A DNA stretch of 43,242 nucleotides from Kiritimatiellia bacterium (GTDB lineage: Bacteria > Verrucomicrobiota > Kiritimatiellia > RFP12 > UBA1067). Location of the stretch: assembly GCA_017450695.1 (NCBI GenBank), contig JAFSTA010000035.1, positions 1-43,242 on the forward strand, given 5' to 3'. The notes beneath the pieces are model-generated. The model was given only the letters and a program-made list of their open reading frames with translations. It did no database searches and was not told where the DNA came from. Positions 1 through 43,242 of this stretch are shown piece after piece (position 1 is the first letter of the stretch; every line of letters begins with the position of its first letter). The translations under genes and the position numbers were made by a program.

Positions 1-197
1 CCCCTCCAAACCGCCCTCCAAACCGCCCAATACCCCCTTGCGTCCTCCAATCGGAATGTGCTACAATGCTCCCCGTCCGCAAGAAAGTACTGTTGGCATT
101 GACCTTGCAACGGGTGTTGCACTGGAAATTTGTTGGCGGGACTCCCAAGTTTACGTACTTGCGTCTCTGCGTGAGAACCCAAACGAGGAATCGAAGA
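1..197. other. Left-edge gene-free stretch
   Basis: No gene is supported here. The first 28 bases carry a short direct repeat (CCCTCCAAACCG-like, two copies). A sigma70-like pair, TTGCGT (38-43) and TACAAT (62-67) with an 18-nt spacer, points rightwards into the antisense strand of the GH28 gene. Around 160-180 lies the reverse complement of the TCTCACGCAGAG-type module that recurs in other gaps of this window, so at least part of this stretch is repeat-derived. Confidence 0.4.
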
Positions 198-1844
198 TTA
201 TTTGTTCTGTACGGACGGGAGCGGACGCACCAGACATCTATACTTGCCCGTCCCGGGCTCTTGCTCAATCCGTGCGCCCGTGACATTCGCGCTCATGACA
301 TCCGCATGTCCCTCCCACATCCGCAAGGCTGGTCCGTCAACCCCTTGAACGTCCACATTCCTCAAAACCAGGCGTCCGATGTTCCGCCCTGCCACCAGTT
401 CCGTCTGGCGCTGGGCGAACGACAGCTTGCAATCGACCAGGGAAAGTTCAAGCGGCACTAAGGACTTGCATGACGCCGGGCCCGCGCTGGCGGCAATGGG
501 CAACTGCAAACCCTTTGCCGTCACGTTCGTGAAGCAGATGTCGGTAAGCGGATGGCCGCGTTGCCATCCGTCATCCTGAAAGTCGTAGCGCAACAACCTG
601 GCGGCGTTCTCGATCCGGCAGTTTCGCACGACGATATTGCCCGGAGGTTGGCGAATCGGACACCTGTCGGACGAGAAATAGACGAAAAAGGCCGCCATCG
701 AATGACGTCCGGGAATCACGGCAGGATCCCATAGTCCGTCCCTTTGGGCTTGGGGCGGTATTGAACCACGAAAAACGTACTTGCACGGACCGTGCGCGAC
801 ACATTCCTCAATCAACACGTTGGTACCACCGAAACGAAATGCCTGACACGCCGAACTCAAGTCGCACCGTCTCACGACAACGTTGAGATTGTCATATCCC
901 GCGATCGAATCGTCACCCGTGTGGAAGCGGCAGTCGGACACCGTCACATCGTCGCAATGCCGCACATGGAAGCCGTCGTGCCCGGCTAGGACCGTGACAT
1001 GTTCGCATCGTACGCCGACGGCATGGTCGATTCGATGTCCCCAATTACCAGCATGTTGCAACGTGTATCCGGAGAAAAGCACATTTGTGGAATAGGAGAC
1101 GCTTATGCCGTGTACGCCGCGAAACCCAGACTCCCCGTGAGGATCGTAACTGTTCGCGCCATCAATTACGGAACCTGCATCTCCGGTCAGCGAAACGTCA
1201 CGTGCGTTCACGATGCGGATAATCGCGTTGTTGTATCGCGCGCCAGGTTTCATCATGGCCGCAAAACCCTTTGTCGGCGCTTCGTGGACAGACGGGAACG
1301 CGTCCGGATCGAACGGTTCCAGCCGGTCGCGGGAGAGGATGTCATAATCCGCTGCGTTCCTGCTGCCGCAGAGGATCGCATTGGCCGCAAGGTGGAGCCG
1401 CACGCAGCTTCTCAGCCGTATCCCCTTGACAAGATGAAGCCCGGTGCCCAGCGTCACCGTGCCGCCGCCGGAAAGGAAGGCGTCGTCGATCGCCCGCTGG
1501 ATCTTCTCCGTCTGGTTGGTTTCTGTTCTGGCGAACGCTTGCGTCGCCATGTCATCGGAAGGACAGTAGCCGCTGATGGTGAAATCGGCGGCGAGCAGCT
1601 CGGAGGCCATCGCGCCGCATAGCACCGCGAGTCGGAAGAACGTGCGGTAGAGTCGAGCCCCGCGTCTCGGCGTTGCCGCCGGTGCGACTTCTCTCTCCTC
1701 AAACCGGCCTGTCCCGCCGTAGCATTGTGAAGGCGCAACGTGCGGATTTCCCGCATCCGGCTTTCCCCGAAGAGTTGCGTTCGTCAAAGTTTGCCTTTCC
1801 TTCGCCGCGCATCCCCTCAAGAATTCCCTTCTGTCCGTCTTCAT
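198..1844 (-). CDS. GH28-like right-handed beta-helix glycosidase, secreted
   Basis: Probable polygalacturonase-type glycoside hydrolase (GH28 / pectate-lyase-fold superfamily) acting on pectic or related polysaccharide outside the cytoplasm. The body of the 548-residue product is a run of beta-helix turns: short segments with N-I/V-x-I/V-x-N/D-C patterns, and a TGDDS motif in the middle that resembles the catalytic Asp pair of GH28. The start has an ideal AAGGAG seven bases upstream of the ATG. The N-terminus begins with a Tat-like RREFLRG, but the hydrophobic stretch (LAVLCGAMASELLAA) comes only about 55 residues later, so the signal peptide looks interrupted by a low-complexity insertion. 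It lies 30 bp downstream of the GH51 gene, so the two are probably co-transcribed and cooperate on arabinan-decorated pectin. The exact GH28 subfamily and activity are not certain. Confidence 0.75.
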   Translation of the reverse strand: MKTDRREFLRGCAAKERQTLTNATLRGKPDAGNPHVAPSQCYGGTGRFEEREVAPAATPRRGARLYRTFFRLAVLCGAMASELLAADFTISGYCPSDDMATQAFARTETNQTEKIQRAIDDAFLSGGGTVTLGTGLHLVKGIRLRSCVRLHLAANAILCGSRNAADYDILSRDRLEPFDPDAFPSVHEAPTKGFAAMMKPGARYNNAIIRIVNARDVSLTGDAGSVIDGANSYDPHGESGFRGVHGISVSYSTNVLFSGYTLQHAGNWGHRIDHAVGVRCEHVTVLAGHDGFHVRHCDDVTVSDCRFHTGDDSIAGYDNLNVVVRRCDLSSACQAFRFGGTNVLIEECVAHGPCKYVFRGSIPPQAQRDGLWDPAVIPGRHSMAAFFVYFSSDRCPIRQPPGNIVVRNCRIENAARLLRYDFQDDGWQRGHPLTDICFTNVTAKGLQLPIAASAGPASCKSLVPLELSLVDCKLSFAQRQTELVAGRNIGRLVLRNVDVQGVDGPALRMWEGHADVMSANVTGARIEQEPGTGKYRCLVRPLPSVQNK

Positions 1845-1874
1845 GTACTTCTCCTTGCGCTTGCTTTCAGCCTT

Positions 1875-3410
1875 TTATTCAAGCATGATGCAGTGAAGAG
1901 AATGGGGCGCGAGAGAAACCTTGCCGCCGGTCGCGGCGAGCGTGGCCTGGCGTGGCACGACGCGGTTCTCCGCGCCGATGTCGTTGTAGGCGTCCGGCGA
2001 GTCGCCGTCAAGCACGGTCGCCCGGAGGGACGCGGCGGGGGTCAGTGACGAGACATCCAGCGAAACCGCGTTGTCGGGGGACTTGTTGACGACCGCGAGG
2101 ACGCGTCGCCTGCCGTCGTCGGAGACGGTCAGCGCCGCATCCAGCACGGGGACCTTCGCCTTGCCGTCGGAAAGCTCGCCGCAGTCTAAGGAGACGGGCA
2201 CCACGTTCGGTTCGAGCAGGTGCGTGTACATCCAGAACACGTGGTAGGAGGTGCGCTTCACGATTCCCTTCGGATGGGCGAAAATCGCCCCGCGCGTGTT
2301 GACGGCCGGCGAGAAGTTCGCCATCTTCACGATGTCGCAGTGACGCAGGCATGTGTTGAGGAAACAGGCGGCGAAGAGCGCGTCGGCCATCGTGTAGATT
2401 GAGGCGACGTCGTTCTGCCGACGCGCCGCGTAGTCCATCACGGCCCCCCGTTTGTACTGTCCGAGTCCGGGATGATACCAACCGCGCAGGTTCCATTCGT
2501 CAAACGCGATGCCGATCTTGCCGCCGCCGAAGCCTGCCTTTTCAAGGATCCCGATCGTACGCAGGATGTCGGCCTCGGGGCGTTGCGTGCGCATCATGCA
2601 GGTGAGATACGGATTGGAATTCCCCCACACGTAGTAACCATGCACGCTTACGTAGTCGAGCAGGTAACCGGCGGCATGCAGGAGCGGCAGCGTCCAGCGT
2701 TCGTCCGGCGTGGCTGCGGCAAAGAGCTTGATGCGGCGGTCTGTCCCGCGCATCATCTTCGCGCTTTCGCGCACGAGAGGTCCCCACTGCTCGACGGTCT
2801 TGGCGCCGATCTCGTGGCGGCCCCAGTTCTCGTTTCCGACGCTCCAGTACAGCACGTCGTGCGGCTTTTCGTAGCCGTTCGCCTTGCGCGTGCGCCCCCA
2901 TTTCCCGACCGAGAGGTTGCAGTACTCCACCCAGTCGCTCATCTCCTCCTCGTCCCCCGTGCCGGCGTTCGTGCAGATGTACGGTTCGCAACCGACCTTG
3001 CGGCACCACTTCACGTACTCGTCGGTGCCGAATGTATTCGGGTCCTCTACCGCCCACGCCTTGTTCCACATCGGTTCACGTTCCGGACCCACGCCGTACT
3101 TCCAGTGGTAGTCCGAAACGAAGCAGCCGCCTGGCCAGCGGACGATCGGGCACTTGATCTCGCGTAGCGCCTCGATCACGTCCTTGCGGAACCCGTCCCC
3201 GTCGGAGAGCGGCGACCCCGGCTCGAAGATGCCGCCGTACACCTGCGTGTCGAAATGCTCAAGGAAATGCCCGAAGATCATCGGGCTGTATTTCATCGCC
3301 TTGGCCTCCGCCACAGGCGCGGCTTTCGCCGCAAAGGATGTCGTCTCGGACGCCACCGCGACAACCGCTGCCACCGCTGCCGCACTTGCCCACAGAAGCG
3401 TTCCCTTCAT
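1875..3410 (-). CDS. GH51 alpha-L-arabinofuranosidase, secreted
   Basis: Releases terminal alpha-L-arabinofuranose from arabinan, arabinoxylan or arabinogalactan side chains. The 511-residue product carries GH51 hallmarks: an N-terminal GHFLEH segment, RWPGGCF, the acid/base glutamate in GNEN (about residue 194) and the nucleophile in FDEWN (about residue 305), with an all-beta C-terminal domain. The start at 3410 is preferred over an in-frame upstream ATG because AGGAG lies eight bases before it and the protein then begins MKGTLLW plus an Ala/Val-rich signal peptide. A good promoter lies about 125 bp upstream. The GH28-like gene follows after 30 bp. The length is normal for a single-module GH51. 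Export to the periplasm or outside is inferred from the signal peptide. Confidence 0.93.
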   Translation of the reverse strand: MKGTLLWASAAAVAAVVAVASETTSFAAKAAPVAEAKAMKYSPMIFGHFLEHFDTQVYGGIFEPGSPLSDGDGFRKDVIEALREIKCPIVRWPGGCFVSDYHWKYGVGPEREPMWNKAWAVEDPNTFGTDEYVKWCRKVGCEPYICTNAGTGDEEEMSDWVEYCNLSVGKWGRTRKANGYEKPHDVLYWSVGNENWGRHEIGAKTVEQWGPLVRESAKMMRGTDRRIKLFAAATPDERWTLPLLHAAGYLLDYVSVHGYYVWGNSNPYLTCMMRTQRPEADILRTIGILEKAGFGGGKIGIAFDEWNLRGWYHPGLGQYKRGAVMDYAARRQNDVASIYTMADALFAACFLNTCLRHCDIVKMANFSPAVNTRGAIFAHPKGIVKRTSYHVFWMYTHLLEPNVVPVSLDCGELSDGKAKVPVLDAALTVSDDGRRRVLAVVNKSPDNAVSLDVSSLTPAASLRATVLDGDSPDAYNDIGAENRVVPRQATLAATGGKVSLAPHSLHCIMLE

Positions 3411-3534
3411 TTCATGTCTCCTCTCCACTCGCATCCCATTCGTGACCGGAGGGATGCAGTTTCAGATTGCTTTTCTGGCGGGTTCCGTGTAACCAACATG
3501 GTTGTGAAAAAGCCAACTCAAAAGCAACTACGAC

Positions 3535-3564
3535 AGTATAACCGATTCTCTGTCAGATAGTCAA
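3535..3564 (-). promoter_or_regulatory. Sigma70-like promoter for the GH51-GH28 operon
   Basis: On the minus strand TTGACT (3564-3559) is followed after 18 bases by TATACT (3540-3535). The predicted start site is about 120 bp upstream of the GH51 ATG, leaving a leader with no obvious ORF. Seen directly; activity is inferred. Confidence 0.6.
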
Positions 3565-4092
3565 CGTCATTCCGCGCCCGGTCATTGAAATACTCAACGA
3601 AACTCCTCATGTTGGACAATTTTTAGAAACTGCGGAATACACGGGCCACACGGAAAAACAGAAGTTTCGACTCCGCCTCTGTTTCGTTGTGTTCTTTGGC
3701 CGGTATCACATTTTGCAAAGTGTGATACCTGCCAACTGGGGAATCCTGGAACAATAGCCACAGGGAGTAGGATTGTCTCACGCAGAGGCAGGGAGAACGT
3801 ACGGGGCGGGGGGCTTCGTCGCGACCGGGGAAGAAGGCGGTAGGGGATTGTTCGCGCCAGCTGAGAAGCTACGACACGCGACAGGCGCGCGTCGCAAAGT
3901 CGGAATGTCGTTGCGCATATCACTTGCCCGCCGTTTCATTTCCTTCCGCAAAGAAGGGAAGGGGGGTGCTTGCCTGTCCTCCGTCGCCTTGCGTAGGAAG
4001 GATCGCGACCGCAATGCTGCATGTCCGGCTTATCCGGCTAAACACGCTTGCCGATAAGTTTGGAATTTGAAGTTTGGAGCGAGACATTCGGG

Positions 4093-4114
4093 GAAGCGGC
4101 ACTCCTGCCGCTTC
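4093..4114. repeat. REP-like palindrome, 9-bp stem and 4-nt loop
   Basis: GAAGCGGCA-CTCC-TGCCGCTTC is a perfect 9-bp inverted repeat. Its near-identical counterpart in the opposite orientation (loop GGAG) lies at 31752-31773, and half-copies lie at 14984-15004 and 37721-37752. All are flanked by CTTCCCCGAA or its complement. Confidence 0.8.
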
Positions 4115-4136
4115 ATTCTGTTCTGTTGCCCCGCAA

Positions 4137-4156
4137 AAGCGACAAGAGTGTCGCTT
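4137..4156. repeat. REP-like palindrome, 8-bp stem and 4-nt loop
   Basis: AAGCGACA-AGAG-TGTCGCTT is a perfect 8-bp inverted repeat lying 22 bases after the previous palindrome. A relative with a CCTCTT loop lies at 31319-31338. Confidence 0.75.
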
Positions 4157-4358
4157 CCCGGATTCAGTTTTCCCACTGCGTTCTTGGTGCGGGACAAACT
4201 GATCCTCATTTCCATTCCCGCGTGAACGCGGTCGGTCGGCTTACCCCACTTAAAACGCTTCACCTGCCCACTTGGGACCGAAGGTCTATTGCGCGGTATC
4301 CGCTTGTGACTAACTGTTTGCAGTGCAACAGGTCCCTGCGCCAGGGGCACGAATACGC

Positions 4359-4387
4359 TTGACGATTTCACCTAAAATTGTTATTCT
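4359..4387 (+). promoter_or_regulatory. Sigma70-like promoter for the nadK-deoC-bat operon
   Basis: TTGACG (4359-4364) and TATTCT (4382-4387) are separated by 17 bases, about 75 bp upstream of the nadK ATG. This is the only convincing promoter before the long plus-strand gene run that ends at 14594. Confidence 0.6.
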
Positions 4388-4462
4388 GATTTTTCTTTTT
4401 TGAGGGTATGGAATCCTTCGGTTTTTGAATTTCCCTCTGGGACTTAAGGACTGCGACGCACG

Positions 4463-5353
4463 ATGCAGACAATCGGGTTGATTGTAAATTTTGACAAGCC
4501 GAACGCGGCGGTTGCCGTCCGGAATGTCCTCTCTCTTTGTCACTCGCACGGTCTGCGCGTAATCCCTGAGGAATTGGTGGGGCGGCAGCTGCGTGGTCTG
4601 GAAGGGTGCGCACCCGTGGGGCGTTTTACCGCTCTTGGGGTCGAAGCGGTTGTCGTGCTGGGCGGCGATGGCACGATGCTCGATGCGGCGCGTCGCCTGA
4701 AGGGGCAGCGTCTGCCGATGATGGGTTTGAATATCGGTTCGCTCGGATACCTTACTTGCGTGGATGAGTCCCATGTGGGGGAGGCGTTGCTGCAGTTGCG
4801 GAACGGCAGTTACGAGGTGAGTGCGCGTTCCACCCTGCAAAGCCGCGTGGAACGCGCGGACGGTTCGGTATCGGAGTTGCCGGAGGCGTTGAACGACGTG
4901 GTGGTCAGCCGCGGGATTTCGGGGACGGCGATTGAGCTGGAACTGTTGTTGGACGACCAGTCCGTTTCGCGTTTCCTGTGCGACGGCATGATCGTCGCGA
5001 CGCCGACCGGAAGCACCGCCTACTCGCTGGCGGCCGGCGGACCGATCCTGATGCCGGACACCGAGGCGTTTGTCATCTCCCCGATCTGTCCGCACACGCT
5101 GACCTCGCGTCCGCTGGTTGTGCGAGACGCCACGCGGATTGCGTTGCGCGCGATTTGGCCGGACCGTCCGATGGCGGTCTCGGCGGACGGTTGCGCGAAC
5201 CGTGCGATTCAACCCGGTGACACGGTTCGGATCGAAATGGGAGAGGTGCAGATTTCCGTCATCACGCTGAACGGGTACAATCCCTGCGACGTGATGCGGC
5301 GGAAACTCGGATGGGGCGGCCGTTCCCATAAGCGGTCAGGAGAAGAAGCATGA
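4463..5353 (+). CDS. nadK: NAD kinase
   Basis: Phosphorylates NAD to NADP in the cytoplasm. The 296-residue length is typical. The diagnostic GGDGT motif is at 67-71 (catalytic Asp69), GSLGYL at 92-97, an ND pair near 144, and the nucleotide-binding DG-x5-TPTGSTAYS segment spans about 174-190 followed by AGGP. It is the first gene of a long co-oriented run. Its stop codon overlaps the deoC start (ATGA), implying translational coupling. The ATG lies about 20 bases after GGGACTTAAGG, an imperfect ribosome binding site. It is a housekeeping gene with no odd features. Confidence 0.96.
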   Translation: MQTIGLIVNFDKPNAAVAVRNVLSLCHSHGLRVIPEELVGRQLRGLEGCAPVGRFTALGVEAVVVLGGDGTMLDAARRLKGQRLPMMGLNIGSLGYLTCVDESHVGEALLQLRNGSYEVSARSTLQSRVERADGSVSELPEALNDVVVSRGISGTAIELELLLDDQSVSRFLCDGMIVATPTGSTAYSLAAGGPILMPDTEAFVISPICPHTLTSRPLVVRDATRIALRAIWPDRPMAVSADGCANRAIQPGDTVRIEMGEVQISVITLNGYNPCDVMRRKLGWGGRSHKRSGEEA

Positions 5354-6030
5354 AGGTGACGGCAGAGAAGATTGCGAAGATGATGGACTTGGCGGTGCTG
5401 AAACCGAACCGGACGCTGGCGGACATTCGTGCGGCGGCGGAACTTTGCGCGGAGCGCGGGATCGGATGCCTGTGCGTCCATCTGTCGGACGTGGAGGCGG
5501 CCAAGGACGAGCTGGCGAAGGCCGGCGCGGAGAAGACGCAGGTTGCCGCCGTGATCGGATTCCCGCACGGCGCGACCAGCACGAGCGTCAAGATGATGGA
5601 GGCGATCGAGGCGCTGGAAGACGGCGCGACGGAGATCGACATGGTGATGAACGTCGGCCATTTCCTCTCGCGTCGTTACCGCGAGGTTGAAGACGAACTC
5701 TGTTCGGTCGCGCAAGCGGCGCAGCTCGCCTGCGGCAAGGTCAAGGTGATTTTGGAGACGTGCCTGTTGACGCCCGCGCAAATCCGCAAGGCGTGCGAGC
5801 TGTGCGTGAAAAGCGGTGTCGATTTCGTGAAGACCTCGACCGGATTCAACGGGCAGGGGGCGACGCCGGAGGCGGTGCGCGTCATGCTCGATGCCGTGAA
5901 GGGATCGCCGGTGAAGGTCAAGGCGTCCGGCGGTATCCGCGACTGGGAAACCGCCGTGGCGTATGTGGAAATGGGTGTCGCCCGCCTGGGCGTGAGTGCG
6001 GCGAAGGAGATTTTGGATCAGGCGAAGTGA
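5350..6030 (+). CDS. deoC: Deoxyribose-phosphate aldolase
   Basis: Class I aldolase that cleaves 2-deoxyribose 5-phosphate to glyceraldehyde 3-phosphate and acetaldehyde in deoxynucleoside catabolism. The 226-residue product has all family landmarks: Asp97 in EIDMVMN, the Schiff-base lysine Lys161 in FVKTSTGF, and Lys191 in VKASGGIR. AGGAGAAG precedes the ATG, which overlaps the nadK stop by four bases. It is followed 48 bp later by the moxR start. No other deo genes are visible here, so it serves as a stand-alone catabolic enzyme within this transcript. Confidence 0.96.
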   Translation: MKVTAEKIAKMMDLAVLKPNRTLADIRAAAELCAERGIGCLCVHLSDVEAAKDELAKAGAEKTQVAAVIGFPHGATSTSVKMMEAIEALEDGATEIDMVMNVGHFLSRRYREVEDELCSVAQAAQLACGKVKVILETCLLTPAQIRKACELCVKSGVDFVKTSTGFNGQGATPEAVRVMLDAVKGSPVKVKASGGIRDWETAVAYVEMGVARLGVSAAKEILDQAK

Positions 6031-6078
6031 CGGGATTTGCCCGGAACACGCCAACCTGAACAAGGAAGGAAACGAGTC

Positions 6079-7062
6079 ATGGATTTACAGCAAGCGACAA
6101 ATCAGATTTCCGCGCAGCGGGAGACCATCGAGAAAATCCGCGCGGAGGTGAACAAGGTGATGGTGGGCCAGGAGAAGTTGATCGACCGTCTCCTGATCGG
6201 GTTGATTTCCGGCGGCCATGTGCTGTTGGAGGGTGTGCCGGGTATCGCCAAGACGACGGCGGTACGAACATTGGCGGAGACGCTGGGGTTGCAGTTCCAG
6301 CGCATTTCCTTTACGCCGGATTTGTTGCCCGCCGATGTCGTCGGCACGATGATCTACAACCCCAAGGACGCGACCTTCACGCCGAAGAAAGGTCCCGTCT
6401 TCACCAACCTGCTGCTGGCGGACGAGATCAACCGCGCTCCCGCCAAGGTGCAGAGCGCGTTGCTGGAATCGATGCAGGAGCGTCAGGTGACGATCGGCGA
6501 CAACACCTACAAACTGCCCGAGCCGTTCCTCGTGCTCGCCACGCAGAATCCGATCGAACAGGAGGGAACCTATCCCTTGCCCGAGGCGCAGACCGACCGT
6601 TTCATGTTGAAGGTCATCGTCACCACGCCGTCGATGGATGACGAGCGTCGCATCATGGCGCGGTTCACGCGCAAGACGGTGGAACACGTCTCGTCCGTGG
6701 TCACGCCGGCGGAGGTGGCGGCCCTGCGCGACACGCTGGATCAGGTCTATTGCGACGAGAAGGTGGGCGACTACATCCTCAACATCGTTTTCGCCACGCG
6801 CGAGCCGAAGAAATACAACCTGGCGCAGTTGGCGGGGAGCATCCAGTTCGGAGCCTCGCCTCGCGCGACCCTCTGCCTGAACCTCGCCGCGCGCGCGAAC
6901 GCGCTGATGCACGGGCGCGCCTACGCCACGCCGCAGGACGTGAAGGAAATCGCGCACGACGTGTTGCGTCACCGTATCCTCCTCACCTACGAGGCCGAGG
7001 CGGAAGAGATGACGACCGACAAGGTGATCGACGCGATCCTCAACGAAATTCCCGTCCCGTGA
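6079..7062 (+). CDS. MoxR-family AAA+ ATPase
   Basis: Chaperone-like AAA+ ATPase that works with von Willebrand factor A (VWA) proteins, as in Bat aerotolerance-type operons. The 327-residue product has a Walker A (GVPGIAKT, about 52-59), a Walker B followed by ADEINR, a sensor-1 ATQNP, and the C-terminal AAA lid typical of MoxR. The start at 6079 (MDLQQATNQ) is chosen because AAGGAAGG lies ten bases before it; a longer frame from a TTG at 6037 lacks such a site. Normally DUF58 follows directly. Here a restriction-modification pair separates them by about 1.8 kb, while the order of the remaining bat genes is preserved. Confidence 0.93.
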   Translation: MDLQQATNQISAQRETIEKIRAEVNKVMVGQEKLIDRLLIGLISGGHVLLEGVPGIAKTTAVRTLAETLGLQFQRISFTPDLLPADVVGTMIYNPKDATFTPKKGPVFTNLLLADEINRAPAKVQSALLESMQERQVTIGDNTYKLPEPFLVLATQNPIEQEGTYPLPEAQTDRFMLKVIVTTPSMDDERRIMARFTRKTVEHVSSVVTPAEVAALRDTLDQVYCDEKVGDYILNIVFATREPKKYNLAQLAGSIQFGASPRATLCLNLAARANALMHGRAYATPQDVKEIAHDVLRHRILLTYEAEAEEMTTDKVIDAILNEIPVP

Positions 7063-7073
7063 GGTGACGATCG

Positions 7074-7880
7074 ATGACAGCCAAGACGTTTCAGAAATTG
7101 CTTTCGGAAGAAGTCCAGTCGTATAAGTCGCTTCTGGAAACAGGCGACGGGGATTGGATCGTCAAGGGATTTATCGATGTAAAAAAAAACATTTACACGA
7201 TAACCAATGACACGAAAGTTATCTCGAAGCTGATTGAGTTGCTTCTGATTCCGAGGTTGGCTGAATTTGCTAGACAAAACGGCTTGGTGCTTGAATTGCC
7301 GTCGGCACAGAACTTTTATCCGGATTTGACATTTCGCGATGCGAAGGGGAATTTGTTTGCCGTCGATTTCAAGTCGAGTTACTACGGTTCCGATGGCAAG
7401 GTAAACGCATTGTCGCTTGGATCGTACTGGGGATATTTCCGAAATCGGGACGTCGTTAAAAACACCGATCATCCCTACGGCGCGTATCGATCACACCTTG
7501 TGCTGGGGATACTGTACAGGCAAAAAACGGTCGATTCCCGTGAAAAGAACGTGTATCCGATCCGGGAGCTTCAAGCGATCCGATCCGTTATCGGGCAGTT
7601 TCTTTTCTTCCTCCAGCCAAAGTGGAAAATCGCATCCGACAGGCCTGGAAGCGGAAATACACGAAACATAGGCGGTGTTTTAGAAATCGACAGGCTGGTT
7701 CAGGGAACCGGTCCTTTTGCCGATTTGGGAGAAGAGGTATTCGATGATTACTGGATGAATTTTTTCAATTCCGCTGACGCGCGAAATGCGGGTATTGGGA
7801 AACCGAGATACCAGAGTCTGGAAACCTACCGGAATTATCTGGCGCGGCAACAGGCACTCCGGAAGAAATTGGAGAAATGA
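7074..7880 (+). CDS. EcoRV-like type II restriction endonuclease
   Basis: Predicted to cut GATATC. From memory, the 268-residue sequence aligns with R.EcoRV along most of its length: the DTKV segment, the glutamate at 55 (EcoRV Glu45), QNFYPD with Asp84 and the VDFK catalytic pair Asp98/Lys100 (EcoRV Asp74, Asp90, Lys92), a LGSYWGYFRN segment, the base-reading R-loop SGNTRN (193-198; EcoRV SGNTTN), and the C-terminal DYWxN. All catalytic and recognition-loop residues appear intact, so an active enzyme is expected. A GAGGTGA element precedes the start only 11 bp after moxR. The genes are visibly more AT-rich than their neighbours, with different codon use, which suggests recent transfer. The stop overlaps the methyltransferase start (ATGA). 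Confidence 0.93.
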   Translation: MTAKTFQKLLSEEVQSYKSLLETGDGDWIVKGFIDVKKNIYTITNDTKVISKLIELLLIPRLAEFARQNGLVLELPSAQNFYPDLTFRDAKGNLFAVDFKSSYYGSDGKVNALSLGSYWGYFRNRDVVKNTDHPYGAYRSHLVLGILYRQKTVDSREKNVYPIRELQAIRSVIGQFLFFLQPKWKIASDRPGSGNTRNIGGVLEIDRLVQGTGPFADLGEEVFDDYWMNFFNSADARNAGIGKPRYQSLETYRNYLARQQALRKKLEK

Positions 7881-8797
7881 ATATGAATACCGTGATTCCC
7901 CCGATTAAGTCGCAAGGCATCAAGACGAAACTTGTCCCATGGATTAACGACCTCATTTATCGTTCTGGTATATCTCTTGCTGGCGGTTGGGTGGAACCTT
8001 TTTTCGGAACAGGCGTTGTAGGATTCAATTCGCCGATGAAAGGACGACGGGTTGTCGGTGATTCAAACCCTCACATCATTCGGTTTTACCAGGGAATTCA
8101 AGATGGGCGCATTACGAAAGAGAGCATGAGAAACTATCTTGAAAAAGAAGGCGGATTGTTACAAATGTCTGAGGAGAATGGGTATTCGCATTTCCGTCTT
8201 GTCAGGGATCGATTCAATGCGGAACATGGCGAGCATGATTTTATTTTCCTTTCCCGCACCGGTTTTAACGGACTGATGCGGTTTAATCGGAAGGGGGAGT
8301 GGAATGTCCCTTTCTGTAAAAAACCAAACAGGTTTTCCCGGTCATACATTTCCAAAATCTGCAACCAGGTGGAATGTACCGCGCGTGTTATTCGCGGTCA
8401 GGATTGGGAGTTTTGTAACCGCTCCTTTTTGGAGACGATTGCAATGGCTCGACCCGGCGATTTGATTTATTGCGATCCCCCGTACTTGGGGCGTTATGTT
8501 GACTATTATAACGGATGGACTGAGGAGGATGAACGGTCACTTTTTGATGCATTAAGCAAGACGAAAGCGAGATTCATCCTATCGACATGGCATCACAATG
8601 AGTTTCGCGCCAATGAAATGATCGGCAAGTATTGGGAACGGTTTCATGTGTTGACGAAGTCGCATTTCTACCATACCGGGGCAAGAATCGAAAACCGTCA
8701 TGCGATGGTCGAGGCCCTTGTTTTTAATTTTGACCTTCTGGGGCAGAGCAAACCGAATGATTTTTGTCCGGTGGAGTTGCTTCATGCTGTGGGGTAG
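7877..8797 (+). CDS. EcoRV-type N6-adenine DNA methyltransferase
   Basis: Dam-family (alpha-class) adenine methyltransferase that should protect GATATC from the adjoining nuclease. The 306-residue product has the N-terminal PPIKSQGIKTKLVP segment shared with M.EcoRV, the S-adenosylmethionine motif VEPFFGTG (39-46), the catalytic DPPY (200-203) followed by LGRYVDYYNGW, and a target-recognition middle region containing FNVPFCKKPNRF-like sequence. The first ATG overlaps the endonuclease stop. A second ATG at 7883 has better spacing to GGAG and may be the true start. As with its partner, base composition differs from the flanking bat genes. No control (C) protein or promoter of its own is evident, so expression probably relies on the host operon. 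Confidence 0.94.
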   Translation: MNMNTVIPPIKSQGIKTKLVPWINDLIYRSGISLAGGWVEPFFGTGVVGFNSPMKGRRVVGDSNPHIIRFYQGIQDGRITKESMRNYLEKEGGLLQMSEENGYSHFRLVRDRFNAEHGEHDFIFLSRTGFNGLMRFNRKGEWNVPFCKKPNRFSRSYISKICNQVECTARVIRGQDWEFCNRSFLETIAMARPGDLIYCDPPYLGRYVDYYNGWTEEDERSLFDALSKTKARFILSTWHHNEFRANEMIGKYWERFHVLTKSHFYHTGARIENRHAMVEALVFNFDLLGQSKPNDFCPVELLHAVG

Positions 8798-8853
8798 ATG
8801 TGTCGCGGGGAAAGGTTTCTTAGAGGTGCAAGTGGTTATTCAGGGACAAGGTG

Positions 8854-9732
8854 ATGATTGACACGGCAGAATTGATGAAGCAGGTCGGGAAGATTCGCAT
8901 TCTGACCAAGCGGCTGATTGACGAGCGGCTTTCCGGGGATTACCATTCGATTTTCCGAGGGCAGGGCGTGGAGTTTGACGAGGTGCGTCCCTACGTGCCG
9001 GGCGACGATGTCCGGTCGATCGACTGGAACGTGACCGCCCGCACGGGGCTGCCGCACATCAAGCGGTTCTCCGAGGAACGCGAGTTGACCGTCATTTTCC
9101 TCGTCGATGTCTCCGGTTCGCAGTCGTTCGGTTCCGCCGTCCGTTCCAAGGCGGAGCTGGCGGCGGAGATTACGGGACTGCTTGCCATGACCGCGATCCA
9201 GAACCAGGACAAGATCGGGCTGGCGCTCTTTTCCGACCGCATCGTGAAGTACGTTCCCGCCCGCAAGGGACGTACCGCCGTGACGCGGCTGGTACGCGAG
9301 GTGCTGGCCTGCGAGGAGACGCGCGAACGGACGGATATCACCGCCGCGCTCCGTTTCCTGAACCAGGTGCAGAAACGCAAGGCCGTGGTTTTCCTCGTCT
9401 CCGATTTCCAGGATTCGGGATACGAGCGCGAATTGCGCATCGCCCGGCGCCACCACGACATCATCGCCTGTCCGGTCCTCGATCCGTGCGAATGCGAGCT
9501 TCCCGATGTCGGCTTGATCGAGATGCAGGATCCGGAGACGGGCGAACTTCTTCTGGTGGATACCGCCTCCTCCGCCGTCCGCCGCGCTTTCCGCGAACAG
9601 GCCTCCGCTCGGCATCAGGAGCTGCGCGATTTCCTGAAACGCACGGGGATCGATTGCCTTCCGCTTCAGACGGACCAACCGTACATCAAGGAGGTTCGCG
9701 CCCTCTTCCGCCGCCGCGCGAGAAAGCAGTGA
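8854..9732 (+). CDS. DUF58 protein of the Bat/MoxR operon
   Basis: Cytoplasmic or membrane-associated VWA-like protein that is the usual partner of MoxR. The 292-residue product shows the DUF58 signature: FRGQGVEFDEVRPY, then GDDVRSIDWNVTAR, followed by a VWA-like strand with DVSGS (a MIDAS-like DxSxS). The ATG at 8854 follows GTG at 8851 and a GGGACAAGG element, so either codon could be used. The 56 bp between the methyltransferase stop and this start probably contain the right junction of the inserted restriction-modification pair. It is followed by a repeat-bearing spacer of 256 bp rather than the usual tight coupling. Confidence 0.92.
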   Translation: MIDTAELMKQVGKIRILTKRLIDERLSGDYHSIFRGQGVEFDEVRPYVPGDDVRSIDWNVTARTGLPHIKRFSEERELTVIFLVDVSGSQSFGSAVRSKAELAAEITGLLAMTAIQNQDKIGLALFSDRIVKYVPARKGRTAVTRLVREVLACEETRERTDITAALRFLNQVQKRKAVVFLVSDFQDSGYERELRIARRHHDIIACPVLDPCECELPDVGLIEMQDPETGELLLVDTASSAVRRAFREQASARHQELRDFLKRTGIDCLPLQTDQPYIKEVRALFRRRARKQ

Positions 9733-9988
9733 CCATGAACCTTGCCTATCGTTTAGCTTCTAGCTGTCAGCTGTCAGCCCGCCGCCCGCGCCCGTGCGGG
9801 AATACAGGTGGGGGTAAGTTTTGTTTTGCCTCGCGCGGAGACGCGGAGAATGGGAGGGGCAACGTCCTCGTTGCCCGAATTGGATCGTGTTCCGTTGCGG
9901 CCGGAATGCTTCATATGCGTAACCGGCCTGACACGCCTAACCGGCCAACTGAAAGGCAAGAACTCGGAACTCAAGCGAGGAATCTAGG
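9733..9988. repeat. Repeat-derived spacer inside the bat operon
   Basis: The gap between the DUF58 and DUF4381-like genes holds AGCTGTCAGCTGTCAGC, a degenerate CTCGCGCGGAGACGCGGAG module (about 9829, a relative of modules at 3775, 31392 and 37674), and a REP-like palindrome GGGCAACG-TCCT-CGTTGCCC at 9857-9876 (8-bp perfect stem). A short open frame from 9735 to the gap end has no recognisable protein features and is not called. Confidence 0.7.
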
Positions 9989-10966
9989 ATGAAAGTGGTT
10001 CGATTTTGCATAGTGGCCCTTGTCGCCGCATGGGTGGCGTTTGATGCCCGCGGCGAGTTTACGGCGGACTTCTCACACGGGGAAGTTTCCATTCGGTACG
10101 CGGCGACACCCGACCGCATCGATCCCGCCGTGGATACGATGTTGACGATCACGGTGGAGTCTCCCTCCGATCTGGTCGTTCGGCTTCCGGATCTTCGCGA
10201 CCGTTTCGGCGGCTTCTCCACGGCGGAGGATTTCGCGCGCGATCCCATCACCGCGAATGGGCGTACCCGTCAAGTCTTCCGTTGGCGGCTCGTTCCCAAA
10301 CCGGCGGAGGATCGCTACCGCCTCGCGCCGTTCGCCGTGCAGCTTGAGGACAAACGGACGAACCCTCCAACCCGTTCCTCTTTCGCCACCGCTCCTGTCG
10401 TCTTTCCGAAGGAGGGCGAGCGTCCTGCCGTGACGAGCGCGCCGGAGGTCGAAGTCCAGCCGGTTCACATCCGTCCGACCTTGCAGACGGTCACGCTGTG
10501 GGGACTGGCGGTTGTCGCGGGCGTCGCCCTTCTCGCCTTGGCGCTGTGGGGGCTTACGCGAATCTCCCGCAAGGTCCGCGAACACTTCCAGTCCCCGATC
10601 GAGCGCGCCCGCGAACGGTTGCAGCGTCTGTTGGACAAGGACCTGCCGAAGCGCGGGCTCTTCAAGGAGTTTTACATTGAGCTGACGATGGTGGTGCGCC
10701 GCTACATCGAAGACGCGCACGGCATCCGCGCCCCGAAGCAGACGACGGAAGAATTCCTGCAGGCGGCGGCTTCCTCCCCCTCGTTCTCCGCCGAGGTCCT
10801 CTCCCAACTCCGTACCTTCCTCGAATCCGCCGACCTGGTGAAGTTCGCGGGGCAGGAGGCGAACCCTGACATGACCGACACGGCCACGCGGCATGCGCGG
10901 GACTATCTGGAATCCGACGCGCAGATCGTGGCGGCGGAACTGGCGCAGAAAGGAGCGGCGCGATGA
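9989..10966 (+). CDS. BatD/DUF4381-like membrane protein
   Basis: Component of the MoxR/VWA membrane operon with a periplasmic beta-rich N-terminal half and a cytoplasmic C-terminal half. The 325-residue product has a signal peptide (about 1-22), an Ig-like region, one transmembrane segment near residues 168-188, and a C-terminal domain with FYIELTMVVRRYIE and GIRAPKQTTEEFL, the pattern seen in DUF4381/BatD-like proteins. GAGGAATCTAGG precedes the ATG. The last codons overlap batA (ATGA). Function is inferred from the operon: such proteins are thought to assemble with BatA and BatB. No enzymatic motif is present. Confidence 0.8.
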   Translation: MKVVRFCIVALVAAWVAFDARGEFTADFSHGEVSIRYAATPDRIDPAVDTMLTITVESPSDLVVRLPDLRDRFGGFSTAEDFARDPITANGRTRQVFRWRLVPKPAEDRYRLAPFAVQLEDKRTNPPTRSSFATAPVVFPKEGERPAVTSAPEVEVQPVHIRPTLQTVTLWGLAVVAGVALLALALWGLTRISRKVREHFQSPIERARERLQRLLDKDLPKRGLFKEFYIELTMVVRRYIEDAHGIRAPKQTTEEFLQAAASSPSFSAEVLSQLRTFLESADLVKFAGQEANPDMTDTATRHARDYLESDAQIVAAELAQKGAAR

Positions 10967-11982
10967 ACTTTGCGACACCGTTGGCATTCCTGCTTTTGAT
11001 TCCTTGGGCGGTGGCGGCCTGGCGGCTCTACCGCAAGGGAAAGCGCACGGGCGTGCTCTTTTCCGCCACGCGCGATTTGCCCGTACGCACCGCCGGTTGG
11101 CGTGTCGCCCTGACCCACGTGATCCCGCCCCTGTTCTTGGTCGGATCCCTGCTGTTGATTGTGGCCGCCGCCCGTCCGCGTTCGGTGCTGACACGCGAAC
11201 ACAAAAGCATCCAGGCGATCGCCATCGGAATGGTGGTGGACGTTTCGGGGTCGATGGAGGGACTGGACTTGACGCCGAAAGGCGCGTCCTCCTACCAGAC
11301 GCGACTGGAAGTCGTGAAAGAGACGTTCGCGAAGTTCGTCCAGAAACGCCCCGATGACTTGATCGGGCTGGTGACCTTCGGCGGATACGCCTCCACGCGC
11401 TCTCCGTTGACCGCCGACCACGCCGCCTTGCTCCATGTGCTGAAAGGCGTCGAGATCCCGTCGGGACAGTACAACAGTCAGGACGAGACGATGACGGCGA
11501 TCGGCGACGGCCTGGCCACGGCGGTCGCCCGCCTGAAGGACGCGGAACCGAAGACGCGGATCATCATCCTGCTCTCCGACGGCCTTTCGAACGCGGGCAT
11601 CATCACGCCGGAAGAGGCGACGGACGCGGCCGCAAAACTGGGGGTGCGCGTCTATACGATTGGCGTCGGTTCCAACGGACGTACCCCGTTCCGTGTGCGC
11701 GACGCATTCGGGCGCGAGGCGATCTCCTACGCGGACACGCAGTTTGACGAGGCGCAGTTGCGGTCGATCGCGACGCAGACGAACGGCCGCTATTTCGGCG
11801 TCCGAGACAACGACGGTCTGTCGGCGGCGTTGAAGGAGATCGATTCGCTGGAAAAGACGAAGATCGACCGGCAGGTGTACGACCGCTACAACGACCATTT
11901 CGTGCCGTTCCTTTTCGCCGGAGCCGCCTTGATCCTGCTGGCCCTTAGTCTGAACATCCAGTTGATTCGGAGGGTGTTATGA
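10963..11982 (+). CDS. batA: BatA-type VWA-domain membrane protein
   Basis: Membrane-anchored von Willebrand factor A domain protein of the Bat (aerotolerance) type. In the 339 residues there are two N-terminal transmembrane segments (about 6-22 and 48-68), a VWA domain starting with DVSGSMEG (MIDAS DxSxS), a conserved TFGGYA/LSDG pattern, and a C-terminal transmembrane segment (about 310-330). This matches the canonical BatA architecture. The start overlaps the preceding gene and its own stop overlaps batB by four bases, so the three are translationally coupled. The intact MIDAS residues suggest divalent-metal-dependent partner binding. Partners are probably MoxR and the BatB/C fusion next door. 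Confidence 0.92.
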   Translation: MNFATPLAFLLLIPWAVAAWRLYRKGKRTGVLFSATRDLPVRTAGWRVALTHVIPPLFLVGSLLLIVAAARPRSVLTREHKSIQAIAIGMVVDVSGSMEGLDLTPKGASSYQTRLEVVKETFAKFVQKRPDDLIGLVTFGGYASTRSPLTADHAALLHVLKGVEIPSGQYNSQDETMTAIGDGLATAVARLKDAEPKTRIIILLSDGLSNAGIITPEEATDAAAKLGVRVYTIGVGSNGRTPFRVRDAFGREAISYADTQFDEAQLRSIATQTNGRYFGVRDNDGLSAALKEIDSLEKTKIDRQVYDRYNDHFVPFLFAGAALILLALSLNIQLIRRVL

Positions 11983-14594
11983 GATTCGTCTATCCCTGGT
12001 TTTTGTTGTTTCTCTCCGTGCTGCCCTTGGTCGCCTTGCTGTGGCTGTGGCTCTTTCGCCGCTCGCAGCGGCGCCTCTCCTCGTTCATCGCGCCCGCGTT
12101 ACAGTCGAAGCTCATGCCTCCTCGTTCCACCTCGCGCTTCTACCTCCAGTACTGTCTTTCGCTGGCTGGGCTGATGCTGTTGGTCTTTGCCGTCTCCCGT
12201 CCCCAATGGGGACAGAAGGAGGAAAAGGTGCTGACGCGCGGACGGAACGTGGTGATCGCCCTCGATGTCTCCCGCTCCATGCTGGCGACGGATGTGCATC
12301 CGAACCGTCTGGAACGCGCCAAGACCGACATCATGGATTTGATCGACGATCTCGATGGCGACCGCGCCGCGCTGCTGGCATTCCGCAACAAGGGTTCGCT
12401 CGTCTGTCCGTTGACCACGGACTACGCCTTTCTGCGTCAGGCGGTGGATGGCATCTCGCCTGAGTCCGCGCCGCGCGGGGAGACCGATCTCGGTGACGCG
12501 ATCCGCAAATCGCTGGCGGCGTTCGACGCCTCCGAAGACGAGTACAATGCGATCCTGCTGATTTCCGACGGCGGCGACCTGAAGGGCGATGCGCTGAAGG
12601 GGGCGGCGGATGCCGCCGCGCGCAACATTCCGATTTTCACCGTCGGCATCGGCGATGTCGCGGGCGCGACCATTCCCGACGCGAAGGGGCACGGGGTGCA
12701 GCAGTACCAGGGGAAAGCCGTGACGACCAAACTCGAAGACAAGACGCTCTCGGCGATCGCCGCGCAATCCAACGGCCGGTATATCTCGTTGGGTACGGCG
12801 GGAACCGCGCAGACCACGCTCGGCTCGATCTACCAGAAATACCTTCGCCAGATCGCGGCGAAGGAACAGCAGGAGCAGTTGGAAAACCGCTATCAGGAAC
12901 GCTACCAGCTCTTCCTGATTCCCGCGCTCATCCTCTTCCTGCTGGCGGCCTGGTTCAGTCGCGGACGCTTGCTCGGTGCGCGTGTCCGAATGAAGACGGC
13001 GGCAGCCGCCGCTCTTGTTCTCCTCTTCGCTGGATTGGCGGAGGCGCAAGGCACAAACGGAACAGAGACGGCTGAAGCGTCGGCGGGGCAGGGGACGGCA
13101 GAGGCTTCCGCGCCCGCCGCTCCCGAGGAACCGGTTCCGCCGGGACGCGCCGGGGCGCGCGAGGCGCAGGCCATGTTGCGCGCGGGCGACTACACCAACG
13201 CGGCGGCAGCTTTCCTGTCCGCGAAACGCGGGGCGGAAACGGAGGAGGGAGAGGATTACCAGTACAACGCCGCCTACGCCTATTACGCGGCGAGCAATTA
13301 CGAGGCGGCGGCGGAATGTCTCCGCCCCCTGCTGATCTCGAAAAAGAACGGGGCGAAGGCAGGCGAGTTTCTCGGCAAGATCATGCTGGAGTTGCGTGAC
13401 CTCCCCGCCGCGACGGAACCGCAAGAGGAAGCGGGAGAACAACCGCGGCAACCCAAGCAACCGACTGAGACGCCCGAGCAGAAGCGTCTGGAAGCGTTGG
13501 AAGAGGCGGCCGAGGCCTTCCAGCGCGCCCTGCGCGACACGCCGCAGGATGAGCGACGGAACCGGAACTTGACCCGTGCGGTCTCGCCATTGGGAGAGGC
13601 GCGGAAAGCCGCGCACATCGCGCAGGTGATGAAGGCGCACGAGGGGCAGGGACCGCAACAGCTGATTCCGCAGATGCTGCAGGAGCAGCGTGCCATCCTC
13701 ACGGAAGCGCGGCAGGTCTTCACCAACGACGCCGCAACGATGATCCAGCAGTCGGAACAACTGGCAAAGCGCCAGAGCGAGAACGCGGACTTGTGGATAC
13801 CCGTCAAGCAGCAGATCGCCCAAGCCGTCACGAACGAGCAACAGCGTTTCGAGATTCTGCGCCAGATGGAGGCGACAAGTGACAGCATGAAAGGGACCGT
13901 GCTTTCGTTGCAGGATGCGAACCCGGACGCGGCGCTGGATGCCGCCGAGTCGGAACCGGCGCTCTTCCAGTTCTGGAAAGCCGTTGCGGAACCGCGCGGT
14001 CTGCTGGCGGAAGACATCTCCTGCCAGACCAACGCCATCTCCTCGCAGAATCTGCCGTACTACGAAAAGCGTGACGTGCAGGGCGAGGCGTTGCAGTTGA
14101 CGCGACTCTTCCGCGAACGGTTCCCCGACTGGGCGAAGAACTACCAACAGCAAGCCCAGCAGAACACGAACATGCCGCCCTTCACGGCGGAAGACCAGGC
14201 CAAGATCGAGAAACTGGCGGAAGAGGTGGAACGCTTGCAGCAGCCGACGGGCAAGGATATCAACGGCGATCCCGTCGTCTTCACCACGGCGAAAAAAGAG
14301 GCCTTTGAAAAACTGATCGAGATCCTGAAACTGATGCCGCCCGATCCCAACCAGCAGCAACAGCAGCAGAATCAGCAACAGCAACAACAACCGCAGCAAC
14401 AACACGAACAGCAGCAACAGCAAGAGCAGAAACAGGAACAGAAACAGGAAAAACAAGAACAGCAGCGTCCGCAAGAACCCAAAGACGTGCAGGAACTCCT
14501 GCGCCGCGCCCTCGAACGCGAAAAGGAACACGAGGAAGAAAAGAAAGAACGCATGCGCCAAGCCCCCGCCCTCCCCAGCGAAAAGGATTGGTAG
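11979..14594 (+). CDS. batB: BatB-BatC fusion: VWA domain plus TPR and Gln-rich tail
   Basis: Large 871-residue protein that joins two usually separate Bat proteins. Residues 1-330 are BatB-like: two transmembrane segments, a VWA domain with DVSRSM (MIDAS), and a third membrane segment near 308-325. A second hydrophobic stretch near 337-352 (a buried signal-like segment) precedes the BatC-like part, which has TPR-like helical repeats (about 385-450), a long helical region, a Gln-rich low-complexity tract (about 788-830) and a charged C-terminus ending EKDW, typical of BatC. The join suggests BatC is tethered in the periplasm. It is the last gene of the operon; its stop abuts a repeat block that begins within ten bases. 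Confidence 0.88.
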   Translation: MRFVYPWFLLFLSVLPLVALLWLWLFRRSQRRLSSFIAPALQSKLMPPRSTSRFYLQYCLSLAGLMLLVFAVSRPQWGQKEEKVLTRGRNVVIALDVSRSMLATDVHPNRLERAKTDIMDLIDDLDGDRAALLAFRNKGSLVCPLTTDYAFLRQAVDGISPESAPRGETDLGDAIRKSLAAFDASEDEYNAILLISDGGDLKGDALKGAADAAARNIPIFTVGIGDVAGATIPDAKGHGVQQYQGKAVTTKLEDKTLSAIAAQSNGRYISLGTAGTAQTTLGSIYQKYLRQIAAKEQQEQLENRYQERYQLFLIPALILFLLAAWFSRGRLLGARVRMKTAAAAALVLLFAGLAEAQGTNGTETAEASAGQGTAEASAPAAPEEPVPPGRAGAREAQAMLRAGDYTNAAAAFLSAKRGAETEEGEDYQYNAAYAYYAASNYEAAAECLRPLLISKKNGAKAGEFLGKIMLELRDLPAATEPQEEAGEQPRQPKQPTETPEQKRLEALEEAAEAFQRALRDTPQDERRNRNLTRAVSPLGEARKAAHIAQVMKAHEGQGPQQLIPQMLQEQRAILTEARQVFTNDAATMIQQSEQLAKRQSENADLWIPVKQQIAQAVTNEQQRFEILRQMEATSDSMKGTVLSLQDANPDAALDAAESEPALFQFWKAVAEPRGLLAEDISCQTNAISSQNLPYYEKRDVQGEALQLTRLFRERFPDWAKNYQQQAQQNTNMPPFTAEDQAKIEKLAEEVERLQQPTGKDINGDPVVFTTAKKEAFEKLIEILKLMPPDPNQQQQQQNQQQQQQPQQQHEQQQQQEQKQEQKQEKQEQQRPQEPKDVQELLRRALEREKEHEEEKKERMRQAPALPSEKDW

Positions 14595-14599
14595 GGGGC

Positions 14600-15007
14600 G
14601 GCTAATGCCGCCAGCTGAAAAGCTGAGAAGCGTGTTGCGTCCGCTGCGTAGCGACGGTGCCCTCGCCGTCAGGTTTACTTGAATGTGCTTCTCCGCTTCC
14701 TTGCCACAAATCATTGTTCCTTTCGGTACTGGGAGTTTGGGAGGCTTGGCGAGCTACCGCCCCTGTCTCCAAAACTCCGAAACTCCCCGTAGCGAAAGCA
14801 ATTTACCCTGCCTATCAGTCGGCAGAATAGCCCGCCCCCGCTTTTTGTACGTGAATGTACATGAGTGTAAGTTTATCTCGCGCAAAGTCCGCAAAGTTCG
14901 CTTAAATGCCCTTACGGGGCTAAGTCACGTAGGCGGCATCAGCCGTCACGTAGGGCCGAAGGCCCATTTAGCGGCATAGCCGCAGGAGTGCCGCTTCCCC
15001 GAATGTC
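14600..15007. repeat. Dispersed mosaic repeat block, copy A
   Basis: Fills the gap between the convergent batB/C and GH95-like genes. It contains GCCAGCTGAAAAGCTGAGAAG, a hairpin GACGGTG-CCCT-CGCCGTC (14653-14670), and a long imperfect inverted repeat whose arms GGGAGTTTGGGAG and CTCCGAAACTCCC lie at about 14727-14785. A TCTCGCGCAAAG module follows, then an array of mini-hairpins: 14908-14920, 14932-14947, GGGCC-GAA-GGCCC (14953-14965) and GCGGC-ATA-GCCGC-like (14971-14983). It ends with GGAGTGCCGCTTCCCCGAATG. The same order is found at 37425-37850 (copy B). Confidence 0.85.
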
Positions 15008-15040
15008 ACCGCTTAGAACTCAGAACTTTCGCGGAGCGTA

Positions 15041-17419
15041 TCACAAGGGACTCTCGCGGTCCACGGTCGGTCGCAGCAAATTTTTCTCGCCGGGCTTGAA
15101 GGTGCGCTCAAGGGTTGATTCCCCGCTGTTGCGCGTTCTGCCGCTGGTCCAGCCGACGGGGACGCATTTTCCGCCGAACGGGTCAACAATGCGGAACCGT
15201 CCGCCTTTCTCAGATGCCACCTCCACATACGCAACTCTTCCGCCCTTCATTTTGGCGGAAACGAGGAAACATCCCTTCGCCCGTAACTTCTCGAACTTCG
15301 CATCGCCCCCCGTCCAATTCGGGAACACCTTCACGAAGCCGTGGTCGCACTGGATGAACATCGACTGTACAAACTCCATTGCGCCGATCTTCTCCACGCC
15401 GTGGACGCCTTCGTGGATGTGGAAGTTCTTCTGCATGAGCCGCAGCTGATGTTCCTTGAAGGCATCGATGATCGTCTGCGCCGGATATCCGGCGCGGATT
15501 GCCGTTGCAAACATTTTGGGAGTCTGGTTGATGCAAGTCCACACCTTGGTCCCGGCCTTGGCGATGTTGCCGTTGACAGCATTCGTCGCGAGCGAGCGGA
15601 AGTCGTCCGTGACGTCAAAGGAGAACACTTCGCCCGGGATCACACTTTCGAGGTTGATTGCGTTGCCGCCGGACGGGTTTGCCGAGCCGTCGTCATTCTC
15701 GACACCGGAGAGCATCTTCACCGGCTTGCCGTTGATGGGATAAACGCCGACGGGCAACTCCGCAAGATGCTCGTGCATATCCTTCCACGCGTCGAGTTTC
15801 GCCTCGGGTACTGCGATGCCGATTTCGCGCAGAACCGGCGACACGTCCACAAGTGTCTCGAAGAGGTGTTTGACGCAGCCAAGGGCGGGTGCGCTGTTCT
15901 TCTGGAGCCCACTACCCTCCCAGTGCGAATCCCACACGTTGTAGCGGTATGTCGATACGGTCTTCGTCTCGTTCACGGTCGCGACAGAGCGCGGCCCTCC
16001 CAAATTCTCCTTCTCGCTCCATTTGAGGAAGAAGTTAGCCGTCCTGTCGAGAACCGGCCACACCTTCTTCAGGTAGGTGCGGTCAAGCGTGTATTCCCAA
16101 TGCGTACACATCACCGCGCACTGGAACGCGCCGTCCGACACTTGACTCCAGAGCGAACCATGCCCCTCGGGCGCCGTACACCACGGACCGAGCGACACGG
16201 GATACAGCGCGGCATTGTCGATGCCGTCCGCAAGGTCGGGACGGAGGTCGAGATATGCGCGGGTGTTCTTGTAGAAACGCCCCTTACAACGGTCGATCAC
16301 CTGAAGGCTCTCCTTGGCATTGCGGACAGCCTGCGGAAGATAGTCAATGAGCGGATCCGGCATCGCGTCCGCCACTTCGCACCGGTTCGCCGCGAAGCAT
16401 CCGTAGTACGTGCCCACGTAGTTGTAATTGAGATGGAAGTCATTGTGCCATTTTGGGCTGTCGGTCGTTACCCAGATCCCATAGAGTCCGGGCGGGAACT
16501 TGCCGGAACGAACACCAGCGCCAAGCAGATAGACTTGTCCGCAGTAGAAACGATCGAGTTCCGCGTCACCAGTCGTGATGCGGCTTCGTGCCCACCACGC
16601 CTTCCACCACGCCTCGTGCGCGGCCCTGATTCTGGCAAGGTCCTCCCATGTGAAGCGACGCATTGGGTCGGTGGCGACGATGAACGCAAACGGCTTTCCG
16701 GCGTGTATCCTGGCCGTTCCCCTTGACTCCCCGCAGTTGGGTGCCGATCTGTCGTCCAGTTCCGCGCCCAGCGCACTCACGGCGGCGGTCGCGTTGGTGA
16801 CCCAGCCGCGTGGATCGTTCTTCGGGAGTAGGTTCAAGGTGGAGCGCTTTACCCAGAAGCCGTCATGCGAGATACCGGCCTCGCGGGGAAACTCCTTTTT
16901 CTCGTTGTGCGTAATGAGGCGGAGAACCCAGGCGTCATCGACTTCGGAGACACCGGTGACGATCAAAAGGTCCTCTTCGGCGGAAACATAGCTCTCGAAC
17001 CGTGCATTGCCCTTTCCGAACCTGCCCTCAGTCCGGAGTGTTGCCGTGGGCAGGTCAAGGGTGTCCGTGGAAGCGACGCTGTGCATCCCCGGACCGATGT
17101 TGAAGTCTGCGAAGGAAATCGGCATGATGTTCGTGGATCCGCCGCCGGGCGTGAAGTCGCCGCAGCTCCACAGGTCGCCGCGTGTGAGCACGAACTCCTT
17201 GTGGTTGCCGTCGCCGCCGTTCACCGCGCCGAGCGCCCCGTTGCCGAGAAGTGCTCCCGTCGGAATCGTCCTGTCGCGGGAAGTGCCCGGCTTCGCGCTC
17301 TCCCAGACCGGATTGAGATCCGCCGGATTCGGAAACTCAACGCCGAACACGGAAATGACCGCGCTTGCCAGCGCGACCGCCGCGACCGCCAACGCAGATT
17401 TCATGCATGTCATTTTCAT
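15041..17419 (-). CDS. GH95-like alpha-L-fucosidase/galactosidase family protein, secreted
   Basis: Probable six-hairpin glycosidase removing terminal fucose (or a related sugar) from host-type glycans. The 792-residue product has a signal peptide (about 1-28), an N-terminal beta-sandwich with GNGALGAVNGGDG, a linker, and an (alpha/alpha)6 region with YGIW followed by WHNDFHLNYNY, the position of the GH95 catalytic region. A C-terminal beta domain has the usual pattern of H-x-FVKVFPNW and LRAKGCF. The length fits GH95. A strong AGGAGG precedes the ATG by eight bases. It is the last gene of the minus-strand operon, 12 bp after a small secreted protein. Assignment to GH95 rather than another six-hairpin family is from motif memory and should be treated as likely, not certain. 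Confidence 0.68.
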   Translation of the reverse strand: MKMTCMKSALAVAAVALASAVISVFGVEFPNPADLNPVWESAKPGTSRDRTIPTGALLGNGALGAVNGGDGNHKEFVLTRGDLWSCGDFTPGGGSTNIMPISFADFNIGPGMHSVASTDTLDLPTATLRTEGRFGKGNARFESYVSAEEDLLIVTGVSEVDDAWVLRLITHNEKKEFPREAGISHDGFWVKRSTLNLLPKNDPRGWVTNATAAVSALGAELDDRSAPNCGESRGTARIHAGKPFAFIVATDPMRRFTWEDLARIRAAHEAWWKAWWARSRITTGDAELDRFYCGQVYLLGAGVRSGKFPPGLYGIWVTTDSPKWHNDFHLNYNYVGTYYGCFAANRCEVADAMPDPLIDYLPQAVRNAKESLQVIDRCKGRFYKNTRAYLDLRPDLADGIDNAALYPVSLGPWCTAPEGHGSLWSQVSDGAFQCAVMCTHWEYTLDRTYLKKVWPVLDRTANFFLKWSEKENLGGPRSVATVNETKTVSTYRYNVWDSHWEGSGLQKNSAPALGCVKHLFETLVDVSPVLREIGIAVPEAKLDAWKDMHEHLAELPVGVYPINGKPVKMLSGVENDDGSANPSGGNAINLESVIPGEVFSFDVTDDFRSLATNAVNGNIAKAGTKVWTCINQTPKMFATAIRAGYPAQTIIDAFKEHQLRLMQKNFHIHEGVHGVEKIGAMEFVQSMFIQCDHGFVKVFPNWTGGDAKFEKLRAKGCFLVSAKMKGGRVAYVEVASEKGGRFRIVDPFGGKCVPVGWTSGRTRNSGESTLERTFKPGEKNLLRPTVDRESPL

Positions 17420-17431
17420 GGCTAATCCTCC

Positions 17432-18064
17432 TCATTCGTTGAACAGGTCGTCAAGCGTAAGGGCGGCATCGTTTCCCTGCCATATTAACTCAAACGAGGT
17501 ACCAAGATGGGGCGGACAAGCTTGCAGCCCGTACACATAGTAAGCTCCGCCAGATCTCTGATTGTAAGTGATTGTTCCACTTTCATCCATTGAGAAAAAA
17601 CATTGGGAAAGATGGCTGCCGGACATGTATCTGGCTGCGAGTCGGCGCACCATGACCCCACCGTTCCCATTCACCAGTTCGACGATCACGGCCTTTGTGT
17701 ACTGGTTGCCACTTCCGGAATTGTCGTATATCGAGAACTGCGTGATGATCTTGTCCGCATTGCCGTCGTTATCCCTGTGGATAGCCGTGAATTTTCCCAA
17801 TGGCCACGCGGGATTCCCCACCGAACCGCCGGCAAAGTATGCGCAGAAGGTGACAATCGTCATGTCGTCCAGCGTCTTGCCGCTGAAAGCGAGGGTGGAG
17901 GTGCCGGGTACCTGCGTACTTTGCGCCGGGTTGGACGTGTTCAATGTCCCGTACACGTACGTCTCGCCCTGTTGATAGACAACCGTGTCGGCGAACGACG
18001 GAAATGAGACCGTCGTTACGCACAGCGCGACCGCTCCGAGCAGCTTCAGCATTCTTGCACTCAT
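17432..18064 (-). CDS. Hypothetical secreted protein in the glycan operon
   Basis: I do not recognise this 210-residue protein. It has a clear signal peptide (hydrophobic about 8-22, cleavage likely after SFADT-like sequence at about 25). The mature part is rich in Gly, Ser, Thr, Asn and Tyr with alternating hydrophobic residues, consistent with an all-beta fold such as a carbohydrate-binding or lectin-like jelly roll. Three cysteines are scattered rather than in a motif. The start is well supported by GGAGG six bases upstream. It is tightly packed between GH20 and GH95 (12 bp on each side), so it probably assists binding or presentation of the same glycan. That function is inferred from context only. 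Confidence 0.75.
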   Translation of the reverse strand: MSARMLKLLGAVALCVTTVSFPSFADTVVYQQGETYVYGTLNTSNPAQSTQVPGTSTLAFSGKTLDDMTIVTFCAYFAGGSVGNPAWPLGKFTAIHRDNDGNADKIITQFSIYDNSGSGNQYTKAVIVELVNGNGGVMVRRLAARYMSGSHLSQCFFSMDESGTITYNQRSGGAYYVYGLQACPPHLGTSFELIWQGNDAALTLDDLFNE

Positions 18065-18076
18065 GGGTAACCTCCG

Positions 18077-19618
18077 TCATTTCAGTTTGGCGCAGTTGAC
18101 ATGCGCGCCGATCAGGCGTCGGCGGTATTCCGCCGCACGGGTGGAAAACTCCGCGAAGTCGCGTTTCGCCGGGTCAGGATAGGTCCATAACGCCTCCGCG
18201 AGCGCAAAGCCGCGCGGCCAGAGCTTCCACTCCAAGTCGAACCGGTTCCAGGTGTGCGACGACCAGCTGCAGCACTGCCCACCCACGACGTTCTTCCGCG
18301 CCTCGGGCGCGACACCTTCGAATGGATCGAACCTGTACACCTGTTCCAGCGGCAGCATCCCGCCGATGTAGATGTATGGGTCTTCGGACAACCCCTGCCG
18401 GTAGTCGAAGTAGCAATGCTTTGTGGGACAGCGCACGATTTCGTAGCCATTGTTGGCCGCGAGCGCGCCCGCGCCTCTGTTGCGCCAGCACATGCCCATC
18501 GTCGTCTTGGGGAGCAGGGGCGAAAAGGAGTCTCCGCCCGTGTGCTGGTCTGCGGACTCGATAAAAATCTCGTCCCAGCCGATCGTGCGGCGTCCCTTCT
18601 TCGCAAGATACTCCACGAAGTGCCGCGTGAGCCACGGCTGGATGTCCGCAACGCCCCTCAGCCCTTTCTCCTTGACAAACGCTTGACACTTGGGACATGC
18701 CGCCCATGCCTTTCTCGGACATTCGTCGCCGCCGATGTGAATGACCTCGGACGGGAACAGCTCGCACACGTAGTCCAGCACCTTCTCCACGAAGCGGATG
18801 GCGTCGGGATTGCCCACGCACATCACCTGGTTCAGCACGCCTCGCGAAAGCGGCTGGCGTCCAGATTTGACGATCTCATCCGGATTGCAGCAGAACTCAG
18901 GATACGCGCACACCGCGCAGAGGAAGTGTCCGGGGAACTCGATCTCCGGCACCACGGTGATGTGGCGCTCCTTCGCGTACGCGAGAATCTCCTTCACGTC
19001 GTTCGCGGTGTAATAGAACGGTCCGACCTTTTCGCCGAAGGTGCGCGGCTTCTGCCCTTTGCGGGTCACCCATTCGTCGCCGTACTTCACAAGTTCCGGG
19101 TATTCGGGGATCTCAAGCGTCCACGATTGGTCATCGGTGAGATGCCAATGGAATACGTTCAGCTTGAACCAGGACATCTGCTCCAGCGTGCGTTTCACAA
19201 CCTCCTTGCCGAAGAAGTGGCGCGCGTCGTCGAGCATGACGCCTCGCCACCGGAATGCCGGCGAGTCCTTGATTTCCAGGCACGGATAGACCTTGCACTT
19301 CTCCTGATTGTCGAAGCGCCCCATGTGGAAGAGCGTCATCTTCGCATAGTACGCGCCGGCGTCGTCGGAGTGGCGGATGGTCATGCCGTCCGGTCTGATG
19401 GAGAGCTCGTATCCCTCCGGCGGAATAGACGCGACCTTCTCCATCTTCGGAGGCGTCCTTGCCCAATACTCGCCGCCCGTCGCGCGCATTTCCTGTGGCG
19501 CGGGGATGATCGTCGCGGTGCGCGGCATCGCGGCAAAAGCCGGGCGCGACGCAAGCAATACCGGCAGAAAGCTGATCGCGACCATCGCCGCAATGATTCC
19601 TCTGTGTGAACTTTCCAT
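18077..19618 (-). CDS. GH20 beta-N-acetylhexosaminidase, secreted
   Basis: Cleaves terminal beta-linked GlcNAc or GalNAc from glycans by substrate-assisted catalysis. The 513-residue product has a signal peptide (LPVLLASRPAFA), the small N-terminal GH20b domain, and the TIM-barrel landmarks RGVMLDDARH, FHWHLTDDQSW, PEIEFPGH and HIGGDE, where the final Asp-Glu pair (about residues 298-299) is catalytic. The start at 19618 is preferred over an ATG two codons upstream because AAAGGA then has normal spacing. It is third in the operon after the Gfo/Idh and UroD-like genes. The 81-bp gap upstream contains a tandem repeat. Confidence 0.95.
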   Translation of the reverse strand: MESSHRGIIAAMVAISFLPVLLASRPAFAAMPRTATIIPAPQEMRATGGEYWARTPPKMEKVASIPPEGYELSIRPDGMTIRHSDDAGAYYAKMTLFHMGRFDNQEKCKVYPCLEIKDSPAFRWRGVMLDDARHFFGKEVVKRTLEQMSWFKLNVFHWHLTDDQSWTLEIPEYPELVKYGDEWVTRKGQKPRTFGEKVGPFYYTANDVKEILAYAKERHITVVPEIEFPGHFLCAVCAYPEFCCNPDEIVKSGRQPLSRGVLNQVMCVGNPDAIRFVEKVLDYVCELFPSEVIHIGGDECPRKAWAACPKCQAFVKEKGLRGVADIQPWLTRHFVEYLAKKGRRTIGWDEIFIESADQHTGGDSFSPLLPKTTMGMCWRNRGAGALAANNGYEIVRCPTKHCYFDYRQGLSEDPYIYIGGMLPLEQVYRFDPFEGVAPEARKNVVGGQCCSWSSHTWNRFDLEWKLWPRGFALAEALWTYPDPAKRDFAEFSTRAAEYRRRLIGAHVNCAKLK

Positions 19619-19639
19619 TCGCATTTTCCTTTCGCGTCT

Positions 19640-19690
19640 GGTTGGGTAGTTGGGTGGTTAGGTAGTTGGGTGGTTAGGTGGTTGGGGTTA
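19640..19690. repeat. Short GGTTGGGTAGTT-type tandem repeat
   Basis: About 50 bases are made of repeated GGTTGGGTAGTT / GGGTGGTTAGGT units between the UroD-like stop and the GH20 start. It is a simple G/T-rich tandem array on the plus strand within an otherwise compact operon, and could affect transcript structure or be slippage-prone. No function is evident. Confidence 0.75.
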
Positions 19691-19699
19691 CTGCCACTC

Positions 19700-20755
19700 T
19701 CAGTAGTACGCCGCACGGACAAACGCCTGGAGGTTCTCGCTCTTCGTCTGTGGACCGAGCGCACAGCCGGAGCAGAGGACAAGACCGCCCTTTCCGCGGA
19801 ATATGTCGCAAACCTTCCGCGTCGCCGCATACACGTCCTTTGGCGAACCGGTGACGAAGAGTGTGGGATCCACGTTGCCTGAAAGGGTGAACTTGCCGTG
19901 CGCGAGTTCGAAGAGGCGGTGGACATCGGTTTCCCAGTCAAGCTCGTACGCAGGGCAACCCGTCTCAATCAGATCCGGCAGGATCGGGTTCACGTTGCCG
20001 CAGATGTGACAGAGGAAGGGGATGCCTCTCGCCTTGAGGTCGGTCGCGAGGCGCGTTTCACGCTGCTTGCAGAACTGGCGGAAAAGCTCGGGCGATATCA
20101 CGCTGCACCCTTCGGAACTGTTGCCGTAGCTCGTCATGTGGGCGCCGGTCGCGAAGCACAGCTCGTGCATCTTGAGGCACACCTCGTAAGTCACGTCGAG
20201 CAGACGGTTGATGTCCTCCTCGCACTCCTCGTCGAGAAGGTCCATCATGAACACGTCCATGCCCGTGAGGATGCACGCGAGCGAGAACGGCCCCTGGTCC
20301 GCATTGATGCGGATGAACCGGTCGTTCTCGTTTCCCCATGCCACGAGGCGTTCGGCGGCCTCAAGGTAATGCCGGACGCGGGGGGATGCAAGCAGATCGA
20401 CAGCTTTCACCTTGTCAGGCAGTTCGGCAAGCGGGATCGGCTGCTCGCCATTCGCCACGGCGGCGATGTCGTCCGGGTATATCACGTCCGCGCCACACGC
20501 CGAGGCAAGCAACGCGGTATCGACATCCAGCAGTACGCAGTCCAGATTGTACTTCATCGTTGCCTCGGTCATGGCCTTGACCATGACGTCGGGACTTTCG
20601 CGGAATTCCTTCTGCGTATATCCGGCCTCTTCCGCGGCCATGAGGAAGTTGTGCGCCATCACGGGGATGCGTTCCACGATCTCCCCTGCAAAGGCTCGTC
20701 TTACGAGGTCTATTCTTTCGCCCATCTCCAAGGATCCTTTCCGATAGATATTCAT
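19700..20755 (-). CDS. UroD-superfamily protein (cobalamin methyltransferase-like)
   Basis: Member of the uroporphyrinogen-decarboxylase fold superfamily that includes MtaA/CmuA-type methyltransferases. The 351-residue product has a DxD-like LLDVDTALLA segment, LACILTGMD, and a putative zinc site: CHICGN in the C-terminal half plus CSGCAL near the end. These Cys/His residues are typical of methyltransferase-like members rather than true UroD. The ATG overlaps the upstream Gfo/Idh stop (ATGA). An alternative ATG ten codons later also has an AAAGGA upstream. Such genes are common in PVC-group sugar operons, but the substrate is unknown. No corrinoid protein gene is adjacent, so catalytic role and partner cannot be stated. 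Confidence 0.82.
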   Translation of the reverse strand: MNIYRKGSLEMGERIDLVRRAFAGEIVERIPVMAHNFLMAAEEAGYTQKEFRESPDVMVKAMTEATMKYNLDCVLLDVDTALLASACGADVIYPDDIAAVANGEQPIPLAELPDKVKAVDLLASPRVRHYLEAAERLVAWGNENDRFIRINADQGPFSLACILTGMDVFMMDLLDEECEEDINRLLDVTYEVCLKMHELCFATGAHMTSYGNSSEGCSVISPELFRQFCKQRETRLATDLKARGIPFLCHICGNVNPILPDLIETGCPAYELDWETDVHRLFELAHGKFTLSGNVDPTLFVTGSPKDVYAATRKVCDIFRGKGGLVLCSGCALGPQTKSENLQAFVRAAYY

Positions 20756-22149
20756 CCGTGAATCTTGATCTTGCGTCCCGTGAGACGGCTCTCCTCGCAG
20801 GCAAAGCCGATCAGGTGACTCTCGACGCTCGCCTCAAGCGACGACGTGAGCATCGAGGGATCGCGCTTTTCTACAGCGAGAAGGAAGTCGCGCATCAGGC
20901 GCAGGTCGCCGCCGCCATGCCCTTGCCGTTCATAGCCCGGAACGTCCTGCACCTTCATGTTCCAGTCCCAGAATTTTCCGGTCGCGATTTCCGTGAAACG
21001 GAAGCCGATGCCGCCGCCTTCGAGCATACCCTTCGTGCCGATGATGCGCGTCCGGCGTTGCCCGACGGGCGAAAGTGCCTCATAGGAGAAGGCCACCGCG
21101 ACACCGTTCTCGAAACGTAGCGAGGCGGCATACTGCTCCGGCTGGTCGTTGTCGCACGCGAACACGCAGCGGCTGTACGGCGAGGCGGCGAGGATCTTCG
21201 TCACCTGCTCATCGGTGGCGTTCGGCGGCAAGTCGAGCGGGCCTGTCCAGCTCCGCCGCTTGACATACGTCTTGATCGCCGAGTAGATGCAGTCCTTTTC
21301 ATGCGGGCACCCGTCCGTGCAGCGTGCGGGCGCACCCGCCGGACGGTTCTTCGCGCAGAAGTAACGCTGCTCACCCTCCGCGCACGCGTGGGTACAGCGT
21401 GCGCCGATGAACCAGTTGATGAGGTCGAGGTCGTGGCAGCATTTCGATATCACCATCGGCGTCGCGATCTTCGAGTTGCGCCAGTTTCCGCGCACGTAGG
21501 AGTGCGACGTGTGGGTGAAATCCACAAGCTCCGTGTGCTGGACCGACATAATCTCTCCGATCAGGCCCCGGTCGATCGCCGATTTCATCGCCTCGAAGTA
21601 CGGCGCGTACCGCAGCACGTGGCAGACACCCACGATGCAGCCGGTCTCGCGCTGTTTCGCCAGCATGTCAAGGCATTCCTTCGACGACTGCGCCATCGGC
21701 TTTTCCACCAGCACGTCGTATTTCTGCTCAATCCCCCTCATGGCCGCGTCGTAGTGCAGGCTGTCGGGAAGCGTGACGACAAGGATGTCGGCGAGCTTGC
21801 CGCCCGCCCCCGCCTGGATCAGTTCGCGGTAGTCGCCGAAACGGCGGTTGGGCGGAATGCCCCATGCGTCCGCCATCCTGTTGCGGCGGTATTCGTTGAT
21901 GTCCGCCACGGCCACGACCTTCATCGTACCCGGAAACTTCTTGCCGTATCCCTGATAGACGCTTCCCCTGCCTCCTGCGCCCATCACCGCCACCGTCAAC
22001 TCGCGCGACGTTTCCGCCTTCAGCGGACGCATCGGGTAAATCAGAAGATTGGCCGGAGTCGGAGGTTTGACCTCCGCCACGCCTTTCGCGAGGGGCAAGG
22101 CCGCTCCCGCAAGCATGGTGCCCATGATGAATTCGCGTCTGTTGTTCAT
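20752..22149 (-). CDS. Gfo/Idh/MocA-family oxidoreductase, Tat-exported
   Basis: NAD(P)-dependent sugar oxidoreductase family protein, first gene of the glycan operon. The 465-residue product starts with a twin-arginine signal (NNRREFIMGTML followed by a hydrophobic Ala-rich stretch). Then comes a Rossmann motif (AVMGAGGRGSVY), the EKPMA motif of the family, and a C-terminal Gfo/Idh domain. The start at 22149 is chosen over an upstream ATG because AAGGAGAA has correct spacing and the Tat motif then sits at the N-terminus. Exported Gfo/Idh proteins in related bacteria bind cofactor before Tat export and include glycoside-processing enzymes such as GH109. Here the exact activity is open. A consensus promoter lies just upstream. 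Confidence 0.9.
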   Translation of the reverse strand: MNNRREFIMGTMLAGAALPLAKGVAEVKPPTPANLLIYPMRPLKAETSRELTVAVMGAGGRGSVYQGYGKKFPGTMKVVAVADINEYRRNRMADAWGIPPNRRFGDYRELIQAGAGGKLADILVVTLPDSLHYDAAMRGIEQKYDVLVEKPMAQSSKECLDMLAKQRETGCIVGVCHVLRYAPYFEAMKSAIDRGLIGEIMSVQHTELVDFTHTSHSYVRGNWRNSKIATPMVISKCCHDLDLINWFIGARCTHACAEGEQRYFCAKNRPAGAPARCTDGCPHEKDCIYSAIKTYVKRRSWTGPLDLPPNATDEQVTKILAASPYSRCVFACDNDQPEQYAASLRFENGVAVAFSYEALSPVGQRRTRIIGTKGMLEGGGIGFRFTEIATGKFWDWNMKVQDVPGYERQGHGGGDLRLMRDFLLAVEKRDPSMLTSSLEASVESHLIGFACEESRLTGRKIKIHG

Positions 22150-22190
22150 GTACCAGTTCTCCTTGATTGGCTCGGTTGGTTGACACCGCA

Positions 22191-22219
22191 ATTATACCAA
22201 ACGGAGGCAATTTCTACAA
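22191..22219 (-). promoter_or_regulatory. Sigma70-like promoter of the glycan operon
   Basis: On the minus strand TTGTAG (22219-22214) and TATAAT (22196-22191) are separated by 17 bases. The -35 box overlaps the stop of the GntR-type regulator. The -10 region shares CCGTTTG plus a TATAATT core with the regulator's own promoter at 23405, a possible shared operator or simply shared promoter preference. Confidence 0.65.
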
Positions 22220-23374
22220 AAGTCTCCGACCATCCAAACCATCCAGCCTTCCAGGTGTCGGGAAGGAGGCTCCGGGACGGTACGCGCAACAGGAGACATA
22301 GGTTCCGAACGTGCCTGTGCGGAGCCATTCCAGTGCGCACCGGGCGATTTCCCTGCCGTCGGCGTATGGATTAAACTCGATATGGGCCGTGCCGTCGAAC
22401 GGCATCAGACCGGACTTCCTGTTGGAGAACGAAACAACCCGCACGTCGTGCGGCGTCGTCACGCCGCAGTCGCGCATGGCCTCCCGTGCGCCGAGCGCGA
22501 GGTAGTCGTCCGTGAAGAGGAACAAGTCGGGAAGCGGCTTCGCCGAGAGGCGGCGCCGCATCGCGGTGTACGCGCCGCCCACAAGCTCGTCGAGATCGCA
22601 GGGGGCCTCGTTCGGGCAGGATACGCGCTCGACGGCAATGCCGACCGCGTGCAACGCCGCCGAGGCATCCAGATAGGAGTTGCGCCCGAAGTCCAGTTGC
22701 GTCACGCGCCTCACGCCAGCCGTCCGGCATTCCTCCACAAACGCGGCGACAGCCGACGAGTAGTCGTAGAACACGTGGCCCACGTGGCGGGCGAAGCGCG
22801 AGATCCCAGATTCCATTCCGACGGTGACGAAGTGGCAGCCGCTTTCCGCGACAAGATGCATGGCCGTGTGCCTCCGGCTCGCGCTCGATCTGAGGATCAC
22901 GAGGTCGGGATGGGCGGAAAGCTCGTCCTTCAGCGGCATCAGGTATGGCGTATCGTTGCCGCCGCCGCCAAGCGGCAGGGTATGTACCTGGCATCCGGCG
23001 CGACGCAGCGCCTTCCCGCACTCGAACAGACTCACGCTCGGTCCAAACGAGTACCACGGCTCGATGTTGACATCGAGAACGAGTGCGCGCATGGCGGACT
23101 TCATGAAGTTGGTTTCCACGATATGGCCTCTGCCGGGTCTTGCGGATACGAGCTTGTCTGCCACCAGCCGCTTCATCGCGGCGCGCACGACGAATTCGCT
23201 CACCCCCAGCCGTTTGGCGAGCGTCATGCGGGAGGGCAGGAGCTCGCCCTGCGAATACTCGCCACGTTCGATCTGTTCACGAAGCCCCTCATAAATCTGG
23301 TGCGTGAGCGTGTCGCCAGAAAACGGGTCTATGTTCAGGCGTCGCGCGTCTTGGCTCTTTCCGTTCGTATTCAT
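22214..23374 (-). CDS. GntR-type regulator with LacI-like sugar-sensing domain
   Basis: Transcription factor probably controlling the adjoining glycan operon. The 386-residue product has an N-terminal GntR winged helix (about 22-92: HQIYEGLREQIERGEY, LPSRMTLAKRLGVSEFVVRAAM) and a C-terminal periplasmic-binding-protein-like domain (about 95-365). The latter has the usual LFLFTDDYLALGA and DVRVVSFSN segments. This is the AraR-like architecture, where a sugar releases the repressor. It lies immediately upstream of, and co-directional with, the Gfo/Idh operon, and its own promoter faces the same way; the esterase gene is divergent. The ligand is unknown. Fucose, GlcNAc or their derivatives would fit the controlled enzymes. 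Confidence 0.88.
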   Translation of the reverse strand: MNTNGKSQDARRLNIDPFSGDTLTHQIYEGLREQIERGEYSQGELLPSRMTLAKRLGVSEFVVRAAMKRLVADKLVSARPGRGHIVETNFMKSAMRALVLDVNIEPWYSFGPSVSLFECGKALRRAGCQVHTLPLGGGGNDTPYLMPLKDELSAHPDLVILRSSASRRHTAMHLVAESGCHFVTVGMESGISRFARHVGHVFYDYSSAVAAFVEECRTAGVRRVTQLDFGRNSYLDASAALHAVGIAVERVSCPNEAPCDLDELVGGAYTAMRRRLSAKPLPDLFLFTDDYLALGAREAMRDCGVTTPHDVRVVSFSNRKSGLMPFDGTAHIEFNPYADGREIARCALEWLRTGTFGTYVSCCAYRPGASFPTPGRLDGLDGRRLL

Positions 23375-23404
23375 CTTGCGGTTCGGTTTCTCCTCTCACG
23401 TGGA

Positions 23405-23432
23405 ATTATAGCAAACGGCACACCAAATGGCG
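23405..23432 (-). promoter_or_regulatory. Extended -10 promoter of the GntR-type gene
   Basis: Minus-strand TGCTATAAT (TATAAT at 23410-23405 with an upstream TG) has only a weak -35 candidate (CGCCAT, 23432-23427). AGGAGA precedes the gene start 20 bases downstream of a short leader. It shares the CCGTTTG-x-TATAATT core with the 22191 promoter. Confidence 0.45.
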
Positions 23433-23519
23433 AGAGGTTCTACCCGTCACTCTAGATGGTATGCGGAGCGCTAACCTTGAATTTATAGGTCGCGTGCGTC
23501 GCGCCTCCCTCGATTCTCC

Positions 23520-23548
23520 TTGTTGGACTGAAGTGTACATGGTACAAT
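23520..23548 (+). promoter_or_regulatory. Candidate promoter of the SGNH esterase gene
   Basis: TTGTTG (23520-23525) and TACAAT (23543-23548) are 17 bases apart, about 42 bp upstream of the esterase ATG, and divergent from the GntR-type promoter. Confidence 0.45.
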
Positions 23549-23590
23549 GTTCTTGTTTGAAAGAAAAGGGTACGACAAGGGAATGATGCG

Positions 23591-24682
23591 ATGATGACAA
23601 GAAAAACATTCGTTCTGAATCTGCTGGCTTGTTCGCTGGCCGTGACATGCAACTGCTTTTTCGCCGGGGCCGCTCCGCTGGCCGTTACGGAGAACTACGA
23701 CTGGCGCGACGGGAAGGACCTGGCTCTGGAAGGACGCGGGTTCCCGCAGACGACGCTCTACTCGCGGCTTCCCGAAAAGTGGAAAGGGGTGATTCCCGCC
23801 GGCGTTTGGCGTCTGTCGCACACGTCGATCGACATCAACGCGCGCTTCGTGACCGATTCGAACGAGGTTGTCGTGCGTTGGGAGGTTCCGAAGGGATACC
23901 GTCCGCATCCGCAGATCACCTTGAACGGGACGCAGGGGGTGGACGTGTACAAGCGGACGGCGGACGGCGCCTGGGAGCATTGCTTGGTGGGCGCGCCGAA
24001 CACCGAGACGGGGCAGGGGGAGTTGTGCGTGCCGTGGACGCCCGGAGACGAGTGTCTCGTGTACCTGCCGATGCGCGTCATGCCGCTCTCCTTTTCGATC
24101 GGCGTGAAAAAGGGGAGTCGTTTCACTCCCGCCAAGCCGCACCGTCTCGCCAAGCCCGTGGTGCATTATGGTACCTCCATCGTACACGGCGGACGCGCCT
24201 CGCGTCCCGGCATGACGTTCACGTCCATCATGGCGCGCCGGTTGGACGTGGAGTTGATCAACCTCGGTTTCCCCGGCAGGGGACGGATGGAGTTGCCGAT
24301 GGCGGACGTCCTGGCGGAGATTGACGCGGCGCTCTACATTGTCGATTGCGACTGGAATATGTCGCCAGACCTCCAGAAGGAGAACTACGAGCCGTTCGTG
24401 CGCAAGCTCAAGGAGCGGCGCCCCGACACGCCGATCCTGCTCTGCGGAGGCTGCACGGAAAAGCGTGTGCCGCGTCCGCAGGAGGTTTTCGCCAAGGGCG
24501 TCTATGACAAGCTCAAGGCCGAAGATCCCGCGAAGTGGGCAAACCTCCACTTCCTTACCGGCGTCAGCCAGCTTCCCGATGACTCGGACTGCACCACGGA
24601 TCATTGCCACCCGAACGACTACGGCTTCATGCAGATGGGGCCGGTCTATGCGCAAGCCGTGCGGAAAATTCTCGGACTGTAA
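23591..24682 (+). CDS. SGNH/GDSL-type secreted esterase with N-terminal GxDLY-like domain
   Basis: Probable carbohydrate esterase removing acyl groups from glycans so that the neighbouring glycosidases can act. The 363-residue product has a signal peptide (about 1-27), an N-terminal beta-sandwich of the GxDLY type (YSRLPEK, NARFVTDS), and an SGNH hydrolase domain. The domain shows block I YGTSI with Ser196, the glycine/asparagine blocks INLGFPG-x-GRME and DCDWNM, and the terminal D-x-x-H (Asp337, His340). The architecture matches secreted acetylesterase-like families. It is divergent from the GntR-type gene and probably in the same regulon. Substrate is inferred, not shown. Confidence 0.85.
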   Translation: MMTRKTFVLNLLACSLAVTCNCFFAGAAPLAVTENYDWRDGKDLALEGRGFPQTTLYSRLPEKWKGVIPAGVWRLSHTSIDINARFVTDSNEVVVRWEVPKGYRPHPQITLNGTQGVDVYKRTADGAWEHCLVGAPNTETGQGELCVPWTPGDECLVYLPMRVMPLSFSIGVKKGSRFTPAKPHRLAKPVVHYGTSIVHGGRASRPGMTFTSIMARRLDVELINLGFPGRGRMELPMADVLAEIDAALYIVDCDWNMSPDLQKENYEPFVRKLKERRPDTPILLCGGCTEKRVPRPQEVFAKGVYDKLKAEDPAKWANLHFLTGVSQLPDDSDCTTDHCHPNDYGFMQMGPVYAQAVRKILGL

Positions 24683-24690
24683 CTTGCCCA

Positions 24691-24781
24691 TAAGTTCGCG
24701 GCATTGAGTCCCGCAGGGACACGTGGCCACGAAGTGGCACTTAGCCATGCAACACATGATGGCGGCGTCAGCCGTCATCAC
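24691..24781. repeat. Mini-hairpin array between convergent genes
   Basis: Consecutive small inverted repeats with 3-nt loops: GTCCC-GCA-GGGAC (24708-24720), GCCAC-GAA-GTGGC (24726-24738), and an imperfect GATGGCGG/CCGTCATC stem (24758-24779), joined by ACGTG, ACTTAG-type linkers. The last unit resembles the GGCGGCATCAGCCGTC units at 14932 and 37783. It overlaps the 3' end of the next minus-strand gene and supplies its stop codon. It may act as a bidirectional terminator. Confidence 0.7.
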
Positions 24782-25793
24782 GCGACCAGAGGAAGGTCAG
24801 TTCGTGTTTGTTGTAGTTCAGGTGAACGATGCGGCTGTTGGGGAGTTCAGTGAATTGCGCGAGCTGCCGCCAATCGACGGTTCCCTGCAACTTGATGGTG
24901 CAGATCATCGTGCGCGTCAGCCCGCTGTCGATCCAGGAACGTATCCACGGAAGCAGACGTTCCGGGTAGCAGATGACATCGCTGACTACCCAGTCGAACG
25001 CGCCCAGCTCTTGCGGCGCGAGGGTGAACGCATCGTGCATCCGAAAGGTGACATGGCGGTCGTTCATCAGCTTCGGTACGAGTTCCGTGCGATCGACCGC
25101 GAAGACATCCGCGCCGAGTTCGCGCAGCACCCATGTCCATCCTCCCGGACACGCGCCCGCGTCGAAACAGCGTTGCCCTTCCTGCGGGAAGGGAACGCGG
25201 AAGAAGTGGTGCGCCAGCGTCAGGCTTTCTTGGAGTTTGAGATAAGCACGGCTGGGCGGGTTCTTGTGGTCCTCGCGGAACTCGACTTTGCCCTGCGGCA
25301 GATCGCTGGAGGTCGTTGCGCTCGCCAGCATGGCGTTGCTGTCCAGCAGGGTGAAGATCCCCATCGGCGTGGCCGGGAATTCGAACGGGAAGATTCGGGC
25401 TTTCGTGGAAAGGTAGGGGAGTTTTTCTTGGATGTATTCGGCCCGCCGCCATCCCTGATACTGGTAGCTCGCCCAGTTGCGCTGGATTCCTTGCAGCGTC
25501 TTGGCGGCATCTCCGATGGAGTCGAATCGGGCATGGAACGGACGGAGCAACGCGGTTCGTGCCCAGTACGGCGCCTCGACGGGATTGTCCGTCTGGGGAA
25601 ACTCCGGACAGTACAGGATGTCCCCGTACCAGTTTGTCCGGCTCGGATCAAACGAGGCGTGGGGCGATCCTTCGTGCGGTTGCGCAGGGGATGCCAGTCC
25701 GAAGCGGCCGTGCAGTTCCTCCCGCAACCGTTCCGCCATTTCGGGAAAAGCGAGAAACGCGCATCCGGGCAAAGTCTCTGTGTTGTGCGACAT
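24768..25793 (-). CDS. RlmM-like FtsJ-family rRNA 2'-O-methyltransferase
   Basis: Predicted SAM-dependent ribose methyltransferase of 23S rRNA (RlmM/FtsJ group), cytoplasmic. The 341-residue product has an N-terminal THUMP-like region and a Rossmann methyltransferase domain with motif I FDAGACPGGWTW, then FAVDRTEL, the DWVVSDV segment and a later lysine (TIKLQG), consistent with the K-D-K catalytic set. The start at 25793 is preferred because the upstream extension runs through the preceding gene. It begins 8 bp after the PP-loop gene stop, so the two are co-transcribed. Its last four codons and stop lie within a dispersed hairpin unit, indicating that the C-terminus was reshaped by a repeat. 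Confidence 0.82.
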   Translation of the reverse strand: MSHNTETLPGCAFLAFPEMAERLREELHGRFGLASPAQPHEGSPHASFDPSRTNWYGDILYCPEFPQTDNPVEAPYWARTALLRPFHARFDSIGDAAKTLQGIQRNWASYQYQGWRRAEYIQEKLPYLSTKARIFPFEFPATPMGIFTLLDSNAMLASATTSSDLPQGKVEFREDHKNPPSRAYLKLQESLTLAHHFFRVPFPQEGQRCFDAGACPGGWTWVLRELGADVFAVDRTELVPKLMNDRHVTFRMHDAFTLAPQELGAFDWVVSDVICYPERLLPWIRSWIDSGLTRTMICTIKLQGTVDWRQLAQFTELPNSRIVHLNYNKHELTFLWSRDDG

Positions 25794-25801
25794 AGGGCTT
25801 C

Positions 25802-26797
25802 TCAAATCATCCACCGGCGGAAGGTTTCCCGTTCGGGCGGAACGACCGCGACCTCCTCCTGTTCCCTTCCGTCGCGGATCACTTTGACCGTGACGTTCGA
25901 AACCTGGGAACGGTCTCCGTAGGCGGCACACAGACGCGTGGCAAGCTGGAGATCCTCCTCGTTTCGGCAGGTCGGCAACAGGACGGTGGGGCCGGGGACG
26001 CTGACGGTGTGGATGAGGGCGTCGCCATCACGCTTCATGCCTTTCAGCGCCGCGTTGTCGGCGGCGTCGCGTCCCACGACCGCACGGGTTCCGCCCGGCA
26101 GACGGAAGTGGCGCCCATGTACGAGCAGCTTGACCGTGAAGACGGAATCCAGTCCCTCGTGTCCCGCCTCTTCCTGAAGCCGGTGCGCGAATCCCTTTTC
26201 CGTCAACATGCAGCCGCCCGCGGGCGAGGGCCAGCTTGTCAACCCGAACTCTTTCGCGAGCGCGATTTGCGGTTTGCGGCTGCGTCCGGAAAGTCCCAGG
26301 AGCTGCGTGCGGTCAATGATGCCTTCCTGTTCCGGGATGGTGGGTTCCAGCAGGAGGGCGGAGAGGGGACGCAGCAGACGCCCCTCCAACGTGGAGTCGC
26401 GCCGCACGATGTCCAGCGACTGGCGATTCTGCGACATGGGGCGTTGTCCCATAACCTCGCCCGTGGCGACAAAGTCGAAGCCCATGCTCGTCATCATCTC
26501 GCCCGCCCGCAGAATCATGCGCGCATGGCAGTCGATGCAGGGGTTCATCGCACCGCCGAATCCGTGTTTCGGATGTTTCAGCAGTTCCAGGATGTCGCTC
26601 GTGAAATCGACGATGTGCAACGGGATATCCAGTTGCGCGGCCGCCTCTTTCGCGGAGCGGATGGAAAAAAACGGGCTGTTGAAAACGACGCCCTCCACAT
26701 GGAGTCCCTGTTTCCGCAAGACGCACACCGCCAGGCGGCTGTCCAGGCCGCCGGAAAGGAGGGAAAGACCTCTCCCGATTCGTTTTTCGACACTCAT
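25802..26797 (-). CDS. PP-loop ATPase, tRNA thiolation-like
   Basis: Predicted tRNA-modifying PP-loop protein related to MnmA/ThiI. The 331-residue product opens with the pyrophosphate loop SGGLDS (15-20). A Cys pair, NPCIDCH (Cys87, Cys90), and a second catalytic-type cysteine in PAGGCMLT follow, a combination used by 2-thiouridine and 4-thiouridine synthases. The last about 90 residues resemble an NFACT-R/DUF814-type nucleic-acid-binding domain (HGRHFRLPGGTRAVVGRDA). It forms an operon with the RlmM-like gene, supporting a translation-apparatus role. The precise base modified is not determinable here. Confidence 0.75.
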   Translation of the reverse strand: MSVEKRIGRGLSLLSGGLDSRLAVCVLRKQGLHVEGVVFNSPFFSIRSAKEAAAQLDIPLHIVDFTSDILELLKHPKHGFGGAMNPCIDCHARMILRAGEMMTSMGFDFVATGEVMGQRPMSQNRQSLDIVRRDSTLEGRLLRPLSALLLEPTIPEQEGIIDRTQLLGLSGRSRKPQIALAKEFGLTSWPSPAGGCMLTEKGFAHRLQEEAGHEGLDSVFTVKLLVHGRHFRLPGGTRAVVGRDAADNAALKGMKRDGDALIHTVSVPGPTVLLPTCRNEEDLQLATRLCAAYGDRSQVSNVTVKVIRDGREQEEVAVVPPERETFRRWMI

Positions 26798-26828
26798 TGA
26801 AAACCTCGCATGAAGTCACGCTCTTTCC

Positions 26829-26858
26829 TTGCCGAAAGGCGTTGGGTTTCGGTATAAT
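26829..26858 (+). promoter_or_regulatory. Sigma70-like promoter of the toroid/radical-SAM pair
   Basis: TTGCCG (26829-26834) and a perfect TATAAT (26853-26858) are 18 bases apart. The predicted start is about 18 bp upstream of the gene, and AAAGGA is the ribosome binding site. The -10 is preceded by GG as in several other promoters of the window. Confidence 0.65.
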
Positions 26859-26883
26859 TGAAAGAACGAAAGGATACCTCATC

Positions 26884-27531
26884 ATGAACGTTTTGTCGAT
26901 ACGAAACCGAATCACGCGCTTTTTCGCCTTTGCCGTGTTGTGCGGGGCGATTCTTCCGAACGCTTCCGCGGAGCCGATCGTGCTGAGGCGGATGCCGGGG
27001 GACCGACTGGATGTCAGCATGCAGAACGAAGCGATCCACTCCGTGATGAGCGGGCAGGAATGGTTGATCGCGCAGCAGAACGCGGACGGTTCTTGGGGCG
27101 CGGGAACGAACCAGATCTTCGACACCATGCTCTGCCTGTTCACCTTGCGCGCGCTCAACACGGAGGAGTCAGAAGAAGCGCTCGCGAAAGGGGCGGACTT
27201 CTTGAAGACGCGGACGGAGCCGTTCCCCGCGTTCCCGTTCGGCTGCCGCATCGATCTTCCGTTGTCGAAGATCATCGAGTCGTGGCCGCTGTCGGCGGCA
27301 ACCTCCGCCAAGACCATGCTGGAGACCGCCTATTCCATCAATCGCGCGGGCGGTGTCTTGCTCGACGCGAAAAAGCAACCGGTCGATTGGCGGCGCGATC
27401 TCGGGCAGCGGCTGATCGACACGCAGAAAGTTTCGCCCAAGGGCGGTGGATTCTGGACGCCGACGCCGGGTTCGTCTTTGTCCGCGCTTGCGGAAACCGC
27501 CTACTCGTTGCTTACCTTTGTCGAACTGTAA
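26884..27531 (+). CDS. Small secreted alpha/alpha-toroid (squalene-cyclase-like repeat) protein
   Basis: A 215-residue secreted protein with prenyltransferase/squalene-oxidase-type repeats. It has a signal peptide (about 9-29, ending NASA), a QW-type motif QNADGSWG near residues 63-70, followed by a helix FDTMLCLFTLRALN, and a second GGGFWTPTPGSS plus AETAYSLLTFVEL repeat at the C-terminus. It is far too short for a full (alpha/alpha)6 cyclase and lacks a DXDD catalytic motif, so it is probably a non-enzymatic or partial toroid. Start chosen at ATG 26884 with AAAGGA upstream. It is followed after 12 bp by a radical SAM gene with a GTG start, which suggests a functional pair, but none is known to me. 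Confidence 0.75.
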   Translation: MNVLSIRNRITRFFAFAVLCGAILPNASAEPIVLRRMPGDRLDVSMQNEAIHSVMSGQEWLIAQQNADGSWGAGTNQIFDTMLCLFTLRALNTEESEEALAKGADFLKTRTEPFPAFPFGCRIDLPLSKIIESWPLSAATSAKTMLETAYSINRAGGVLLDAKKQPVDWRRDLGQRLIDTQKVSPKGGGFWTPTPGSSLSALAETAYSLLTFVEL

Positions 27532-27543
27532 CAGGTCGCGTTC

Positions 27544-29373
27544 GTGAAACTCTTATTGTTGACACCGCCGTTGGTTCAGCTGAACACGCCGTATCCCGCC
27601 ACCACTTCGCTGACGGGGTTTCTGCTTTCGCGCGGCGTGAATGTCGTACAGGCGGATCTGTCGCTGGAGTTCGCGCTGCGCGTCTTTTCCCGACCGGGAC
27701 TGGAACGGATCGCCGATGTCTGCCGCCGGATTCCCGCTGCGAAACGGACGACCGCCGTCCGTTTCTTTCTGGAGCACCTGGAGGATTATCGGGCGACGAT
27801 TGAACCCGTCATCTCGTTTCTTCAAGGGGGCGACGAGGCCGTCGGCTGGCGGATCGGGCGGCGCGACTACCTGCCGGAGGGGGCGCGGTTCGCGGAACTC
27901 TCGCCATCCGGTTCGGGGATCAGCGAGGACGAGAACCTTTCGACGCTCTTTGGCGACCTCGGTGTCGCCGACAGGGCGAAGTATCTCGCCTCGCTCTATC
28001 TCGACGATCTTTCGGATGCGATTCGCGAGGGTGTCGATCCCTCGTTCGGGCTGGCGCGTTACGCGGAAAGCCTCTCTGTCTCTGCCGAAACGATCGACCC
28101 CCTGCTGGAACGGCTTCGGAGAGCGGCCAACCTGTTGGACGGCATGATCGACGATTTGGCGGAGGAGGTTCTGGTACGCGAGAATCCCGATGTCGTCGGG
28201 CTGACCGTTCCCTTTCCGGGCACCTTGTATGCCGCGCTACGGATTGCCTCGCTGATTCGCAAACGCCATCCGCGAATCCGCATCGTGATGGGCGGCGGGT
28301 TCGTCAACACCGAACTGCGCTACCTTTCGGACGAACGCATTTTCGATTTTGTCGATGATCTCTGTTTTGACGAGGGGTACGCCCCGATGCTGGGCGTGCT
28401 GGGGTTGGGGCCCTCCGTCCGCACCCTCACGCGGGAACGTCTGCGAAGCGGGCAGGGGATGGAACAGGAAACCTCCTGCGCCGCGCAGTCGGGAATCCCT
28501 ACTTTCGTGAAGCCGAGTTACGCGGGACTCGATCTCCGCCGCTACCTGAACGTGATGGAGACGGCGAATCCGATGCACCGTATCTGGTCGGACGGGAAAT
28601 GGATGAAGCTACAGTTGGCGAACGGGTGCTACTGGCACCGGTGCGCCTTCTGCGATGTCTCGCTCGATTACATCCAGCGTTATCTCCCGCCCCGTGCGGA
28701 GGAGGTCGTGCGGGCGATGCGGGAACTGAAGGAGGAGACGGGGCAGAGCGGTTTCCACTTCACCGACGAGGCGATTGCGCCTTCGCTCGCGCGGCGACTT
28801 TCCGAGGCGATTCTTGCGGACGGTCTGTCCGTGACCTGGTGGGGGAACATCCGTTTCGAGAAGGCGTTTACACCGGAGTTGTGCCGGTTGATGGCGAGGG
28901 CGGGGTGTATTGCCGTGACGGGGGGACTCGAATGCGCCCAGGATCGCCTGCTCAAACTGATGAACAAGGGAATCACCCTCGCGAGCGCAACCCAGGCGAT
29001 GCGCGGATTCGCGGACGCGGGGATTCTGGTACACGCGTACCTGATGTACGGTTTCCCGACGCAGACGGACGCGGAGACGATCGAAGCGTTGGAATTTGTG
29101 CGGCAGCGGTTCGCGGAGGGCAGTCTGCAATCCGCGTTCTGGCATCGTTTCGCGCTCACGGCGCACAGCCCGATCGCCCGGCAGCCGGAAGCGTTCGGAA
29201 TCCGCGTCCTGCCGGGAAAGCCCGTTCCCTGTCGCTTTGCGGAAAACGAGATCGCCTTCGAGTCGGATGTCAAACAGGATTTGGACAGGTTGGGAAGGGG
29301 ATTGCGTCTCGCCCTCTACAATTACATGATGGGGCTAGGGCTGGATGTTCCCGTCCGCAAGTGGTTTCGGTAG
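27544..29373 (+). CDS. B12-binding-type radical SAM protein
   Basis: Radical S-adenosylmethionine enzyme of the cobalamin-binding class (BchE-like architecture), cytoplasmic. The 609-residue product has an N-terminal Rossmann region (LLLTPPLVQLNTPYP; VGLTVPFPGTLYAAL; MGGGFVNTEL) and a radical SAM barrel with cysteines at 362, 367 and 370. This CX4CX2C spacing differs from the usual CX3CX2C. Downstream are GGLECAQDRLL and HAYLMYGFPTQT, typical of the family. It starts at GTG 27544 with AACAGG upstream and forms a pair with the small toroid gene. The canonical DxHxxG cobalamin signature was not spotted, so cobalamin use is uncertain. The reaction is unknown. Confidence 0.85.
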   Translation: MKLLLLTPPLVQLNTPYPATTSLTGFLLSRGVNVVQADLSLEFALRVFSRPGLERIADVCRRIPAAKRTTAVRFFLEHLEDYRATIEPVISFLQGGDEAVGWRIGRRDYLPEGARFAELSPSGSGISEDENLSTLFGDLGVADRAKYLASLYLDDLSDAIREGVDPSFGLARYAESLSVSAETIDPLLERLRRAANLLDGMIDDLAEEVLVRENPDVVGLTVPFPGTLYAALRIASLIRKRHPRIRIVMGGGFVNTELRYLSDERIFDFVDDLCFDEGYAPMLGVLGLGPSVRTLTRERLRSGQGMEQETSCAAQSGIPTFVKPSYAGLDLRRYLNVMETANPMHRIWSDGKWMKLQLANGCYWHRCAFCDVSLDYIQRYLPPRAEEVVRAMRELKEETGQSGFHFTDEAIAPSLARRLSEAILADGLSVTWWGNIRFEKAFTPELCRLMARAGCIAVTGGLECAQDRLLKLMNKGITLASATQAMRGFADAGILVHAYLMYGFPTQTDAETIEALEFVRQRFAEGSLQSAFWHRFALTAHSPIARQPEAFGIRVLPGKPVPCRFAENEIAFESDVKQDLDRLGRGLRLALYNYMMGLGLDVPVRKWFR

Positions 29374-29389
29374 GGGGTGGGGACGCAGG

Positions 29390-29711
29390 CAAGTGGTGGC
29401 TGCGCCGCCTAAGTGGCTCTGCTGGCCTAAATGGGGCTGCGCCCCTAAGTTGACTTGGATAGGAAGGGGCGCTTCGCGCCAGCTGAGAAGCTGAGAGGCT
29501 GAAAGGCTGAGAAGCTGAAATGGGGAAGCTGAGAAGCGGAGGGCACTACGCGCCAGCGGAGAAGCTGAGAGGCGGGGAAGCTGAGATGTTCGTGTCGGAA
29601 TGGCGCTGCGCATGTCGCATGTCGCATGTCGCGTGTCGCACGTCTCAAGCAGATGGGGAGGGTACACTTGCCTGTCCTCCGTAGCCTTGCGCAGGAAGGA
29701 TCGCGACCGCA
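29390..29711. repeat. Mosaic repeat block between convergent genes
   Basis: Mini-hairpins GGTGGC-TGC-GCCGCC (29395-29409) and GGGGC-TGC-GCCCC (29433-29445) are joined by TAAGTGG/TAAATGG linkers. The next part is a roughly 9-bp tandem repeat (AGCTGAGAA, AGCTGAAAG and variants) from about 29470 to 29590, a GTCGCATGT triplication (29616-29636), and the AGGAAGGATCGCGACCGC phrase shared with 3992-4012. The first 75 bases are nearly identical to 37302-37376. No gene is supported between 29374 and 29727. Confidence 0.85.
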
Positions 29712-29727
29712 TTGCGGAACCCGCTTC

Positions 29728-31239
29728 TCAGTCGGCACCTGTCGCCTTTTTCCTGAAGACGATGAAACAGCTGTCATAGACATCGAGGAAAAGCGGGATT
29801 TCGACGGAGGAATCGGGAAGTCGCCGGGAGGATTCCGGATAGGCGGTTTCACCGGTCATCGGGTTCCACCGTTCGGGAACGCCGCGTCCCGTGTCACGGA
29901 AACGGATTGTGGCGACACCCGCGATGGGGGACGCGTTGACAACGAAGTAGATTTCCTCATCCGGTGTGCGCCGGTGGATGAAGCGGATGACCGGCTTTTC
30001 ATCCGCGTCCGTTCGCCATGTGAGATCCCGTTTGGCGAATGACTCGTCACCCGGAAACGAATAGACACGGATGCCCTCTTGGCGGCAACGGTCGGCGAGG
30101 TATCGACAGTGCGTATCCGCCAACACGTTGGTCGCGATTACCAGCGTCTGGTAACTCAGTTCGGAGGGGAATCGGATCTTTCCCTTTTGGATCGACGCAT
30201 GATCGAGCATGGTCAAATCCGTTCCGTCGAAACTGTACCCGTCGGGCCATTCGTCGGCGATCGGTCCGGACCAGAGGAGGAAGTCGGCCACGCGCGAGCC
30301 TTTCTGGAGCAGGAACTGGCAGCGGTGCAGGTAGGCGCAACCTTGCCGCATTTCGCGGAATTCACGGTCGTCGCTCGGCATCTTGTCCCCGGTGAAGAGT
30401 AGGATCCGGTTTGCGCCCGCCGTCAGCAGGTTGTCGGCCAGCGGTTTCCACGGGAAGGGAAGGAGGTCGGCGGCGGGGGGCTTTTCTGCACGGGTGAGGT
30501 TCAGATGCCCCCAAATCTGCGCGCGCCACATCGTTCGCGCGGCGGCGCCCGCACGGCAGTTGTAGAGATACCGCTGCCGCCGCCGTTGCTGTAACGCGGC
30601 GCTCTCGACTTCATTGGTCGGGTTCGCGGAGATGTTTCGCGTCGTATCCTGCAGCATCGGACGGTGGTAGTAGAATGCGACGGATTCGGGCGTGAAGGGG
30701 GCGCCGAAGATACCGAGGCTGGCGTGAAGTCCCGCCTCCTGCACGAGGTCGTTCACGATGTCGCTCCGGTCTGCCGGAATATACGGGAAGTGATAGCCGA
30801 GAACATTGTCGCCGTATGTGCCGCCAAGTCGATGCTGGCTCTCGAAGAGCAGGAGGTTGAGATGACGGGCGAAGTCGCCGCGCGACGACGGCGTCTTGCG
30901 GTTCGGTGCGGGGGAGTTGGTGAGGGAAAAATCGCAGAAGGAGAGATCCATCTGGAACTGCTTGGCGCGGTTGGCAATGGCGGTCCAGTTCTTCCAGACT
31001 TCGGGCGTGGCGGTGGGCAGGGCGACCAGTACGCCCCCCGCGCCCAGTTCCCGCGCCCGGTCCAACTGCGCGTAGGCAAAATGCAGCGCGGACTCGTCGC
31101 CCTTGGGCAGGGAAAACGAGGTAATCGCACGGACGCCTTCCACATTGGGTGGCGAGGAAAACGCCTGCGACAAGTCGTCCGCTGCCGATTTCAACACCGC
31201 GCTTGCAAACAAGCCACAAAGTAAATACCTAAGTTTCAT
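29728..31239 (-). CDS. GH106-like rhamnosidase-related protein, secreted, short form
   Basis: Probably related to GH106 alpha-L-rhamnosidases. The 503-residue product has a signal peptide (about 1-19) and regions matching the C-terminal half of that family: LGAGGVLVALP, ANRILLFTGDKMP, CQFLLQKGSRVADFLLWSG, the beta-strand LSYQTLVIATNVL, and a closing RFIHRRTPDEEIYFVVN with WNPMTGE. Typical GH106 enzymes exceed 1000 residues, so this is a short variant whose catalytic competence is unsure. The start at 31239 is the ATG nearest the hydrophobic core; an in-frame ATG at 31254 is possible. It lies downstream of the GH78 gene across a 500-bp repeat cluster, so co-transcription is uncertain, but the shared substrate (rhamnose-containing pectin) makes sense. 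Confidence 0.62.
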   Translation of the reverse strand: MKLRYLLCGLFASAVLKSAADDLSQAFSSPPNVEGVRAITSFSLPKGDESALHFAYAQLDRARELGAGGVLVALPTATPEVWKNWTAIANRAKQFQMDLSFCDFSLTNSPAPNRKTPSSRGDFARHLNLLLFESQHRLGGTYGDNVLGYHFPYIPADRSDIVNDLVQEAGLHASLGIFGAPFTPESVAFYYHRPMLQDTTRNISANPTNEVESAALQQRRRQRYLYNCRAGAAARTMWRAQIWGHLNLTRAEKPPAADLLPFPWKPLADNLLTAGANRILLFTGDKMPSDDREFREMRQGCAYLHRCQFLLQKGSRVADFLLWSGPIADEWPDGYSFDGTDLTMLDHASIQKGKIRFPSELSYQTLVIATNVLADTHCRYLADRCRQEGIRVYSFPGDESFAKRDLTWRTDADEKPVIRFIHRRTPDEEIYFVVNASPIAGVATIRFRDTGRGVPERWNPMTGETAYPESSRRLPDSSVEIPLFLDVYDSCFIVFRKKATGAD

Positions 31240-31318
31240 CCGAACGCCAGCCATTGTATTGATTTTTGCCCCCAAAGAAAAGCCTGATTTTGAGATGGCA
31301 TGTTCGGAACCGTCTGAA

Positions 31319-31773
31319 AAGCGACCCTCTTGTCGCTTCCATAATCAAACTTAGCTTCCTCTGTTACCTTTCCCGAACAACAGTTTTTATCTCTCGCAGA
31401 GGCGCAGAGACACGGAGATTTTGTGGGTTTGCGACAGTTTCCCGAACGATGTTCGATTCACCTATCGGGTGAATCCGTTTTCTGCCGTAACCGTGTGCGT
31501 TTGAGATCGAATAGCCGTTGTTTAACAAACAGATTTGCTCACGCCTAACGAAAACAACGAATCAACAACAAAAAGAGGTCGTCGCGCAACCGCGCGACGA
31601 GTTTCATTCGGCTCGCGGTTGCGAGCCGACCATTCTGAAGTTGTTCTCGATGTTGTCTCTGTTGTTTCCAAATCACTTCCCGGCGTGACGTATCGGTCGC
31701 GACGGGGCGCGACCATCCTTCGCGTGAGACAAAAGACAATTGCACCTCCGTGAAGCGGCAGGAGTGCCGCTTC
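31319..31773. repeat. Cluster of seven REP-like palindromes
   Basis: Seven inverted repeats lie in 455 bases: AAGCGAC/GTCGCTT (31319-31338), CGAAC/GTTCG (31443-31455), GATTCACC/GGTGAATC (31455-31475), TCGTCGCGC-AACC-GCGCGACGA (31579-31600), TCGGCTCGC-GGTT-GCGAGCCGA (31608-31629), GGTCGCG/CGCGACC (31695-31714) and GAAGCGGCA-GGAG-TGCCGCTTC (31752-31773). A TCTCGCAGAGGCGCAGAGA module sits at about 31391. No gene fits in 31276-31783. Confidence 0.85.
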
Positions 31774-31783
31774 CCCGAAACTG

Positions 31784-34700
31784 CTAGCGGATGCGTAGCT
31801 CGTAGTTGCCCGACTGGACGCGGTAAACGGTTTTTTCGCCGGTGTAACCCAGTCGCTCTGCGTAGGGTGTTTTCGTTTCGGCGAAGGTTTTTCCGTTTTC
31901 GGAGATGTTCTTTGCTTCGGCAGGAAGTGCCAAGAATGCGGTGACTCCGACCGGGATCGAGAACTTGATTCCAATTGCTTCGCCGTCGCGTTTCCAGGAA
32001 CACGCGATTTCGCCTCTCACCGTCTGGCAGGAGACATCGGCGAACTGAAGTGACTTCGGGAACACGGGCATGATTTGGACGGTCTCATATCCGGGAGACT
32101 CGGGTACGATTCCTCCGATGTTGGCATAGAGGAAGTGTGCGCCTCCGGAGAACATCGCGTGGTTATGCGAGTTCATTCCGCCCCGGAAAGTCCACTGTTC
32201 CCACAACGTGGTCGCGCCATTGGCGAACATGAACCCGTAGCCGGGATATTCGGGCTGGGTCATCAGGTGTACGGCGAGATCCGCTTCTCCGTATGCGCAG
32301 AGGACGTCGGCGAGGTAACGGGTGCCGAAGATACCCGTATCGACTTTGCTCTTGTCTTTCCCTCGGATGGTATGGACGAGCTGCTTCAAGACGGAATCCA
32401 TTTCCATTGCGGGAACGAGTCCGAATGCGAGCGGAAGCACCGCCGTTGTCTGCGATCCGTTGCCGTAGGTGTGGGTTTCGGGATGGAAGAGTTTTTCATG
32501 GAAAATCTTGTCGAAACGGTTGTACTCTTTTTCCCAGCGCTTGTAGCCTTCCTTGTCCCGTAACGACATCGCCGCGAACTTAAGGAACTGGATCATCTGG
32601 CCGAGAATCGCGCAGTCGGTCACTTCAGGGTTCCCGTGGTATCCGGCCCAGGTGCCGTCGTTCGGGGTACACCAGTCGCCGAAGGCATCCTTGAAAAGAT
32701 TGCCGGGGAAATTGGCCAGTGCGCCTTCGGTGGTGTAAACCATGTTCGAATACTGCTGTTGCAGGACACGGATGTCGCCGTAGTGTTGGAAGAGTCGCCA
32801 CGGGAGGGTGACGGAGTCCCCGTTCCAGCAGGGCCAGCCGCGCCCCCGTTCGATGAGACGGAGCCAGTTCTGGTAGTAGCGGGGCATCCAGAACATCCTG
32901 CACGCCACATCTTCGTAGGCTTGCGAGTCCATCTGGCAGGGCGTCCGCTCGTCGCGCATACAGCAGTCCGACGGATAGGCGTGGAAGTTGCTCAACATCG
33001 ACCAGCGAGCCGCGCTGTGCAGTTTGTTCAGTCCCTCGTCCGAGCAACGGAAGCGCCCTGTATATTCGAGGTCTGCGTGGATCGCGCACTGTTCGATGTC
33101 GTCCGCTGTCAGCTTGCCGGGATACCCTGTGATCTCGGCATAACGGAACCCGTGCGTGGTGAAGTGCGGTTCATACGTCTCCCACTCGCCCGTACCCGCA
33201 AGGAGGAATTTGTCGGTCGCTTTCGCTCCCCGATTCGTCCACGGATCGAGTTTGCCATCCTTCCCCAGCAGTTCGCTGTGGCGCATCACGATCTTCGTGC
33301 CGCGTTTCCCCTTGGCGCGGATTCGGAGGACGGCGGAACGGTTCTGACCAAAGTCGGCGATCCAAACGCCGGGAGAAGGTTCCGAGATGCGGATGGGCTT
33401 GTCGCGTTCGACCGTGCGCGTCGGTTCCGCGAGGGAGGCGAGCAACCGTCCGCGATACGGTCGCATGACCTTCACGGGCGTCCATCCTTCCCGCGATCCA
33501 TCCGGCTTGCACCACGCCGGATCCTCCTGTGCGGCATTGTAGGTCTCGCCGCCGTAGATGCTGGCGTAGGAAATCGGGGAACGCGGTGTCGTCTCCCAGG
33601 AAGCGTCGGTGACAACGGTTTGCGCGGTGCCGTCGGCGTAGGTGACGAAGAGGCGGAGCAAGGCGCGTTTGGGTTGCTCCCATTTGCAGGCCCACTGGCT
33701 GAAGTCGTCGGAATAACCGGGGGAGAGCCAGAGACCGATCGTGTTGGGTGCGCCGGAACGGAGCTGTCCGGTCACCTCCAGCGTGTCGAAATGCAGGAAA
33801 CTGTTGAAATTCGAGTAGGGGGCAGCCTCGCGGCGGTCGCCGATTCGCTCCCCGTTGAGGTACAGCTCGTAGAATCCCATCCCGACGACGGAGGCGTACG
33901 CTTCACGAATCGGCTTTGCCTGAAGCGCGAAGGTTTTGCGGAAACGGGGGCAGTTCTTGGGAAGCGGCGTACGGTTCAGTACGCTCTTGCCGTGCAAGGA
34001 CATCATTCCGTTTTTGATTTCCACATCACGGAATACGCGGCTCTTCGCCGTTTTGAAATCCTCTTGGATCAAGGCTTTTCCTTCGGCATCTGTCACGGTC
34101 AGCTGGTGGATATCGATCCCTTCTTCGGAAACGGTACGGAATCCGATGGAGCCATGCGAGAAAGCGTCTTGCCGGCGTTCGTCCACCAGTTTCCCGTCCC
34201 AGAAGGTACGGACGGTTTTCCCCCTCACATCGAGTTCCACCGTGTGCGGTTTCGTCCAGTCGCAGAGTTCGGGGAATCGGGACTCGATTTCCGCCGGCGG
34301 CAGGAACTGCGGATTCCCATCCTGAAACAGGTGTGGGCGCAGACAGAGTTTCCCCGTCACCACGCGGTTGAACTGCCAGAGACAGGTGTTCGCCGTATCC
34401 TCCGCATGGAAGAAAATACCGAATGCGTTTTTCAATCCGGAAACGCGCGCCGTCAGGTGAAAGTCCCGTATGGACGATTCGGGATGACTCGGTTCGCCGA
34501 TCCACTGCGCGCCGGACCATTCCTCCGGTTTTTGCAGGGCGAGGACAAACCGCGCCGGGGCGCTCCACGGGGAAGGTTTCCCTTCCGCGTCCGTCACGCG
34601 CACCTTCCAGAAGTAGGCGCGTCCGCTGTCGAGCTGCCGCCCCTGATAACAGACCGCGAGATCGCGTCCCTTTTCCTTCTGGTTCCAGAGACAGGCGCTT

Positions 34701-34924
34701 TCGGATTCCAGGCCGTCGGGTGTACTGGCGACACGAATCTCGTATCCGGTCACATCCTGTCCCCGCCGCGAGGCGTCGGATTCGCGGGCGATCCATGAGA
34801 AGCGCGGCGAAGGTGTCTCCACGCCGACCGGATTTTTCAAGAACTCGCAACGCAGGCCATCCACGCTCAGGGATGCGGCGGCAACCGCAGGAAACAACAA
34901 CAGGCTCATCGACAAACGATTCAT
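31784..34924 (-). CDS. GH78 alpha-L-rhamnosidase, secreted
   Basis: Removes alpha-linked L-rhamnose, for example from rhamnogalacturonan or plant glycosides. The 1046-residue product has a signal peptide, an N-terminal fibronectin-like domain (VDGLRCEFLKNP, TPSPRFSW), beta-sandwich modules, and an (alpha/alpha)6 catalytic domain. The latter carries the GH78 signature SDCCMRDER followed by MDSQAYEDV, then the C-terminal beta domain. A laminin-like insert (about 150-330) adds length. Start 34924 is selected over a frame beginning upstream because the signal peptide follows directly. The gene is 73 bp downstream of the RdgC-like gene. The signature differs from the common RDERxxWxxD (Trp replaced), but the two acidic residues remain. 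Confidence 0.9.
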   Translation of the reverse strand: MNRLSMSLLLFPAVAAASLSVDGLRCEFLKNPVGVETPSPRFSWIARESDASRRGQDVTGYEIRVASTPDGLESESACLWNQKEKGRDLAVCYQGRQLDSGRAYFWKVRVTDAEGKPSPWSAPARFVLALQKPEEWSGAQWIGEPSHPESSIRDFHLTARVSGLKNAFGIFFHAEDTANTCLWQFNRVVTGKLCLRPHLFQDGNPQFLPPAEIESRFPELCDWTKPHTVELDVRGKTVRTFWDGKLVDERRQDAFSHGSIGFRTVSEEGIDIHQLTVTDAEGKALIQEDFKTAKSRVFRDVEIKNGMMSLHGKSVLNRTPLPKNCPRFRKTFALQAKPIREAYASVVGMGFYELYLNGERIGDRREAAPYSNFNSFLHFDTLEVTGQLRSGAPNTIGLWLSPGYSDDFSQWACKWEQPKRALLRLFVTYADGTAQTVVTDASWETTPRSPISYASIYGGETYNAAQEDPAWCKPDGSREGWTPVKVMRPYRGRLLASLAEPTRTVERDKPIRISEPSPGVWIADFGQNRSAVLRIRAKGKRGTKIVMRHSELLGKDGKLDPWTNRGAKATDKFLLAGTGEWETYEPHFTTHGFRYAEITGYPGKLTADDIEQCAIHADLEYTGRFRCSDEGLNKLHSAARWSMLSNFHAYPSDCCMRDERTPCQMDSQAYEDVACRMFWMPRYYQNWLRLIERGRGWPCWNGDSVTLPWRLFQHYGDIRVLQQQYSNMVYTTEGALANFPGNLFKDAFGDWCTPNDGTWAGYHGNPEVTDCAILGQMIQFLKFAAMSLRDKEGYKRWEKEYNRFDKIFHEKLFHPETHTYGNGSQTTAVLPLAFGLVPAMEMDSVLKQLVHTIRGKDKSKVDTGIFGTRYLADVLCAYGEADLAVHLMTQPEYPGYGFMFANGATTLWEQWTFRGGMNSHNHAMFSGGAHFLYANIGGIVPESPGYETVQIMPVFPKSLQFADVSCQTVRGEIACSWKRDGEAIGIKFSIPVGVTAFLALPAEAKNISENGKTFAETKTPYAERLGYTGEKTVYRVQSGNYELRIR

Positions 34925-34997
34925 GACAGGTTCTCGTTCAGAAGTTCTGAGGTTTAAGCTCGGAGCTTCAGGTTCTGAGCGTGGACAGGGCCGCCCG

Positions 34998-36110
34998 CTA
35001 CTCGCTGACCTGTTTTTCTCCGACATTCTGGATCCATTCGCTGACATCCGCGACGGTCTTCTTCCACTTTTTGGAATCCGTACGGAGATCGAGGAATTCG
35101 TCGAAGAGGTAGAAGAGCGCGGAGGAGAAGGTCTCGATGAAGAGCATCCGCTCTTCCACCTTGCCGTTGAATTCCTTCTGCTCGCCTTTGGGCAGTTTCA
35201 CGCCGCGGAAGGCGAACTCGTCGTCCAGCGTACAGGCGAAGATATCCTCGCCCTGCGCGATGGTGAACTTGAGCCGCTTGACCTTCTTGCCGCGCAGCAG
35301 GGCGGTCTGCGCCTCGGCGCAGTTGAGAGGCGTGCCTTTCCGGAGCACCGCTTCGTGAACGCCTTCGCCCTCGCGGAAAAAGGTGACGGGGCCTTCCAGC
35401 AGAATGCCGAACTCCTTGCCGCTGTCGGGCAGGTGCCACACGTTGTCGCCTGTCTCCCAGGCGAACCAGAGCCAGGTCAGGAAGTCCTGCCCGAGGATGG
35501 AGGTGGCGGGGGGATCGATACTGGGATCGGGAGAAAAGCTGACGGGGTTGAGATCGACCGCGTTGACCTGCTTGCGCTTCATCGCGGCGGAGTCGGGCGT
35601 CAGCAGGATCGGGATGCTGCCGACGGTGGATTTGAACGCGGGGACGAGCGCGTCGATCTGCTTGTCCGACATCGCGCCGGCGACCAGCAGGTCGTTGCGG
35701 AAATCGACCACGCACGGAATCGCCGTCAGGGAAGGGGGCATCGTCGGCGTCAGCTGTTCGATGACGCGTTCCTTGATCTCCGCCTTCTGCTTTCTCGTCA
35801 GGAACTGGGCGTTCTCGGCTTTCATGACGAGCAGTTCTTCCTGTTTGAGTATGGCGCGGAGGTAAGAGGCCGGGATTTTGCGTTCCGCCTTCAACAGCTG
35901 CACGTAGAGGTAGGGACCGATGACGCATGTCTCGTCGGCAATTTCGCGGTCCAGCAGGTGGCGGCATCCGATCCACCCGGAAATGGGGTCTTTTCCGGCC
36001 TTCTCGATATCGGGAATCACGCGGCGGGCGAACGAGGTGACGAGGGACGAGTCGTATTCCTGCTGCAGGTAGAAGAAACGGAAACTGAGAGAACCAGAAT
36101 CAAAAGACAT
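34998..36110 (-). CDS. rdgC: RdgC-like recombination-associated protein
   Basis: Resembles RdgC, a ring-shaped DNA-binding protein that modulates RecA-dependent recombination. The 370-residue product is longer than the usual ~300. The clearest match is the central stretch: R-K-I-P-A-S-Y-L, then KAEIKERVIEQLTPTMPPSL, a hydrophobic strand, and FKSTVGSIPILLTP, parallel to E. coli RdgC KDEVLHSLLPRAF and LRKSLGSLPVVPLS. A late segment KVKRLKFTIAQGEDIF and a C-terminal helix also fit. AAAAGGATCCC precedes the ATG. It sits just before GH78 in the same orientation, an unusual neighbour for a recombination protein. The match is from memory of the family, not a search. Confidence 0.72.
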   Translation of the reverse strand: MSFDSGSLSFRFFYLQQEYDSSLVTSFARRVIPDIEKAGKDPISGWIGCRHLLDREIADETCVIGPYLYVQLLKAERKIPASYLRAILKQEELLVMKAENAQFLTRKQKAEIKERVIEQLTPTMPPSLTAIPCVVDFRNDLLVAGAMSDKQIDALVPAFKSTVGSIPILLTPDSAAMKRKQVNAVDLNPVSFSPDPSIDPPATSILGQDFLTWLWFAWETGDNVWHLPDSGKEFGILLEGPVTFFREGEGVHEAVLRKGTPLNCAEAQTALLRGKKVKRLKFTIAQGEDIFACTLDDEFAFRGVKLPKGEQKEFNGKVEERMLFIETFSSALFYLFDEFLDLRTDSKKWKKTVADVSEWIQNVGEKQVSE

Positions 36111-36197
36111 GGGATCCTTTTGCCCGGGGCCTCACCCGCCATGCGGGGGTTCGGGGAGCTATCCGTCGGCTCCGGGGCGAATGGCGGGATAGCGGGG

Positions 36198-36231
36198 AAA
36201 AAAGACTTGCGGCAACCGGTTACCGCAAGTC
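36198..36231 (-). terminator. Rho-independent terminator after the TIM-barrel gene
   Basis: On the minus strand a stem GACTTGCGG / CCGCAAGTC (36231-36204) with a partly palindromic AACCGG loop is followed directly by six T residues (36203-36198). It ends the transcript of the gene at 36259-37131 and insulates it from the rdgC-GH78 unit. Confidence 0.85.
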
Positions 36232-36258
36232 TCAAAATGGGGTGTGATACAGTCGCGC

Positions 36259-37131
36259 CTAGATGAACTTCTTGGCGCGCATGTATTGAATGCAGCCTTC
36301 GACCGCGCTCAACGTGCTGGGGTCGGATTCGCATTCGACGACGTACTGCTCGCATCCGTGCGAGGCCAGGAACGGGAAAACCTCGTCCCACTTGACGCCC
36401 TTGCTCGGATCGGCTCCCTCGTGGTAACGGGCGAGAATGCCGGTCTTGCTGACGGCGTAGTTCTCTTTGATGTGTACCGTCACCGCGCGTCCGGGATACT
36501 TCCTCAGCCAGAACATCGGATCCTGGTTTTTGGCCTGGCAATGCCCGATGTCAAGTTGCGTGAAGACATCCGGCGAGGTCTGGTCAAAGAACAGTTCCCA
36601 CGCGCACTTCGTGTTGTTCACGAACTTCTTCTCGAACTCGTGCTGGTGGTTGTGGTAGCCGATACGGATGCCGCGCGGCTTGGCCGTTGCCGCCGCTTGC
36701 GCGAACAGATCCGCCATCTCCTTCAGCTCGGACTCCGAACCCTGCTTGAATCCGCCACCCGGGCAGACGATGTACGGGTTGCCCAATTCATTGGCGAAAT
36801 CCAGCAGCGCCCCGATGTTCTGCGGACGAAGCTCGTTGGCGTTGATGTGCGTACCGGCGGGTTTCAGTCCGAGGTCGCCCAGCATCTGCTTGAGTTCCTT
36901 CGCGGTCTTGCCGTAGTAACCGGCGAACTCGACCCCCTCGTAACCCATCGCCTTGAGTTGCTTTAGGACGCCGGCGAAGTCTTTGGAGCAGAGGTTGCGC
37001 ACCGAATACAGCTGCACGGCCGCTTGCGGCTTTTTTCCTCCGCACCCCAGCGCCTGACATCCGCCGGCCGCGCTGATCGCGACTCCGGCAATCATTGTTT
37101 GACAGAAATTGCGACGTGAATAATTCATCAT
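36259..37131 (-). CDS. Tat-exported sugar phosphate isomerase/epimerase-like TIM-barrel protein
   Basis: Xylose-isomerase-like TIM-barrel (AP endonuclease 2 superfamily). The 290-residue product has a twin-arginine signal (NYSRRNFCQTMIAG and a hydrophobic Ala/Gly stretch ending in a cluster of cysteines), then barrel strands: AAVQLYSVR, YEGVEFAGYYG, GIRIGYHNHQHEF, QLDIGHCQ and TVHIKEN. These carry the usual metal-ligand positions (Glu, Asp, His). The start at 37131 or the adjacent ATG at 37128 is supported by AAGGGAAGG; the open frame upstream runs through repeats and is not coding. It is a single-gene transcript with its own promoter, a palindromic operator candidate in the leader and a strong terminator. 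Substrate is unknown; such proteins act in sugar interconversion. Confidence 0.88.
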   Translation of the reverse strand: MMNYSRRNFCQTMIAGVAISAAGGCQALGCGGKKPQAAVQLYSVRNLCSKDFAGVLKQLKAMGYEGVEFAGYYGKTAKELKQMLGDLGLKPAGTHINANELRPQNIGALLDFANELGNPYIVCPGGGFKQGSESELKEMADLFAQAAATAKPRGIRIGYHNHQHEFEKKFVNNTKCAWELFFDQTSPDVFTQLDIGHCQAKNQDPMFWLRKYPGRAVTVHIKENYAVSKTGILARYHEGADPSKGVKWDEVFPFLASHGCEQYVVECESDPSTLSAVEGCIQYMRAKKFI

Positions 37132-37156
37132 CGTTTCCTTCCCTTTTAACCTTCGT

Positions 37157-37183
37157 CCAATGTCACAACCTTTGTCACATTGG
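37157..37183. promoter_or_regulatory. Palindromic operator candidate
   Basis: CCAATGTCACAA-CCT-TTGTCACATTGG: 12-bp arms with a single mismatch around a 3-bp centre. It lies between the -10 box (37192-37197) and the gene start, where a bound repressor would block transcription. It also contains the direct repeat TGTCACA twice, 12 bp apart. The cognate regulator is unknown. Confidence 0.6.
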
Positions 37184-37191
37184 TTGAATCC

Positions 37192-37220
37192 AGTATGCCA
37201 AAACTCCCACCCGAATGCAA
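37192..37220 (-). promoter_or_regulatory. Promoter of the TIM-barrel gene
   Basis: Minus-strand TTGCAT (37220-37215) and CATACT (37197-37192) are 17 bases apart, about 60 bp upstream of the ATG, and GG precedes the -10 box. Confidence 0.6.
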
Positions 37221-37239
37221 CACCGAATTTTTGGCAAAC

Positions 37240-37860
37240 AGGGGCGGCGCTTCGCGCCAGCTGAGAAGCGGGGAAGCTGAAAGGCTGAAAAGCTGAGAAG
37301 CAAGTGGCGGCTGCGCCGCCTAAGTGGCCCTGCGGGTCTAAATGGTGCTGCGCTCCTAAGTTGACTTGGCTAGGAAGGGGCACTTCGCGCTAGCTGAGAA
37401 GCTGAAAAGCTGAGAAACAAGAGAAGCGTGTCGCGTCCACTGCGTAGCGACGGCGCCCTCGCCGTCGGCTTCCCCGAATGAGCTTCTTAGCTTCCATGCC
37501 ACAAATCAATGTTCCGTTCGGTACTGGGAGTTTGGGAGGCTTGGAGAACTGCCGTCCCTATCTCCAAAACTCCGAGACTCCCCGTAACGAGAGCATTTTA
37601 CCCTGCCTGTCAGTCGGCAGGATATATGCCGTACCCGCTTTTTGTGCGGGAATGTACATGAGGGTAAGTATGTCTCACGCAGAGTGGCGGAGAACGCAGA
37701 GAGGAACAGGTCGCCAAATCGGGGAAGCAACACTCTTGCCGCTTCCCCGAATGGCGTAGCCCTTGCGGTGCTAAGTCACTCAGGCGGTGCCAGCCGTCAT
37801 TTAGGGCGTAGCCCACTTAGGACCGAAGGTCCATTTAGCGGCATAGCGGCGGTTTTGCCA
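37240..37860. repeat. Mosaic repeat block, copy B plus mini-hairpin array
   Basis: Starts with GGCGCTTCGCGCCAGCTGAG and the 9-bp tandem repeat, then a mini-hairpin run shared with 29395-29445 (GGCGGC-TGC-GCCGCC at 37306-37320). From 37425 it parallels copy A at 14626: GACGGCG-CCCT-CGCCGTC (37449-37466), the GGGAGTTTGGGAG / CTCCGAGACTCCC arms, the TCTCACGCAGAG module, an imperfect GGGGAAGC/GCTTCCCC stem (37721-37748), and hairpins at 37783-37798, GGGC-GTA-GCCC (37804-37814) and GGACC-GAA-GGTCC (37820-37832). Compared with copy A there is one extra hairpin unit. Confidence 0.88.
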
Positions 37861-37876
37861 CCGCGTCACTTTCCCC

Positions 37877-37905
37877 TTGAAATCAATGGAGGGATTGGTT
37901 ATACT
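37877..37905 (+). promoter_or_regulatory. Strong sigma70-like promoter with no adjacent ORF
   Basis: TTGAAA (37877-37882) and TATACT (37900-37905) are separated by 17 bases and GG precedes TTATACT. The next credible start codon is about 470 bp downstream, so the transcript has either a very long leader or encodes an RNA. Confidence 0.65.
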
Positions 37906-37911
37906 TCTTTC

Positions 37912-38230
37912 CGTCTTTTGTCTGTGCGCGGTTGCGCGCGGGCGGGACTGATCTTTCTAGCGGCGGGCGGTACACTGCGCCCGCTACCGGCCCGAAGCGG
38001 ATCGCGCGGCGACCCGCCGAGGGCGCAACCCCTTGGGCAATCCCTTGTACCGCTCGATCGGCGTAAGCCGTCCGCGCGGGACGGGGAGGGTGAACGGGGA
38101 CCGGGCAATCCTGACAAGGACCTCGGAATGTACGCAACAGCGTACTCGCTTTACGGGAAACTTCGCCAAAGTATTCAAAGTATTAAAGCGGGATACGGGG
38201 TTGCGCTACGTGACGCAAGTCACGTGGCGT
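37912..38230 (+). ncRNA. Candidate structured RNA or long structured leader
   Basis: There is no supported ORF between 37906 and 38377. Nested complementary segments occur: GCGGTAC (37967-37973) with GTACCGC (38047-38053), enclosing TGCGCCC (37976-37982) with GGGCGCA (38021-38027), enclosing CGGCG-ACC-CGCCG (38007-38019). Further hairpins are CGGC-GTAA-GCCG (38059-38070) and ACGTGAC-GCAA-GTCACGT (38208-38225), both with GNRA-type loops, and GTACGC-AACA-GCGTAC (38130-38145). I could not match RNase P, tmRNA, SRP or 6S consensus motifs. Ends are guesses; it could instead be a 5' leader of the HEPN gene. Confidence 0.35.
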
Positions 38231-38377
38231 GTCTTCTGATCATGTTTACTCAATGGCGTTTGGCGATGCCTTCAATAGGACGTGAGAATGTAAGGCACGC
38301 TACCCGCTTTTTCTGCGCCCCGTGGTGGATGCTGCCTCGGGTGAAGATTCGGCGCGGAAGAAGGCGGAAGCAAGGAC

Positions 38378-38896
38378 ATGACTGGTAAAGAAAAGAAGAA
38401 CATGCCAAAGTGGGCTATGTACGCATTGGCGTATAAAATGATAGATGATAGTCTTGAGTATAAATGCCCGCTTCAGGCGATTGCCATCGAGGAGAGCATT
38501 CTGACGGATCGGCTTTCCTCAACGCTCAACATAGGAAGAGCAAACGCGAAGCCGAAGTCATCACTTGGAAAAGTTCTTAGAGAGTGGAAGCCAGAGAACT
38601 GTAGCAACCGGAACAAAAATGCCGCATTGTTTGATAGCGAAATGGACGCGTTGTTCCCGCTGTTGCTGGAATGGTGGGTAGCCCGGTGTGACTTGCTTCA
38701 TGGCATGGTCAAATCGTCTCATGGAGAGCCTCCGGAGAAGTTGGCGGCTGAATTTTTAGCTTATGCTGAAAAGGTCGCAAAGACTGGCCTCAAGTTGACG
38801 CGCCAGGTTGACAAGTGGACGAAGCGTCGCGTTCGGGCAGCAGAAAAAGCCGCGACAAAAGGACAAGCGACAAAGGCAAGGAGGGCAAGCAGATGA
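38378..38896 (+). CDS. HEPN-like domain protein
   Basis: A 172-residue basic protein with a HEPN-type helical core. Helices span about 10-55 (ALAYKMIDDSLEY, AIAIEESILTDRLS) and 86-140. The motif R103-CDLL-H108 matches the R-X4-6-H signature of HEPN ribonucleases found in toxins and defence proteins. The C-terminus (about 140-172) is Lys/Arg/Ala-rich, suggesting nucleic-acid contact. No signal peptide is present. The stop overlaps the start of the next gene (ATGA), so it is coupled to a secreted FGE-fold protein. The ATG at 38402 is an alternative start. No antitoxin-like small gene is visible. Whether it is an active RNase is inference from the motif only. Confidence 0.65.
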   Translation: MTGKEKKNMPKWAMYALAYKMIDDSLEYKCPLQAIAIEESILTDRLSSTLNIGRANAKPKSSLGKVLREWKPENCSNRNKNAALFDSEMDALFPLLLEWWVARCDLLHGMVKSSHGEPPEKLAAEFLAYAEKVAKTGLKLTRQVDKWTKRRVRAAEKAATKGQATKARRASR

Positions 38897-40728
38897 AACG
38901 TAATTCGATGATTAGATTGTTTGCCATCCTCTTTGCGGCGAGCGTAAAAACCGAACCTGCGATCGCGAGCGTGACGGCGGTGCAGCTGCCAGCCGGATAC
39001 CGGCAGCTCGAATACATTCAGTCGAGCGGTGTGCAGCGCATTAAGACAGGTCTCACGCCTGTCGCCACCGATACCATTGAAATGCGGATGCGTGTGTTGG
39101 AGGCAGGTGTCAACCAGTGCCTCTGGTGTTCGCGCGGTAATGGTACTACGTCAGCGACGTTTACCGCCTTCTTGATGAGTTCCGGAAAGTTTCGCTTCGA
39201 TCATGGATCAAATGGTGAAGAAACGTATGCCGTTACGGTTGGCAATGACTATACCGTGGTTGCAAACGGTTCCACACTTACAACGACCGTCACGAACGAA
39301 ACCGCCGGAACAAGTGGGACGGGCGGCACACTGTCGAGCGAATCGTTTACACCCGGCAGTGAGATTGCACTATTCGCCTCCCACCATACTGGCGTGGACA
39401 ACAACGTCATGAACTATATCTCCTGCCGTCTCTATACTTTCAAGGTGACCGCCGCCGACAACACGGTTAAGTGTGAACTCGTTCCCGCCTGTCGCCTCGA
39501 CGATGGGAGCATCGGACTCTATGACATTGTTCGTGATGTGTTTTTGACCAATGTCGGAACGGGTACATTTAGGGTGCCTCCTGCTACAATCACCATCACC
39601 GGCGTGACGGCGGAGCAGCGGTATCCGTGGAAAGGGAAGGTCGATATCTCGTACACGGTTACGGGTGACATCGAAGCCGAAGCAAAACAGAGAGGCGTAT
39701 TCACTTCGCTGAAGGTGTCGGCGATCGACAAGTCTGCGAACACGACAAACATTGCGACACAGTTGTCGGGAGATACAAACTTGACAGCTGGAACGCATCA
39801 AATCGTGTGGGACATGGCGGCGGACGGACTGGATTTCAAGTCCAGTAATGTAGTATTCCGAGTCTCGTGTGATGCGACTCCGGCACTTTACTGTGTAATT
39901 GACCTTTCAGGCGGCACCAACGCCGTAAGTTATCCCGTCACTTATCTGGCAGAAGCGCCTGATGGAGGGTTCAATACGGACGAATACAAGACGACGAAGC
40001 TGGTGTTGAAACGGATCGAGGCTGGTTCATTCATTATGGGCGATGACCAGACGAACGAATCGAATCGAGTCACGCTCACGAAGCCGTTCTATATGGGTAT
40101 TTTCGAAGTGACACAGAAACAATACGAGCTTGCGACGGGGAGCAATCCGTCTTCGTACAAAGGCGACAAGCGCCCTGTGGAAAAAGTGTCGTACAACATG
40201 ATCCGAGTCTCTTCAGCCGGGTCGGAGTGGCCGTGGACCTCCGCCGTCGATTCAACGAGTTTCCTCGGCAAGTTCCGTGCCCGGACGGGGCTGGAGTTCG
40301 ACCTGCCGACGGAGGCGCAGTGGGAGTATGCGTGCCGGGCCGGTACGACGAGCGACTACAATAACGGCGGCAGCGCGGAATCCGACCTGAAGCTGCTGGG
40401 GCGGTATTCCGGCAACCAGTCCGACGGGAAGGGAGGCTATTCTCGACACACGGTTGTCGGGTCGTACCAGCCGAACGCGTGGGGGCTGTACGACATGCAC
40501 GGGAACGTGGGGGAGTGGTGCCTGGACAGGAAGGGGACGCTGGCGTACGGGACAGACCCGAAGGGTTCTTCCTCGGGGGCGAACCGGATGTTACGCGGCG
40601 GTAGCTGGTACTACGGCGCGGACTACTGCGCCTCGTCCTACCGGAGCTACTACTACCCGTCGAACGGGCACTACTACCGCGGTTTCTCTCGTGGTTTCGA
40701 ACAAAGCTTTCCAGGGGTTCCCGTGTGA
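38893..40728 (+). CDS. Secreted LamG-like plus formylglycine-enzyme-fold protein, possible DGR target
   Basis: A 611-residue secreted protein with a signal peptide (about 1-25). A concanavalin/LamG-like domain (about 30-220; LPAGYRQLEYIQSSG and IKTGL) is followed by an Ig-like linker (about 225-355; YPWKGKVDISYTV). The C-terminal domain is of FGE/SUMF1 type, a C-type-lectin-like fold (about 370-600): SFIMGDDQ, EVTQKQYE, LPTEAQWEYACRAG, GNVGEWC, MLRGGSWYY. It starts at 38893, overlapping the HEPN gene stop; an upstream frame is not used. The final part is extremely Tyr-rich and codon by codon looks like AAC codons changed at adenines, as in diversity-generating-retroelement targets. The ending departs from the usual GFR-L/V pattern and may be frameshifted. 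It is probably surface-exposed and ligand-binding, not an enzyme. Confidence 0.85.
   Translation: MKRNSMIRLFAILFAASVKTEPAIASVTAVQLPAGYRQLEYIQSSGVQRIKTGLTPVATDTIEMRMRVLEAGVNQCLWCSRGNGTTSATFTAFLMSSGKFRFDHGSNGEETYAVTVGNDYTVVANGSTLTTTVTNETAGTSGTGGTLSSESFTPGSEIALFASHHTGVDNNVMNYISCRLYTFKVTAADNTVKCELVPACRLDDGSIGLYDIVRDVFLTNVGTGTFRVPPATITITGVTAEQRYPWKGKVDISYTVTGDIEAEAKQRGVFTSLKVSAIDKSANTTNIATQLSGDTNLTAGTHQIVWDMAADGLDFKSSNVVFRVSCDATPALYCVIDLSGGTNAVSYPVTYLAEAPDGGFNTDEYKTTKLVLKRIEAGSFIMGDDQTNESNRVTLTKPFYMGIFEVTQKQYELATGSNPSSYKGDKRPVEKVSYNMIRVSSAGSEWPWTSAVDSTSFLGKFRARTGLEFDLPTEAQWEYACRAGTTSDYNNGGSAESDLKLLGRYSGNQSDGKGGYSRHTVVGSYQPNAWGLYDMHGNVGEWCLDRKGTLAYGTDPKGSSSGANRMLRGGSWYYGADYCASSYRSYYYPSNGHYYRGFSRGFEQSFPGVPV
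40606..40690 (+). other. Candidate DGR variable region
   Basis: From the Trp codon of GGSW to GGTTTC, 16 of 27 codons fit NNC with TAC (nine times), AGC, CAC, GAC, TCC, AAC or similar where relatives carry AAC, while framework codons (TGC, CGG, CCG, TCG) remain. This is the pattern of adenine-specific mutagenic retrohoming into the lectin-fold ligand loop. No reverse transcriptase, Avd or template repeat lies in this window, so the call depends on a distant cassette. Confidence 0.5.
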
Positions 40729-40738
40729 CTGCGGGGGA

Positions 40739-40930
40739 GTCGGCGCTTTGCGCCAGCTGAGCGGCGAGGGACAATGCGAGCCCGCCAAGTGTGGCGGGCA
40801 ACCGGACGGGAGGATGCGTGCGCGGCGGCGTGACTGCGGGCAACCGGACGTGGCGGCGCAAGGGCGGCGTGTCGGCGGGCGACCGGACGGGGCGGCGTGT
40901 GGGCGCGAGAGCGGACGGGGCGGATTATAC
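40739..40930. repeat. Hairpins and ~40-bp tandem repeat between FGE gene and RAYT
   Basis: A hairpin GGCGC-TTT-GCGCC (40742-40754) followed by CAGCTGAG repeats the module seen at 29466 and 37246. Next is a REP-like palindrome GCCCGCCA-AGTG-TGGCGGGC (40780-40799), then about three and a half imperfect copies (starts near 40795, 40837, 40876, 40912) of a ~40-bp unit beginning GCGGGCAACCGGACG. No gene is seen in 40729-40924. Confidence 0.75.
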
Positions 40931-41881
40931 GCGTGGTTGGAGAGCGGAGCAATCGAGCGCGGCGGTTTCCGGGGCGCAGATGTCTGCGGCCATTTGGTTC
41001 AGCGCGAGACATTGCAGCCGGGTGATCGCGCGGCGATCCGCATGGTACGGCCAGGGCGCGAGAAGAAGGAGGCGTCCGGAGGCGCAGGCGTCGAAGTATT
41101 TTCCGGGCGGCTTGTATCGCGGGGCGAAACCGTTCTCTACAAGCGCGATGAGCGGCATCCCCGCGTCCAGTGCGGTCCGCGCGATCTGTTTCTCTCCGGG
41201 GCTGATACAGGGCGAGACAAGTACGGCGCCGCCTTCTGCGGCCTGGAGCAGTCGCGACTCTTCTCGGTTCAGGTCATCCGGTGTGATGCGCCGCGAGCAC
41301 TGGATACGGAGCCGTTCCGGACGGTTGAGCAGGAATGGGTTCCCGTAGGCGGCAAAGGACTGCCCTGCGAGGCAGATGCTGTTGATGCGCGTGAAGTAGT
41401 CCGGATGCGCGCGGCGCACGGCCAGACGGCGGGGGTTGTCGCGGATGTAGCGGTGGAGCGTGGCGAGTTGGCCTTTGGAGGTCAGGATCCGGTCGTGGTA
41501 CCCCGGAGAGAAAAGGGCGGTCGGCATGTCAGGTGTCGCGCCATACATGGCGCGGTAGGCTTTCGTACACCCCACCTTAAAGCCTCTTACCACCTCCCCC
41601 AGATGACGCGCCATGCGGCGGCGGATGAAGAGGAGACCGTGGAAATGGTCGGGCATCACGATGTGTTCCAGCAGGGAAATCTCAGGATGAAAGAACGGGA
41701 TCTTTTTCCAGCAGGCGGCAACCTCCTCGCCCAGCGGGGTCGGGATGACTGTTTCACCGGAAAGGCTTCCAAGAAGCGGACGGCGTCCCTCTACTTCGAG
41801 CGTGATCATGTAAATGCCGCGTTCGAAGTAGTCGTGACAGAGGCAGCGAAACCGCATGGGATGTTCCGGTTTGTTTTCCAT
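40925..41881 (-). CDS. REP-associated tyrosine transposase (RAYT) with fused C-terminal domain
   Basis: Y1 (HUH) transposase of the IS200/RAYT type that processes single-stranded REP hairpins. In the 318-residue product the first about 155 residues carry the HUH pair in MPDHFHGLLF and the catalytic tyrosine in LHRYIRDNP. The remaining about 160 residues form an extra domain (GGAVLVSPCISPGEK, then LDAGMPLIALVENG, LLLLAPW) reminiscent of a DprA-like Rossmann fold, an arrangement I recall from gut bacterial transposase-like proteins. The start at 41881 is preferred because the near-perfect promoter places +1 on or next to this ATG, so the mRNA may be leaderless. REP-like palindromes are abundant in the surrounding gaps. 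No terminal inverted repeats of an insertion sequence are visible, which fits a domesticated RAYT. Confidence 0.85.
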   Translation of the reverse strand: MENKPEHPMRFRCLCHDYFERGIYMITLEVEGRRPLLGSLSGETVIPTPLGEEVAACWKKIPFFHPEISLLEHIVMPDHFHGLLFIRRRMARHLGEVVRGFKVGCTKAYRAMYGATPDMPTALFSPGYHDRILTSKGQLATLHRYIRDNPRRLAVRRAHPDYFTRINSICLAGQSFAAYGNPFLLNRPERLRIQCSRRITPDDLNREESRLLQAAEGGAVLVSPCISPGEKQIARTALDAGMPLIALVENGFAPRYKPPGKYFDACASGRLLLLAPWPYHADRRAITRLQCLALNQMAADICAPETAALDCSALQPRV

Positions 41882-41888
41882 GCGGGGG

Positions 41889-41917
41889 ATTATACCCGAT
41901 GCGGGAAAGGCCGTCAA
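41889..41917 (-). promoter_or_regulatory. Near-consensus promoter of the RAYT gene
   Basis: Minus-strand TTGACG (41917-41912) and TATAAT (41894-41889) have exactly 17 bases between them, and GG precedes the -10. The ATG lies 7 bases after TATAAT, so the predicted transcript begins at the start codon. Confidence 0.75.
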
Positions 41918-41985
41918 ACGCGGGCTTCCGCTTTCGGGGCGTGCGAAAGGTTTGGAACGTGAATCAAGAAAGAAGGGGAATGGAA

Positions 41986-43242
41986 ATGACGAAGTTGATG
42001 ATGGCTGGGTTGTTGGTTCTGGTCGCAGCGGGCATGACGTTGTCGGTGCGCGGGGATACCCTGTGTTCGGGAGAGAGTGCGCAGGTGTCGATCGACCTGA
42101 CGCCGGGGACGCGGCGGACGTCGGGGACGGAGACGATCCGCTACTCGACCGCGTGGGACGGGGCCGCGCCGGAGGGCGCGGTCGCCGTCATCGAGGTGGA
42201 CGGCATGACACTGCTGGAGGGGAGCGGGAGCGGCGCGTTCGCGTGGACGCCGCCGCGCAACGGGACATACACGCTCACCCACCGCGTACTGGCGGGCGGG
42301 GAGCAGGTCGGCGAGACGCTGACGGCGGTCTTCGAGGCGACCGGGCTGAACCCTGACGATCCCGTCATTTATCCCGCGAGCGGCACGGCGTTCAGCGGCT
42401 CGCTCTCGGTGTCGATCTCCTGCCCGACGGCGGGCGCGGCCGTCCACTACACGACGAACGGGACGGAGCCGACGGCGGAAAGCCCCCTCTACCAGCGGTT
42501 CCGCATCACGGGCAGGACGACTGTGAAGGCGGTCGCCGTGAAGGACGGGATGCTGAGCGGCGTCGTGTCGGCGGAGTACGCGCCGGGGCGGTGCGCGGAT
42601 CCCGTCGTGTCCCCGGCCGACGGCACGGTCTTCGAGCATTCGGGCCAGAGGGTCTCTATCATATGGTCGGGCGCGGACGGCACGGTGCGCTACACGACGG
42701 ACGGCAGCGACCCGACGCGGGAAAGCCCCGCCTACGAAGGTCCGTTCACGGTGAGCGAGTCGGTGGTGGTGAAGGCGCGGGCGTTCGGCGACCAGTTCTT
42801 CGACTCGGGCGCGGTGACGGCGGGCCTCACCCGCGTGTGGGTACACGCCGCGACGCCGGCCATCGACGCGCCAGCCTCCTTCACGGGGTCGGCGGCGAAG
42901 GTCGTCATCTCGTGCGCGACGGGGGGCGCTACGGTCCGCTACACGCTGGACGGGAGCGAGCCGAACCCGCATTCGCCGAAATATACAGGGCCGCTCCACG
43001 TGACGGGGAGCTGCACGGTGAAGGCGTACGCCGCGGCCGCGGACTACCTCAACTCGGCGGTGGCGTCGTTCGACGTCGAGAAGGTGTGGGGGATCGGCGA
43101 CGCGCTGGGCGCGCCCGACCATGGGTTCGCGTCGGAGGGCGACGGCGGCGCGGGCTGGACGCGCGTGGAGGACGCGGCCGCGCCGGGCGGGGAGGCGATG
43201 AGGTCGGGCGCGATCACCCACGGCCAGGCCTCCGTCCTCTCC
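41986..43242 (+). CDS. Secreted protein with chitobiase-type C-terminal repeats (partial)
   Basis: Open through the right edge of the window (419 codons, no stop). After ATG 41986 (AAGGGG eight bases upstream) comes a signal peptide (LLVLVAAGMTLSV), an Ig-like region (about 20-125), and three repeats of about 82 residues. Each contains the Y-T-T/L-D/N-G-S/T-E/D-P core and a VKA-A/V strand of the CHB_HEX_C (chitobiase/beta-hexosaminidase C-terminal) family, at about residues 154, 235 and 318. It ends in the start of a further beta domain (WGIGDALG). These domains occur in large secreted or surface proteins of this bacterial group. The minus-strand open frame over the same bases is a composition shadow. 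Substrate and full length are unknown. Confidence 0.82.
   Translation, partial: MTKLMMAGLLVLVAAGMTLSVRGDTLCSGESAQVSIDLTPGTRRTSGTETIRYSTAWDGAAPEGAVAVIEVDGMTLLEGSGSGAFAWTPPRNGTYTLTHRVLAGGEQVGETLTAVFEATGLNPDDPVIYPASGTAFSGSLSVSISCPTAGAAVHYTTNGTEPTAESPLYQRFRITGRTTVKAVAVKDGMLSGVVSAEYAPGRCADPVVSPADGTVFEHSGQRVSIIWSGADGTVRYTTDGSDPTRESPAYEGPFTVSESVVVKARAFGDQFFDSGAVTAGLTRVWVHAATPAIDAPASFTGSAAKVVISCATGGATVRYTLDGSEPNPHSPKYTGPLHVTGSCTVKAYAAAADYLNSAVASFDVEKVWGIGDALGAPDHGFASEGDGGAGWTRVEDAAAPGGEAMRSGAITHGQASVLS

What the first reader, a model, noticed from the sequence alone, without database searches (positions are those of the whole stretch)
7074..8797. Intact EcoRV-like restriction-modification pair inserted inside a Bat operon
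The two genes sit, same strand and with only 11 bp upstream spacing, between moxR and DUF58, genes that are normally adjacent. They are more AT-rich than their surroundings. All catalytic (Glu55, Asp84, Asp98, Lys100) and R-loop (SGNTRN) residues of EcoRV appear conserved. Insertion without breaking operon order puts restriction-modification under control of a stress/aerotolerance transcript.
Basis: partly seen in the sequence, partly recalled or inferred. Interest (0 to 1): 0.7.

Follow-up and report, generated by a model that had tools for sequence, protein, structure and literature searches.

The report
EcoRV-like restriction pair inside Bat operon
A Kiritimatiellae bacterium carries a complete EcoRV-like DNA-cutting and DNA-protecting gene pair neatly slotted between two operon genes that are normally neighbours; the enzymes are ordinary, but two other genera carry the same pair in exactly the same slot, and Bacteroidales relatives of the pair sit right behind gyrase B.

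Summary
ORF 7074-7880 is a full-length EcoRV-family endonuclease (Pfam Endonuc-EcoRV, E 1e-87; all catalytic and nearly all base-contacting residues kept). ORF 7877-8797 is its Dam-class methyltransferase, 48% identical to M.EcoRV. They overlap by ATGA, start 11 bp after moxR and end 56 bp before DUF58. The genome has one copy. In 54 relatives with moxR and DUF58 on one contig, 51 have under 700 bp between them, 38 under 150 bp. So this is an insertion.

The new part: of 345 genomes of the class, 11 (own included) have any EcoRV homologue. The three with the close type (>60%) all carry it in this slot, same strand, 11-25 bp after moxR, in three genera. Elsewhere the close type is a Bacteroidales family, where 8 genomes have it 10-40 bp behind gyrB. 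Whether the slot was entered once or repeatedly is unresolved: a single clade is not rejected (p 0.38) but nothing supports it.

The claim of control by a stress/aerotolerance transcript is untested. AT-richness is typical of the family, not proof of recent arrival. GATATC is not clearly avoided. Ordinary Type II R-M by mechanism; interest lies in the repeated operon-compatible siting.

The parts
7074..7880 (+). EcoRV-family Type II restriction endonuclease, 268 aa, full length
   Evidence: PF09233 E 9.5e-88; phmmer to EcoRV PDB chains E 5e-34; catalytic E55, D84, D98, K100 and Q79-N80 and G192-S-G-N-T-R-N198 align with EcoRV; single copy in genome
7877..8797 (+). Cognate Dam-class (D12) N6-adenine methyltransferase, 306 aa as listed; start more likely ATG 7883
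   Evidence: PF02086 E 7.2e-36; TIGR00571 above cut-off; 141/294 identical to M.EcoRV with DPPY and FxGTG motifs; PADLOC MTase_II E 2.7e-110; single copy in genome
7063..7073 (+). 11-bp moxR-to-R spacer; moxR stop overlaps a Shine-Dalgarno-like GAGGTGA (about 7061-7067)
   Evidence: sequence; function inferred
7877..7880 (+). ATGA overlap of endonuclease stop and methyltransferase start (translational coupling inferred)
   Evidence: sequence; the R-then-M order with ATGA overlap or a few-bp gap recurs in most homologous pairs
6079..7062 (+). moxR-type AAA+ ATPase, left flank, native (84% to same-genus genomes)
8854..9732 (+). DUF58 protein, right flank, native (81% to same-genus genome)
8798..8853 (+). 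56-bp spacer between methyltransferase and DUF58
   Evidence: no terminator-like site in it
9989..14594 (+). rest of the Bat-type operon: bat-like protein 9989-10966 (no Pfam hit), VWA protein 10963-11982, VWA/BatA-N protein 11979-14594

Best explanation
This is a probably working Type II restriction-modification system of the EcoRV kind, most likely recognising GATATC: the endonuclease cuts unmodified GATATC in incoming DNA, and the Dam-class methyltransferase protects host sites by N6-adenine methylation. It travels as a bare two-gene cassette (R first, M second, overlapping by ATGA, no controller gene, no integrase or transposase). It sits on the coding strand directly behind the moxR stop codon, so it is most simply read from the host transcript while moxR and DUF58 stay intact. 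Shown: identity of both enzymes, intact reading frames and active-site residues, insertion relative to most relatives, same slot in two other genera. Inferred: activity, GATATC specificity, co-transcription. The cassette belongs to a family centred on Bacteroidales and has crossed phyla. Unresolved: whether the moxR slot was entered once (followed by losses or exchange through the flanking genes) or several times.
For: Family matches and residues. Single copy of both genes. Closed junction in 51 of 54 relatives, 38 under 150 bp. Native flanks: moxR 84% and DUF58 81% to same-genus genomes, no jump in similarity to the other carriers near the boundaries. Same slot, same strand in L053 (=G229) and L056 (=G012): 25 and 13 bp after moxR, 17 and 12 bp before DUF58. 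Closest homologues at 65-73% are Bacteroidales. In Bacteroidales the pair lies 10-40 bp behind gyrB and before a peptidase S51 gene in 8 genomes, which form one supported clade (97/90), or between lepB and ftsK in 2.
Against: No activity or methylation data. GATATC is about as frequent as expected in 282 kb of this genome (53 seen, 60 expected) and no rarer than in the R-M-less G002 (40 of 47.5), so no footprint of long activity; absence of avoidance is reported as common for recently acquired systems (PMC4687349). Promoter use was not testable; the scan found no promoter-like site in 5900-8900, but its power is low.
Confidence: 0.85

Rival explanations
1. One ancient insertion between moxR and DUF58 in this Kiritimatiellae lineage, kept by three genera and lost precisely in all others (or passed between them by recombination through the flanking genes). 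This is a rival only about history, not about what the pair does.
For: Identical slot and strand in 3 genera would be a remarkable coincidence otherwise; the AU test does not reject one clade for the three R-M pairs (p 0.38); the gyrB-linked pairs show that such a slot can be held stably across species.
Against: Presence needs 3 changes on the moxR+DUF58 tree and starred branches force 3, whereas one gain would need about seven losses (losses counted by eye). L053 and L056 are closer to each other in moxR (78%) and DUF58 (68%) than to the window, but not in R (64.6%) or M (63.7%). The three share no exclusive residue. Each R is closer to a Bacteroidales R than to the other two.
Confidence: 0.45
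2. Repeated independent arrivals of Bacteroidales-type pairs at the same moxR-DUF58 junction, i.e. a preferred landing site.
For: R and M distances do not follow the hosts and the carriers have different nearest Bacteroidales relatives; unrelated genes occupy the junction in other relatives: two Band_7 genes in G022, six ORFs in G028, a PD-(D/E)XK_3 gene in G015, a housekeeping cluster in G002.
Against: No target duplication, no shared boundary sequence, no recombinase; most relatives have an empty junction; deep branches are poorly resolved and one clade is not rejected.
Confidence: 0.4
3. The placement is functional: restriction is deliberately coupled to the MoxR/Bat stress module.
For: Same position and orientation kept in three genera.
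Against: The same cassette sits behind gyrB, behind lepB or at unrelated sites elsewhere, which points to well-expressed host genes in general rather than to Bat; no regulatory evidence.
Confidence: 0.07
4. Assembly artefact: a foreign contig piece joined inside the Bat operon of a fragmented draft genome.
For: The genome is in 287 contigs with 3% contamination and the insert differs in GC.
Against: Two separately assembled genomes of other genera show the same arrangement with different sequences.
Confidence: 0.02

Closest known systems
EcoRV (R.EcoRV / M.EcoRV), E. coli plasmid pLG13 record NC_005019
   Same: Full-length homologous endonuclease (77/242 identical) with all catalytic residues, and homologous methyltransferase (141/294 identical)
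   Different: EcoRV has a controller (HTH) gene with R and a divergently transcribed M on a mobilizable plasmid; here R and M are tandem and overlapping, without controller, in a chromosomal operon
Bacteroidales EcoRV-type pairs (e.g. L037, L044, L052)
   Same: Same R-then-M order and tight spacing, 65-73% identical R, also found directly behind housekeeping genes such as gyrB
   Different: Different host genes at the site; none of the fetched ones lies next to moxR/DUF58
L053 (UBA3214, G229) and L056 (RGIG5050, G012)
   Same: The same pair in the same moxR-DUF58 slot and orientation
   Different: Other genera; R about 64-66% identical; no shared spacer sequence
R-before-M operons such as EcoRI and Eco29kI
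   Same: Endonuclease gene precedes methyltransferase in one operon (PMC3874152)
   Different: Other enzymes; they have a known methyltransferase promoter inside the R gene, which was not detected here
R-M systems as mobile units inserted in genomes and operons
   Same: Operons are already listed among the places where R-M genes occur (PMC3031569); complete R-M systems are said to move often autonomously or in small elements (PMC4176335)
   Different: Reported cases include long target duplications or insertion sequences; neither was found here

Membership tests
EcoRV-type Type II restriction endonuclease (PF09233) | Full-length match to the EcoRV family model | tested here: met
   E 9.5e-88, 294 bits against cut-off 25, residues 23-255 on profile 4-242 of 244
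EcoRV-type Type II restriction endonuclease (PF09233) | PD-(D/E)XK active site E45, D74, D90, K92 | tested here: met
   E55, D84, D98, K100 align; invariant in all 16 aligned sequences
EcoRV-type Type II restriction endonuclease (PF09233) | Base-contacting Q-loop and R-loop residues | tested here: met
   Q69, N70, G182, S183, G184, N185, T186, N188 conserved; Q68 is Ala and T187 is Arg here
EcoRV-type Type II restriction endonuclease (PF09233) | Cleavage at GATATC | not testable with these tools
   No biochemical data; site counts inconclusive
Dam-class (D12) N6-adenine methyltransferase cognate to EcoRV | D12 class domain, DPPY motif, family score above cut-off | tested here: met
   PF02086 E 7.2e-36; TIGR00571 152 bits against 114.85; DPPY present
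Dam-class (D12) N6-adenine methyltransferase cognate to EcoRV | Methylation of GATATC in vivo | not testable with these tools
   No long-read data
C-protein-controlled R-M system (as EcoRV on its plasmid) | Controller HTH gene next to R, M divergent | tested here: not met
   11 bp before R, 4-bp overlap with M and 56 bp after M leave no room for one
Element-borne insertion (transposon, integron, long target duplication) | Recombinase gene or flanking repeats at the boundaries | tested here: not met
   No recombinase gene in the insert; best boundary repeat is an 11-bp match, about what chance gives, inside moxR and at the DUF58 start

The most novel reading that the evidence does not exclude
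Some R-M pairs spread as bare, promoter-less two-gene cassettes that repeatedly settle in the same short, co-directional gap behind particular housekeeping genes (moxR in Kiritimatiellae, gyrB in Bacteroidales), without any recombinase, using the host operon for expression; the moxR-DUF58 gap would be a true preferred landing site entered more than once.
Probability: 0.3. Interest if true: 0.6.

Novelty: new member of a known kind. Interest (0 to 1): 0.36.

Why it matters
R-M systems turn over fast but are poorly represented on known mobile elements, so how complete pairs move is an open question (raised in PMC4176335). A cassette found in one slot in three genera, and behind gyrB in another phylum, gives a concrete, testable set of insertion sites with empty counterparts. 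It also shows an R-first pair placed where its dosage would depend on a host gene.

Tried and rejected
GC contrast as a sign of recent arrival: rejected, because Bacteroidales copies are also AT-rich relative to their flanks, e.g. L044 R 42.7% against 59%. GATATC avoidance as a sign of activity: inconclusive, 0.88 here, 0.84 in R-M-less G002, 0.69 in carrier G229, 0.85 in non-carrier G024. Target duplication: none; the 11-bp repeat GACAAGGTGAT at 7018 and 8845 is about what chance gives in 2.1 kb and the sequences around the two copies do not match. Monophyly of the three slot-linked pairs: neither rejected nor supported. Recombination through the flanks: no similarity jump near the boundaries. 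Phage or plasmid origin: only distant hits, best 47.6% on plasmids and 24.6% in a halovirus. A search of gyrB-S51 junctions in Bacteroidales relatives of L044 could not be run. No structure prediction was run: the sequence match to solved EcoRV structures already settles the fold. The paper by Furuta et al. 2010 is not held.

Full report
OBSERVATION. The two reading frames are as described. 7074-7880 encodes 268 aa and 7877-8797 encodes 306 aa, both on the + strand. Pfam gives Endonuc-EcoRV (E 9.5e-88, nearly the whole profile) and MethyltransfD12 (E 7.2e-36); the left neighbour 6079-7062 is a MoxR-type AAA+ ATPase and the right neighbour 8854-9732 is DUF58, followed by VWA proteins of the Bat type. 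phmmer finds EcoRV structures at E 5e-34. GC is 47.6% and 46.5% for the pair and 61.7% and 62.3% for the neighbours.

RESIDUES. In an alignment with EcoRV from pLG13 and 14 homologues, EcoRV E45, D74, D90 and K92 correspond to E55, D84, D98 and K100 and are invariant. Q69 and N70 of the Q-loop and G182, S183, G184, N185, T186 and N188 of the R-loop are kept; T187 is Arg, as in the close relatives, and Q68 is Ala. The endonuclease is 77/242 identical to EcoRV; the methyltransferase is 141/294 identical to M.EcoRV along its whole length. That makes GATATC the most likely target, but this is inference. Homologous methyltransferases begin at the residue that corresponds to ATG 7883, so this is probably the true start.

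ANATOMY. The moxR stop overlaps GAGGTGA, a plausible ribosome-binding site for R, 11 bp before its ATG; R and M overlap by ATGA; DUF58 starts 56 bp after M. No promoter-like or terminator-like site was found in the spacers (low power). There is no controller gene, in contrast to EcoRV on its plasmid, where an HTH gene accompanies R and M is divergent. Tandem R-M order with overlap or a few bp spacing is the rule in this family. R-first operons are known, for example EcoRI and Eco29kI, which have an extra M promoter inside R (PMC3874152). The region upstream also holds nadK and deoC directly before moxR, so the transcript need not begin at moxR.

INSERTION. Of 54 relatives with moxR and DUF58 on one contig and strand, 38 have under 150 bp between them, 13 have 153-678 bp, and three have more than 1 kb: G022 (two Band_7 genes), G028 (six ORFs almost without Pfam matches) and G002 (a housekeeping cluster including an HtrA-like protease and MnmE). 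In the window's genome the HtrA-like and MnmE genes lie together on contig C153, so the G002 arrangement is a rearrangement of that lineage. G001-G003 of the same genus lack the EcoRV homologue. Of 345 genomes of the class, 11 have one, the window's own included.

SAME SLOT IN OTHER GENERA. L053 (UBA3214; contig of G229) and L056 (RGIG5050; contig of G012) carry R and M between moxR and DUF58 on the same strand, 25 and 13 bp after moxR and 17 and 12 bp before DUF58. They belong to genera g6 and g10 of the same family; other g6 genomes have a closed junction, e.g. G024 with 10 bp. All three class members with the close type of R (>60%) are in this slot; the more distant EcoRV homologues (G013, G263, G268, G231, G089, G005) are not beside moxR or DUF58 in the stretches read.

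ONE ENTRY OR SEVERAL. On a moxR+DUF58 tree of 33 genomes the three carriers need three changes, and starred branches force three; one gain would need roughly seven losses (counted by eye). R and M similarities do not follow the hosts: L053 and L056 are closest in moxR (78%) and DUF58 (68%) but not in R (64.6%) or M (63.7%), and each R is closer to a Bacteroidales R (73%, 72%, 69%) than to the other two. On an R+M tree of 38 rows the three are long branches among Bacteroidales; the AU test does not reject one clade (p 0.38), and no residue is shared by the three alone. I leave this open. Three unaided landings in one gap by chance are very unlikely, so either there was one entry with loss or exchange through the flanks, or the gap is preferred.

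WIDER PATTERN. The 53 loci found in genome contigs are mostly Bacteroidales. None is next to moxR or DUF58 except the Kiritimatiellae ones. Eight Bacteroidales genomes have the pair 10-40 bp behind gyrB and before a peptidase S51 gene, and these eight form one supported clade of the R+M tree (97/90); two have it between lepB and ftsK. Several others have divergent neighbours and 200-380 bp of upstream sequence, enough for an own promoter. So the cassette family does not depend on Bat genes; it tolerates, and perhaps favours, positions behind expressed host genes.

ACTIVITY. In 282 kb of this genome GATATC occurs 53 times against 60 expected; the ratio in R-M-less G002 is 0.84, in carrier G229 0.69 and in non-carrier G024 0.85. 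This does not show long activity. Absence of avoidance is common for recently acquired systems (PMC4687349). Because sites are plentiful, an active R would require an active M.

CONCLUSION. The finding is a real, intact, ordinary Type II R-M system of EcoRV kind in an operon. R-M genes in operons are already noted in the literature (PMC3031569). The added value is the repeated use of one slot across genera and the parallel gyrB slot in another phylum. Control by stress or oxygen is not shown.

Noticed in passing
L039, L040, L043-L046, L070, L072 around 5950-6040 and 7730-7830: In eight Bacteroidales genomes the EcoRV-type pair lies between gyrB and a peptidase S51 gene, 10-40 bp behind gyrB.
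   Followed up: partly
L091 2897-8992 (G002) and L090 (G003): Same-genus genome G002 has about 6 kb of housekeeping genes (methyltransferase, GDT1-rubrerythrin fusion, HtrA-like protease, MnmE, 6-phosphogluconolactonase-like, D-Tyr-tRNA deacylase) between moxR and DUF58, and G003 has the first of them behind moxR; the HtrA-like and MnmE genes are on another contig in the window's genome.
   Followed up: partly
G000 contigs sampled (L128-L147 and window); G229 sample: GTCGAC is very rare (9 seen against 109 expected here; 11 against 133 in G229), and CCGCGG, CTCGAG and CCATGG are also rare in this genome, which suggests other long-lived restriction systems.
   Followed up: no
L101 4799-6732; L115 6319-8165: A second EcoRV subfamily (about 50% identical) in Kiritimatiellae is paired with a much more divergent D12 methyltransferase of about 355 aa, which the window's M did not detect in the tblastn search.
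   Followed up: no
L095 4204-4587: In G015 a PD-(D/E)XK_3 gene sits in the same moxR-DUF58 gap, bordered by sequence reading SHRGTETQR, apparently a dispersed repeat.
   Followed up: no
window 9733-9988: A 256-bp gap in the operon after DUF58 holds repeat-like sequence (CTTCTAGCTGTCAGCTGTCAGCC...) unlike the tight spacing elsewhere in the operon.
   Followed up: no
L052 R gene 6001-6807: Hallella seregens ATCC 51272 (a named Prevotellaceae strain) carries a close pair with the R-loop glycine 184 replaced by Glu; its specificity or activity may differ.
   Followed up: no

What the first reader, a model, noticed from the sequence alone, without database searches (positions are those of the whole stretch)
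14908..14983. Arrays of mini-hairpins with 3-nt loops and TAAGT/ATTTA linkers
At 4275, 14908-14983, 24708-24779, 29395-29445, 37306-37350 and 37783-37832 there are consecutive units of 4-6 bp stems and mostly 3-nt loops (GAA, TGC, GCA, GTA, ATA), about 18-21 nt apart, joined by TAAGT, CACGTAG or CATTTAG. Stems differ by compensatory changes, e.g. GGGCC-GAA-GGCCC versus GGACC-GAA-GGTCC, and copy B has one more unit than copy A. This suggests structure is maintained while sequence drifts. I know of no described element with this format. It is the best candidate here for an undescribed nucleic-acid system.
Basis: partly seen in the sequence, partly recalled or inferred. Interest (0 to 1): 0.76.

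Follow-up and report, generated by a model that had tools for sequence, protein, structure and literature searches.

The report
Mobile mini-hairpin arrays, in-frame in relatives
Strings of tiny DNA hairpins joined by a fixed five-letter linker are scattered between the genes of this rumen bacterium, and in related bacteria the same kind of array sits inside enzyme genes without breaking their reading frame, so it looks like a new form of the 'selfish' palindromes known from Rickettsia.

Summary
Six places in the window hold mini-hairpin arrays. They belong to a genome-wide family in a rumen Kiritimatiellae-type genome: 94 exact tandem linker pairs against 0 in the control, and at least 143 covariance-model hits for the commonest three-hairpin element. 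The unit is linker TAAGT (ACTTA on the other strand) plus a 4-6 bp G+C stem whose middle pairs vary but stay complementary; the loop on the ACTTA strand is almost always C-GNA-G or C-GNNA-G. One sister species and some species of two other genera carry such arrays with other stems; most relatives do not. Hosts include xylulokinase and a decarboxylase; orthologues lack the insert. In the window's genome 0 of 79 sampled elements overlap a predicted gene. Best explanation: non-autonomous, largely selfish palindromic elements that work like Rickettsia palindromic elements; the mobilising enzyme is unknown. They are not terminators or proven REPs.

The parts
4275..4303 (-). Decayed two-unit remnant: GGACC-gaa-GGTCT, ATTGC, GCGG-tat-CCGC (strand given = TAAGT strand)
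   Evidence: similar to the 14947-14992 repeat at 61% (D7)
14902..14983 (-). Element-B array, copy A: four hairpins at 14908-14920, 14932-14947, 14953-14965, 14971-14983; centre TAAGT-C-ACGTA at 14921-14931 (strand given = TAAGT strand of the larger arm)
   Evidence: element-B alignment A2; DNA fold z about -4
14672..14888 (.). Repeated intergenic module preceding copy A (also at 37467-37685, 82-87% identical)
   Evidence: (D3, D10)
24708..24777 (-). Irregular array between two converging genes: GTCCC-gca-GGGAC, GCCAC-gaa-GTGGC, ACTTA, TGGCGGC-gtca-GCCGTCA
   Evidence: DNA fold z -2.9; genes 23591-24682 (+) and 24768-25739 (-)
29384..29459 (+). Element A (three hairpins, TAAGT/TAAAT linkers, centre TAAGTTGACTTG)
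   Evidence: covariance model R1 match 85.6 bits, E 4.3e-22 (this copy was in the model's training set); alignment A1
37295..37370 (+). Element A, second copy in the window
   Evidence: covariance model R1 match 87.4 bits, E 1.2e-22 (in the training set); 90% identical to the 29.4 kb copy over 114 nt (D5)
37753..37850 (-). Element-B array, copy B, with one more 16-nt unit than copy A (GGGC-gta-GCCC at 37804-37814; GGACC-gaa-GGTCC at 37820-37832)

Best explanation
The arrays are non-autonomous, palindromic, largely selfish DNA elements that work like Rickettsia palindromic elements. Each full element is a bipartite string of mini-hairpins: a TAAGT-linked arm, a short centre (TAAGT, 1-2 nt, ACTTA), then an ACTTA-linked arm. 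Shown: they are dispersed and multi-copy; they are present at some orthologous sites and absent or replaced at others; units are gained, lost and permuted; in the window's genome they are confined to intergenic DNA in the sample examined; in genus g13 and at least two genomes of another family they lie in frame inside genes. Inferred: when the array is exposed as single-stranded DNA the units fold into very stable C-GNA-G hairpins. These provoke slippage and template switching, which add or remove whole units and rewrite a stem to perfect complementarity in one step. New sites are seeded by an unidentified single-strand transposase or recombination route. Elements survive only where they do no harm: intergenic spaces or disordered protein loops, and in the latter only as 18-nt units read in a stop-free frame (CTA AGT / CTT AGN).
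For: Copy number: 143+ hits in the own genome and 106+ in a sister species, 0 in G002 and G003 of the same genus. Intergenic only in the own genome, 0/79, and in the sister species, 0/37. In g13 the arrays lie in frame, with 85 of 86 units of 18 nt against 68 of 211 in the own genome (p about 2e-30). Absent from orthologues of xylulokinase (75-82% identical) and of the decarboxylase (68-82%). An empty paralogous site beside filled sites with different unit numbers and orders. An orthologous intergenic slot with an array in G000 and other filler in G001. The array region of the decarboxylase is modelled as a low-confidence stretch (residues 308-361, pLDDT about 30) between two strands. Loops C-GNA-G in 92/92 three-base-loop units in g13, against about 1% per orientation of other hairpins in the own genome.
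Against: No mobilising enzyme was identified: Y1 transposases occur in all 22 relatives tested, with or without arrays, and none of those inspected has an array beside it. No clear target-site duplication could be read, because insertion points are already variable loops. Active movement is inferred from comparison, not observed. Some shared in-gene sites, such as xylulokinase in G036 and G059, may reflect inheritance or transfer of the gene rather than new insertion. The paralogous HZS-alpha/FGE genes share two sites, so the number of independent insertions into genes is smaller than the number of loci.
Confidence: 0.62

Rival explanations
1. REP/BIME-like elements mobilised by an IS200/IS605-type (Y1, TnpA-REP) single-strand transposase: each unit is a small perfect palindrome with a conserved 5' tetranucleotide ((G/T)TAG on the ACTTA strand) and a CT cleavage dinucleotide.
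For: Known group-3 REPs can be as small as 5-bp stems with 4-nt loops, or perfect palindromes with a 3-nt loop directly preceded by GTAG, cleaved at CT or CA (PMC8266576). The units here are preceded by CTTAG, sometimes CGTAG. Y1 genes are present.
Against: The tetranucleotide is mostly TTAG, not GTAG, and its G is part of the stem. Y1 genes do not track arrays across relatives and no array lies beside the inspected Y1 genes. The in-frame location in g13 is not REP-like.
Confidence: 0.2
2. Structured regulatory DNA or RNA: the arrays act as transcript ends, mRNA stabilisers or protein-binding sites, and pairing is kept by selection.
For: Pairing is kept while stems vary. Modest excess between convergent genes (18 of 72 against 44 of 296 large gaps, p about 0.008).
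Against: No fixed orientation to genes, no T-tracts except one marginal hit, frequent in divergent gaps (14 of 72), patchy between sister species, and placed in the middle of enzyme genes in g13.
Confidence: 0.1
3. Local microsatellite-like expansion only: the arrays arise in place by slippage with no movement between loci.
For: Unit-number variation at one site. Other short tandem repeats occupy the same loops in other genomes.
Against: The same multi-unit elements recur in unrelated genes and spacers of one genome, with shared terminal sequence such as GATTAAGTCGCCGCC...GGCGGCTTTAAGT, and element A has at least 143 copies, with a mean column identity of 84% in the 54 aligned.
Confidence: 0.08

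Closest known systems
Rickettsia palindromic elements (RPE; Ogata 2000, reviewed in PMC10969869)
   Same: Dispersed palindromic repeats, inserted in frame into unrelated housekeeping genes and also found outside genes, encoded peptide sitting in a tolerated region.
   Different: RPEs are single palindromes of about 150 bp with family-wide sequence. Here the element is a string of mini-hairpins (13-nt hairpin on an 18-nt pitch in genes) with freely varying stems, permuted units and a fixed linker; the host is a Kiritimatiellae-type bacterium.
REP/BIME elements and TnpA-REP (PMC8266576)
   Same: Small palindromes with a conserved 5' motif, many copies, extragenic in the window's genome, facing orientations.
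   Different: No GTAG rule, no linked tnpA-REP found, in-gene copies in relatives, many units in tandem.
[quoted passage not shown]
   Same: Tandem palindromic units inside coding sequence, patchy distribution.
   Different: PARCELs have a 25-residue (75-nt) period and match DUF285/TIGR02167; here the period is 6 residues and no such family was hit.
Palindromic repeats of Volvox organelle genomes (PMC2670323) and coding palindromes of Nematomorpha mitochondria (PMC6649704)
   Same: Short palindromes filling spacers (Volvox); coding palindromes whose perfect pairing may be kept by template switching (Nematomorpha).
   Different: Organelle genomes; no fixed-linker array of mini-hairpins was described there; Nematomorpha repeats are long single palindromes.

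Membership tests
Rickettsia palindromic elements | Dispersed, hairpin-forming palindromic repeat | tested here: met
Rickettsia palindromic elements | In-frame insertion into unrelated protein-coding genes | tested here: met
   Met in g13 and in G059/G082; not met in the window's own genome (0/79)
Rickettsia palindromic elements | Absent from orthologues at the same position | tested here: met
Rickettsia palindromic elements | Single palindrome of about 150 bp with family-wide sequence consensus | tested here: not met
   Tandem 13-nt hairpins with varying stems. Works like an RPE, is not filed as one
REP/BIME | GTAG-type tetranucleotide 5' of the stem | tested here: not met
   Linker is mostly ACTTAG; CGTAG is a minority variant
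REP/BIME | Associated tnpA-REP (Y1) gene | tested here: inconclusive
   Y1 genes in all 22 relatives regardless of arrays; none inspected lies beside an array
Intrinsic terminators | G+C hairpin followed by a T-run | tested here: not met
   One marginal hit at 37306-37320 against 1.0 expected in that region; none in the 14.9 kb array
Known structured RNA (Rfam 15) | Match above a family's gathering score | tested here: not met
PARCEL | 75-nt period and match to DUF285/TIGR02167 | tested here: not met
   18-nt period; no such hit in Pfam or NCBIfam
CRISPR | Identical repeats, unique spacers, cas genes | tested here: inconclusive
   Linker is 5 nt and the 'spacers' are palindromes from a small repertoire, which does not fit; cas genes were not searched for

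The most novel reading that the evidence does not exclude
A structure-defined DNA replicator: what is copied and recognised is a shape (five-base linker plus C-GNA-G mini-hairpin), while the stem letters are rewritten freely, and a dedicated enzyme adds, deletes and shuffles hairpin units in spacers and, in frame, in genes.
Probability: 0.15. Interest if true: 0.87.

Novelty: new variant of a known kind. Interest (0 to 1): 0.66.

Why it matters
In-frame insertion of palindromic selfish DNA is known chiefly from Rickettsia. Here it occurs, in modular form, in gut bacteria of another phylum. Filled, empty and differently filled versions of the same gene across related species give a natural series for studying how new protein segments arise from selfish DNA. 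The split between an intergenic-only genus and an in-gene genus, with the strict 18-nt unit only in the latter, makes the effect of coding selection on a mobile repeat directly measurable. The almost invariant C-GNA-G loops point to single-stranded DNA as the form acted on, which is testable.

Tried and rejected
Terminator reading: no T-tracts and no orientation bias. RNA family: no Rfam match. Other linkers: reversed-control hits for GATTCAC in G055, G022, G063 and G077 turned out to be a different 11-nt repeat and a heptamer repeat. Y1 transposase as the mobiliser: no correlation. Array peptide in G000: the best hit lies in a spacer, in a frame with strongly negative coding score. Phylum-wide scan: hits in G274 and G352 are chance or a CTAAGTG heptamer microsatellite. 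AlphaFold of the xylulokinase failed (mean pLDDT 36, six sequences), so its loop was placed only by alignment to solved kinases. Long-range pairing of the two arms (TAAGT with ACTTA) is predicted in one g13 array but was not tested further. No search of unbiased g13 DNA for intergenic arrays was made, so 'all in genes' applies to the loci found with the linker pattern or the array peptide. Two literature searches for Lentisphaerae or Kiritimatiellae repeats gave nothing relevant.

Full report
What is there. The window is contig C203 of a 5.03 Mb, 287-contig genome. The two array-bearing records found by pattern in named genomes are rumen MAGs labelled Kiritimatiellae and Lentisphaerae, so the host is taken to be a rumen Kiritimatiellae-type bacterium (inference). 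Most fall into two recurring elements. Element A has three hairpins: TAAGT [GGCGGC-n-GCCGCC] TAAGT [GGCCC-tgc-GGGCC] TAAAT [GGGGC-n-GCCCC] TAAGTTGACTTG. It lies at 29384-29459 and 37295-37370. Element B has four to five hairpins, mostly in ACTTA orientation, and lies at 14902-14983 and 37753-37850. The places at 4275 and 24708 are decayed or irregular.

Beyond chance. The linker pattern CTAAGTG-N9..15-CTAAGTG occurs 94 times in the genome against 0 for the reversed control. In 1.01 Mb there are 211 linker-flanked hairpins and none in shuffles (those stretches are partly enriched for the linker). A covariance model from 54 copies of element A finds 143 matches in this genome and 106 in its sister G001. 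Both may be lower bounds, because only 150 candidates per genome are scored. It finds 8 in G059 and none in G002, G003 and 16 other relatives. Folding energy of single window copies is significant only at 14.9 kb and 24.7 kb.

Unit format. Units collected only by their linkers, not by pairing, are TAAGT G NNN C TNC G N'N'N' C: the outer G-C and inner C-G pairs and the loop are near constant and the middle three pairs vary. Pairing is 81-94% against 53-66% when arms are swapped. Read on the ACTTA strand the loops are GCA, GAA, GTA or four-base GCCA, GCAA, GTCA, closed by C-G in 229 of 248 units. In genus g13 all 92 three-base loops are GNA closed by C-G. Among other hairpins of the own genome this class is about 1% per orientation. 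C-GNA-G loops are known to make DNA mini-hairpins extraordinarily stable (my own knowledge; one search found papers that use the motif), which suggests single-stranded DNA rather than RNA as the form that matters. This is inference.

Architecture. Each full element has a TAAGT arm, a centre such as TAAGT-aa-ACTTA, and an ACTTA arm. In g13 one arm is nearly fixed (GTCGC, GGGGC) and the other draws units in permuted order from a small set (GGCCC, GCGCC, GCTGC, GCCCC).

Where it sits. A simple codon-model gene finder was used. In the own genome 0 of 79 elements overlap a predicted gene, and in the sister species 0 of 37. There is a modest excess between convergent genes and no orientation bias. 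In the related genus g13 every array examined lies in an open frame: 13 of 17 by the gene finder, the rest by translation or by the open-frame listing. The frame is CTA AGT / CTT AGN, and the two-base centre keeps both arms in that frame. Units are 18 nt in 85 of 86 cases, against 68 of 211 in the own genome (p about 2e-30). Host genes: xylulokinase XylB (above the NCBIfam cut-off despite the insert), a carboxynorspermidine-decarboxylase-like enzyme (just under its cut-off), pyruvate-formate-lyase-like glycyl radical enzymes, and large HZS-alpha/FGE-sulfatase proteins. Two further g13 genomes, G445 and G447, hold the same peptide in long open frames.

Empty sites. For xylulokinase, orthologues in G056, G041, G051, G055 and G004 (75-82% identical) have a short variable stretch instead of the array. 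For the decarboxylase, G028, G055, G015, G045 and G048 lack it, G051 has a shorter one and G041 has an unrelated GGTGAAAGGTGAA repeat. One paralogue in G036 has an empty site where its relatives carry arrays of different length. The array in the decarboxylase is modelled as a low-confidence stretch between two strands. In G059, of another family, xylulokinase has a shorter array at the same site, with nearly the same two units near its start as G036; this may be inheritance or gene transfer. Between G000 and G001 an orthologous spacer with conserved flank holds an array in one and other filler in the other.

Mechanism. Shown: dispersal, presence/absence, unit gain, loss and permutation, confinement to spacers or to tolerated places in proteins, stems kept complementary. 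Inferred: hairpins on single-stranded DNA drive slippage and template switching, which changes unit number and makes perfect stems in one step; an unknown route seeds new sites. The covariation therefore does not by itself prove selection on structure. The elements work like Rickettsia palindromic elements but fail the single-palindrome criterion, so they are not filed as members. REP membership fails on the tetranucleotide and is inconclusive on the transposase.

Limits. Gene context in the own genome rests on a fifth of the genome, partly enriched for linker sites. The gene finder is home-made. Nothing here shows expression or present-day movement. The g13 loci were found with the linker pattern or array peptide, so decayed intergenic copies there could be missed.

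Noticed in passing
L204 (G036) and L206 (G041), decarboxylase codons about 150-181: A second, unrelated in-frame insert (GGGAGGGTCGCAGTTTACTGCGACCGATGATTCGGACGCAATAAATTGCGTCCCTCCC in G041, itself palindromic) in the same gene; its peptide recurs in other frames of G036, G041 and G051.
   Followed up: partly
L191, L206, L207, L208, L209 at the array insertion points: The same variable protein loops carry other short repeats in other genomes (GGTGAAAGGTGAA, CAAATGGAAAATGTAAAG, CACGAACCGCGAACC), as if the loops were general landing places for spacer-type repeats.
   Followed up: partly
window 29468-29592, 37246-37429, 14600-14650: Tandem GCTGAGAA-type 8-mers next to element A, and AAGCGGCAGGAGTGCCGCTTCCCCGAAT-like hairpins at 4088, 14978, 31747 and 37719: the spacers are mosaics of several repeat families.
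   Followed up: no
window 14342-14464: Glutamine-rich CAG/CAA repeat near the end of a VWA-type protein gene, 11979-14594.
   Followed up: no
L107, L111 (G055) and L106, L110 (G022): Arrays of GATTCAC with 4-nt spacers on an 11-nt period, some as facing inverted pairs.
   Followed up: no
L156 (G352 contig C151): Long tandem of the heptamer CTAAGTG at a contig end.
   Followed up: no
L047:16466-16527: Run of TCTAG/CTAGA mini-palindromes in the own genome.
   Followed up: no
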